Shown: positions 1 to 42,728 of the stretch, piece after piece
Layout: each line of letters opens with the position of its first letter
Numbering within the stretch: position 1 is the first letter of the stretch
From: Nitrospira sp.
Lineage (GTDB): Bacteria > Nitrospirota > Nitrospiria > Nitrospirales > Nitrospiraceae
Assembly: GCA_019636815.1 (NCBI GenBank)
Contig: JAHBWT010000003.1
Location: 72,086 to 114,813, forward strand
DNA: 42,728 bases
Direction of reading: 5' to 3'
Notes under the pieces: model-generated
Seen by the model: the letters and a program-made list of their open reading frames with translations, nothing else
The model's database searches: none
Told to the model about the DNA's origin: nothing
Position numbers and translations under genes: made by a program

Positions 1-22
1 TTTTAGCTGATGTCTTTTTCAT
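1..22 (-). CDS. 5' end of an unidentified minus-strand gene (partial)
   Basis: Only seven codons are inside the window, reading MKKTSAK from the ATG at 22-20 and running off the left edge. The start is supported by a strong ribosome binding site, GGAGGT (32-27 on the minus strand), four bases before the ATG. A weak promoter can be read further upstream on the minus strand (TTGTTC, 17 bases, TATGTT, roughly 50-90). The basic start fits a small DNA-binding protein or a signal peptide n-region, but seven residues cannot decide. The gene is divergent from ispH. Confidence 0.5.
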
Positions 23-32
23 AATGACCTCC

Positions 33-498
33 AAGGTTGTGACCATCCCCAACGGTCTGCAACATACCAAGCCTGCATGAAGCGAACAAGATCTCCAGGG
101 CACATTTCTCAATCCTTGAGAACTAGGCTCGGGTGGTTCCTTTGTTCCCACGAAGTAATTCGAGGATCACGATTACCGAACATCTTATTCCCAGCCTAAT
201 GAGTGCATTGCTTATTAAGGAGTGGCGCCTGAATGTCCACTTTATACTGGTATACAGCTCACTATTGACCATATCTGACCGGCCTAGCGGGCAGAGCCAA
301 TATGCAGGGCAGCACGAATTCTTTCGGTGGTTCCGTAGCTTGTCAATACCTGTTCGACTGCAGATTCTCCGCCGACACGCGAATTCATTCAAGCAGGGTG
401 CTTGGATATTCAGGGTAAGGGTTCGCTCATAATTTGGAGCTATGAGAGCCTCATCTCCGCTTGAGTGACACCGTCGTGACTTCTCAGAGGCAATTCTG
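33..498. other. Intergenic stretch without a convincing gene
   Basis: About 470 bases between the divergent partial gene and the ispH promoter. Open frames exist on both strands here, including a long one on the minus strand running into ispH, but they have no ribosome binding site, no recognisable protein features and Cys/Arg/Ser-rich translations typical of shadow frames. I see no RNA gene in it. Confidence 0.5.
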
Positions 499-528
499 TT
501 GACGAGGCCCGTTGATCTGACGTATCGT
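499..528 (+). promoter_or_regulatory. Candidate sigma70 promoter of ispH
   Basis: TTGACG at 499-504 and TATCGT at 523-528 are separated by 18 bases. Transcription would begin near 535, leaving a leader of about 53 bases before the ispH ATG. The -10 box is only a fair match. Confidence 0.45.
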
Positions 529-587
529 GAATCTACACGCTGACAGGATGGCTTGTTATAGAGTTGAGCGAAGGAGCCACGACCACC

Positions 588-1550
588 ATGAAGATATATC
601 TTGCAAATCCCCGTGGGTTTTGTGCCGGTGTCGATCGGGCGATCGAAATCGTGGAGCTGTCGCTCAAGAAATATGGCGCTCCTATTTTTGTGCGTCATGA
701 GATCGTCCACAGCCGCCATGTCGTGAAGTCGCTCAGGCAAAAGGGGGCGGTCTTTGTGGAAGAGTTGAACGAAGTTCCAGAAGGGTCAGTTGTCATCTTC
801 AGCGCGCACGGGGTGGCCAAGTCCGTGTGGGAAGAAGCGCGTCGACGCCGGTTGCACGTGATCGATGCGACTTGTCCGTTGGTGATCAAAGTCCATAACG
901 AGGTGAACCGCGATTATACCCAGGGGTATGAGCTGATTCTTATCGGTCACGCCGGTCATCCGGAAGTAATCGGGACGCTGGGCCAGGTCCCCGACAAGTT
1001 TCACCTGGTGTCGTCTGTCAGCGATGTGGAAAAGCTACACGTGGAGAGCACAGTCAACCTGTCGTATGTCACGCAAACGACGCTGAGTGTGGATGAATGT
1101 CGGGACATCGTCGGTGCGTTGCATGAACGGTTTCCGAACATCAAAGGGCCGCATCAGGAAGATATCTGTTACGCGACGCAGAATCGGCAGAATGCCGTCA
1201 AGGAACTGTCCCGTCTCGTGGACGTCATTCTGGTCATCGGCTCGCCGAACAGCTCCAATTCCAACCGGTTGCGGGAACTGGGCGAACAGTGCGGCATCCC
1301 GTCCTATCTCATTGATTCAGCCGCGGATATCAATCCGGTGTGGCTGCAGGGGGCCAAAGCGGTCGGAATTGCCGCCGGCGCTTCGGCACCGGAAATTCTC
1401 GTGACCGAAGTGGTGGCGTTCTTGAAAATGTCGGAACCGTCCGAGGTCGAAGAGCTCACGGTCATTGAGGAAGATGTCGAGTTCCTTCTGCCGAAGGAAC
1501 TTGTCCAGATAGAATCTTCCAAGAGCTCGGTCGCCAGCATGGCTCGCTAA
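588..1550 (+). CDS. ispH: 4-hydroxy-3-methylbut-2-enyl diphosphate reductase IspH (LytB)
   Basis: Cytosolic [4Fe-4S] enzyme of the last MEP-pathway step, reducing HMBPP to IPP and DMAPP. The 320-residue product is of normal family length. The three cluster cysteines are visible: C12 in [11 protein letters not shown]96 in DATCPLV and C194 in EDICYATQ. The substrate-pocket residues H41 (IVHSRHVV), H124 and E126 (GHAGHPEV), and the [12 protein letters not shown] segment, are also present. An upstream TTG at 564 keeps the frame open, but the ATG at 588 gives the family N-terminus ([14 protein letters not shown]) and has AAGGAG 11 bases before it. The C-terminus carries an acidic tail of about 40 residues beyond the core. 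It stands alone ahead of smc; dxs and ispG of the same pathway are about 15 kb downstream. Confidence 0.97.
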
Positions 1551-1662
1551 TTCATCGCGGATAATGCCCCCTCGAAATCTTGGGTGCATGGGTTTATTTA
1601 GAAGGGTGAGATCTATCGCCCTCGCCACACCACAGTTCTTCCCGAAAGAACCCCATAAATTG

Positions 1663-1686
1663 TAGGGTAACATCATATCTACCCTA
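1663..1686. terminator. Inverted repeat between ispH and smc
   Basis: TAGGGTA (1663-1669) and TACCCTA (1680-1686) are perfectly complementary around a 10-base loop, 112 bases after the ispH stop. The following sequence is T-rich but has no uninterrupted T run, so it could be a weak terminator of ispH or an operator-like site for smc. Confidence 0.3.
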
Positions 1687-1790
1687 TTGGCTGTGTTTTA
1701 TTTTGATTTCTTGAAACCCCTGTGATACAAGGGCCGGAAATTTTTGTTTCCTTATCAGAGTGTTCCACGTGCGCATGAAAAGGTGAATCG

Positions 1791-4700
1791 ATGCATTTGA
1801 AGTCGCTGAATATGTTGGGCTTTAAGTCGTTCGCGGAGGCGAAGATTGAATTCCCGGAGGGAGTCACTGCGGTCGTGGGACCCAATGGAAGCGGGAAGAG
1901 CAATGTCGTCGATGCTATCCTGTGGGTGTTGGGAGAGCAGAGCACCAAGACGCTGAGAAGCGAAAAGATGGAGGATGTCATTTTTAACGGCACCGAAGTC
2001 CGAAAGCCGCTGGGAATGGCGGAGGTCTCGCTGGTTATCGGCGGGTTGGATCAGGCGGCTATGAAACTGGATGGAAACTCGGGGCTTCCGAGTGAACTGA
2101 CTGAAGTTCAGGAGTTGATGATTACCCGCCGCCTGTATCGCAACGGGGAGAGCGAATATCTCATCAACAAGATTCACTGCCGCCTGAAAGACATCCGTAG
2201 TCTCTTGCTCGATACGCGTGCCGGAAGCAAAGGGCACACGGTGATCGCCCAGGGGCAAATTGATCAGATCTTGAACGCGTCTCCGCAAGATCGGCGTGAG
2301 CTCATCGAGGAAACGGCCGGGATTGTTCGCTACAAGAAGCAGAAGGCGGAGGCGTTGCGGAAACTCGACACGACGCAGCAAAATCTTTTGCGTGTTCGGG
2401 ACATCGTGGCGGAGGTCAAGAAGCAGCTCAATTCTCTGGAGCGTCAAGCACGCCAAGCTCGCACCTATCAGACCTTGCAAGGTGAAGCGCGTGAGATCGA
2501 GGTGACTTTGTTAACGAGGGAGTTCAGGGCGTTGCGACAGACGTTGCAGGAGGTCGAGGGGGAGGTCTTGAGTCTGGATCAGCAAGAATCTGAGAAGGCG
2601 GCTGAGCAGGCTCGACTTGCGACGGACCTCGAACAGTCGCGTCTCGAAGCGATCGCCACGGCCGACTCCATTGGAAAGATTCGGGAAGAGTTGGCGGGTG
2701 TGGAGCAGCAGCAGGCGCAAGCGCTGACCGCGGCGGAGGTTGAACGCAATCGGGGTCAGTTGTTCAGCCAACAACAAGTCCAGGAATCGGCCGAGCTTGA
2801 AGAACTCCTCCGCTCGCAAGAACATGTGGGCGGCACACTTCAGACTATTGAATCATCATTGCTCAGGCTCGAGGAGGAGGTGACGCTTCGAAATCAGGCA
2901 CTCGAGGAGCTTGATCAGGAGATGACACGATTGCTCGATCGGCGTGCCGCTGCTGTCGCAGAGGAAGAGCGAGGGCGCAAAGATGTGCTGCAACTGGCCG
3001 TGCTGGTCGCCAACACCGAGCAGAGCATCTCGCAGTTCGCAAAGCGGATGGAAGATGTCGCCAACCGAGCCACCCGGTTGACTGCGGAGCGGGATGAGCT
3101 TCGGCGTCAACGTGAATCCTCGGTCACCCGTCACGAAACGTTGCGCGAAGAATACGGAAACGCGGACCGACTCGTTGCGACGCTACAAGCGGACCAACGT
3201 GCCGTAAAAGAAGAAGCGGCTCAAGCGATCGGGCTCGCGCAGTCGTTGGATCTCGTCATCTTGCGGCGTTCTGAAGAGCTCGCCGGGCTTGAGTCACGCT
3301 TAGAGGCGCTGCAAAGCGTAGTCCGTGAGGAGATGGGGTATGGCCGGCAAGGAGCCAACCAAGGGCCGGCTCTGAAGTCTTGTGAAGGGGTGCGTGACGC
3401 CGTCGCTGAATGGCTGGTGATTCCATCTGGGATGGAGCGTGCGGTCGAAGCGGTTCTCGGGGAGCGTGTTCGGGGGTGGTTTGTCGATGAACCGTCCGTC
3501 GGGCGGCGATTGATCCGGTTTCTCCAGGAAGAGGCTCTGGGGCGAGGCAGCTTTATTCCGCAGCAACCACGTTGGGAAGGAAAACACGTGTACGACTGGT
3601 GGACGACGATCGCCACGGAGCCGGGAGTCGTCGGGAGAGCAGTGGATCTGGTTCAGACCGATATGGCTCGAACGGTTGCCCGCGACTCGTTATTCGATCG
3701 AGTCGTGATCGTTCGCTCTTTGGACCAAGCGATCGAGTTGTGGGAGCGCCATGCCTGGAGCGCTCCGAACGGGCCGATCCTGGCGACACTGGACGGTGAA
3801 GTGGTGGATGCATCCGGTATTGTGACGGGTGGACATGTGGAAGGCACGCCCGGGCTGCTTGAGCGACGCCGAGAGGTACTCGACCTTGAAACCAAGCGGC
3901 AGGCGCTTGAGGTGGAGCTGGGTCAGAATAAACAGCAGCGGGAGGTCGTGCATGCTCAGATCCAGGAGCTGACCGAGCGCGACCGTCAGCTCGGAGATTC
4001 GCTGCGTGAGGCCGAGATGCGAAATCTGTCGTTGCGGAAAGATGAAGAAAAGCTCCAGCATGTGCTGGCCGATCTTGATCACAGACTCAACGCGGTGGAC
4101 GCAGAGGTTCAGGAAGGTCTGACGGAACGCGAGCAGTTGGAACACGAATCACGGTCGGTTCAGGCCCAATTGAGTCAGTGGGTCGCAGAAAAAACCGGCC
4201 AAGACACGTTGTTATCGAGGGTGCGTGAGGGGCTTGGGCTGCTCGAGCACAACCTGCGAACGCATCAGGATCGCGTCACGGACGCGCGGTTAGCGGCTGA
4301 GGGGCTGCGCGCGAAACGAGAGCATGAGCAGCTGAATCGGGCGCGGGTGACGCAGCAGATTCAGGAAACGGAAGATCGACTCCGGGTATTGGGGGAGCAT
4401 CTCGCCAGTCTGAAAGGTCTGATCGAGCAGAGCCAAGCCGAGCAAACTCGTCAAGAGGAGAGGTGCCGGGAACTTGGTGGGACTGCAGGGCAAGTCAAGG
4501 GCGAGCTGGTAGCCGCTCAGGAGCGACAAGCGCAACAAATGGCAGACAGCCAGGCATTGGAAAGTCGCCTCGAGGAATCGCGGCGAGGAATGTCCGCGAT
4601 TCGTGACGCGCGCATGACGGTGGAGGTCCGGCGTGCTGAAGTTCGCACGCAACTGGGGACGGTTGAAAGTACTTTGGCGGGCACCTATCAACTGGATCCG

Positions 4701-5471
4701 TCGACGCTGGTCGCTGTTTCTTCGGTATCGAGTGAGCCAACGACGGAGAGCGATGCCGTGCCTGCGCAAGACACTGTCGAACGATCCGATGCCGAGTTGA
4801 AGGAGCAGTTGCAGAAACTCCGTGACCGGCTTGATCGTATGGGACCGATCAATTTGGCCGCGATCAGTGAGCACCAAGAACTTGAGGAACGCCATAAGTT
4901 CCTCTCGACTCAGGAACTAGACTTGTCGAATTCGATCGCGTCGCTCAAGGAGATCATTCAACGGATTCATCGGACGACGAAAGAAATGTTCGCGGCGACC
5001 TATGATGAGCTGCAGCGGAAGTTTACCGAAGTGTTCGGTCAGTTTTTCCCCGGTGGGCGTGCCGAGCTGCGGTTGGTCGAAGAACTCCCGACGGAAAACG
5101 GCGAGCCGTCCGGCAGTGAAGAGCCGGGCATTGAAATTGTGGCGCAACCACCTGGAAAACGACTGAAGAGCATTACCATGCTGTCTGGCGGCGAAAAGAC
5201 TCTTACCGCGATGGCACTGTTGTTTGCGAGCTTTCTCATCAGGCCGACACCGTTCTGCCTATTGGACGAAATCGACGCCCCGCTCGACGAGGAAAACATC
5301 GGGCGGTTTACGACGGTCTTGAAGGATCTGGCACGGAATGCCCAATTTCTCGTCATCACCCACAACAAGCGGACGATGAGCATCGCGGACTCCCTCTTCG
5401 GTGTGACGATGGAAGAACCTGGTGTCTCCAAACTCGTGTCTGTGAGGCTCGGAGATCTGCAGCCAGCCTAA
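1791..5471 (+). CDS. smc: Chromosome segregation protein SMC
   Basis: ATPase core of the bacterial condensin complex, which organises and segregates chromosomes with ScpA and ScpB. The 1226-residue product has the complete SMC plan. The N-terminal head has Walker A GPNGSGKS at residues 30-37. A Glu/Gln/Arg-rich coiled coil follows to about 510, then a hinge at about 515-680 containing GVRDAV and later IVTGGHVEG. A second long coiled coil leads to the C-terminal head, with signature LSGGEKTLTAMALLFA near 1130 and Walker B CLLDEIDAPLD near 1156. The start ATG has AAAAGGTG 5-6 bases upstream and the canonical MHLKSLNMLGFKSF beginning. The neighbours do not suggest an scp operon. Slightly longer than the usual 1150-1200 residues. 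Confidence 0.97.
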   Translation: MHLKSLNMLGFKSFAEAKIEFPEGVTAVVGPNGSGKSNVVDAILWVLGEQSTKTLRSEKMEDVIFNGTEVRKPLGMAEVSLVIGGLDQAAMKLDGNSGLPSELTEVQELMITRRLYRNGESEYLINKIHCRLKDIRSLLLDTRAGSKGHTVIAQGQIDQILNASPQDRRELIEETAGIVRYKKQKAEALRKLDTTQQNLLRVRDIVAEVKKQLNSLERQARQARTYQTLQGEAREIEVTLLTREFRALRQTLQEVEGEVLSLDQQESEKAAEQARLATDLEQSRLEAIATADSIGKIREELAGVEQQQAQALTAAEVERNRGQLFSQQQVQESAELEELLRSQEHVGGTLQTIESSLLRLEEEVTLRNQALEELDQEMTRLLDRRAAAVAEEERGRKDVLQLAVLVANTEQSISQFAKRMEDVANRATRLTAERDELRRQRESSVTRHETLREEYGNADRLVATLQADQRAVKEEAAQAIGLAQSLDLVILRRSEELAGLESRLEALQSVVREEMGYGRQGANQGPALKSCEGVRDAVAEWLVIPSGMERAVEAVLGERVRGWFVDEPSVGRRLIRFLQEEALGRGSFIPQQPRWEGKHVYDWWTTIATEPGVVGRAVDLVQTDMARTVARDSLFDRVVIVRSLDQAIELWERHAWSAPNGPILATLDGEVVDASGIVTGGHVEGTPGLLERRREVLDLETKRQALEVELGQNKQQREVVHAQIQELTERDRQLGDSLREAEMRNLSLRKDEEKLQHVLADLDHRLNAVDAEVQEGLTEREQLEHESRSVQAQLSQWVAEKTGQDTLLSRVREGLGLLEHNLRTHQDRVTDARLAAEGLRAKREHEQLNRARVTQQIQETEDRLRVLGEHLASLKGLIEQSQAEQTRQEERCRELGGTAGQVKGELVAAQERQAQQMADSQALESRLEESRRGMSAIRDARMTVEVRRAEVRTQLGTVESTLAGTYQLDPSTLVAVSSVSSEPTTESDAVPAQDTVERSDAELKEQLQKLRDRLDRMGPINLAAISEHQELEERHKFLSTQELDLSNSIASLKEIIQRIHRTTKEMFAATYDELQRKFTEVFGQFFPGGRAELRLVEELPTENGEPSGSEEPGIEIVAQPPGKRLKSITMLSGGEKTLTAMALLFASFLIRPTPFCLLDEIDAPLDEENIGRFTTVLKDLARNAQFLVITHNKRTMSIADSLFGVTMEEPGVSKLVSVRLGDLQPA

Positions 5472-5504
5472 CGGGATTCGCTGCCTGAAGTTCTCTTTGC
5501 GCAT

Positions 5505-5526
5505 GTTCTCTTCGCTCGACGAGAAC
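5505..5526. repeat. Inverted repeat in the smc/rlpA convergent gap
   Basis: GTTCTC (5505-5510) and GAGAAC (5521-5526) can pair around a 10-base loop between the convergent ends of smc and the rlpA-like gene. It is followed on the plus strand by an A run, not a T run, so it is not a standard intrinsic terminator for either gene. Confidence 0.25.
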
Positions 5527-5579
5527 AAAAAACCGGCTCATTCGATCCACCACGGGCGGGTGGGGCTTTGACCTCCGGT

Positions 5580-6359
5580 TTATGCTTCTTCCAGCTGAAT
5601 CGTCTCAACACGGACCTTGGCGACTCCTTGGTCGACGAATCCAAGCTGCTCGGCGGCTCCCCGGCTCAGATCGATGATCCTTTTCCCGGAATCCGGATTA
5701 TGACGACTGGGAAAGGGACCCCGATCATTCACTCGTACAATGATCGACCGGCCATTTTCCAGATTCGTCACCTGGACGTGAATCGGAAGCGGCAGATACT
5801 TATGGGCTGCTGTCAGGGACCTGGGGTTGAACAGCTCGCCGTTGGCCGTCATGTGCCCTCCTTTCAGGCGCCTGGTTTCTTCCCCATACCATGATGCCAA
5901 GCCTGTCTCTTTGTATGTTTGTGCGCTGGCGAGCGTCATCGGCACGTAATGATGTCCCTTGACGGTGTACGGAGCAGCTTTCACCCGTCCAAGACGAATC
6001 GCTTCCTTGACCGGGAGCCCATCGATAGTCTCAATGTCATCACTCATCAAGGGATACTCCAACGGGGCACGGATGACCTCAAAGGTAAACTTCCCTATCT
6101 GATACACAAGTTTGGTGGCCTCCGTTGTAAATTGATAGGTTCCTCGGACGACCCATATCGTGCCTTTGACCGTCTTCTTGACGACGCGATAGCTGGTCTT
6201 GATCGCCGAGAACGTCGTCTTGATCGCAGAAAAGGACGCATCGATTACGGAGCAAGACGCTAGGGTCAGAATGGTCAGGAAGAGAATCAGAAGGAGGGCG
6301 AGCCTATTCGTCTGGAGCTTTCCACAGCGCACTCTGAAGAGTGAAGGCCAAGCCTTCAT
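5580..6359 (-). CDS. rlpA: RlpA-like septal ring lipoprotein (double-psi beta-barrel)
   Basis: Likely an outer-membrane lipoprotein acting on peptidoglycan; characterised RlpA proteins are lytic transglycosylases that cut glycan strands lacking stem peptides. The 259-residue product has a hydrophobic signal ending in the lipobox LASC, then a linker with repeated SAIKT units. A C-terminal double-psi beta-barrel follows, with the hallmark segments GLASWYGEE, MTANGELFNP, LTAAHKYLPLP, VRVNDRGPF and IIDLSRGAAEQLG. An ATG eight codons upstream (6383) is open, but the ATG at 6359 has AAGGAG four bases before it and gives a compact signal peptide, so it is preferred. There is no SPOR domain, unlike E. 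coli RlpA. Convergent with smc and downstream of the CopD/cytochrome fusion on the same strand. Confidence 0.88.
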   Translation of the reverse strand: MKAWPSLFRVRCGKLQTNRLALLLILFLTILTLASCSVIDASFSAIKTTFSAIKTSYRVVKKTVKGTIWVVRGTYQFTTEATKLVYQIGKFTFEVIRAPLEYPLMSDDIETIDGLPVKEAIRLGRVKAAPYTVKGHHYVPMTLASAQTYKETGLASWYGEETRRLKGGHMTANGELFNPRSLTAAHKYLPLPIHVQVTNLENGRSIIVRVNDRGPFPSRHNPDSGKRIIDLSRGAAEQLGFVDQGVAKVRVETIQLEEA

Positions 6360-6392
6360 GAATCTCCTTCCATGATGGGCCAAATCAGGTGC

Positions 6393-8009
6393 CTACATTT
6401 TCATTCCACCCATGTCCATCCCGCCCATGTGCATATCATGGGTCGACTCCTGCACATAGTCGGGTGGCGGGGGAAGAATTTCCTGTTCCTGATTCAGCTG
6501 ATCCACCTGTTGTGTCACGAAGTCGAGGTCATGCCAGTCGGGCCCATCTGTTTCCGGGATCCACCGTGCCCGCAAGTATCCGAAGCGGTCGAACAGGAAC
6601 TCCATGTGTTTCGGTACGGTGCCTTGGCCCATGAGGTCTGGATGAGAGATCGTTCTACGAAAAAGTGAATAGGTGCGGGCGATCTCAGCTGCACCCTGTT
6701 CGATCAGGGAGAAGGGGAGGTCCTCTTTGATGAGGGCAGTCTGCTGCGGGGTAAGACCCGTCAGCGGTACAGCCAACACCTCGGCCTTGTAGTCTCGTAA
6801 CACCCGATGGGCGAGCCGTAGTTGATCGAGTCGCTCACGCGAGTCCGGCCACGAAAACAGGACCAGCAGTACGGCCTTTTCCCCACGGAAGTCCTTCAGT
6901 CTGCCGGTGTGCCCGTCATGGGTGGTATAGGAGAAGCCCGGGGGTGCAAGGTACGGTTGGTTGGGCAGGATACGAGTGTTGATAATGCGTGCTTGATACC
7001 CCCGCGAGAGGGCATGGATGAGATTCACGAGATCCCAGCGCTCTTCCTCAGAAAATGTCTCACCCCATGGAGGCATGCCCGTGCCGGGAATGCCATTCGT
7101 GAGCCAATGAAAAAAATCTCCTGGAGTATGCATACTCGCGTGCGGCTCTGTCAGTAAGTCGAGCGGTTGTTTCGGCAAAGTTTTGGCCAAAATGCCGTCA
7201 CCTTTCGCTTGATGTCCGTGACAAGGGACGCAATTGTCAGCAAAGAGGGTCATGGCGTGAGCGACGGATTTGGACGTGAACGGAACCGGGATCGGGCGAT
7301 AGGTTTCCGGAAAGGCCTCAACCGCCAGCGCGTATAACCCGACGGCGAGTGCCGAAACTGTGAGCACTGTGGGTAGGCCGAGCCGCCACCGCAATCGCCA
7401 GTTCTTCATCTGCGCAAGAACCGCCAGGCCGCCAGCCACCAGCAGCAGAACCGTTGCAGTCCATACGCCGATCACAGCGTCCGGCATGCCCATGCCCCAG
7501 GTGTTGGCGATGGAAAAGCGGAAGGGGTAAGGCCAATCGCGGATGACCGCATGATTGGGCGGGTGCTCGTTCGCCACCACATGTCCTGCCCATACCAGCG
7601 CAAGTGTAAAAATACCCTCGATGACGATCCATGGTCGGAGGGTACGGCGAGCGCTCGCTGCCGTTGCTGGTGGCATGGCGCGTGCCGGTAGCAGAACAAG
7701 ATGGGTCCGCAATGCGATTGCGAGAACCAGCCAGACTATCGCCAGCTTTCCCAGGAGTAACCACCCGGAGTGTGTGACGAACACCGCCGCATAGTTTTTG
7801 TCGATCAAAGGATACGCCGCGATCACACCCGTCGCACCGACGACGACCAAGACAAGGAGCCGTATCGTGGACAGAGTTCTGACCCCCACCCAGGGTGTGG
7901 TCGGGGAGGGGCGCATTCCCGTCGTCTTGAAAACCACCATAAGCAATATGAGCATCACGCCGCCCCAGAGGATCGCCAGGGTAGAGTGGATTGCGGGAGA
8001 TAGCATCAT
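6393..8009 (-). CDS. CopD-like membrane / cytochrome c / thioredoxin-like fusion protein
   Basis: A 538-residue membrane protein in which several parts are visible. Residues 1-235 contain about six membrane segments and resemble a CopD-type copper-resistance membrane domain, with a conserved-looking AGHVV segment at about 141. Residues 245-340 form a c-type cytochrome domain with haem motif CVPCH at 260-264 and a possible distal Met in GTGMPPWGE. Residues 350-490 look like a thioredoxin-fold (peroxiredoxin/SCO-like) domain (LKDFRGEKAVLLVLFSW), but no Cys pair is seen. The last 16 residues alternate His, Met, Asp and Gly (THDMHMGGMDMGGMKM) and look like a metal-binding tail. The start at 8009 has GGGAGGAGG 10 bases upstream. 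A role in copper handling or periplasmic electron transfer is inferred, not proven. Confidence 0.75.
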   Translation of the reverse strand: MMLSPAIHSTLAILWGGVMLILLMVVFKTTGMRPSPTTPWVGVRTLSTIRLLVLVVVGATGVIAAYPLIDKNYAAVFVTHSGWLLLGKLAIVWLVLAIALRTHLVLLPARAMPPATAASARRTLRPWIVIEGIFTLALVWAGHVVANEHPPNHAVIRDWPYPFRFSIANTWGMGMPDAVIGVWTATVLLLVAGGLAVLAQMKNWRLRWRLGLPTVLTVSALAVGLYALAVEAFPETYRPIPVPFTSKSVAHAMTLFADNCVPCHGHQAKGDGILAKTLPKQPLDLLTEPHASMHTPGDFFHWLTNGIPGTGMPPWGETFSEEERWDLVNLIHALSRGYQARIINTRILPNQPYLAPPGFSYTTHDGHTGRLKDFRGEKAVLLVLFSWPDSRERLDQLRLAHRVLRDYKAEVLAVPLTGLTPQQTALIKEDLPFSLIEQGAAEIARTYSLFRRTISHPDLMGQGTVPKHMEFLFDRFGYLRARWIPETDGPDWHDLDFVTQQVDQLNQEQEILPPPPDYVQESTHDMHMGGMDMGGMKM

Positions 8010-8430
8010 GTTGGAGCAACCTCCTCCCTAACAACTGATCATCAGGATACATGCAGCGTTCGTTGAGTCGGGCATGGATACCCGAATACACCATATCTGA
8101 AAGTCATATGAAGAACCGATCTCGACGCGAGGCGCACATCGAAGGTCTTGCTACTTCCTCAGAGGAGGTGATCGCTGTAGCTCCCTCACGACAGATTCTC
8201 CGAGATGTAACAGAGGACGTAAATTGCGTCGGTCCCATGACTCCTGTCTAACACCATAGCATGGCTTATACCAGTGCCTTGCTTGGAAGGGCCGCGAGGT
8301 GCCGTGAGCAAAGTGGATCTTCTGCCACGACGCATCACCACGACGAGTTCATGCTCCAGCTCAGTGGGCGTGCCCAGCCTCTGGCATTCGGAAAAATATA
8401 TGTACATCAGGCACTTCCCACCTCTCTTGC
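8010..8430. other. Divergent intergenic stretch, no gene seen
   Basis: About 420 bases between the minus-strand CopD/cytochrome fusion and the shc promoter. Short open frames on both strands (up to 75 codons) lack ribosome binding sites and family features. It must hold the promoter of the minus-strand gene, but no clear -35/-10 pair was found there. Confidence 0.4.
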
Positions 8431-8459
8431 TTGACTCGATTTTAGGTGTCTGTTATATA
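8431..8459 (+). promoter_or_regulatory. Sigma70-type promoter of the hopanoid/Mla operon
   Basis: TTGACT at 8431-8436 and TATATA at 8454-8459 with exactly 17 bases between them. The predicted start is near 8466, about 50 bases before the leader ORF and 100 bases before shc. Confidence 0.7.
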
Positions 8460-8517
8460 GAGCTGTGCTGCGTTTGTGTGCGTTGTGAGGAATCACATTA
8501 AGGGAGACCTGCTATAG

Positions 8518-8571
8518 ATGTCGGTCTTTCGCCTGCCGAAGTTATTTCTTTTGAGTCCTAACTATTCATGA
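8518..8571 (+). CDS. Short leader ORF overlapping the shc start
   Basis: A 17-codon frame (MSVFRLPKLFLLSPNYS) begins 11 bases after AGGGAG (8501-8506). It ends with TGA at 8569-8571, so its stop overlaps the shc ATG (8568-8570) as ATGA. shc itself has no recognisable Shine-Dalgarno sequence, so translation of this leader could deliver ribosomes to shc by coupling. Codon evidence is too short to prove translation. Confidence 0.4.
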   Translation: MSVFRLPKLFLLSPNYS

Positions 8572-10748
8572 AGATCATCAAGGCGTTTTTCAACCGCCTC
8601 TCCGATAGTCTGCTTACGAACCCTCGGGGAGGATTCGACCCTGCGACGGAATACACGCCTATCGCGTCGCTTCGGTTGGTGTCAGATAAGCCGGTCATCC
8701 TGCCGCCTTTGGATTCGTCAACGGTTCGGAGGCCGATTGGGCATGCCGTCGGCCAACCGGATGCGGTGGATGATGCCATCAGGCGGAGTCAGTCTTGGTT
8801 CTTCAGCAGGCAACATTCGGAGGGATACTGGGTGGCCGAGTTGGAGGCGGATACGACGCTGACCTCCGAATATTTGATGCTGCGCCGATTCCTCGATCGC
8901 GTGGATCCCGAACGAGAGCAAAAAGCCGTCCGATACCTTAAATCGACGCAACTGCCCGATGGTGGATGGCCGATCTATTACGGCGGGCCGGCCGAGATCA
9001 GTGCCTCGGTTAAGGCCTATTTTGCGCTCAAGTTGAGCGGTGTGTCGGCGGACGAACTTTTCATGATCCGAGCCAAAGAGCGAATCTTGGCAATGGGTGG
9101 GGTGCTACAGGCCAACGTGTTTACAAAAATCACGCTGGCGTTGTTCGATCAGTATGATTGGGAAGGCGTCCCGCACATGCCCGTTGAGATCATGCTGCTC
9201 CCGAAGAAGTTTTACTTCAGTATCTATGCGATCTCGTATTGGTCTCGGGCGGTCTTGATTCCCTTGCTGATCGTCTTTGCCCACCGGCCGGTCTGCCAGA
9301 TTCCACGTGAACAAGGCATCGACGAGTTGTACCCAATCCCGCGTGGAGAAGTTCGCTATTGGAAGTACCCTCCGTTCAATAAGGATCAGGCGTGGCTCAC
9401 GCCGCACAACTTCTTTGTGGCGCTGGATGCCATGTTGAAGTTGTATGACCGGATGCCTATGCGGGTCTTACGGGAAAAGGCACTTCATAAGGCCGCGACG
9501 TGGATGTTGGATCACATCAAGGGGTCAGGCGGGCTCGGTGCAATCTATCCGGCGATGGCGAACTCCATCATGGCGCTCGAGTGCCTGGGTTACGAGGCTG
9601 ATGATCCTCTGGTCGTCAAAGCGCTTCGAGAAATCGAAGAGTTGGAAGTCTACGATTCCGTGATGGTCGATGGAGAGTTGCTTCCCGCACTTCATCTACA
9701 GCCGTGTTGTTCTCCCATTTGGGATACCGCCTTATTGACCAATGCGCTGGTCGAGGCGGGAGTCCCGCAAGATCATCCCGTGCTCCAAAAAGCCGGTCGA
9801 TATTTAATGTCTCGGCAAACGAAGACGGTGGGTGACTGGATTGTCTCTTCGCCGCATGCGGAACCGGGTGGCTGGTACTTCCAGTTTGAGAATGAGCTGT
9901 ATCCGGATGTGGATGATTCTGCCGTGGTCATTATGGCCTTGTCCAAATTGAAGATTCCCGATCAAGAGAGGGAGGTCGACGAATCCATTCATCGCGGCAT
10001 GCGGTGGGTGCTGGCGATGCAGGGTTCCGATGGCGGCTGGGGTGCGTACGATAAAGATAACAACCGTGTGGTCTTCAACTATATACCGTTCGCGGATCAT
10101 AAGGCGTTGTTGGACCCGAGTTCTTCTGATTTGGCCGGGCGATGTTTGGAGATGCTTGGCGCATTGGGATATGACAAGACTCACCCCGCTGCGGAGCGGG
10201 CTCTGGTTTTTTTGAAAAAAGAACAGGAAGAGGACGGCAGCTGGTATGGACGGTGGGGTGTCAATTACATTTATGGAACTTGGTCCGTCCTGGCTGGGCT
10301 GAGAGCGATCGGGGAAGACCTCTCGGCGCCCTATATTCGTCGGGCCGTGTCCTGGCTGGAGTCAAAACAGAATGCCGACGGTGGCTGGGGCGAGTCCTGC
10401 CTTTCATACAAAGATGCCGAGCATCGAGGGCAAGGAGAAAGCACGCCCTCGCAAACCGCATGGGCATTGATGGCCCTCATGTCGGCTGGCGCGGTCGATT
10501 CGCTTAGCGTGGCGCGCGGGGTGCAATTCCTGATTCGTCACCAAAAAAAGGATGGATCGTGGGAAGAGATTATGCACACCGGTACAGGGTTCCCTCGGGT
10601 GTTTTATCTTCGGTACCATTGGTATTGCCAGTATTTTCCCTTGTGGGCTCTGGCGATGTGTCGAAACCTGCGCTCTCGAGGGAAGATGCGGGCTGATGAA
10701 CTTCGTCATCACATCCCAGGAATCGACTCGTACCGGTCCGAGCATTGA
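8568..10748 (+). CDS. shc: Squalene-hopene cyclase
   Basis: Membrane-associated class II triterpene cyclase that folds squalene into hopene and hopanol, the entry step to hopanoids. The 726-residue product carries the catalytic acid motif DVDD at residues 447-450 (PDVDDSAVV). It also has many QW-type repeats, for example QLPDGGW near 130, QGSDGGWGAYD near 485, QEEDGSWYGRWGVNYIYGTW near 555, QNADGGWGES near 605 and QKKDGSW near 660. The ending FPLWAL is typical of the family. Longer than the common 630-670 residues because of an N-terminal extension of roughly 50 residues. First large gene of an operon with hpnG and the mla genes; its start overlaps the leader ORF and its stop overlaps hpnG. 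Confidence 0.96.
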   Translation: MKIIKAFFNRLSDSLLTNPRGGFDPATEYTPIASLRLVSDKPVILPPLDSSTVRRPIGHAVGQPDAVDDAIRRSQSWFFSRQHSEGYWVAELEADTTLTSEYLMLRRFLDRVDPEREQKAVRYLKSTQLPDGGWPIYYGGPAEISASVKAYFALKLSGVSADELFMIRAKERILAMGGVLQANVFTKITLALFDQYDWEGVPHMPVEIMLLPKKFYFSIYAISYWSRAVLIPLLIVFAHRPVCQIPREQGIDELYPIPRGEVRYWKYPPFNKDQAWLTPHNFFVALDAMLKLYDRMPMRVLREKALHKAATWMLDHIKGSGGLGAIYPAMANSIMALECLGYEADDPLVVKALREIEELEVYDSVMVDGELLPALHLQPCCSPIWDTALLTNALVEAGVPQDHPVLQKAGRYLMSRQTKTVGDWIVSSPHAEPGGWYFQFENELYPDVDDSAVVIMALSKLKIPDQEREVDESIHRGMRWVLAMQGSDGGWGAYDKDNNRVVFNYIPFADHKALLDPSSSDLAGRCLEMLGALGYDKTHPAAERALVFLKKEQEEDGSWYGRWGVNYIYGTWSVLAGLRAIGEDLSAPYIRRAVSWLESKQNADGGWGESCLSYKDAEHRGQGESTPSQTAWALMALMSAGAVDSLSVARGVQFLIRHQKKDGSWEEIMHTGTGFPRVFYLRYHWYCQYFPLWALAMCRNLRSRGKMRADELRHHIPGIDSYRSEH

Positions 10749-11578
10749 CCTCTCCCGGTTCTCTTTCCTTACTGTCTTCGGAAGCTGTGCTACCTAAACG
10801 TATTGCCGTTTTTACTGCAACCCCATGGGAAATGAAGGCTGTTCAGGCGGCATTTCCTCCCGGGGCGGAGCGGCGTCTTGGCGGTCTCTCCGTTCATGTG
10901 CATTCCATCGGAGTTGGGGAATACTGGCTGGCCCAAACAGGTATGGGTTTGGAGAAGGCGAGCCGAAGTGCCCGCCAACTGCTTGTCCAGCAACCCATTG
11001 ATCTCGTCGTCTCAACGGGATTTGCCTGCGCGCTCGTCGAAGCGGACGTCGGGGCGCTGTTGGTGGGCCTCGAAGTCGTGCAGAGAACCGGGCAACGTTC
11101 AGAGTCTGTACAGTCACAGTCCTTGGCAGTGCCGGGAAATGAACGGAACCTCACATTGACCTTTATTAAGACACTGGTGCCGCCGGAGCGCATCGGTCGG
11201 TTTGTTTCCACCGACCGTGTGATTGACAGTGCCCGGGAAAAGCGCGAGTTTGCAAGGGAAACCGAGGCCGTCGGTCTTGATATGGAGAGTGCGGCCTTGG
11301 CTGCTGAGGCATGTCGGGCACAGGTTCCGTTCGTGGTCATTCGATCTGTTTCGGATCTTCTCGACGAAGATCTCCCGCTTGACTTCAATCTGTTTCTCAG
11401 GCCCACTGGGTGGCTTAAAGGAGTTGCAACCGTTCTAACGACCCCGTCAAGCCTCTTGGGACTGGGTCGACTTCGTCGCCAGAGTCTGATCGCGGCGCAA
11501 GCCTTGACGGATTTTTTTCGGCACTATGCCGCGACCATGGCCACTGAAACACAACAGCGAGAACTCTCACGGACGTGA
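10745..11578 (+). CDS. hpnG: Hopanoid-associated phosphorylase HpnG
   Basis: Member of the purine-nucleoside phosphorylase/nucleosidase family. In hopanoid producers HpnG removes adenine from adenosylhopane to give (phospho)ribosylhopane, the step after HpnH. The 277-residue product has the family core: IAVFTATPWEMKAV at 20-33, VSTGFACAL near 89, the active-site segment GLDMESAALAAEA at 177-189 and RSVSD at 200-204, whose Asp is expected to contact the base. The frame begins with TTG overlapping the shc stop (TTGA). A GTG at 10787 is an alternative start that still keeps the whole core. Its stop overlaps mlaE as GTGA, so it is surely cotranscribed with both neighbours. hpnH is 10 kb downstream. 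Confidence 0.9.
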   Translation: MTSPGSLSLLSSEAVLPKRIAVFTATPWEMKAVQAAFPPGAERRLGGLSVHVHSIGVGEYWLAQTGMGLEKASRSARQLLVQQPIDLVVSTGFACALVEADVGALLVGLEVVQRTGQRSESVQSQSLAVPGNERNLTLTFIKTLVPPERIGRFVSTDRVIDSAREKREFARETEAVGLDMESAALAAEACRAQVPFVVIRSVSDLLDEDLPLDFNLFLRPTGWLKGVATVLTTPSSLLGLGRLRRQSLIAAQALTDFFRHYAATMATETQQRELSRT

Positions 11579-12354
11579 CCATGACGCTTCTTGAATACAT
11601 CGGCCGGTGGACCCTCACCTACATAAGCGAAATGGGCCGGATGCTGATCTTTGTGGTTTCGTCCTTTGCCTGGTTAGCGCGTCCGCCGCTACGAATCAGT
11701 CAGGTCGTCAAACAGCTCCACTTCATCGGATACAAGTCGACATTTGTCGTCGTGCTGACAGCAACGTTCACGGGGATGGTGTTGGCGTTGCAGGGGTACC
11801 ATACGCTGCGGAAGTTCGGATCAGAGGGGTTGCTTGGAGCAGCTGTTGCGGTGAGCATGATTCGTGAGCTGGGGCCGGTGCTGGCAGCGCTCATGGTGAC
11901 GGCTCGAGCGGGCTCGGCCATGACGGCGGAGATCGGGATCATGCGGATCACGGAACAGATCGATGCGCTCGATACCATGGCGGTCAACCCGCTCCAATAC
12001 CTGATCGCGCCGAAACTGGTCGCAGGTTTGATCGGAGTGCCACTCTTGGTTGCGATCTTCGACGTCGTTGGAATCTACGGTGGCCATATTGTGGGAGTCG
12101 AGCTGCTCGGGGTGAACGCCGGCACGTATTGGAATTCCATTGAGTCCGCCGTTGAGTGGAAAGACGTCTATGGCGGCATCCTCAAATCCGTCAGTTTCGG
12201 GCTGATTATTAGTTGGATTTGTTGCTATAAAGGATTTTTTACGAAAATGAGTGCCGAGGGGCTGGGCACCGCCACGACTGAGGCTGTCGTGTTGTCGTCG
12301 GTCCTCATTCTCGTATGGGATTATTTTTTGACAGCACTCTTATTTAATTTGTAG
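11575..12354 (+). CDS. mlaE: MlaE-type lipid ABC transporter permease
   Basis: Inner-membrane permease of an MCE/Mla lipid transporter, which moves phospholipids or related lipids between the inner membrane and the periplasm. The 259-residue product has five or six membrane segments and the family signatures FTGMVLALQGY, GLLGAAVAVSMIRELGPVLAALM, ARAGSAMTAEIG and EQIDALDTM. The GTG start overlaps the hpnG stop; an ATG two codons later is equally possible. It is followed after two bases by mlaF. Its place directly after shc and hpnG suggests that hopanoids could be among the cargo; that is inference. Confidence 0.93.
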   Translation: MTMTLLEYIGRWTLTYISEMGRMLIFVVSSFAWLARPPLRISQVVKQLHFIGYKSTFVVVLTATFTGMVLALQGYHTLRKFGSEGLLGAAVAVSMIRELGPVLAALMVTARAGSAMTAEIGIMRITEQIDALDTMAVNPLQYLIAPKLVAGLIGVPLLVAIFDVVGIYGGHIVGVELLGVNAGTYWNSIESAVEWKDVYGGILKSVSFGLIISWICCYKGFFTKMSAEGLGTATTEAVVLSSVLILVWDYFLTALLFNL

Positions 12355-12356
12355 CT

Positions 12357-13115
12357 ATGTTGAAGCTCGTCGGTGTGACGAAGACGTTGGGGGGGCAGCC
12401 TGTCTTGCGAGGGGTCGATCTTACCGTTCCTGAGGGGAAGCTCACGACGATCATCGGTCGAAGTGGAGAAGGGAAGAGCGTTCTGCTGAAGCACATGATC
12501 GGTCTGTTTCAGCCGGATTCCGGACAAGTCTGGGTGGACGGGGTGGAGATTTCGCGACTTCGTGGACAGGCCCTCAACGAAGTTCGTAAACGGTTTGCGA
12601 TGCTCTTCCAGGGGGCGGCGTTATTCGATTCGTTGACGGTCTTTGAAAATGTTGCGTTTCCGCTCAGGGAAAAGCTTCGCATGAAAGGTGTCGAGGTGAC
12701 TCACCGGGTTGAGGAAAAGCTCGAGCAGGTTGGATTAGCAGGCATGGGCCACAAGTTCCCCGCCGAGTTGAGCGGTGGCATGCGTAAGCGTGCTGGTCTG
12801 GCCCGCGCGTTAGTGATGCAACCGGAGATCATCCTCTTTGACGAACCGACGACCGGGCTCGATCCGCTCATGGCCAAGTCGATCCATGACTTGATCACGG
12901 GTATGCAGCGGAAGTTCGGGTTTACCGGTGTAATGGTGAGTCACCAGATTCCGGAGGTTTTTGGAATTTCAGATTATGTGGCTATGCTGAAACAAGGAAA
13001 GATTGCGGCGATGGCGGAATCCGGTGAGTTTCAACGAACGACGGATCCTGACATTCGGGAATTCATCTCGGTCGGTGGGACGGTGCCGTTGGCTGGGGCG
13101 GTCTTTGCAAACTAG
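12357..13115 (+). CDS. mlaF: MlaF-type ABC transporter ATP-binding protein
   Basis: Cytosolic ATPase of the MCE/Mla transporter. The 252-residue product has Walker A GRSGEGKS at 34-41, a Q-loop glutamine near 85, the ABC signature LSGGMRKRAGLARAL from 138 and Walker B IILFDEPTTGLDP from 158. The switch histidine follows in VMVSHQIPE. The RSGEGKS form of Walker A and the SGGM signature are typical of MlaF rather than of generic importers. Two bases separate it from mlaE and twelve from mlaD. No MlaB (STAS) gene is found in the operon. Confidence 0.95.
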   Translation: MLKLVGVTKTLGGQPVLRGVDLTVPEGKLTTIIGRSGEGKSVLLKHMIGLFQPDSGQVWVDGVEISRLRGQALNEVRKRFAMLFQGAALFDSLTVFENVAFPLREKLRMKGVEVTHRVEEKLEQVGLAGMGHKFPAELSGGMRKRAGLARALVMQPEIILFDEPTTGLDPLMAKSIHDLITGMQRKFGFTGVMVSHQIPEVFGISDYVAMLKQGKIAAMAESGEFQRTTDPDIREFISVGGTVPLAGAVFAN

Positions 13116-13127
13116 AGGAGTCCCAGG

Positions 13128-13571
13128 ATGGAGAAGAGCAGGCTGGAATTAGTGGTCGGTGTTTTTGTGCTGATCGGCATTATCTCCCTAGGGTACCTCT
13201 CTATCAAGCTCGGAAAATTGGAAATCATCGGCGGAGATCTTTATGAAGTGGATGCCTTATTCAACTCAGCGTCGGGGTTGAAGTCAGGAGCCACGGTGGA
13301 AATTGCCGGTGTCGAAGTTGGACGAGTGAAGACGATCAGTCTCAAAGAGGATCGGGCGATGGTGACACTGGCGGTTCAAAACGGTACGAAGTTGTATACC
13401 GATACCATTGCGTCGATCAAAACTCGAGGGATCATCGGAGAAAAATTTCTTGCCCTCTCACCCGGTGGTGGTGGGGATCCCCTGAAACCGGGAGATACCA
13501 TTCGTGATACAGAGTCGGGCCTCGATCTTGAGGAGTTGGTGAGCCAATATGTCCACGGTAAAGTCAATTAA
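13128..13571 (+). CDS. mlaD: MlaD-type MCE domain protein
   Basis: Membrane-anchored substrate-binding subunit; MlaD forms a hexameric ring on the periplasmic side of MlaFE. The 147-residue product has one N-terminal membrane anchor (about residues 7-26) and a single MCE domain with the signatures LFNSASGLKSGATVEIAGVEVG and IKTRGIIGEKFLALSPG. GAGGAG lies shortly before the ATG. The short size with one MCE domain matches MlaD rather than the multi-MCE PqiB or YebT types. Cotranscribed with mlaF. Confidence 0.93.
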   Translation: MEKSRLELVVGVFVLIGIISLGYLSIKLGKLEIIGGDLYEVDALFNSASGLKSGATVEIAGVEVGRVKTISLKEDRAMVTLAVQNGTKLYTDTIASIKTRGIIGEKFLALSPGGGGDPLKPGDTIRDTESGLDLEELVSQYVHGKVN

Positions 13572-13631
13572 CTCGGTCTGACCGGTCTGTCTCAGGCGAG
13601 CATGTAGAAATTCAGCAGAGGGGATGGTGCA

Positions 13632-14273
13632 ATGATGGTCATGCGCATTCTTGAGAACCTAGGTACCGCTTTCCGCTGGAGAACAATCGCGCTCCTGACG
13701 GCGGTCATGGTTGGGGTATCGGTCGTTCCAGGATATGCCGGCCCTCCCACCGAGGCTATGAAAACGACCATTGACGAAGTGCTCCGCATCGTTCGCGATC
13801 AAGACCTCAAACACAAAGACAAAGCCGACGAGCGTCGACACCTGCTTGAAAAAGTGGTAGAGGCTCGGTTTGACTATACAGAAATGTCTCGACGGGCTCT
13901 CGGAGCTCCGTGGAATCAGCTGACTGATCAGCAAAAACAAGAATTCGTCGATCTCTTTCGGACGTTACTGACGAATTCGTATGCGGACAAGATTGAAACC
14001 TATTCGGGTGAAGGGGTCCAATATTTGAATGAGCGTACGGAGAAGGGGTACGCGGAAGTGCGGACCAAAGTCCTCTCAGGAAAAACTGAGATCCCGCTTG
14101 ATTATCGGTTGATTAATAAAGCCGAAGACTGGCGGGTCTACGATGTCGTCGTGGACAATATCAGTTTAGTGAACAATTATCGCGGACAGTTTACAAAGAT
14201 TCTTCGAGCCTCGTCTTATTCAGATCTCGTCGATCAACTCCGCAAGAAATCTGACAAGCTCAAGGCGCCATAA
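13632..14273 (+). CDS. mlaC: MlaC/Ttg2D-type periplasmic lipid carrier (HpnM-like)
   Basis: Periplasmic lipid shuttle of the Mla pathway; hopanoid clusters of other bacteria carry a related gene called hpnM. The 213-residue product has an N-terminal hydrophobic signal (about residues 18-36, cleavage probably at GYAGPP). An MlaC body follows, with MSRRALGAPWNQLTDQQKQEF-like features, LLTNSYADKIETY, VDYRLI-like DYRLINKAEDWRVYDVVVD and a C-terminal SLVNNYRGQFTKIL. AGAGGGG precedes the ATG by about seven bases. Sixty bases from mlaD and 28 from the outer-membrane barrel gene, so probably one transcript. Confidence 0.9.
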   Translation: MMVMRILENLGTAFRWRTIALLTAVMVGVSVVPGYAGPPTEAMKTTIDEVLRIVRDQDLKHKDKADERRHLLEKVVEARFDYTEMSRRALGAPWNQLTDQQKQEFVDLFRTLLTNSYADKIETYSGEGVQYLNERTEKGYAEVRTKVLSGKTEIPLDYRLINKAEDWRVYDVVVDNISLVNNYRGQFTKILRASSYSDLVDQLRKKSDKLKAP

Positions 14274-14301
14274 CGTCCTTCGCGAGACCACGAGCACGGG
14301 T

Positions 14302-15498
14302 ATGCGTAGCCTTGTCGTCAGTTTGATGCTCCTCTTGCTTGGGAGCTGGTGCGCAGTTTCTCCTAGCTCAGTCCACGCAGACGTGCGATTTTTCCCTATC
14401 CCCGCCGTAAGCACGAGTAAGAACGACGGCAATGATGTCGGAATGATCGTTCCAGCGCTCATCACGGGGCCGGATGGGGATCTCAAGTATTTGGTCGCGC
14501 CGATGGTGGTCTACAACTCGATCGTCGGCACTCGTGGAACCGTCAACCTGTTCCGTTACGAACCGGGGGGAAAGGAACTCCGAGGCATTGCGTCTTGGAC
14601 TGAACGGATCGAACGAAAATTCCTGTTGAGTTATGTCGACCCTGGTTTCAGTAATGGACGGTACAGCATCGGGTTCAGTGCGATGCATTTCAAGAATGCC
14701 ACGGTGCGGTTTTTTGGGCTTGGCCCGACCACCGTCAAAGAGCAGGAGACAAACTATACGGCCTCCGAGACGAGGTTGAATTGGAGGTTCGGCGTCTATG
14801 CGAACGAGGTCACGCAAATTGCCATCAGCCAACGATTGCGACATATGCAATCGATTCAGGAGGGCGGGACCAAACTCCCGTTTACGGGAGATATTTTCCC
14901 CTCGGCTCCGGGTGCGGCAGGGGCGACGGTTCTCGGTCAACGAATCAGTTTCCACTATGACACCAGGAATAATTTGGTCACCCCGACCGATGGAATGGCG
15001 ATCACGGCCTATGCCGAGCTCAATTACAACTTCAAAAATGGTGATGAACCGCTGTATTCCCGATATGGCATTGAAGTCAAAAGGATGTTTGCCAGTGAGT
15101 CCAAGCGGGCGATTTTGGTGGTTCGCGCTGACCTGCAAGCTACCCTGGGCTCGGATGTTCCATTCTATGAGCAAAGCTCGTTGGGTGGAGAAAATAATCT
15201 GCGCGGGTTCGGAGTGGATCGTTACATCGACAAGCAATTGATCGCGTTTAGCGTCGAGGAGCGTATTCACATACTGCGGACGCGCTTGGCCGGCGTCATG
15301 GCGGACTTCGAGATCGCGCCGTTCATCGATACCGGGCAGGTCTTCAACTCCTTTAAGAATGTGAGCTTCAAAGACTATCGTATCACGCCGGGCGTTGGAT
15401 TTCGGGGAATCATCAGACCCAACGTGGTGGGACGAATCGACTACGGGTTTAGTAAAGAAGGGGGAGCCATTTTTGCCGGACTGGATTTTCCCTACTAG
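14302..15498 (+). CDS. Omp85/surface-antigen-type outer-membrane beta-barrel protein
   Basis: A 398-residue protein with a signal peptide (cleavage near SVHADV) followed by alternating amphipathic strands and an ending FAGLDFPY that fits an outer-membrane barrel. The segment LGGENNLRGF near residues 294-303 matches the conserved L6 motif region of the BamA/Omp85 barrel, and the last 150 residues resemble the bacterial surface antigen domain. No POTRA domains are visible, so it is not BamA itself. It is the last gene of the shc-hpnG-mlaEFDC run and no MlaA is present. An outer-membrane partner for the Mla-like pathway is a reasonable but unproven role. The long open frame on the opposite strand is a shadow. 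Confidence 0.8.
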   Translation: MRSLVVSLMLLLLGSWCAVSPSSVHADVRFFPIPAVSTSKNDGNDVGMIVPALITGPDGDLKYLVAPMVVYNSIVGTRGTVNLFRYEPGGKELRGIASWTERIERKFLLSYVDPGFSNGRYSIGFSAMHFKNATVRFFGLGPTTVKEQETNYTASETRLNWRFGVYANEVTQIAISQRLRHMQSIQEGGTKLPFTGDIFPSAPGAAGATVLGQRISFHYDTRNNLVTPTDGMAITAYAELNYNFKNGDEPLYSRYGIEVKRMFASESKRAILVVRADLQATLGSDVPFYEQSSLGGENNLRGFGVDRYIDKQLIAFSVEERIHILRTRLAGVMADFEIAPFIDTGQVFNSFKNVSFKDYRITPGVGFRGIIRPNVVGRIDYGFSKEGGAIFAGLDFPY

Positions 15499-15519
15499 AC
15501 CAAACGTCAGGTCTGTGCA

Positions 15520-15535
15520 ACGGTCGATTGACCGT
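15520..15535. repeat. Small hairpin in the barrel gene/dxs gap
   Basis: ACGGTC and GACCGT pair perfectly around GATT, 21 bases after the barrel gene stop. There is no T run after it, so a terminator role is doubtful. The rest of the 218-base gap shows only a TTGACA at 15596 without a convincing -10 box. Confidence 0.25.
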
Positions 15536-15716
15536 GCGTCTCCAGATGGCGCCACGCATGAGCCGATTTCAACCGCAATGATCTTGGGTAAGTGCTTGAC
15601 ATCATACGGTTCCTGTGTGAGACTCCACCCAAATTCAGTGCCTCTGAGCAGGAGATATCTGTTAGCGTGTGACGTTGACACACGGCTGACGGAAGAAGAA
15701 AAAAGGAGACCAATCT

Positions 15717-17663
15717 ATGTCCATTCTTAAGACGATTCATAGTCCGGCAAATCTGAAGCAATTGTCTCCTGATCGGTTTCCGGCTTTGTGTCAGGAGATT
15801 CGCGAGCAGATTATCGGAGCGGTTTCGAACGTCGGAGGACACCTGGCCTCGAATCTGGGAGTAGTCGAACTCACCGTCGCCTTACAGTATCTCCTGGACA
15901 CACCAAACGACAGGATAGTTTGGGATACGAGCAATCAGTCTTACACGCATAAACTTCTCACTGGTCGGCGTGAACAATTTCATACGCTTCGACAATACGG
16001 CGGACTGAGCGGATTTTGTAAGCGGGAAGAAAGTGAGTACGATACGTTCAACGCGGGCCATGCCGGTACCGGCGTCTCGGCTGCCTTTGGAATGGTCGAA
16101 GCCCGAGAGCAGTTGAAACAGAAGCATAAGGTCGTCTGTGTGGTAGGTGATGGTGCTATGACGGCGGGAATGACGCTCGAGGGACTGCATCATGCGGGAG
16201 GGCTTGGAAAAGACTTCCTCGTGATCCTGAACGACAATCAGATGTCGATCTCGAAAAACGTCGGCGCTATTTCCGCGTATCTGAGTCGCACGATCACGGG
16301 CGAGTTCTACGGAAAGATGCGGGAAGAGACCGGACAGCTGTTGCGCAAGATTCCCCACATCGGTTACGACATGCAAAAACTTGCTCGTCGGGCCGAGGAA
16401 CTCGCCAAAGGTGTGATTCTACCGGGATTGCTCTTTGAGGAATTGGGCTTCCAATATAGCGGCCCGATTGATGGTCACAACTTTGAACATCTGCTCCCGA
16501 CGCTAGAGAACGTATTGAAGATGAAGGGGCCGGTCTTGCTTCACGTGATCACCAAGAAAGGGCTTGGCTACGAACCGGCGATGAAGAATCCCGTGTGGTT
16601 CCACGCCTGCCCTCCATTTGTTTTAGAAACAGGTGCACCGGCCAAGAAAGCGGCGCGTTCCTCCTATACGGCCATCGCTATGGACGCGCTGGTCAAGTTG
16701 GCTCGTGAGGATCAACGCGTGGTGGCCATTACGGCGGCAATGTGTGAAGGCACGGGGCTGACGGCATTCGAAAAGGAATTCCCCAATCGTCTCTACGATG
16801 TGGGTATTGCGGAGCAGCATGCCGTGACGTTTGCAGCGGGCCTCGCGGCGCAGGGGATGAAGCCGGTTGTCGCGATGTACGCGACGTTCCTCCAGCGCGC
16901 GTACGATCAAGTCGTGCACGATGTTGCCACACAGAATCTTCCGGTGACGTTCTGCATTGACCGTGGAGGGCTTGTTGCTGAAGACGGAACAACCCATCAT
17001 GGCGCGTTCGACTATGCCTATCTGCGTCACGTTCCCAATATGGTCGTGATGGCCCCCAAGGATGAAAATGAACTGCAGCACATGGTAAAAACATGTCTGG
17101 AATTTAACGGGCCGATTTCTGTGCGGTATCCGCGTGGAGTGAGCCTTGGCGTGAAGATGGATCCGGCTCCCCAGACGCTCCCGATTGGGAAAGGTGAACT
17201 CCTGAAAGCAGGAACGGATGTCGCTCTTTTTGCGATCGGTGTTTCCGTATGGCAGGCCGTCGAGGCAGCTGGACGGCTTGACAGGGAGGGAATCTCCACA
17301 GCCGTGGTGAATGGCCGATTTGTGAAGCCGCTCGATCAGGAGCTGGTCGTGGATGTCGCGAAGGGGGTGCGATATGTCGTGACCGTGGAGGAAGGCTGTC
17401 GGATCGGCGGGTTCGGCTCTGCGGTGCTGGAAGCCCTTTCGGACGCCGGTGTGACAGATGTAAAGACCAGGGTCTTGGGTCTGCCCGATTGGTACATCGA
17501 ACAGGGGCCTCAAGATCTTTTGCGTGAACGATATGGCTTGACCGCCGAAGGGATTTACCAGAGCGTGAAAGAACTGATCGGCAAGGCGCCGGCGGTGAAA
17601 TCCCAATTCGCCGGTGTGACACGTAGCAAGCATCTCCCTCATGGTGACGAACAGGGCAGCTGA
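15717..17663 (+). CDS. dxs: 1-deoxy-D-xylulose-5-phosphate synthase
   Basis: Thiamine-diphosphate enzyme condensing pyruvate and glyceraldehyde 3-phosphate in the first MEP step. The 648-residue length is normal. Visible features are GHLASNLGVVELTVAL at 41-56, the ThDP motif GDGAMTAGM at 144-152 closing with LNDNQMSIS, FEELGF and GPIDGH, the transketolase-type RLYDVGIAEQHAVTFAAGLA with the catalytic Glu, and DRGGLVAEDGTTHHGAFDYA. Several usually constant positions differ. The common DVGHQ.Y.HK reads DTSNQSYTHK (N73 replaces the His), and GTGHSSTSISA reads NAGHAGTGVSA, so this is a divergent DXS. AAAAGGAG sits about eight bases before the ATG. ispG follows 40 bases later. Confidence 0.94.
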   Translation: MSILKTIHSPANLKQLSPDRFPALCQEIREQIIGAVSNVGGHLASNLGVVELTVALQYLLDTPNDRIVWDTSNQSYTHKLLTGRREQFHTLRQYGGLSGFCKREESEYDTFNAGHAGTGVSAAFGMVEAREQLKQKHKVVCVVGDGAMTAGMTLEGLHHAGGLGKDFLVILNDNQMSISKNVGAISAYLSRTITGEFYGKMREETGQLLRKIPHIGYDMQKLARRAEELAKGVILPGLLFEELGFQYSGPIDGHNFEHLLPTLENVLKMKGPVLLHVITKKGLGYEPAMKNPVWFHACPPFVLETGAPAKKAARSSYTAIAMDALVKLAREDQRVVAITAAMCEGTGLTAFEKEFPNRLYDVGIAEQHAVTFAAGLAAQGMKPVVAMYATFLQRAYDQVVHDVATQNLPVTFCIDRGGLVAEDGTTHHGAFDYAYLRHVPNMVVMAPKDENELQHMVKTCLEFNGPISVRYPRGVSLGVKMDPAPQTLPIGKGELLKAGTDVALFAIGVSVWQAVEAAGRLDREGISTAVVNGRFVKPLDQELVVDVAKGVRYVVTVEEGCRIGGFGSAVLEALSDAGVTDVKTRVLGLPDWYIEQGPQDLLRERYGLTAEGIYQSVKELIGKAPAVKSQFAGVTRSKHLPHGDEQGS

Positions 17664-17703
17664 GTAGGTCGATTCACCGCACGAAAAAGGCCATCAACAC
17701 CGA

Positions 17704-18888
17704 ATGCACATCGCACGACGAAAAACTCGACAGATCGCCGTCGGAAAAGTAAAGATCGGCGGCGATGCCCCCGTTTCCGTACAATCGATGTGTTCGACGG
17801 ACACACGCGATGTGGCCGCGACCGTTGCACAGATTCACCAGCTTGAAGCCGCCGGCTGCGAACTTATTCGCATAGCGGTTCCGGACGATGAAGCCGCACG
17901 AGTGCTCCCCCAAATCAAGTCGGCCATGACGGTACCGCTGATCGCCGATATTCACTTCGATCATCGCTTAGCCTTAAAGGCCGCGCAAGTCGTCGATTGT
18001 GTCCGTATCAACCCCGGCAATATCGGCGCCTGGTGGAAGGTGGAAGAAGTCATCAAGGCCGTGAAAGAGCGTGGTATTCCCCTTCGCGTCGGTGTCAACG
18101 GCGGGTCGCTCGAACGTCCCTTGCTGGAAAAATACGGGTGGCCTTCCCCCGAGGCGCTTGCAGAATCAGCGCTCAATGCCGTGCATGCATTGGAAGACGT
18201 GGGCTTTACCAATCTAAAGGTGTCGCTGAAAGCCTCGGACGTGCACCATGCGATCGACGCCTACTGGCTCTTTGCCCATCAGTCGGATTATCCACTTCAC
18301 ATTGGGATCACGGAAGCCGGGACGACCATGACAGGGGCTGTGAAATCTTCGATCGGTCTCGGGTACCTGCTGTCGCAAGGTATCGGAGATACGTTGCGTG
18401 TGTCGCTGGCGGCTGAGCCCGTTGATGAAGTCAAAGTCGGGTTTGAAATTCTAAAATCGCTTGAGCTGCGACATCGTGGTATCAACGTCATCGCCTGTCC
18501 CACGTGTGGACGTGTCGAAATCGATGTCGTCCGCATGGCGAACGAATTGGAGAAAAAGCTCGGCCATATCAAGACTCCGTTGAACGTCTCGGTGCTCGGG
18601 TGCGTCGTGAATGGAATCGGGGAAGGAAAAGAGGCGGACATTGGGATCGCCGGTGGCGAGGGCAAGGGTATCTTGTTTAAGAAGGGTAAGCTGGTTCGGA
18701 AGGTCCCGATGGAAGAATTGATGGACACATTGATCGAAGAAGTGGAACTCCTCGCCAAAGAAAGAGAAGCGGAAGGGAGCGGTGAGGCAATTGCTCCCGC
18801 CCACTCAAACGGGTGGGAATCGCTGGTGCCTCAGTCGGATCATCCCTCGACGCTCGGGAAAGAGATTCCAGTATTGCCCCACCGGTAG
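17704..18888 (+). CDS. ispG: 4-hydroxy-3-methylbut-2-en-1-yl diphosphate synthase IspG
   Basis: [4Fe-4S] enzyme of the MEP pathway converting MEcPP to HMBPP, the IspH substrate. The 394-residue product has the TIM-barrel part with SVQSMCSTDTRD, PLIADIHFDHRLAL, VRINPGNIG and GITEAGT. The cluster-binding C-terminal part has C265 and C268 in CPTCGR, C300 in LGCVVNGIGEG and the catalytic Glu at 307. It is the compact bacterial form without the plant-type insertion. The C-terminus has about 35 extra residues after the usual end. Directly downstream of dxs, making a two-gene isoprenoid unit between the hopanoid/Mla operon and hpnH. Confidence 0.96.
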   Translation: MHIARRKTRQIAVGKVKIGGDAPVSVQSMCSTDTRDVAATVAQIHQLEAAGCELIRIAVPDDEAARVLPQIKSAMTVPLIADIHFDHRLALKAAQVVDCVRINPGNIGAWWKVEEVIKAVKERGIPLRVGVNGGSLERPLLEKYGWPSPEALAESALNAVHALEDVGFTNLKVSLKASDVHHAIDAYWLFAHQSDYPLHIGITEAGTTMTGAVKSSIGLGYLLSQGIGDTLRVSLAAEPVDEVKVGFEILKSLELRHRGINVIACPTCGRVEIDVVRMANELEKKLGHIKTPLNVSVLGCVVNGIGEGKEADIGIAGGEGKGILFKKGKLVRKVPMEELMDTLIEEVELLAKEREAEGSGEAIAPAHSNGWESLVPQSDHPSTLGKEIPVLPHR

Positions 18889-18953
18889 GTGCGCCTGGGA
18901 TAACGCCGCTCCACTTGTTCCCTCCGCAAAGTCTCCCTCACCAAAGAATCGAT

Positions 18954-18974
18954 TGACGCATTCTGAGTGCGTCA
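18954..18974. promoter_or_regulatory. Perfect inverted repeat at the start of the GT87-like gene
   Basis: TGACGCA (18954-18960) and TGCGTCA (18968-18974) pair exactly around a seven-base loop. The left arm is part of a -35-like TTGACG and the right arm ends in the A of the ATG at 18974. The layout fits an operator or a start-masking hairpin; an ispG terminator is less likely because there is no T run. Confidence 0.4.
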
Positions 18975-20341
18975 TGTATGTGTGCAGTCACGCGATGAAC
19001 TCGAATTCCCCAATTCACCGGCTCAATTCTTTCCTGAGGTCGGCGTTGTTTGCACGACTCATGAAAGTCGGCCTCGTCATGGCCGCGCTCGTGCACGGCT
19101 ACATTATTTCCTTTGGGCGAGCCTTTCACTTTCGTGACATCGATATCCATCGGGAAATCGGAAGGCGTTTTCTTTTGGGAGAATACTTGTACGCCAATGA
19201 TTACTGCTACATGTATTTGCCGACCACCGGCATCTATTTCGCTCCATTGCTGGTTTGGGAAAGAAATACAAGTCTGGCCTTACGTTATGCTGTTGCAGTG
19301 GCCTGTTTGGCCGTGACGATTATGGTCTTCCATCGCACGCTATGCGGTCTATCGGATTCGAACAGGCGGGGAGGGCTCTGGATTGGTGTAGGTGCCGGGG
19401 CGTTGACGCTGCAATTCATCTTGAATGATCTTGACGACGGTGGACCGCATCTCATGCTGCTGGGCATTCTCAGTGGAGGTCTCTACGCCATATGGGTCGG
19501 GAGAGAACGGCTTGGGGCAGCGCTGGTTGGGCTTGGCATCGTGCTTAAAATTACGCCGGCGCTCTTTGTGCTCCTGTTCTTATGGAAGCGGCAGTGGCGG
19601 GCTGCCTTGTATACGATGGCCGCCACGCTGATCTGGATCGTGCTCCCTGTTCTGTATATGGGACCCACGAGTTGGTGGGATCATCACATGGAATGGACGA
19701 GGAATGCCGTGCTTTCTGTGTTTGATCGGCAGATAGAAGGGCGGCAAGAGAATGAACTTCAAAAGGCCAACCTCTCTCTCCGCCATACCATGCTCCGGTA
19801 TCTCGTCACCTACCCACCGACTCATCGGCTTCGGCAAGTCGATCCCGGATACCAACCGGTCTTTGATCTACCGTCGCCGGTTGCGAATGCGATCGTCGGC
19901 GTCGCGGCGATCTCCTTGTTGGGTCTGTTTGCCTGGTTCAGTCGACGGCCATTTCAAGGGCCTGGAGATCCCGAGTGGGCACAAGATTGCGCCGCGACCT
20001 TCATTTTGGCGTTGCTATTTTCTCCCATTACATGGGACCAGCATTTAGTCTGGGCGATCCCAGCGGCCTGCGTCGTTGTTGCTGCCGCAACGCAAATGAG
20101 AGGCGAATTGAGCCGCGCTGGATACGTGATGCTTGCAGTCTATGTCGTATTGACCATGGTGTTGAACTATGAAGTCGTGGGTTCCGCAAGATGGGAAGCT
20201 CTGAAGAGTTATCATCATCTCGGGATTGCTATACTGATCCTGTACATGCTGCTTCTCAGTACGAAGCGTGGAAGGAGTTCTCCGGATCTATATCAGAGGA
20301 AGATGTTTCGTGGCTCGTCCCGCGTGGTTGGTGAGGCATAG
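18974..20341 (+). CDS. Polytopic membrane protein, glycosyltransferase family 87-like (DUF2029)
   Basis: A 455-residue integral membrane protein with roughly ten hydrophobic segments. Its plan resembles GT87/DUF2029 polyprenyl-phosphate-sugar transferases. An early acidic loop (FHFRDIDIHREIG) follows the first membrane helix, then YMYLPTTGIYFAPL, a GLGIVLKITPALFVLLFLWKR-like segment and the late SPITWDQHLVWAIPA. Family members transfer mannose or arabinose from lipid carriers on the periplasmic face. The start is uncertain: ATG 18974 has only a GAG upstream and ATG 18995 is equally open. The frame also runs back into ispG, but such a start is unlikely. The substrate is unknown; its position between isoprenoid and hopanoid genes suggests an envelope or lipid glycan role. 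Confidence 0.7.
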   Translation: MYVCSHAMNSNSPIHRLNSFLRSALFARLMKVGLVMAALVHGYIISFGRAFHFRDIDIHREIGRRFLLGEYLYANDYCYMYLPTTGIYFAPLLVWERNTSLALRYAVAVACLAVTIMVFHRTLCGLSDSNRRGGLWIGVGAGALTLQFILNDLDDGGPHLMLLGILSGGLYAIWVGRERLGAALVGLGIVLKITPALFVLLFLWKRQWRAALYTMAATLIWIVLPVLYMGPTSWWDHHMEWTRNAVLSVFDRQIEGRQENELQKANLSLRHTMLRYLVTYPPTHRLRQVDPGYQPVFDLPSPVANAIVGVAAISLLGLFAWFSRRPFQGPGDPEWAQDCAATFILALLFSPITWDQHLVWAIPAACVVVAAATQMRGELSRAGYVMLAVYVVLTMVLNYEVVGSARWEALKSYHHLGIAILILYMLLLSTKRGRSSPDLYQRKMFRGSSRVVGEA

Positions 20342-20421
20342 AACGCATATTACGGATTCCAAAACGTCTGAGGCTCTTCGTAAGGAAGTGTCGCTCGATT
20401 GGTTGTTAGATCGGTCTTGTA

Positions 20422-20451
20422 TTGAGTTCCAGAAAAAGAAACGACTATAAT
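20422..20451 (+). promoter_or_regulatory. Promoter of tRNA-Cys
   Basis: TTGAGT at 20422-20427 and a consensus TATAAT at 20446-20451, 18 bases apart. The start would fall near 20458, only about six bases before the mature tRNA. Confidence 0.65.
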
Positions 20452-20463
20452 GCCGCCTTCCGG

Positions 20464-20538
20464 GGCGCCGTACCCAAGTGGTAAGGGAGCAGTCTGCAAA
20501 ACTGCGATGCAGCGGTTCGAACCCGCTCGGCGCCTCCA
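20464..20538 (+). tRNA. tRNA-Cys (GCA)
   Basis: All arms fold. The acceptor GGCGCCG pairs with CGGCGCC, the D-arm is CCC/GGG, the anticodon stem GCAGT/ACTGC encloses loop CTGCAAA with anticodon GCA, and the T-arm AGCGG/CCGCT encloses TTCGAAC. The discriminator base is T, as expected for tRNA-Cys, and CCA is encoded (20536-20538). It sits alone in the gap between the GT87-like gene and hpnH. Confidence 0.96.
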
Positions 20539-20762
20539 AACAGAGCTTGCTCGACCCGGAGCCCTTACGATTGTTCTTGGCGACGGGATAAAACCATCCA
20601 GTGTTTTCGGTTTCGCTTGCGCGTCCCGACGACCGATCATCGTTTTATCGAATCGATGGCGTCGGATTAAACACCTCGCGTGTCCGTGCTGTTTCCTACC
20701 GTCCTTCGCGCATGCCCCTTGCTAAGACACGCCTCCCCCTGTTTTGCAGACAGTCGCGGAAA

Positions 20763-20791
20763 TTGACGAGCTCCGTGCTTGATGCTAGAAT
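20763..20791 (+). promoter_or_regulatory. Promoter of hpnH
   Basis: TTGACG (20763-20768) and TAGAAT (20786-20791) separated by exactly 17 bases. The start is expected near 20798, giving an 87-base leader. The 220 bases between tRNA-Cys and this promoter show no gene. Confidence 0.7.
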
Positions 20792-20815
20792 CCCGCACAT
20801 TATTGTGCCTCCAAC

Positions 20816-20836
20816 ATAGCTGCGTTGTGCGGCTAT
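20816..20836 (+). promoter_or_regulatory. Hairpin in the hpnH leader
   Basis: ATAGCTGC and GCGGCTAT form an eight-pair stem (one G-T pair) around GTTGT, inside the predicted 5' leader of hpnH and 48 bases before its ATG. It leaves the ribosome binding site free, so it may only stabilise the mRNA. Confidence 0.3.
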
Positions 20837-20884
20837 TCATATACAAGGGCTCGAAAATAAAACAGAGCAGATAAGGAGAGCGGA

Positions 20885-21901
20885 ATGGCTGTTCCGATTT
20901 CCCAGATGTATACCGTGGCGACGTATGTTCTTTCCCAGAAGCTGAAGGGAGTGAAGCGATATCCATTAGTGCTCATGCTTGAGCCGCTCTTCCGCTGTAA
21001 TCTGGCTTGCGCAGGGTGCGGGAAGATTCAGTATCCCGACCATGTCCTCGATAAGCGGTTGACACCCGAGCAATGCTGGGCGGCAGCGGAGGAGTGCGGA
21101 GCGCCTATGGTCAGCATCCCGGGTGGTGAGCCGCTCATTCATCCTGAAATCGCAAAGATCGTACAGGGCTTGGTGGATCGAAAGAAGTATATTTATCTTT
21201 GTACCAATGCGATCCTCTTGGAACGCAAACTGGACGAGTACAAGCCTTCGAAATATCTCACATTCAGCGTCCATATGGATGGACTTAAAGATGAGCACGA
21301 CTTGGCAGTCTGTCGAGACGGAGTGTACGATGTCGCTGTGAAAGCTATTAAAGCGGCGGTCAAGCGCGGACATCGGGTCACGACGAATACGACATTGTTT
21401 GACGATGCGAATCCTGAGCGGGTGAGGAAGTTTTTCGATGAAATGATGGCCCTTGGTGTCGAGGGTATGACGATCTCGCCCGGGTACAGTTATCAAAAGG
21501 CCCCGGATCAACAGCATTTCTTGAAGCGGGCCCGAACCCAGGAGCTCTTTGCCAAGATCCTGAGTCGGCCCGAGTCAGGGTGGCGATTTAATCAATCGCC
21601 ATTGTTTTTGGATTTTCTCATGGGCCGGCGTGAATACCAGTGCACTCCCTGGGGCAATCCGACTTACAATGTCTTTGGATGGCAGAAGCCCTGCTACTTG
21701 CTTCAAGAGGGTTATGCCAAAACATTTCATGAGCTGATGGAGTCAACGGAGTGGGAGAACTACGGAACCGGTCGAAATGAAAAATGTGCTGATTGTATGG
21801 TCCATTGTGGCTATGAGGCGTCAGCCGTTGAGGATACGTTCAGCACCATCTCCGGGTTCACCCGAACGGCCAAGTTGACATTGCTGCCGACTTCTCGGTA
21901 A
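20885..21901 (+). CDS. hpnH: Adenosylhopane synthase HpnH (radical SAM)
   Basis: Radical SAM enzyme that adds the 5'-deoxyadenosyl group to diploptene, giving adenosylhopane, the first side-chain step of bacteriohopanepolyols. The 338-residue product has the cluster motif CNLACAGC with C38, C42 and C45, the glycine-rich SIPGGEPLIH segment, and a Cys-rich C-terminal region (CTPWGNP, KPCYLL, CADCMVHCGYE) as in the HpnH family. The N-terminal VPISQMYTVATYVLSQKLKG is also characteristic. AAGGAG lies six bases before the ATG. It has its own promoter and is separated from shc-hpnG by the Mla, dxs and ispG genes, so the pathway is split into two transcription units. Confidence 0.96.
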   Translation: MAVPISQMYTVATYVLSQKLKGVKRYPLVLMLEPLFRCNLACAGCGKIQYPDHVLDKRLTPEQCWAAAEECGAPMVSIPGGEPLIHPEIAKIVQGLVDRKKYIYLCTNAILLERKLDEYKPSKYLTFSVHMDGLKDEHDLAVCRDGVYDVAVKAIKAAVKRGHRVTTNTTLFDDANPERVRKFFDEMMALGVEGMTISPGYSYQKAPDQQHFLKRARTQELFAKILSRPESGWRFNQSPLFLDFLMGRREYQCTPWGNPTYNVFGWQKPCYLLQEGYAKTFHELMESTEWENYGTGRNEKCADCMVHCGYEASAVEDTFSTISGFTRTAKLTLLPTSR

Positions 21902-21982
21902 TCGCTAATCGCGCGTATTCGTCATGGCACGGTGCAATGTTTCCATCAGCGAATGGGGATTGCTGGTTGGAGGCCTCTGGAA

Positions 21983-22375
21983 ATGACCGATACTAAAAAT
22001 CACACTGCTGATGCCGCTGGTTCTCTTGAAGGGCGGGTGTTTACGCCAGGATTGGCAACAGAGGTCGCAGAGGCGATTGAGCTTGCATTTGATTACCGCG
22101 GTGACGTGACCCTGACGCTACGGTCCGGCGAAATTGTGGCCGGCTACATTTTCAACCGTCAGGGCACCGGTACTGATCCATATCTTGAACTATTTCCAGC
22201 AGACCGTCAGGATTCTCGACGTGTTACCTATCGGGATATCGTCGCGATTGCGTTTACAGGTGAAGACACAGCAAGCGGCAAGTCATGGGAAGCTTGGGTA
22301 TCAAAAAAGGAGTCTGAGCGTCGCACGGAAGCTGAAAAGATTGAGGCAATCGCTCGCACCAAAGGCTATCTTTAA
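21983..22375 (+). CDS. Small conserved-type protein with an SH3/LSm-like beta core (unknown function)
   Basis: A 130-residue soluble protein with no signal or membrane segment. Its centre (VTLTLRSGEIVAGYI, then LELFPAD, then RRVTYRDIVAIAFTG) reads as short beta strands resembling an LSm or SH3-type barrel, followed by a basic-acidic helical tail. That fold guess is mine and the function is unknown. The ATG at 21983 is chosen because GGAGG lies about ten bases upstream; a GTG at 21932 keeps the frame open but lacks a site. It follows hpnH by 81 bases and probably shares its transcript, so a link to hopanoid synthesis is possible. Confidence 0.7.
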   Translation: MTDTKNHTADAAGSLEGRVFTPGLATEVAEAIELAFDYRGDVTLTLRSGEIVAGYIFNRQGTGTDPYLELFPADRQDSRRVTYRDIVAIAFTGEDTASGKSWEAWVSKKESERRTEAEKIEAIARTKGYL

Positions 22376-22448
22376 CCCGCTCATCTCTACCGCTGATTTT
22401 GAAGCGAGAACCCGCTCGCGCATCACCTTAAAAGGGTCTGCTGCTTCG

Positions 22449-22477
22449 TTGACAAAGATTTGACGCTGTGCTAGAAA
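22449..22477 (+). promoter_or_regulatory. Promoter of the membrane-anchored protein gene
   Basis: Consensus TTGACA (22449-22454), 17 bases, TAGAAA (22472-22477). The start near 22484 lies after the GTG at 22468, which argues that translation begins at ATG 22510. Confidence 0.6.
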
Positions 22478-22509
22478 CCCACGGCCCCGTACATAGTACG
22501 TCAGTTGTA

Positions 22510-23088
22510 ATGGAGCGTGTGCGTCTTCGAAGGAGCAAAGCAACGAGTCCGCAATCGATTTCGAAGCTTATCGGGCGAAGACGAGTAGGGTTGTACGTCC
22601 TGGGGTGCGGGCTTGTAATAAGTTCCGTATTTCCACCAGTCGCTCATACCACTCACGAAGCGGATCATCGCTTTATGGTTGAAGGGTATGTCTGTGGACC
22701 TGATGGGAAGGCAGTCTCGAACGTAGACGTTCTTGTCAAAGACACGAAGATTTCGTATGGCCAGGTTGTAAGGACTGATGGAGATGGCTATTACAAAGCG
22801 ACCTTCCATCTACATAACGACAATCTTGGTGATCCTCTTCTTGTAGAAGCAAGAGGGGAGCAACAGAATCTGAAGGTCGAATTTGATCCAAAGGATTTGG
22901 AAAGTGAACGAAAAGTCCAGGTTAATTTTGGAACCAGTTGTGGCGCCAATAACGCTCTCACGTGGGTTTGGTGGGGAGGTGGGGCGATAGTCGCGGCAGT
23001 TGGTGGTGCGATAGGGATGAAGCTTGCCCGTTCTCAGCGGAGACAGGGGCGTGGCAAAGGAAAATCGCAGAAAAAGCAAAAATCGTAA
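22510..23088 (+). CDS. Membrane-anchored protein with carboxypeptidase-regulatory-like domain
   Basis: A 192-residue protein. A basic N-terminus is followed by a hydrophobic signal or anchor (about residues 24-46). A beta domain of about 85 residues comes next (VEGYVCGPDGKAVSNVDVLVKD, then RTDGDGYYKATFHL). This pattern fits the carboxypeptidase-D regulatory/CNA-B-like fold found in many exported proteins. A glycine-rich membrane helix near 165-180 and a strongly basic, Lys/Gln-rich tail follow. It probably presents the beta domain to the periplasm. Start chosen at ATG 22510 because the predicted promoter would begin transcription after the alternative GTG. The role is unknown. Confidence 0.65.
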   Translation: MERVRLRRSKATSPQSISKLIGRRRVGLYVLGCGLVISSVFPPVAHTTHEADHRFMVEGYVCGPDGKAVSNVDVLVKDTKISYGQVVRTDGDGYYKATFHLHNDNLGDPLLVEARGEQQNLKVEFDPKDLESERKVQVNFGTSCGANNALTWVWWGGGAIVAAVGGAIGMKLARSQRRQGRGKGKSQKKQKS

Positions 23089-23317
23089 TCGCCGATGACG
23101 GTGCTTGGAGGCAGTGGAGTACCTTGCCGAATCGGTTGAGTTAGGTGGGCGAGGGTCGGTGTGCAGAGCTATCAAGGCGGGTGTAACTTGGACGCTTTTG
23201 TTAGGGGGGTGTAAACCTCTCGGCAGAAGCGTTTTTTTGTGGGGACCTCTTCCCGCACGGCCCGCTGTGTGTTGGGGCGTCGCTCAAGTATTGAGGTATT
23301 AGGAGGGGCGGTTACCA

Positions 23318-23803
23318 ATGGTTAAGGGAATGGAATTCGTTCGGGTGGCTTTGGCCGTCAGTATTGGCTGGCTGGCTGGTTGCACTGGTGGGGAGGAAGA
23401 AGGGCCGATTGTTCCACCGCCTCCACCTCCGGCAGAATACGCCGACAAGCATATGCCATCAGAATGGTGGGACGATGCTCAGAAATTGGAAGAGGGGCGC
23501 AGGCTCTATCTTGGTGAGGCAAATCCAGATGTGAAATGTTCCAGCTGTCATGGGAATGACGGGAGGCCTGTAAAGGCGGGGGCCACGGACTTCCGGAACC
23601 CAGAGCGTATGAAACTCTATTCAGACTCCGTATGGTTTTGGCGAATCTCCGAAGGTGTCCCCAATACGAAGATGAAAGGGTGGAAGAGCAAGCTCTCCGA
23701 GGACGACCGATGGAAACTTGTGCTGTATGAGAGGAATTTTGGGCTTCCCGGAAAGGTGTGGAGCGAAGAACAAAAGCAGTGGGTGGATAAAGGCGCTCAG
23801 TGA
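23318..23803 (+). CDS. Monohaem cytochrome c lipoprotein
   Basis: First gene of the respiratory cluster. The 161-residue product has a signal peptide ending in lipobox LAGC (Cys22), a Pro-rich linker, and one c-haem motif CSSCH at 74-78 followed by GNDGRP. The later MKGWKSKLS segment contains a candidate distal Met. Lipid anchoring places it on the periplasmic side of the membrane as a likely electron carrier for the complex encoded downstream. AGGAGG precedes the ATG by 11 bases. No convincing promoter was found in the 229 bases upstream. Confidence 0.85.
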   Translation: MVKGMEFVRVALAVSIGWLAGCTGGEEEGPIVPPPPPPAEYADKHMPSEWWDDAQKLEEGRRLYLGEANPDVKCSSCHGNDGRPVKAGATDFRNPERMKLYSDSVWFWRISEGVPNTKMKGWKSKLSEDDRWKLVLYERNFGLPGKVWSEEQKQWVDKGAQ

Positions 23804-23846
23804 GGTTTTTGGTTAGTTTCAGAAAGCAAGGGGGCATCGAGGTATC

Positions 23847-25559
23847 GTGAAAAAACCGTGGCACAGTTTTCCGACTCTTGTTGCGCTTATTGCGCTCTGC
23901 GTGTTTGTTGCGCCAGCTGCCTATGCCCAGGAGCTTGGGGCCTCCTCGGTGAATTTTCCATACGCAGGTAATCGGACGGCCGTCTGGGTTGTTGCGCAAC
24001 TGCATATTTTGTTTGCCGCTTTCATCTTAGGAGCCCCGATCTTTGTCGTCATCGCTGAATGGTTAGGTTATCGAAAGCAAGACCCACGTTACGACCGTAT
24101 GGCTAAAGAAATCACCAAAGTCACGGTCATCCTGTTCAGCTTGACGGCTGTGACTGGAGGTTTCTTTATTTTTATCCTCCTTGCGGCCTATCCGGAGTTC
24201 ACGACCTGGTTCATCAATCAATTCTATATCGTCTTCGCGATCATATACCCGGCGTTATTTATCGTAGAGACGATCCTGATGTACGCCTATCTCTATACCT
24301 GGGATATCTGGAAGGGTGAAAAGAAGGGACGACACATTGCGCTGGGCATCGTTCTGAATCTCGTTTGTCTGCTTATTCTCTTTGTGATCAATGGCCCCAC
24401 ATCGTTTATGAACACTCCGCCAAAGGCCGAAGGGGTCTCGCCTCAAGATTTTCTCGCGGCCGCGACCTTGTGGGACAAAATTGCAAACCAAAGCTGGTTT
24501 CCTCTGAGCCTGCATCGGATCGACGGCAATGTGGCGTTCGGCGGATTTATTGCCGGCATGATCGCCAGCTACATGTATATGGGTTCCAAGACGCAGGAGG
24601 AACGGGCCTACTACGACTGGATGGGCTTCGTCGCGATTTGGATTGCGGTGGGAGGCTCGCTCTTGCAACCGTTCACGGGGCTGTTGCTGGCGTATGAAAT
24701 GTGTGATTACGATTTTTCGTTTTGCCCCTATATGATGGCCGATCAGCTCTCGATGTTTTTCGAGGTGCAAGGCATGATGATCGGGCTGCTTTTCTTGGCG
24801 ATTAACTACTACAGCTGGCTCAGCGTGAAGCGAATCGAGGGGGCTGACAACGTCAGGATGACGATCTTGGCTCCCATAGTCTTGGTTGCAATTCTTCCCG
24901 TAACGATGTGGGTCATGAACGTCTATTGGATCCCTGATCCGATGTCCTTGGCCTTCCTGCTGCCCTTGGTCTTGTCCCCCTTCCTGCTAGGTCGGCTCGT
25001 TCCCGTGACCGTCTCTGCGAGGACCGTCATCAAGATCGGGTTTGTCGTGATGCTCGTCAGTGATGCGGTATGGCTCACCCCAGGGGGATTCGTTGCCACC
25101 GGTACCGATATGCCCGATGAACTGAAGCTGCCAGAAGGCTGGGACTATTTGGCGTCGATGCCGGCCAAGCTCTCGGCCATCATCGTGTTGGTGTTTGTCA
25201 CCGTCGTCAATTATGTTCTCTACAACAGAACCATCAAGCAGGGGACCATTCATTGGGGGAAAATCGATTTTGCGGCACAATTTGTCCTGATTTTTTTGGC
25301 GTTCGTTTCAACGTGGATCATGGGCTTAATGGGTGCGGTCCGATCGCTACTCAAGAAGTATTTCCACGCCTACAGCCTGGTGTCGGACTTTACCGTAGAG
25401 TCGTTTACCCCGACACTGGCGTATTCAGCTTGGTGGATTACCGGGATTACCGTCGGGTTTCTCGTTATAGTCACGCTTGCCGCGCTGGTGGCTCTCCGAC
25501 CATCGGTTTCGAAGGTGCGGGAGGTGGACGTGAGTCCTGTTCCTGTGGAGGCAAAGTGA
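23847..25559 (+). CDS. Cytochrome bd-like membrane protein, paralogue 1
   Basis: A 570-residue integral membrane protein with a signal-like N-terminus (cleavage near AYAQ) and about 13-14 membrane helices. The segment VAQLHILFAAFILGAPIF (H53) matches the place of the first haem-ligand His of CydA, and FPLSLHRIDGNVAFGGF (H223) matches that of the second. The quinol-binding GRQPW motif of canonical CydA is not seen. Proteins of this type are known from Nitrospira as putative bd-like oxidases, but whether this copy reduces oxygen or serves as a quinol-oxidising subunit of the neighbouring complex cannot be told from sequence. The GTG start has GAGGT three bases upstream. Homologous to the protein at 29524-31386. 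Confidence 0.8.
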   Translation: MKKPWHSFPTLVALIALCVFVAPAAYAQELGASSVNFPYAGNRTAVWVVAQLHILFAAFILGAPIFVVIAEWLGYRKQDPRYDRMAKEITKVTVILFSLTAVTGGFFIFILLAAYPEFTTWFINQFYIVFAIIYPALFIVETILMYAYLYTWDIWKGEKKGRHIALGIVLNLVCLLILFVINGPTSFMNTPPKAEGVSPQDFLAAATLWDKIANQSWFPLSLHRIDGNVAFGGFIAGMIASYMYMGSKTQEERAYYDWMGFVAIWIAVGGSLLQPFTGLLLAYEMCDYDFSFCPYMMADQLSMFFEVQGMMIGLLFLAINYYSWLSVKRIEGADNVRMTILAPIVLVAILPVTMWVMNVYWIPDPMSLAFLLPLVLSPFLLGRLVPVTVSARTVIKIGFVVMLVSDAVWLTPGGFVATGTDMPDELKLPEGWDYLASMPAKLSAIIVLVFVTVVNYVLYNRTIKQGTIHWGKIDFAAQFVLIFLAFVSTWIMGLMGAVRSLLKKYFHAYSLVSDFTVESFTPTLAYSAWWITGITVGFLVIVTLAALVALRPSVSKVREVDVSPVPVEAK

Positions 25560-25612
25560 ACCGGAGCCGAGCCGCCATTATTAGACGGTCATGAAAATCC
25601 GAAAGAGGGATC

Positions 25613-26413
25613 GTGTTTAAAAAACTTGGAATCGCGTTAGTGGTTGGTGTGGCGGTGGTAGCCGTTGCCCATTCGCAAGAGGTACCGTCTGACTTTCAAC
25701 TGCTTTGGGCAATTTTCGCGATGATCGGAGCTGTCGTCTTCATGATGCTGGATGCGCCACCGCTCAACGCGATGCACGGTGGGAAGTCTCTCTTTGCCGT
25801 CGTGGCATTTTGGATTGTCGTGATCACGGTCTGTATCGCCGGCGCGTCCCTCTTGCCTCAGTTCGATCCGGAAGATGAGCGGGAAAAAATCAACAAGCTT
25901 TTGGAAAAGCAACGGGCTGCCTCACAGCAGGGGAAGGCCGAGGAGTTGATTGCTCGAGCGAAGGCTCTCGATGAACAGGTCAAAGCCCTCGAGGAGAGGC
26001 TTCAGGCGTTGGGAGCAGGCCAGGCCGTGGTGGCTATGTCGGCCCCTCCACCTGGGGATGCGAAGCCTGCGGGAGCGGCATCGGGTGGCGCGAGCGATGT
26101 GATGAAGGTGGGAGAGGAGCAGTGGCAGCTGCAGGAATGTTACAACTGCCACAAGCTCAGGGGGGAAGGTGGAAAGAAGCGAGGCCCTGAGTTGGATAAC
26201 ATCGGCTCGTTGCTGACCGTCGAGGAGATTCAGGAAAAGATTGTGAACCCCAAGAGCTTCATGGCTGAGGGGTATGAGAAGGAATGGCAGAAGGGCGTCA
26301 TGCCTGACAAGTTCAAGGACCTCATGGATCCCAAAGAAATGCTGGCCCTCGCCACCTGGTTGGGAAATTTCAAAAATACCTCGGTGAACACCCCAAAGCC
26401 TATCAAGAAATAG
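25613..26413 (+). CDS. Membrane-anchored cytochrome c with coiled-coil linker
   Basis: A 266-residue protein with a short N-terminal signal-like helix, two membrane helices (about 30-46 and 60-80), and an alternating Glu/Lys/Ala coiled coil at about 88-134. An Ala/Gly/Pro linker and a C-terminal c-type cytochrome domain follow, with CYNCH at 176-180 and a candidate distal Met in KGVMPDKF. The start is GTG with an AGAGGGA sequence five bases before. It ends two bases before the Rieske gene, so the two are translated together. Likely the cytochrome c1-like electron acceptor of the bc-type complex (inference). Confidence 0.85.
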   Translation: MFKKLGIALVVGVAVVAVAHSQEVPSDFQLLWAIFAMIGAVVFMMLDAPPLNAMHGGKSLFAVVAFWIVVITVCIAGASLLPQFDPEDEREKINKLLEKQRAASQQGKAEELIARAKALDEQVKALEERLQALGAGQAVVAMSAPPPGDAKPAGAASGGASDVMKVGEEQWQLQECYNCHKLRGEGGKKRGPELDNIGSLLTVEEIQEKIVNPKSFMAEGYEKEWQKGVMPDKFKDLMDPKEMLALATWLGNFKNTSVNTPKPIKK

Positions 26414-26415
26414 TA

Positions 26416-27351
26416 ATGCTGCAACCGAAGTTAAAATCCAAGGTCCGCTGTACAGACCTCGACATCGGTGAAATCTCGAAGGTTGTGCTCGATCCGCTCT
26501 CTCACGAGATCAGCCACATCGTAGTATCGATGAACGGCAGTGGCGAACGACAGGTCGCCATGGCGCAGGTGCAGGATGTCACGGAAGATTTCGTGCACCT
26601 GAGAGCGCCCTCTCAGGATATCCAGGCGCTCCCTCCCTTCAAGCGCGAAGACTACGTCACCACGCATGAGGTGGAAATCTCGCACCTTGAAGACAATATC
26701 CATGTCACGCCGGGCGAAGTGTTGGTGCCGTTGCCCGTTTTGGAAAAGAACGTCAAGCGGCGCACGTTTTTCATGAATTTCACCCACGTGATCGGGTTCT
26801 TGATCGGACTTCCCATCGCCTATCCCATTCTTCGTTTTCTCATGAAGCCCATGTATGCGGATTTTGACAACCAATGGCTGAGCGTGGGAAATGTAAGCAA
26901 GATCAAGCAAGAGGATGTCGGGGTGCAGTTCGAGTACAAGAAAAAGGTGAAGGAAGCGTACATGCCTGAGTATGAGGTTGAGAAGAACGTCTGGGTCGTG
27001 CGAGCGACTCCCGAGCTTCTTGAAAAAGTCTATCAAGGGAAAGATGAAGAATTCCGTGACGTCAAAGGAACAGTCATCTGGACCAACAAGAAAGAGATTC
27101 CTTACATCGCATTTTCCGGTAAGTGTCCACATCTCGGGTGTGCATACAAGTGGCGAAACCATAAGGCCCTCGGAGCGGTATTTCTCTGTCCGTGCCACTT
27201 GAGCATCTACGATGCGGCAGGAAAAGTGCTGGATGGTCCTGCCCCGCGGGCCCTCGACGCCTTGCCCGTGCGAGTCTCCGCGAGTGGCGAGGTGGAGATC
27301 ATCGACATGGAGTTCAAAGCCGGTACGAAATCACAAGTGCGGATAGTCTGA
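26416..27351 (+). CDS. Rieske iron-sulfur protein with N-terminal PRC-barrel-like domain
   Basis: A 311-residue subunit of a cytochrome bc/b6f-like complex. Residues 1-70 form a soluble beta domain resembling a PRC barrel (KVRCTDLDIGEISKVVLDP). A basic stretch and one membrane helix follow at about 118-142, then the periplasmic Rieske domain with CPHLGC at 237-242 and CPCHLSIYD at 258-266, which supply the two Cys and two His ligands of the [2Fe-2S] cluster. The normal Rieske protein starts right before its membrane helix, so the N-terminal domain is an addition that should face the cytoplasm. Starts two bases after the previous stop. Confidence 0.93.
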   Translation: MLQPKLKSKVRCTDLDIGEISKVVLDPLSHEISHIVVSMNGSGERQVAMAQVQDVTEDFVHLRAPSQDIQALPPFKREDYVTTHEVEISHLEDNIHVTPGEVLVPLPVLEKNVKRRTFFMNFTHVIGFLIGLPIAYPILRFLMKPMYADFDNQWLSVGNVSKIKQEDVGVQFEYKKKVKEAYMPEYEVEKNVWVVRATPELLEKVYQGKDEEFRDVKGTVIWTNKKEIPYIAFSGKCPHLGCAYKWRNHKALGAVFLCPCHLSIYDAAGKVLDGPAPRALDALPVRVSASGEVEIIDMEFKAGTKSQVRIV

Positions 27352-27362
27352 GACCTAGCGAT

Positions 27363-28490
27363 ATGGACATCAAACACTCGTCCCCTGCAGCGATTCCCGA
27401 TCATCAGCCGAGCGCGATCGAAAAGCTCGTCGCCTTCCTGGATGAACGGGTCGGGCTCAAGGAAATGCAGGCCAAGATGCTCAATGAGCCGATACCTGGC
27501 GGTTCTCGTTGGGCCTATGTGTTTGGCTCGATCCTGCTGTTCATTTTCGCGATGCAAGCGCTGACCGGCGTCCTCTTGATGTTCTACTATGTGCCGACTG
27601 CCGACCATGCCTATGACAGCACTCAATACATCATTCATGACGTTGATTACGGCTGGTTTTTACTGAGCTATCACTTCTGGGGGTCCAGCGCGATGGTCGT
27701 GTGTGTGGTGGCTCATATGTCACAAGTGTTTTTGTGGGGAGCCTATAAGAAACCGAGAGAATTGCTATGGCTTGTCGGCTTGGCATTATTCGGTATCGTG
27801 ATTACCTTCGGTTTTACAGGCTATCTCTTACCGTGGGATCAGCGGGCATTCTGGGCGACGACGGTTGGCGTCGAGATCTTGGATAAGACTCCTGTCGTCG
27901 GTGATTTTATTGCCAGGTTTCTAAAAGGCGGGCCGACTCCTGGTCAGATGACGTTGAGTCGTTTCTTCGTGCTCCATGTGATGATCCTTCCCGCGGCTCT
28001 TATGGCCCTGGCCGGTCTGCATCTGTTCTTGTTTCGGGTGGCTTCGCCAGCGGGTCCGTTCACCGGTACGAAGGAGGAGATCAAGGCTAAGACAGACTAC
28101 TTCTTCCCTCGTCAAATTTGGAAGGATATGGTCGGGATGGCCTTTGTCTTCGTCGGGACCTGTGTGCTGGCACTCTGGGAACCAGTCGTCCTCTTGGACC
28201 AAGCCGCCCCTGACCCAGGAGACTATCATCCTGAACCGGAATGGTATTTTCTTTTCTACTTCCAACTGCTGAGGTTGAAAATATTCTCCGGGGAGTTTGG
28301 ACAATTCTTGGGGGCGGTTGCGCTGCCGGTCGTTTTCATGGTCTTGTTGGTGGCGCTCCCATTCTTCGATAAGGATCCCGAGCGCAATATTTTCAAACGG
28401 CCGATCGCATTGATCAGTTGGATCGCAATTATGGTGGTCATTGTGTTGTTCACCGTGGCCTCAGTGATTAACCGAGAGTTCTTGGATTGA
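27363..28490 (+). CDS. Cytochrome b of a b6f/bc-type complex (fused N- and C-terminal parts)
   Basis: Core membrane subunit carrying the two b haems and the quinol-oxidation site. The 375-residue product has haem-ligand His pairs H104/H118 and H205/H220. The 14-residue gap within the second pair is the b6-type spacing rather than the 13 of bc1. The Qo-site PEWY is at 292-295, followed by FLFYFQLLR, and three further helices correspond to subunit IV, so b6 and subunit IV are fused. The frame is open upstream into the Rieske gene, but the ATG at 27363 begins 11 bases after its stop and gives the expected amphipathic N-terminus. Confidence 0.93.
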   Translation: MDIKHSSPAAIPDHQPSAIEKLVAFLDERVGLKEMQAKMLNEPIPGGSRWAYVFGSILLFIFAMQALTGVLLMFYYVPTADHAYDSTQYIIHDVDYGWFLLSYHFWGSSAMVVCVVAHMSQVFLWGAYKKPRELLWLVGLALFGIVITFGFTGYLLPWDQRAFWATTVGVEILDKTPVVGDFIARFLKGGPTPGQMTLSRFFVLHVMILPAALMALAGLHLFLFRVASPAGPFTGTKEEIKAKTDYFFPRQIWKDMVGMAFVFVGTCVLALWEPVVLLDQAAPDPGDYHPEPEWYFLFYFQLLRLKIFSGEFGQFLGAVALPVVFMVLLVALPFFDKDPERNIFKRPIALISWIAIMVVIVLFTVASVINREFLD

Positions 28491-28508
28491 TCCCGGTGCC
28501 TCTTCGTT

Positions 28509-29510
28509 ATGGCTGAAGAACGCGAATCGATGTCTCCGACAAAGATAGGGTTCGGCATCCTGTGGCCTGCCTGTTGGACTTCCATTGTCGTGAAGGCCAT
28601 CTTTGCCGTGCTTCTCTTGACGATGGGATTGGTGCATTTCGAAGGCAGGTTTGGGCTGGCCGTCATTATGTTGTTTCTCAGCCCGGTCACCGTCTTTGCG
28701 ATTCCGATCATCATGGCTGTCTTTGGAACACACTTTGGTGAAGGGATCGGCCTCGAGATCCTATTCTGGCTCTCTATTCCGGTCGATATTTGGGCGCTGG
28801 GGCTGGTTGCTCGTACTTTTTTTCTTGAGCGGCTCAGGAAAGAACCGCCCGATGGGTTGGGGCTTGCCATTTGGTGGAGGTCAGCCCTCATCGGAGCCTT
28901 CTTCGTTCCTATTCTTTGGGGTATCGTGAGCTTCGTCACGGATAACGCTATTACGGCATCTCACACGATGGCTGAGATGGAAAGTCTCAGGCACATTACT
29001 GACACCGGGCTGCCGGTGGCGGAACGGATCGGTCTCGAATTGACGATCTGGGGATCTATCTCTTCGGCCGTACTGGCCGTTTTATCGGTAATCGGAGTAT
29101 CCATTCTCGGTCAAATCATTCGACGCATGGCGGAGGAGTCCATGATGGCTCCCGAAAATTATCAAGGGCTCATCACACGCTGGGACCTGATGCGGGTGCC
29201 AGCGGATCAGGGGCTGCTCTTGACGTCATTGGTGGGGGTGGGGGTCGTGTGTTCTCTGATGTTTTGGACCATACTTCCGGTGACGACTCCTCATCCGCAT
29301 GAGTGCTGCAAGAAGCCCGAGGTAGAGGTCGGGCCGGTATTCAAACCGATCCAGTCATTGAATGGCACCGCGCAACGTGTTGCGTCCCTCACGGCGCAGG
29401 TTGACGCGCTTGAACAGCAAAAGTCGGACGCGAAAGGCCAAAAAACAAAGGGCAAGGCGAAGACCGGAAGCAGAACAGCCGGGGATTCACCTGCCAAGGT
29501 GAAACCGTAA
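28509..29510 (+). CDS. Polytopic membrane protein of the respiratory cluster, unknown
   Basis: A 333-residue protein with about seven hydrophobic segments up to residue 265, then a Cys pair (HECCKKPE). A soluble tail with a short coiled coil (SLTAQVDALEQQ) and a Lys/Gly-rich end follows. Its only visible potential metal sites are His and Cys residues near 257-264 (TTPHPHECC). I do not recognise a family. It lies 18 bases after cytochrome b and 13 before the second bd-like gene, so it is an integral member of the operon and may be a structural or cofactor-binding subunit. Confidence 0.7.
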   Translation: MAEERESMSPTKIGFGILWPACWTSIVVKAIFAVLLLTMGLVHFEGRFGLAVIMLFLSPVTVFAIPIIMAVFGTHFGEGIGLEILFWLSIPVDIWALGLVARTFFLERLRKEPPDGLGLAIWWRSALIGAFFVPILWGIVSFVTDNAITASHTMAEMESLRHITDTGLPVAERIGLELTIWGSISSAVLAVLSVIGVSILGQIIRRMAEESMMAPENYQGLITRWDLMRVPADQGLLLTSLVGVGVVCSLMFWTILPVTTPHPHECCKKPEVEVGPVFKPIQSLNGTAQRVASLTAQVDALEQQKSDAKGQKTKGKAKTGSRTAGDSPAKVKP

Positions 29511-29523
29511 CTTACGAGGTGAT

Positions 29524-31386
29524 GTGGTGAGTGCCATACAACAAGAGAGGGAAACGATTCAACCATCTCTCCAAACCGACAGAAGCCACGGCGGATGGCT
29601 GGCAAGTCTCTTGTTGACGGCGGTCTGGCTCGCGCTCCCTTCGATCGGCATCGCGGCAGAAGGCACGGCGGCTGGTCCGACGGAGTATCGGGATATTCCA
29701 TACATCGGCAGTCGGAACCTTGTCTGGATCGTCGCGCAACTGCATCTTCTGCTTGCCGGGTTCGTCTTGGGTGTGCCGATCTTTGCCTGGCTCTGCGAAG
29801 TCATTGCCTGGAGAGGTGGCGAAAAGCGTTACGACAAGCTTGCCAAGGAGTTTACGAAGCTGCTCACGTCAGCCTATGCCACGACCGCCCTGTTTGGCGG
29901 TATCTTGTTGTTCCTCTTGGTGGCATTCTATCCCAAGCTGATGAATTATTTGACGGATGTCTTTTTTCCTTCATTTTTACTCTACTGTCTGTTGTTTCTC
30001 TTCGAAACCGCTACCCTCTATCTGTATTGGTATGGGTGGGATGCCATGCAGCACGGAAGGAAAAAGACGCTGCATGTCTTTTTAGGGTTTCTGCTGAATT
30101 TCTTTGCCTTGTTCATCATGATCGTGCCCAATGCCTGGGCCACGTTTCAGTCCAGTCCCGTCGTGATTTCGGAGGGGACGGCGATTGAGCGAGCCTGGGC
30201 TGCAACATGGAATCCGACATGGTGGCCGATCAACATTCATCGGCTTATCGCCAACGTGGTGCTTGGTGGGTATATCTGCGGAGCCTACGCGGGAGTCCGG
30301 TACTTATCGGTCAAAAGCAAAGAAGATCGGGAACATTACGATTGGATGGGGTATGTCGGGAACTTTATCGGCGTGTTCGGTCTGTTGGCCCTGCCGTTTG
30401 CCGGATATTGGCTTATGCGGGAAATCTATCAGTACAACCAGCAGATGGGCATTACACTGATGGGAGGATTTCTCTCCTGGCTGTTCATCATTCAGGCGAT
30501 GCTGATCGGGGTGTTGTTCCTCGGGTCGAACTACTATTTCTGGCTGGGGATTACCTATCGGATTCCCGGATCCGAGGCAAAGTATCGGAAAGCGATGTTG
30601 ATGATGCTGATCAGTCTGCTCCTCTGTCTCGCCGTCTGGATGACACCGCACTCGCTCGTGGCCAGCATTGAAGAGGCTCAAAAAATGGGAGGAGCCCATC
30701 ACCCGTTGCTCGGTGTACTGGGCGTGATGTCGGCAAAAATGACCGTGTCGAACCTCATGATCCTTATTACGTTCATGAGCTTCGTCATGTATTGGCGGGC
30801 GGGGAAGGAAGACACAGCCGGATGGGCCAAGCTGGGGAAGGCCGTCATGGGGGCTGTCTTGGTATTAGCCAGCCTTGCGGTCATTGTCCTCGGCGTCTGG
30901 GGTTACTTCGTACCGGCCATTGTCCGGATTAATTACTTTTCCACGTCTCAGGTGTTGATCGTCATCTTCGTCATCTTGACGATTACGCCGCTCACGGCGC
31001 TGCTGTTAAAGAGCGCGAAGACGACCACGGAAATGGTGTGGGGCAGCATGCCTCCTCGCGCCGGGTATTCGTTGGTCCTCAACGCGGTCATGGTGATCCT
31101 TCTCATGACGTTAATGGGCTATGCGCGGTCTTCCTCCAGAGTCCACTGGCACGTCTATGGAGTCATGCGGGATTCGTCGCCCTATGCCTACTCTCCGGCT
31201 CTCGGAAGCGCATCGTTGATCATGGCTTTCTGCACGTTCTTTTTCTGCATCCTTGTCGCATTCATCTTTTGGGTCGCCACCATGGGCGATAAGTACAAGG
31301 CTGCAGGTGGACCGGGAAAGGAAGAGCTGCCTCACGGCATTCCGGCGATGGCCGGAGGGGCACCGGATGAGCGGAAAAAGACGTAA
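29524..31386 (+). CDS. Cytochrome bd-like membrane protein, paralogue 2
   Basis: A 620-residue integral membrane protein with a signal-like helix ending near GIAAE and about 14 membrane helices. It shares the plan and many segments of the protein at 23847-25559: VAQLHLLLAGFVLGVPIF with H74, ETATLYLYWYGWD, and WWPINIHRLIANVVLGGY with H239. The paralogues differ in their middle loops (no DYDFSFCPYM counterpart here) and in their C-terminal halves. No GRQPW quinol motif is seen. The start is one of two consecutive GTG codons after GAGGTGAT. Two bd-like subunits beside one Rieske/cytochrome b pair suggest a larger complex. Confidence 0.8.
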   Translation: MVSAIQQERETIQPSLQTDRSHGGWLASLLLTAVWLALPSIGIAAEGTAAGPTEYRDIPYIGSRNLVWIVAQLHLLLAGFVLGVPIFAWLCEVIAWRGGEKRYDKLAKEFTKLLTSAYATTALFGGILLFLLVAFYPKLMNYLTDVFFPSFLLYCLLFLFETATLYLYWYGWDAMQHGRKKTLHVFLGFLLNFFALFIMIVPNAWATFQSSPVVISEGTAIERAWAATWNPTWWPINIHRLIANVVLGGYICGAYAGVRYLSVKSKEDREHYDWMGYVGNFIGVFGLLALPFAGYWLMREIYQYNQQMGITLMGGFLSWLFIIQAMLIGVLFLGSNYYFWLGITYRIPGSEAKYRKAMLMMLISLLLCLAVWMTPHSLVASIEEAQKMGGAHHPLLGVLGVMSAKMTVSNLMILITFMSFVMYWRAGKEDTAGWAKLGKAVMGAVLVLASLAVIVLGVWGYFVPAIVRINYFSTSQVLIVIFVILTITPLTALLLKSAKTTTEMVWGSMPPRAGYSLVLNAVMVILLMTLMGYARSSSRVHWHVYGVMRDSSPYAYSPALGSASLIMAFCTFFFCILVAFIFWVATMGDKYKAAGGPGKEELPHGIPAMAGGAPDERKKT

Positions 31387-31405
31387 GGAGAGTTTTGAAT
31401 CGTGG

Positions 31406-31457
31406 GTGTTGAGTCGCAAATCAAGGACGCAAAGCCAAGCACTCAACTGCTCAACAC
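31406..31457. repeat. Inverted repeat between the bd-like and cytochrome c genes
   Basis: GTGTTGAG (31406-31413) and CTCAACAC (31450-31457) are perfect inverted copies 36 bases apart, in the longest internal gap (88 bases) of the cluster. An extra ACTCAAC sits at 31441. It could fold in the mRNA and set different expression of upstream and downstream genes. Confidence 0.35.
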
Positions 31458-31474
31458 TTAAAATTTGAGGGGCC

Positions 31475-32098
31475 ATGAGTGAAGTCGTACAACTACAATT
31501 AATCTCACTGGGAATCGTGGGGATCGGAGTTCTGATCCTCCTCTTTATCAAGGCGACATTTCTCCGAGTCACGGGGTTCGTCGCCATCGTCCTCGGGCTG
31601 TTTGCACTCATGTCACTCGCCGTGCCGCAACTGGCGTCCCTGCCTCCGGCAGAAGAGAAAATTGATATCGCGAGCATACAAACCCCGACGGACATCGCGG
31701 CTATCGGTCAGAGCGTCTTCTTCAGCAAGGGGCAATGCGCGCTGTGCCATTCCATCGGTCCGAGCGAATCGGCGCGCTGCCCGGACCTGAAGGGAATCGG
31801 CGCGAAATTGAGCCAAGAATTTCTCTATGAAAGCCTCACGGATCCCCAGGCCTTCGTCTACCAGGATTACCGGCACGGAGGCGTCCCGAAGGAATACCCG
31901 GCGACGATGCCCGCCATCGACAAAGATCCGATCGGGCTCTCGAAGAATGAAATTTTAGCCGTCATCGCATTTCTCCAACAAATGAGCGGCGAGCCGATCT
32001 CCATCAGCGTGTCGGATCTCGACATACCGGGACAGGCTCCGTCAGCTCCTGCCAAAGCAGCCGAGTCCGCACTCGTCGCCGACGCACACATGCATTAG
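31475..32098 (+). CDS. Membrane-anchored monohaem cytochrome c
   Basis: A 207-residue protein with two N-terminal membrane helices (about 7-25 and 32-50), an ordered linker and a c-type cytochrome domain with CALCH at 88-92. A candidate distal Met lies in PATMPAID. An extra Cys (SARCPDLKG) follows the haem motif. The C-terminus is Ala-rich and ends in HMH. First gene after the inverted repeat in the cluster; 12 bases separate it from the next cytochrome gene. Confidence 0.85.
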   Translation: MSEVVQLQLISLGIVGIGVLILLFIKATFLRVTGFVAIVLGLFALMSLAVPQLASLPPAEEKIDIASIQTPTDIAAIGQSVFFSKGQCALCHSIGPSESARCPDLKGIGAKLSQEFLYESLTDPQAFVYQDYRHGGVPKEYPATMPAIDKDPIGLSKNEILAVIAFLQQMSGEPISISVSDLDIPGQAPSAPAKAAESALVADAHMH

Positions 32099-32110
32099 GG
32101 AGGAAGAGAT

Positions 32111-32827
32111 ATGGGCGCGTTAGGGAAGCCGATCATACTCATGATAGTCATGTACTTGTTCCTAAAATTTGTGCTGCCCATCATACCGGGATCGGCGCCC
32201 CTTCCTTCCAGCTTGATTTTTCTCTATCTCATCCTGACGGCGTCGGGTATCGTGATCTACGAGACGTTGAGTGGAGAATCAAAAGATGCCTTCTGGGGGC
32301 CGATTCAGCGATTTCTGACCGGTGAAAACATCGGAGGGCTCCAAGCTCTTCGATATGGGGTGCTTATTCTGTTTCCGCTTCTGGTTGGGTGGCAGACCTA
32401 CGGAAGCACTGCAACAAGCGATCTTCCGCCGACGGAAAGCCGGACGATTCACCCGGCACCTCCTGGTGAATACACGGGCTTGGTGAATCCTGTTCCAAAA
32501 ACACCGGAAAACATCATGCAGGGCAAGGGCTTCTATGCGGCGTTTTGCTCGCCTTGTCACGGAGGAAACTTTGATGGCAAGGGCCCGGCCGCTCGCGGTT
32601 ATATTCCGGCGCCTGCCAATTTCGCCGACCCCACGACGATCGCGATGTTGCAGGAAAGCTATCTGTTCTGGCGTATCAAGAAGGGCGGCGTCGGCCTTCC
32701 GATCGAAGGCGCGCCATGGAAGTCCGCCATGCCGCGTTGGGAGCTGGAATTGCCGGATGAATGGATTTGGAAGATCATCATGGGGGAATATGATGGAGCC
32801 CATCAATCCCCGCGAACATGGGAATAA
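32111..32827 (+). CDS. Membrane-anchored monohaem cytochrome c
   Basis: A 238-residue protein with three hydrophobic segments in the first 100 residues, then a periplasmic cytochrome domain with CSPCH at 146-150 followed by GGNFDGKGPAA. A candidate distal Met is in KSAMPRWE. The haem domain resembles that of the lipoprotein cytochrome opening the cluster (both have YLFWRI/VWFWRI before the distal ligand region), suggesting duplication. GGAGGAAGAGAT precedes the ATG. Confidence 0.85.
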   Translation: MGALGKPIILMIVMYLFLKFVLPIIPGSAPLPSSLIFLYLILTASGIVIYETLSGESKDAFWGPIQRFLTGENIGGLQALRYGVLILFPLLVGWQTYGSTATSDLPPTESRTIHPAPPGEYTGLVNPVPKTPENIMQGKGFYAAFCSPCHGGNFDGKGPAARGYIPAPANFADPTTIAMLQESYLFWRIKKGGVGLPIEGAPWKSAMPRWELELPDEWIWKIIMGEYDGAHQSPRTWE

Positions 32828-32881
32828 TAGCATGGTGGACCGAGTGCACGGATTCAGTTGGGTACGGAGAATGAGGGCAGT

Positions 32882-33709
32882 ATGAAACCGGCGAATCACG
32901 CGGTGAGACGGGTTCTTCAGGGTGGGTTGGCGGCGATCGCAGTTCTGGTTATCGGAGGGGCGGGCGTCACCTTCGCACAGGAAAGCGTGGCGGTGAGGGC
33001 GGCGATTGTAACGGGCGGGTTACCTGTTGACGATCCAAATGCTGCGGTTTGGAGCAGTGCGCCGCCGGCGACGTTTCCAATGTCGCCGCAGGTCCATTGG
33101 CCGGACCGAATACAGGAAGTGACCGTCAAGGATGTGATCGTGCGGGCGTTGCACGATGATCAGCAGGTGGCGTTTCTTGTTGAGTATAGTGATCCGACTC
33201 AGGATCCTGACGATGGGGCGGCATTGGAATTCATGGTCGGAGAGAAAAAAGCGCACTTCGCTCATGGACAGCCGATGCTGCAAGTCGAGGGCGGCCCCGT
33301 CAATATCTGGTTTTGGAAACATAAGGAAGACAAGGCGGTTGACATGAGCGCGAAAGGTTTCGGAACATTGAAGCCGCAAACGCATCAGGATGTGAAAGCA
33401 AAGGCCGCCTATTCCAATGGGACCTGGAAAATCGTCTTTTCCCGTGCTCTCTCGACGGATCACCCTGAAGAGGACGTGCAAATCACGTCCGGGGAGTTCA
33501 TCAGTATCGCGTTTGCGGTCTGGGACGGTCGAAAAGACGCCGCCGGAGAGTTGGTCGAAAAGGGCTCTCAAAAAGCCGTATCCTCTTGGTGGTATTTCCG
33601 AGCCGATGCGCCGCCGGATTATTCCAGCTACATGTACGCGGCGGTGGCCGCGGCATTGGCCTTGGGATTTCAATTTGTCCTGATCCGCAAACTCAAGAAA
33701 GGGCAGTGA
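32882..33709 (+). CDS. Ethylbenzene-dehydrogenase/NxrC-type haem-binding protein
   Basis: A 275-residue exported protein with a signal peptide (cleavage near TFAQE), a beta-rich domain of the EB_dh type and a single C-terminal membrane anchor (about residues 250-267). EB_dh proteins are the gamma subunits of DMSO-reductase-family enzymes, including nitrite oxidoreductase, and usually bind one b haem through Met and Lys. The segment around GQPMLQVEGGPVNIWFWKHK contains candidate ligands. It sits in a complex III-like operon with no molybdoenzyme nearby, so it may be a b-haem relay of this complex. ATG 32882 with GAGGG four bases upstream is preferred to 32858. Confidence 0.75.
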   Translation: MKPANHAVRRVLQGGLAAIAVLVIGGAGVTFAQESVAVRAAIVTGGLPVDDPNAAVWSSAPPATFPMSPQVHWPDRIQEVTVKDVIVRALHDDQQVAFLVEYSDPTQDPDDGAALEFMVGEKKAHFAHGQPMLQVEGGPVNIWFWKHKEDKAVDMSAKGFGTLKPQTHQDVKAKAAYSNGTWKIVFSRALSTDHPEEDVQITSGEFISIAFAVWDGRKDAAGELVEKGSQKAVSSWWYFRADAPPDYSSYMYAAVAAALALGFQFVLIRKLKKGQ

Positions 33710-33711
33710 GC

Positions 33712-34737
33712 ATGAAGGCGGGAAGGCTGAGTGTCATTGGATTGGCGGTTGGTGTGTTGGGGGGAGGAGTTTTGATTGCAAGCGGATGCGCGAGCGAGCA
33801 GGAAAAGCGGGGACACGAACTGTATACCCATTACTGCAGTGATTGTCATGGCGGGAACGGCAAGCAGAACGAGGGGTTCAATTGGTCGTCCATGCCAGAT
33901 CCCAAGCCGAAAGACTTGTCCAATAAGTCAGAAATGGGCACGTTCACCGACAAGGAGCTGTTCGACACGATTTCACGGGACATGCTGGACACCAGCGAAG
34001 AAGGCGGCGATGAGATCGGAGACGACGACTTTGCCGTTCCGACCATGCCGACGTTCAAATATACGCTGTCCGAAGATGAGATCTGGGCGATCGTGGGGTA
34101 TGTACGCAAGCTTCACGGCATGAAGATGGAGTTCAATGTCGAGGAGCGAAAAGCTTCGCTCGATGAAGGGCTGAAGGCCGCACAAGCAAAGTTCGAACAG
34201 GCGAAGCAGGCCTATGAGGATGCGGAAAGTAAAGCCAGCGAAGAAGCAGAGAGAAAGAGCGAGGAACTGAACAAAGATGTAGATGTGGATGAATCCGCCT
34301 ATGCTGCCGAGCAGGAGGCAATGATCCAAGCCAAGAAAGAGTTGGATGCGGCTCAGGTTGCCCTGAATAACTTTTCGACCAGACTGGGAAGAAGCGTCAG
34401 TGTTCCAAGGCCGGATTTAACAGTCAAACCTGCGGAAAGCGCCGCATTGATTGAACGTGGGAAACAGCTGTATGAAAATAAATATGGCTGCAATGGTTGC
34501 CATAGCCTTGACGGTGAGGGGGGAAAAATTGGCCCGGCGTTAGATCGTGCCGGATTTCGCCTGAACGCGACCTGGGTCTACCGCTGGCTCAAAAATCCAC
34601 AGGCCATGGATTCGGCGACGCGCATGCCCGCGTTGGGGTTGAATGATGCAGACGCGAAGGCCGTGACGCTGTACGTCGCCACGTTGCGGGCGCCGAAATC
34701 GGAGCCAGCTGAAGAAAAGCCGGTAGAGAATCCTTAA
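33712..34737 (+). CDS. Dihaem cytochrome c lipoprotein with central coiled coil
   Basis: A 341-residue protein with signal peptide and lipobox ASGC (Cys26), and a first c-haem domain with CSDCH at 42-46. A charged Ala/Glu/Lys coiled coil at about 140-225 separates it from a second c-haem domain with CNGCH at 260-264 and a candidate Met in TRMPALG. The coiled coil holds the two haem domains apart, an unusual layout. The ATG lies two bases after the previous stop; the frame is open further upstream but would overlap that gene. Last gene of the cluster; its stop overlaps the end of ubiA on the other strand by four bases. Confidence 0.87.
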   Translation: MKAGRLSVIGLAVGVLGGGVLIASGCASEQEKRGHELYTHYCSDCHGGNGKQNEGFNWSSMPDPKPKDLSNKSEMGTFTDKELFDTISRDMLDTSEEGGDEIGDDDFAVPTMPTFKYTLSEDEIWAIVGYVRKLHGMKMEFNVEERKASLDEGLKAAQAKFEQAKQAYEDAESKASEEAERKSEELNKDVDVDESAYAAEQEAMIQAKKELDAAQVALNNFSTRLGRSVSVPRPDLTVKPAESAALIERGKQLYENKYGCNGCHSLDGEGGKIGPALDRAGFRLNATWVYRWLKNPQAMDSATRMPALGLNDADAKAVTLYVATLRAPKSEPAEEKPVENP

Positions 34738-35627
34738 ATCAGCACGCCTCCAAGGAATCCGATAAGTATAGTGAGGCCGACCCAGATATGCGCACGAAAC
34801 ATAGCAAACGCATGATCCGGTGTTATCGGCCCTTGTAGTTCACGAATTTGAAATAGGAAGAATACGAGTACGCCCAGGAGCGCTGTGTAATACGGCCATC
34901 CTAGCTGAGCCAGCCACCCTGCTGCGGTCAAGAATACCATCATTACCACAAATGCCAGGCCTACTCCCAGGTGAATGAACGACCCGAAGTATAGGGCGGC
35001 GGACTTGACTCCGATGCGTCGATCATCTTCTTGATCCTGGATCGCGTAGATCGTATCGTACGCGACGGCCCAGGCGGCGGTCGCTCCGAAGAGACACCAC
35101 GCCGGTGCGTCCAGCTGTCCTTGCACCGCTGCCCAGGCCATGACGCTTCCCCAGCCGAAGGCAATGCCCAGCATGGCCTGTGGGATATGGATCCAGCGTT
35201 TGCAGTATGGATAGAGAGCCGCAAGCAGGGCCGCAATGGGCGCGAGCCATGTCACGATGGGTGGCAGCAGGAAGAGAAGACACGCCGCCAATATCAGCAG
35301 TATGCTCAGTAGGATTATGGCATGGCGACGGGACAGCTCACCTGAGGCTAAAGGTCGAGCTCGTGTGCGCGTGACTCGCCGATCGAACCCTTGATCCGCA
35401 AGGTCGTTCATGATGACTCCGGCGCTTCTCATCAAAAACGATCCACCGAGAAAAATGGCGAGCAGCTGCGGTGGTGGAAGTCCACGAGCCGCCAGGATAA
35501 GAGCCCACAGAGTGGGCAGGAGCAATAAATAGGTGCCGGTTTGATTTTGGAGCCGGATCAATCGTGCAAGCGCAGACCATGGAATGCCTGACGCGGCAGG
35601 AGACGAAGAATTTGCCGGTGTCGACAT
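34734..35627 (-). CDS. ubiA: 4-hydroxybenzoate polyprenyltransferase (UbiA family)
   Basis: Membrane prenyltransferase attaching a polyprenyl chain to an aromatic quinone precursor. The 297-residue product has about eight helices and both Asp-rich Mg-diphosphate motifs: NDLADQGFD near 74-82, and DTIYAIQDQEDD near 190-201. The segments TGTYLLLLPTLWALILA and RTRARPLASG are typical of UbiA proper. A menaquinone-pathway MqnP remains possible, since it belongs to the same family. It lies next to a quinol-using complex, a sensible neighbourhood. There is no Shine-Dalgarno sequence before the ATG; a promoter ends so close that the mRNA may be leaderless. Confidence 0.9.
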   Translation of the reverse strand: MSTPANSSSPAASGIPWSALARLIRLQNQTGTYLLLLPTLWALILAARGLPPPQLLAIFLGGSFLMRSAGVIMNDLADQGFDRRVTRTRARPLASGELSRRHAIILLSILLILAACLLFLLPPIVTWLAPIAALLAALYPYCKRWIHIPQAMLGIAFGWGSVMAWAAVQGQLDAPAWCLFGATAAWAVAYDTIYAIQDQEDDRRIGVKSAALYFGSFIHLGVGLAFVVMMVFLTAAGWLAQLGWPYYTALLGVLVFFLFQIRELQGPITPDHAFAMFRAHIWVGLTILIGFLGGVLI

Positions 35628-35633
35628 GGCTCG

Positions 35634-35662
35634 ACCATAATGGAGGACAAAAGGGCTGTCAA
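35634..35662 (-). promoter_or_regulatory. Promoter of ubiA, predicted leaderless
   Basis: On the minus strand TTGACA (35662-35657), 17 bases, TATGGT (35639-35634). A start six or seven bases on falls at 35627-35628, the A of the ubiA ATG. Confidence 0.6.
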
Positions 35663-35676
35663 TGCGCCGTCACCGG

Positions 35677-35705
35677 TTGTGACACACTGGGGAATTCGGT
35701 ATAAC
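35677..35705 (+). promoter_or_regulatory. Promoter of the caspase-like gene, predicted leaderless
   Basis: TTGTGA (35677-35682), 17 bases, TATAAC (35700-35705). A start six or seven bases on falls at 35711-35712, the GTG start codon. It is back-to-back with the ubiA promoter. Confidence 0.6.
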
Positions 35706-35711
35706 CACAAC

Positions 35712-37742
35712 GTGAAGCAACGACACGCAGAACAACGTCAAGGTCGGCTCCAGGGGCTCTCCCTTTCCATGGGTTGCGCGATCATGGCGGTGGTCTTGTC
35801 TGCGGCTGGCTGTTCCACCCTGACGCGAGAGAAGCAGCCGATCAACTCAGAACCCATCCCACTGACGCCGGCCGTATGGTTTTCACCGAGCGGAACGACG
35901 GCGGAAATTTCCTACCGGAATGCCTGTCACGAAACCGTGGTTCTGCCCATGGCCGATCCCCTTCTTGCGTCCGTTCCGAACAAGCTCGCAGAAGTTTTTA
36001 CCGGTGTGATGGCAAAGAACCAATCTGAAGATTTTCTGGGATCGGATGGTGTGGTCGAAGTGGGGCTCGGTTTAAGACGACTCGATGTCGTCGTCCCCAA
36101 ACAGGTGTCAGGAGAGTATCCGGCAAGTGCCACGGTAGGGCTTGAAATGGTGTTTTTGGCTCGAGATGGTACGATGCTTTTCAGTAGAAAGCTCGAAGGT
36201 ACAGGCCAGGGTACTGTGGCGGTGTCAAATCAATCCTGCGATGTGACGGGATTGGAGGCTATTGTTGAAACAGCCATTGGCTCAGTGGCCGAGGGCCTGG
36301 CTCAGCAGATGGCGCAATCGGTTCGGATACGCGAATATGCGGATCAGCGGGATAGCTGGGTTCCATTGGTCTCCCATCCCGTGACGCCATCTGACAGGGT
36401 TTTTAATACGGATCCTTCAGCGAGCCAGGACGCGATGGAAGAACTGCCGGCTACCACGGCCAAGATGGTCGAACCGGCTCAACTCAGTTTTCGCGCCATC
36501 CTACGAGATGAAAGCCGCAATAGGGTGCTTGAACCGGATGAATCTCTCACACTCGACATCGAGGTGAAAAACGAAGGGCCGGTGGAGGCTGACGATGTGG
36601 TGGTTCTGGTCAATGGGAAAGGGGGGGTAGAGCAGGTATTTCCGGCCGAAGTCCTCGTGGGCTCCATTCAGCCTGGAGAAATCAGACGCATCTCCGTGAC
36701 AAAACGAGTCACGATACCGAAAACGTCCCTCCCCGGCGAACTGACTTTGAATTTGCGTGCCGCCAGCCCGATGGCATCCATTCCACCACCCAAGGTGTTT
36801 AGTCTAGGTATCCAATCCAAGCGTGGTGATGTCGCGTCGTTGCCGGATGTTGACCGGATGCCAACAGTGCTGGGGGCGACGAGGCGGCCCAATGCCGTCA
36901 TTATCGCGATTGGAGTCGGAACGTTTGACGACGAGCACATGCCGGTGATGAAGTATGCCAGCCACGACGCAGCAGTGATGGCGGAGTATTTGCGTGCGAT
37001 CGGCGCTGTTCCACGCGAACGAATGCGTATTCTGCTCGATCGTCAAGGCGTGCGACAGGAGTTGAAAGAGACGTTTGAGCAATGGCTTCCCAAACGGGCG
37101 GATGCGGAGACCGTGCTATATGTGTTTTTTTCAGGCCGAGCGGTCGTGGATAGTCGTAACGGGGAGGTCTTGCTGGTTCCCTACGACGGCACACCGTTCG
37201 AACCAGGGCATCTTTATCCCCTGAAAAGATTGCAGGAAGCAGTTTCCCGGCTCCCGATCCAACGGGCGATCTTCATGTTCGACGCATCACTAGATCCCTC
37301 TCCAGGCGCCGATCTGACGACCATGCCCTTGCCCGATTGGACGGCGGGGCTGGAGGAACAACGGAAAGATGCGGAGATGTGGATGGTTGGAAATAGAAAT
37401 TTGCAAGAGGCCCATGTGTCTGAGCAAGGGAAGCACGGCTTGTTTACCTATCAACTCTTGAGAGGGCTCCAGGGCGTTGCCGATCTCGATCGAGATGGGA
37501 CGGTCGTGGCCGGCGAATTGTGTTTGTACGCTCGAGGTGAAGTGGCGCGTGTCGCTCGCGAACAATTCGGCAACAAACAAGACCCTCTGTGCCTGCCCCC
37601 GGTAGGGCGTGGTGCGATGATCCGCATCCATCCGATTGCCAAGGGAAATAATCCCAAGCCGCCACCGACTGCGCAGCAATCGGAGGAGCCGTCCACTGAC
37701 TTATCTGGTCCGGCTCCGAGCCCGATGCTCGTTGGACCATAG
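35712..37742 (+). CDS. Lipoprotein with catalytically dead caspase-like domain
   Basis: A 676-residue protein. The signal peptide ends in lipobox SAAGC with Cys34. An N-terminal domain follows to about 230. Residues near 260-370 form a CARDB/Ig-like beta domain (LEPDESLTLDIEVKNEGPVEA). A caspase-type (peptidase C14) domain starts near 394 (AVIIAIGVGTF, then YASHDAAVMAEYL). The catalytic His of the usual FSGHG is replaced in FFSGRAV (R476), and the catalytic Cys of the usual D-[SA]-C is replaced in FDASLDPS (S526). An EF-hand-like loop (DLDRDGTVVAGEL) and a Pro-rich tail follow. It is probably a surface- or periplasm-exposed binding pseudoenzyme. GTG 35712 is preferred to ATG 35640 because it gives a 33-residue signal and matches the promoter. 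Confidence 0.78.
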   Translation: MKQRHAEQRQGRLQGLSLSMGCAIMAVVLSAAGCSTLTREKQPINSEPIPLTPAVWFSPSGTTAEISYRNACHETVVLPMADPLLASVPNKLAEVFTGVMAKNQSEDFLGSDGVVEVGLGLRRLDVVVPKQVSGEYPASATVGLEMVFLARDGTMLFSRKLEGTGQGTVAVSNQSCDVTGLEAIVETAIGSVAEGLAQQMAQSVRIREYADQRDSWVPLVSHPVTPSDRVFNTDPSASQDAMEELPATTAKMVEPAQLSFRAILRDESRNRVLEPDESLTLDIEVKNEGPVEADDVVVLVNGKGGVEQVFPAEVLVGSIQPGEIRRISVTKRVTIPKTSLPGELTLNLRAASPMASIPPPKVFSLGIQSKRGDVASLPDVDRMPTVLGATRRPNAVIIAIGVGTFDDEHMPVMKYASHDAAVMAEYLRAIGAVPRERMRILLDRQGVRQELKETFEQWLPKRADAETVLYVFFSGRAVVDSRNGEVLLVPYDGTPFEPGHLYPLKRLQEAVSRLPIQRAIFMFDASLDPSPGADLTTMPLPDWTAGLEEQRKDAEMWMVGNRNLQEAHVSEQGKHGLFTYQLLRGLQGVADLDRDGTVVAGELCLYARGEVARVAREQFGNKQDPLCLPPVGRGAMIRIHPIAKGNNPKPPPTAQQSEEPSTDLSGPAPSPMLVGP

Positions 37743-37745
37743 CAG

Positions 37746-37766
37746 AGTGAATCATGCCGATTCACT
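37746..37766 (+). terminator. Hairpin after the caspase-like gene
   Basis: AGTGAATC and GATTCACT pair over eight bases around ATGCC, four bases after the stop codon. The following bases are TCATT, so it would be a weak intrinsic terminator. It ends three bases before the tRNA-Thr -35 box. Confidence 0.45.
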
Positions 37767-37769
37767 TCA

Positions 37770-37798
37770 TTGACAGGCCAGGCGGTGGCCGTTATCAT
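37770..37798 (+). promoter_or_regulatory. Promoter of tRNA-Thr
   Basis: Consensus TTGACA (37770-37775), 17 bases, TATCAT (37793-37798). The start is expected near 37805, 41 bases before the tRNA. Confidence 0.75.
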
Positions 37799-37845
37799 GC
37801 CGGTCAGTACCGAATCACAGCCTCTATTTATTATCTCACCAAGGT

Positions 37846-37921
37846 GCCGGCGTAGCTCAGTTGGTAGAGCAGCGGTTTCGTAAACCGCAGGTCGCCCGTT
37901 CAATCCGGGTCGCCGGCTCCA
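37846..37921 (+). tRNA. tRNA-Thr (CGT)
   Basis: All arms fold. The acceptor GCCGGCG pairs with CGCCGGC, the D-arm is GCTC/GAGC, the anticodon stem GCGGT/ACCGC encloses TTCGTAA (anticodon CGT), and the T-arm GCCCG/CGGGT encloses TTCAATC. The discriminator is T and CCA is encoded (37919-37921). The 3' half is duplicated at 40671-40713, which marks this gene as an integration target. Confidence 0.96.
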
Positions 37922-38147
37922 GCATTTCTTCCTTGATTCACAATGGCCTCGCTGGCGTCTAGCTGCCCGTCGTCCCGCCTCTCTCGGTCCTCGATCACGG
38001 CCGCCTTTCCCCGCCCATCCGGTCTCTCCCTTCCCCATTTTCTCCATCTTGACCCTAACCTAAGATTCTGGGGCGGGTGTCTCATCAGCCATCTTTGTGG
38101 TCGAGGCCAAACCTTCTCCTGCATACAGCGCCTTTATCAAGGCCCCC

Positions 38148-40379
38148 TCACTCACAGTACTCAGCGTTGATGAAGGCGCGCAGTTCGTGGTGCTCGAAAA
38201 TTTCGCAGTAGTCGCGCTTGCCGGCCCCCGACCAGTTACTGTGCTTGTCAAGGATTTCCATGACTCGATTGGCGAACTCATATCGGTCCTTGTACGTCGA
38301 GGCGGCTTGCAGATCTGCTGCCCAGAAGACGAGGATGTTGAAATCCTTGTCAGTCGACGGGTACCAGGTATGGTCGATGCTGGAGCCGGATACTTTCCTC
38401 CCATGGTAAAACTCCCACAAGGCCTGGCCGACGACCCGACCGGCTCGATAGGGATCATCGGTATTGTTCACGCAGAGGAAGTTTCCGATTGTCATGCGAC
38501 TGGCATTGTCGGTATGGATACGTCCCGTATCTGTATGTGAAAAATAGAGCCGATCGGTACTCGAGGGCTCGTAACCCACCCCGTAGTAGTAATGCCAGTA
38601 GGCCTGAGGCACGGCCGTGCCAAGCAACCCCTCATGGGTGAACTTCAGTTGGTTTGCTGAGCCGCAATCCAAATCCGATCCGACATCGTAGTAACGCTTC
38701 AAGAAAAAATGAGTCAGTTCATGCTGGAGGTTGCTGGGGTTATCAAAGCAGCCGCCTCCCTCGCAAGCGGCGTTGTGGTTGGAGTTGCCACTCGGATTAC
38801 GGTGCGCCAACCGGATGACGTTGGTGCCTTCGCCCTTGTCGTCTTCGGTGGTGACTTTATACGTGCTGTTGTGGACCGAACCATCGCGACATGCATCGGT
38901 GATGATCAGCACGCGCGGATAGTTGTTGGCGGAACCGGGCAGCACGCCGAGCGCATCCAGCGAGGCTTTTAGCCACTGGGAGTACGATCGTGCCCAATAA
39001 TAGACATGGGTCTCCGCGAACGCTTCCGACGCGCCGTTGGGATAATACTGATCGAAGTCGCGGTTGCTCCGGCGAGTGGCGCGAATAAAAGACCTCCCGG
39101 TATAGGTACCATGGGCCGCCTGGCACCAGGTGGAGTTGAACGAGGTCTCTGCACAGTTCGTTTCAGGATCGCCTTCGCAGCGGTGATCGTTCATCACGTA
39201 GAAAAAGTCGTGCTCGAGTCTGCGGTCATTTCTTGTATAAATGCCGGTGGAGACGATCTGATGCGGGTCGAAGAGATTCCCACCGGGGAAATACCACCGG
39301 TTGATCTTCGCATCCGTAAAGGCACGGTCCACGAGGTCGGTGACATTGAGGATTTCTCCGGTCGCTGCCTGGATAATCGTACGCCAGTGACACTCGCCGT
39401 CCGGTGAGAGTAGCTCGACGTCCCAAACACGAAGACGGCGCACAGGGTCCACCGCAGGCTCGGCGCGCAGCGTTTCGTACTGGCGTCCGCGGCACCGGAT
39501 AAAGGCATCAGCGGCCAGACGTGTTGCCGCCGATTGATCGATTCTCTTCTCAGCCAGCGGCGGGACCGTTAGTTTGGCAGTGGTCGTGATCATCCGACTA
39601 ATACCGATGACATTCCAATTCACATCAAAGTGCACCAGCGTCCGGCCGTAGAGCAGTTTTTCTTCCCCCATGTACCGTTGCTCGAAAACGGCTTTCCGAA
39701 AGTACGCGCCGATTTCATAGGTCACCGGTATAAGTGTCGCGCGGACTTGCCTTTGATCCACTTCGAAGACATCAAGGTAGCGACTCAGAAACGCCTCGAG
39801 GATCGGCAACGTCACTTGCTGCTCGATGCGAATTTGCTGTTCATCGGGCCTCATCCACTCGACGAGCCGGTCGGGATCGGTTGGCGATTTCCGCCGTGTT
39901 TCTTGAGTGGGCCTTTGAATGCCTGAGAATTCGTCCTCGGTATCGGATTCCCCCTTCGTGGTTCCCTGTTCTCCGAGTTCACGTTCGGGGAGGGTGGGCA
40001 AGGCTTGATCAAAATCGATGTCAAGATCGCGGGCTGGCTTGCTCTGTGCACCGCTGAACCGCGGTGCCGGCAATTTCAATGGCGTACGAGGGGTGTCAGG
40101 AAGTCCGAGCACCTTAAGCAACGGCCTCGCATAGTCCGGAATGGTGGGCTTGGCCGTCGTGGCAAACCCATCCACATGACCGTTGAAGAACGTAAACGAG
40201 GCATCGGGATCGGTGGCTTTGAATCGTTTGACTGCTTCGGCGACAGCAGCGGCAGGAGGGACGTCGCGAACGCGCGGCGTCTCTCGTTCCGACACCCTCG
40301 GTCCGGCACACGCCGCGACCACAAGGAGAATGATCACCAGAGAACGCATTGGGATTGGAATGAGGAGCTTGACGTCCAT
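38148..40379 (-). CDS. Secreted HEXXH zinc-metallopeptidase lipoprotein (thermolysin/fungalysin-like plan)
   Basis: A 743-residue protein with signal peptide and lipobox VAAC (Cys24), a low-complexity Pro/Glu-rich region to about 170, and a propeptide-like region at about 180-360. That region resembles FTP and PepSY inhibitory domains (TLVHFDVNWNVIGI, then WRTIIQAATGEILNVTDLVD). The peptidase domain carries H553-E-L-T-H557, with E583 (FTHEG) as a candidate third zinc ligand. Many Cys residues suggest disulfides. The family should cleave proteins outside the cytoplasm after removal of the propeptide. GGAGG sits five bases before the ATG. It is the only gene between tRNA-Thr and the copy of its 3' half, so it may have been acquired by insertion. 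Confidence 0.75.
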   Translation of the reverse strand: MDVKLLIPIPMRSLVIILLVVAACAGPRVSERETPRVRDVPPAAAVAEAVKRFKATDPDASFTFFNGHVDGFATTAKPTIPDYARPLLKVLGLPDTPRTPLKLPAPRFSGAQSKPARDLDIDFDQALPTLPERELGEQGTTKGESDTEDEFSGIQRPTQETRRKSPTDPDRLVEWMRPDEQQIRIEQQVTLPILEAFLSRYLDVFEVDQRQVRATLIPVTYEIGAYFRKAVFEQRYMGEEKLLYGRTLVHFDVNWNVIGISRMITTTAKLTVPPLAEKRIDQSAATRLAADAFIRCRGRQYETLRAEPAVDPVRRLRVWDVELLSPDGECHWRTIIQAATGEILNVTDLVDRAFTDAKINRWYFPGGNLFDPHQIVSTGIYTRNDRRLEHDFFYVMNDHRCEGDPETNCAETSFNSTWCQAAHGTYTGRSFIRATRRSNRDFDQYYPNGASEAFAETHVYYWARSYSQWLKASLDALGVLPGSANNYPRVLIITDACRDGSVHNSTYKVTTEDDKGEGTNVIRLAHRNPSGNSNHNAACEGGGCFDNPSNLQHELTHFFLKRYYDVGSDLDCGSANQLKFTHEGLLGTAVPQAYWHYYYGVGYEPSSTDRLYFSHTDTGRIHTDNASRMTIGNFLCVNNTDDPYRAGRVVGQALWEFYHGRKVSGSSIDHTWYPSTDKDFNILVFWAADLQAASTYKDRYEFANRVMEILDKHSNWSGAGKRDYCEIFEHHELRAFINAEYCE

Positions 40380-40418
40380 ATGGTCCTCCTTGACCTGGTT
40401 CAGATCGTAGACCTCATA

Positions 40419-40446
40419 AGCTACTGCACTCGAGCTACTGCACTCG
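40419..40446. repeat. Tandem 14-base direct repeat
   Basis: AGCTACTGCACTCG occurs twice without a gap (40419-40432 and 40433-40446), upstream of the metallopeptidase gene. A minus-strand -10-like TATGAT (40459-40454) lies just beyond it, so the repeat would be in the 5' leader of that gene. It could be a protein-binding site or a slippage duplication. Confidence 0.7.
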
Positions 40447-40670
40447 CCGAGCGATCATAGCGCAAACTTCGATCTCGGGGAATATACACGATCCGATATC
40501 CTCAAAAGACACCCATCTGTTGCTGTGTTTTTCAGCTTGCTGAGTTCCGTCTGCTACCACGCTGCTACCAGGACAAGACAACTTAGCCTTATCTAGGGCA
40601 ATGTCAGCAGCATCTGGTGGTGTGGTTTCTTGTGGGCTTAGGTTGTCTGAGGTTGGACTTGCTGAAATTT
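40447..40670. other. Gap between metallopeptidase gene and tRNA fragment
   Basis: About 220 bases with no convincing gene. It holds a possible minus-strand promoter at its left edge and a short near-repeat (GCTGCTACCA and CTGCTACCAC) near 40551-40570. Nothing else is recognisable. Confidence 0.35.
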
Positions 40671-40713
40671 GTAAACTGCAGGTCGCCCGTTCAATCAGGG
40701 TCGCTGGCTCCAG
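40671..40713 (+). repeat. Degenerate copy of the tRNA-Thr 3' half (candidate attachment site)
   Basis: These 43 bases match 37880-37922 at 40 positions, from the anticodon loop through the T-arm and acceptor to the CCA end. The differences are C to T in the anticodon stem, C to A in the T-stem and C to T in the acceptor stem. Such a partial 3' copy is what site-specific integration into a tRNA gene leaves. It is not a functional tRNA since the 5' half is missing. Confidence 0.8.
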
Positions 40714-40906
40714 TCTAATAAATCGCAGGTCAATAGTCACACGTGCTTATAGGATCACTTGCCCGCGATGGCCAGGGACCCTATCACAAGCACTGGAACC
40801 ACCGTTGGAACTCAGAGTGGAGTGAAACAAGGCTGCCGAGATGTTATTCGACGAACCAAAGAAAATATGTGCTGTTTTACCAGCGTGAACTGAAACAAAC
40901 TGAGAA

Positions 40907-40924
40907 TAGGGCTATAAGGCCCTA
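40907..40924. repeat. Small hairpin
   Basis: TAGGGC (40907-40912) and GCCCTA (40919-40924) pair perfectly around TATAAG. There is no T run behind it. Confidence 0.35.
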
Positions 40925-40967
40925 ATCTTACGTGGTACTTGCCACTTTAAGTAGAACTGCTACGCTG

Positions 40968-40986
40968 TCACCTCGATTAGAGGTGA
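40968..40986. repeat. Small hairpin
   Basis: TCACCTC (40968-40974) and GAGGTGA (40980-40986) pair perfectly around GATTA. A short T stretch (ACTTTT) follows nine bases later, too far for a standard terminator. Confidence 0.35.
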
Positions 40987-41264
40987 CCAGACTTTTCGTG
41001 ACTATGGACTCGAATCGATTCTGCTACGGACACTCAGCTTTCCAAGAAACACTTTTCCACACTGATTCGCTCAAAGAGCGGATCTCCTGTTGCCGAATAG
41101 TGCTCGCATTGTCACCCCTGTTCTTAGGACATGAAGTGCCTAAGTACAGCTAGAGGAGGGGGTGACTCGAACAGTAATCGAAAGGTGCTCTAGAAACCAA
41201 TCCTGCAATTTTGATTCTGTGCTCGCCGAAGAATAGTCCCTCACCCTACTGCGGAGGTGCCAAA

Positions 41265-42668
41265 ATGAGCCAAGAAACACCCCCTAACCAAAAACCGACC
41301 GAAGCCAGTAAATTTGTAGCGCCGACCAGTATCAGTTTTGTGAAACCACAGCAGCCGGGAGGACTTATTCCATCTGTTCCTGATAAACCAACGAAGACGG
41401 GAGAGCTGACCCTGAATCAGGGGCGAACTCTTACGGAGACGGAATCTACAAACCATATGAGAGTGCTGTTCCTTGAGGCATCTGGACCGCTTCGATCGGG
41501 CTTCATCCCAGGTACCACGCTGCCTGTTAGTTTCAGCGATATCAGAATCAACCTGACATACACCGTTGCGAAACAGCCAACAACGGCTTACGACTGGGGA
41601 ACTTGGCTGAATCGCGTTAACACTTCTCCGTTTCAAGACTATGTGAAGGCAACACAGAGTAACACATCGATTGTTCCGGTTGGGGCAGATACCTATTTCC
41701 CGTCTTTAACTCAACAGAGCGGACAGAGGTGGGGCGATGTGGTTTTCGGTCTGCAGTCAATACGTGGCTCCAGTCGGTACGGTGGATCATTCCATGTGAC
41801 TCTTGCCCCGATTGAGGACTTTGGCTTCGAAGTTGCGGATCTCGAATCTGGCGTATACTTGAACCTCACACAATGGCTTCTCCATATTTACATCCGAGCA
41901 AATGGATCTTTATTCACCAATAATCAAACCCTCGGTCCGCCAGCTAATTCCTTGATTAACTCTACCGCGATTGAGATCGAGGCGCCTGGGGTCGAAGCCT
42001 ACTCAGTCAACAATGGAGTTGTGGTTCTTAATTCTGCAGTCACCCAGAAACAGATAGACGGCCTTCTCACCGCGGCGGCGCAACAAGCGGTTCAACGGCT
42101 CGACCTTCTCTTACGATTTACTCTCGGATTTGTTCATCACCAATACCTACCAAACTTCAACCGTGTCAGCCAGAGAATCACAGCGTCTTATGTCTCAGAT
42201 GGCGCCATTGCATTTGTGAGCGCTCAGCGCAATCCGTATGTAAAAATCATGGTGAAGTGTCACTTCTTCAAAGCCGATCTCGTGGGCAAGCATGAATTAA
42301 CGGCTATGCCCTGGATCATCGGGCGGAAGAAACCGTTCGTGGTTTTTAGCTTTGAACACAAAAAGTATCTGGGGGCTGGTGACGAAACTCCATTTATCAC
42401 CATGGGGTATGTTCCTCTCAAGGAGTTTGCAACTGTCAATGAAGTTTCCGTATTCGCTAACTGGCGTGAAAAAGATCTTCTTCTCGATGATAAGGCAATA
42501 TCCAATGCCATAGTCTTTAATGTTATATTCGACGCGACGGCACTGCAGAATCGGGCAAACAATAATAACCTCGGTCCGATAGGTGATGGTCTACGTGGTT
42601 TCTCCAACGATTTGAGAATGTTTAGAGATGTCGGGGTTCAGGTCGCGTTTGAACTGGTGAAGCTCTAA
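41265..42668 (+). CDS. Unrecognised 467-residue soluble protein
   Basis: I do not recognise this protein. It has no signal peptide or membrane helix. A Pro/Thr/Lys-rich N-terminal 50 residues is followed by a long, probably beta-rich body with many Asn, Gln, Ser and Thr and few Cys (one, in VKCHFF). A helical stretch lies near the middle (ITDGLLTAAAQQAVQRL-like) and the end is VGVQVAFELVKL. GGAGGT stands six bases before the ATG at 41265, which fixes the start. The gene is visibly richer in A and T than its neighbours and lies just beyond the tRNA-derived repeat, both signs of horizontal acquisition. No phage, toxin or enzyme motif could be assigned. Confidence 0.8.
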   Translation: MSQETPPNQKPTEASKFVAPTSISFVKPQQPGGLIPSVPDKPTKTGELTLNQGRTLTETESTNHMRVLFLEASGPLRSGFIPGTTLPVSFSDIRINLTYTVAKQPTTAYDWGTWLNRVNTSPFQDYVKATQSNTSIVPVGADTYFPSLTQQSGQRWGDVVFGLQSIRGSSRYGGSFHVTLAPIEDFGFEVADLESGVYLNLTQWLLHIYIRANGSLFTNNQTLGPPANSLINSTAIEIEAPGVEAYSVNNGVVVLNSAVTQKQIDGLLTAAAQQAVQRLDLLLRFTLGFVHHQYLPNFNRVSQRITASYVSDGAIAFVSAQRNPYVKIMVKCHFFKADLVGKHELTAMPWIIGRKKPFVVFSFEHKKYLGAGDETPFITMGYVPLKEFATVNEVSVFANWREKDLLLDDKAISNAIVFNVIFDATALQNRANNNNLGPIGDGLRGFSNDLRMFRDVGVQVAFELVKL

Positions 42669-42695
42669 AACCAACAAACTAATTTCGCGGGAGTT

Positions 42696-42715
42696 CCCCA
42701 CCTGGGAGGGTGGGG
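42696..42715 (+). terminator. GC-rich hairpin after the last gene
   Basis: CCCCACC (42696-42702) and GGTGGGG (42709-42715) pair over seven bases around TGGGAG, 28 bases after the stop. No T run follows within the window, so termination is uncertain. Confidence 0.35.
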
Positions 42716-42728
42716 GTGTGAGCTGGGC

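Follow-up and report, generated by a model that had tools for sequence, protein, structure and literature searches.

A peptidase gene between tRNA-Thr and a copy of its 3' half in Nitrospira sp.: the probable remnant of a decayed, stacked island

When the 3' half of a tRNA gene reappears a short distance downstream of the gene itself, is the stretch between the two copies an inserted element, and could it still move? We addressed this for tRNA-Thr(CGT) of a Nitrospira sp. in a window of 42,728 nucleotides (the whole stretch of DNA that was analysed), by comparing its genome (G000) with 59 relatives of the same genus and of the order, i.e. 60 genomes in total. As draft assemblies are incomplete, absences reported here, including that of the integrase, are absences from these assemblies, and gene names given without a profile match were assigned by eye.

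The duplicated tRNA-Thr half and its arm

The left flank, the target and the distal copy are made up of the following features:

35640 to 37742, plus strand: conserved chromosomal gene upstream of tRNA-Thr, for a 700-aa lipoprotein-like protein with a caspase-like domain
37846 to 37921, plus strand: intact tRNA-Thr(CGT), the integration target, attL side (ARAGORN; Rfam RF00005, 65.9 bits)
37877 to 37921, plus strand: att core within the tRNA gene, anticodon loop to CCA, 45 nt, with a boundary common to the same-genus orphan copies
40553 to 40570, plus strand: two arm-type sites GCTACCA at a spacing of 11 bp (GCTACCACGCTGCTACCA), located by exact 18-mer search
40553 to 40667, plus strand: right attP arm of class 1, 115 bp, delimited by ungapped alignment to nine other copies
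40668 to 40712, plus strand: att1, the duplicated tRNA-Thr 3' half (attR core), 41/45 identical

The caspase-like gene (Pfam Peptidase_C14 at cut-off, NCBIfam caspase_w_EACC1 well below cut-off) forms a fixed left flank in the genus, and the gene order upstream of tRNA-Thr was the same in the relatives inspected. The first-pass annotation had reported that the 3' half of the tRNA recurs at 40671-40713, and this was confirmed: within the following 4.8 kb, the best ungapped match of 37880-37922 lies at 40671, with 40 out of 43 identities against a maximum of 25 in 60 shuffles. We prefer to define the duplicated unit as 45 nt, i.e. 37877-37921 versus 40668-40712 (TTyGTAAAC...GGCTCCA). It begins in the anticodon loop and ends at the CCA, with the next base, G, matching as well, and reached an E-value of 3.8e-12 in a genome-wide BLAST. 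The mismatches had been read as the sign of an old event; three or four mismatches by themselves say little on age.

att1 reads TTTGTAAAC, with the TGT anticodon, and not TTCGTAAAC; a T in GCTGG is common to att1 and a second orphan half (att2, see below) and is absent from the tRNA. Such differences could have arisen either by mutation or by exchange with elements of the TGT isoacceptor.

Directly 5' of att1 lies the 115-bp arm, which starts with GCTACCACGCTGCTACCA. All order-level relatives lack an exact copy of this 18-mer, which is found in eight genomes of the genus (the present one among them). By chance, 0.02 such GCTACCA pairs are expected in the window when up to three mismatches are allowed. 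The arm as a whole aligned without gaps and at fixed spacing to nine other same-genus copies, with 79-89 of the 115 positions identical (69-77%; shuffled arms gave a mean of 29 and a maximum of 49). Seven of the nine are directly followed by a tRNA-Thr 3' half, of which five are CGT or divergent CGT-like and two belong to the TGT isoacceptor; after the remaining two, both in G005, the core is truncated or missing. A weaker relative of the arm precedes the orphan copy at G011:C5:206098. Two viral contigs also matched the 18-mer, both without a tRNA-Thr core, and the motif alone is therefore not specific outside the genus.

tRNA-Thr as a landing site and the integrases beside it

A search of the 59 relatives with the tRNA recovered a full tRNA-Thr gene in nearly all same-genus genomes and, in several of these, orphan 3' halves with a shared boundary, which are frequently lined up behind the tRNA (e.g. 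in G011:C5, with orphan copies at 206098, 193612 and 187436 and the tRNA at 217787). At least one orphan copy within four mismatches was found in 9 out of 35 same-genus genomes, our own counted, and nearly all well-matched halves begin at the anticodon-loop boundary, the copy in G034 being the exception. As a control, the same search with the tRNA-Cys of the window found no half copies in 21 same-genus genomes and 14 order-level relatives, and a single full copy in each genome that gave a match; the duplication is thus specific to the tRNA-Thr target. With a clean tRNA-Cys and a boundary shared by the orphan halves, the copy is not the general dispersed repeat that had been raised as a counter-argument to an insertion. 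tRNA-Thr is a repeated landing site for mobile elements across the genus; our literature search found no paper describing this site in Nitrospira.

We find it hardly credible that the copy is unrelated to integration, be it as a tRNA fragment (chance or dispersed) or as the product of local segmental duplication. Local duplication does occur: in G034 (L078:15746-15920), 99 bp comprising the 3' part of tRNA-Thr and flanking sequence are repeated in tandem, a duplication which starts outside the anticodon loop and is probably a local event. The copy in the window, however, starts at the anticodon loop, lacks a 5' half and has an integrase-type arm, and both the conservation of this arm and the synteny described below contradict such an origin.

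Two further loci were observed in this search. The stack in G011:C5:187436-217862 has at least three orphan att copies across 30 kb and contains very large ORFs (1346 and 1964 aa) without a PHROGs match. In our own genome, a 5' half of tRNA-Thr(TGT) stands as an orphan at C80:27061-27098 (L007 1501-1538), stopping in the anticodon loop, with a flank resembling the upstream flank of the intact tRNA-Thr(TGT) on C89. It is the mirror image of the att1 case, and comes perhaps from a rearranged insertion.

The class-1 tyrosine integrase is 426 aa long in G011:C12, and its homolog in G003 (77% identical) matches Pfam Phage_integrase. Copies with at least 65% identity occur at nine loci of the genus, each of which adjoins tRNA-Thr(CGT) or tRNA-Thr(TGT), or sits in an att-bounded stack there; in G012:C181 and some other cases the reading frame of the integrase extends into the tRNA half. 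In these elements, one GCTACCA pair follows the core at about 72 bp on the side of the integrase, and another precedes the core by 115 bp at the far end. Paired sites on both sides of the core constitute the two-armed attP layout of lambda-type integrases. A complete element of about 45.6 kb is found in G011:C12, with tRNA-Thr(TGT) and the integrase at one end and arm and att at the other. It encodes a MobA/VirD2-like relaxase, a 2942-aa glycoside hydrolase family 94-like protein, an NhaA-type antiporter and pyruvate:ferredoxin oxidoreductase-like subunits, and is IME-like. An element of about 15 kb in G003:C157 has the same integrase and arm, together with a terminase small subunit and a DnaD-like loader, with a primase/helicase-like protein in the neighboring layer. 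Cargo thus varies among class-1 elements. A second class is characterized by TTGTGCTAA pairs and an integrase of its own (G012:C8, C135).

The first-pass annotation had attributed the copy to tyrosine-recombinase insertion at the tRNA, and this attribution gains support from the arm, from empty sites in relatives (see below) and from the integrases beside the tRNA. In the search for integrases acting on this tRNA, which it had proposed, such genes were found directly beside the tRNA in several same-genus genomes. No class-1 integrase was found anywhere in this assembly, nor was a complete class-1 element seen in this genome.

One integrase and arm module appears in both satellite-like and IME-like elements (L106:7706-20000, L103-L105; G003:C157, G011:C12). 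A broader reading, namely that a single module dedicated to tRNA-Thr (CGT and TGT) is common to an IME-like element, to a phage-satellite-like element with terminase small subunit, primase and helicase loader, and to remnants without an integrase, such as the present one, that a resident helper might still excise or capture, so that tRNA-Thr would act as a common cassette port of the genus, seems improbable to us. As a separate observation, a tyrosine integrase gene lies just 5' of tRNA-Thr(TGT) in our genome (C89:13825-14495, L005). The same arrangement is seen in other members of the genus (L106:9-1045), as if fixed, and is broken in G021.

The segment, its cargo and the outer boundary

Between the tRNA and the contig end, the remaining features are:

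37922 to 38147, no strand: left junction of the segment, 226 bp, with no integrase and no GCTACCA or TTGTGCTAA sites
38148 to 40379, minus strand: cargo, a 743-aa lipoprotein-like, metallopeptidase-like protein, with an intact frame and HExxH
40713 to 42728, no strand: first part of the next segment in the stack, cut off where the contig ends, its outer boundary being att2 on contig C82 by synteny
41265 to 42668, plus strand: 467-aa ORF without a recognised family, in the second segment, absent from the 59 relatives

The peptidase gene is the only long gene-like ORF within 37922-40670, and none of 11 neighborhood integrases could be detected there, the sole matches being a few residues encoded by the tRNA half; the initial description of the segment as one metallopeptidase gene without an integrase thereby stands. 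Nor was an integrase found in 37922-42728 or in the 4.6 kb of C82 inside att2. An apparent integrase remnant right of att1 (tblastn E 0.002-0.005) was rejected, its alignment likewise resting on residues encoded by the tRNA half. The left junction has no match in the 59 relatives, and the search for a third insertion there gave no match in any relative. With 56.0% GC versus 54.7% for the rest of the window, the segment does not stand out in composition.

The peptidase was absent from all 59 relatives; its presence in the same place throughout the group would have spoken against insertion. Its distribution is patchy, and like the left junction it is private to this genome among the 60 compared. 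Homologs were identified in a Burkholderiales MAG (about 62-63% identity) and a Myxococcales MAG (54%), and the HExxH residues (H553, E554, H557) are invariant in three homologs. Nitrosomonas ureae has a short fragment (56 residues, 79% identity; L114:8001-8168), which lies a few kb from genes resembling a conjugative type IV secretion cluster. The homologs in other phyla have no tRNA nearby and no class-1 arms beside them. The protein had no Pfam or NCBIfam match up to E=1, no PHROGs family, no credible PDB relative and no match on plasmids, and the AlphaFold model (mean pLDDT 35) was too poor to use.

Where does the island end? The window stops together with contig C67, and att2, which also begins in the anticodon loop and ends at the CCA, is located on another contig (C82:30037-30081; 43/45, E=2.6e-14). 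The part of C82 past att2 is collinear with what follows tRNA-Thr downstream in relatives. A conserved 124-aa gene is found there at 1.2 kb from att2. Its distance is likewise 1.2 kb from the tRNA itself in G006 and in G018, which are thus empty sites, from the second copy in G034 and from the orphan copy in G004; in G010, too, the tRNA is immediately followed by the bases that come first after att2 (TACAATGCTTGTC). Relatives with an empty tRNA-Thr site, suggested earlier as a check on the insertion, therefore exist, and they lack the peptidase. Since the flank beyond att2 is the one found directly after tRNA-Thr in relatives, the island consists of at least two stacked insertions, with att2 on its chromosomal side and att1 as an internal boundary. 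The arm of att2 differs from the class-1 arm and is shared with copies in G011 and G012, and at least two element classes therefore use the tRNA-Thr site. Synteny suggests that C67 and C82 join within the second segment, which, when sought as a means of closing this gap, had no other match in the assembly; on C82, the 4.6 kb on the inner side of att2 contain IS200-like and IS5-like transposases.

A probable decayed layer and its known counterparts

We consider it very likely that 40553-40712 represents the right end, still preserved, of a class-1 element at tRNA-Thr whose left end has been lost, and that the segment is a decayed layer of a stacked island, with the peptidase gene in it. The attP of class-1 elements would recombine with the anticodon loop of tRNA-Thr genes, so that integration would rebuild the 3' half of the tRNA on the left and leave the displaced half at the far right end, a two-copy outcome that we infer from a Campbell-type mechanism. 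The left end of the element, i.e. the integrase gene and the left arm, would later have been lost or replaced, and the peptidase gene would be what remains between the two ends. Repeated insertions would stack and older layers decay, the segment in the window presumably being such a layer; a second would come next, ended by att2 with a class-2 arm, followed by normal chromosome. As the left junction has no arm or trace of an integrase, and the assembly no class-1 integrase, the right end is seen as preserved and the left end as gone. For the same reasons the segment is best read as a decayed remnant and, the integrase gene not being inside the element, it was filed as such and not as an intact island.

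Present mobility, with tRNA-Thr and att1 serving as attL and attR and an integrase supplied in trans, or with cis mobilization by accretion, strikes us as very improbable. In its favor, both core sites and a well-preserved right arm are still present, the reading frame of the peptidase is uninterrupted, and CIME-type mobilization is documented in other bacteria (PMC5704250). The absence of left arm sites, however, argues against it, as do the lack of a class-1 integrase in the assembly, the four mismatches of att1 in 45 positions and the peptidase relatives in other phyla, which are neither at a tRNA nor beside such arms. From its sequence the segment is probably immobile, and most likely not able to excise on its own. 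Of the two options in the first-pass annotation, a decayed element is thus favored over a peptidase cassette moved in trans, for which left arm and integrase are missing. A self-contained peptidase cassette was not supported either, and an integron-like cassette was rejected, the sites being tRNA halves with lambda-type arms and each class having its own integrase.

A somewhat unlikely, still appreciable possibility differs from the decayed class-1 layer solely in the origin of the cargo: the peptidase gene may have come separately, e.g. by illegitimate recombination, into an older att-bounded remnant, and never have been class-1 cargo. The left junction and the peptidase match no class-1 element, and the relatives of the peptidase occur in unrelated contexts, both of which fit separate arrival. 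Within the segment, however, the surroundings of the gene contained no recognisable insertion sequence, and cargo differs among class-1 elements anyway.

Read as a decayed class-1 layer, an isolated repeat becomes part of a defined integration hotspot, for which target, crossover region, arm-type sites and cognate integrase family can be named. The layers stacked at tRNA-Thr become readable in order, gene gain at this site in the genus can be traced, and the location of further cargo predicted.

The closest counterparts are CIMEs, decayed ICEs or IMEs left in tandem at an integration site, tandem accretion having been described for both ICEs and IMEs (PMC5704250). Like these, the segment is bounded by att core repeats, contains no integrase or transfer genes (the peptidase only), and forms a stack with a further insertion at one target gene. 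It differs in that its left arm is lost too: both att cores are kept and arm sites are present at the right end only, so that the attL side is incomplete. In Dehalococcoides, islands lie in tandem downstream of one RNA gene (ssrA), split by repeats of its 3' end, and some have no integration module (PMC3146451), features which all recur here. Those islands, however, involve a serine recombinase at the tmRNA gene and a 20-bp repeat, in contrast to tyrosine recombinases and the anticodon loop of tRNA-Thr. With tRNA-targeted IMEs and islands that use lambda-type integrases, the element in G011:C12 agrees in target, crossover region, arm sites and integrase position, and also has the MobA/VirD2-like relaxase, whereas the window segment has neither integrase nor relaxase. 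The integration mechanism itself is classical, and the segment shares with genomic islands the direct repeat of a tRNA 3' end at its distal end, together with an empty site and absence of the insert in relatives.
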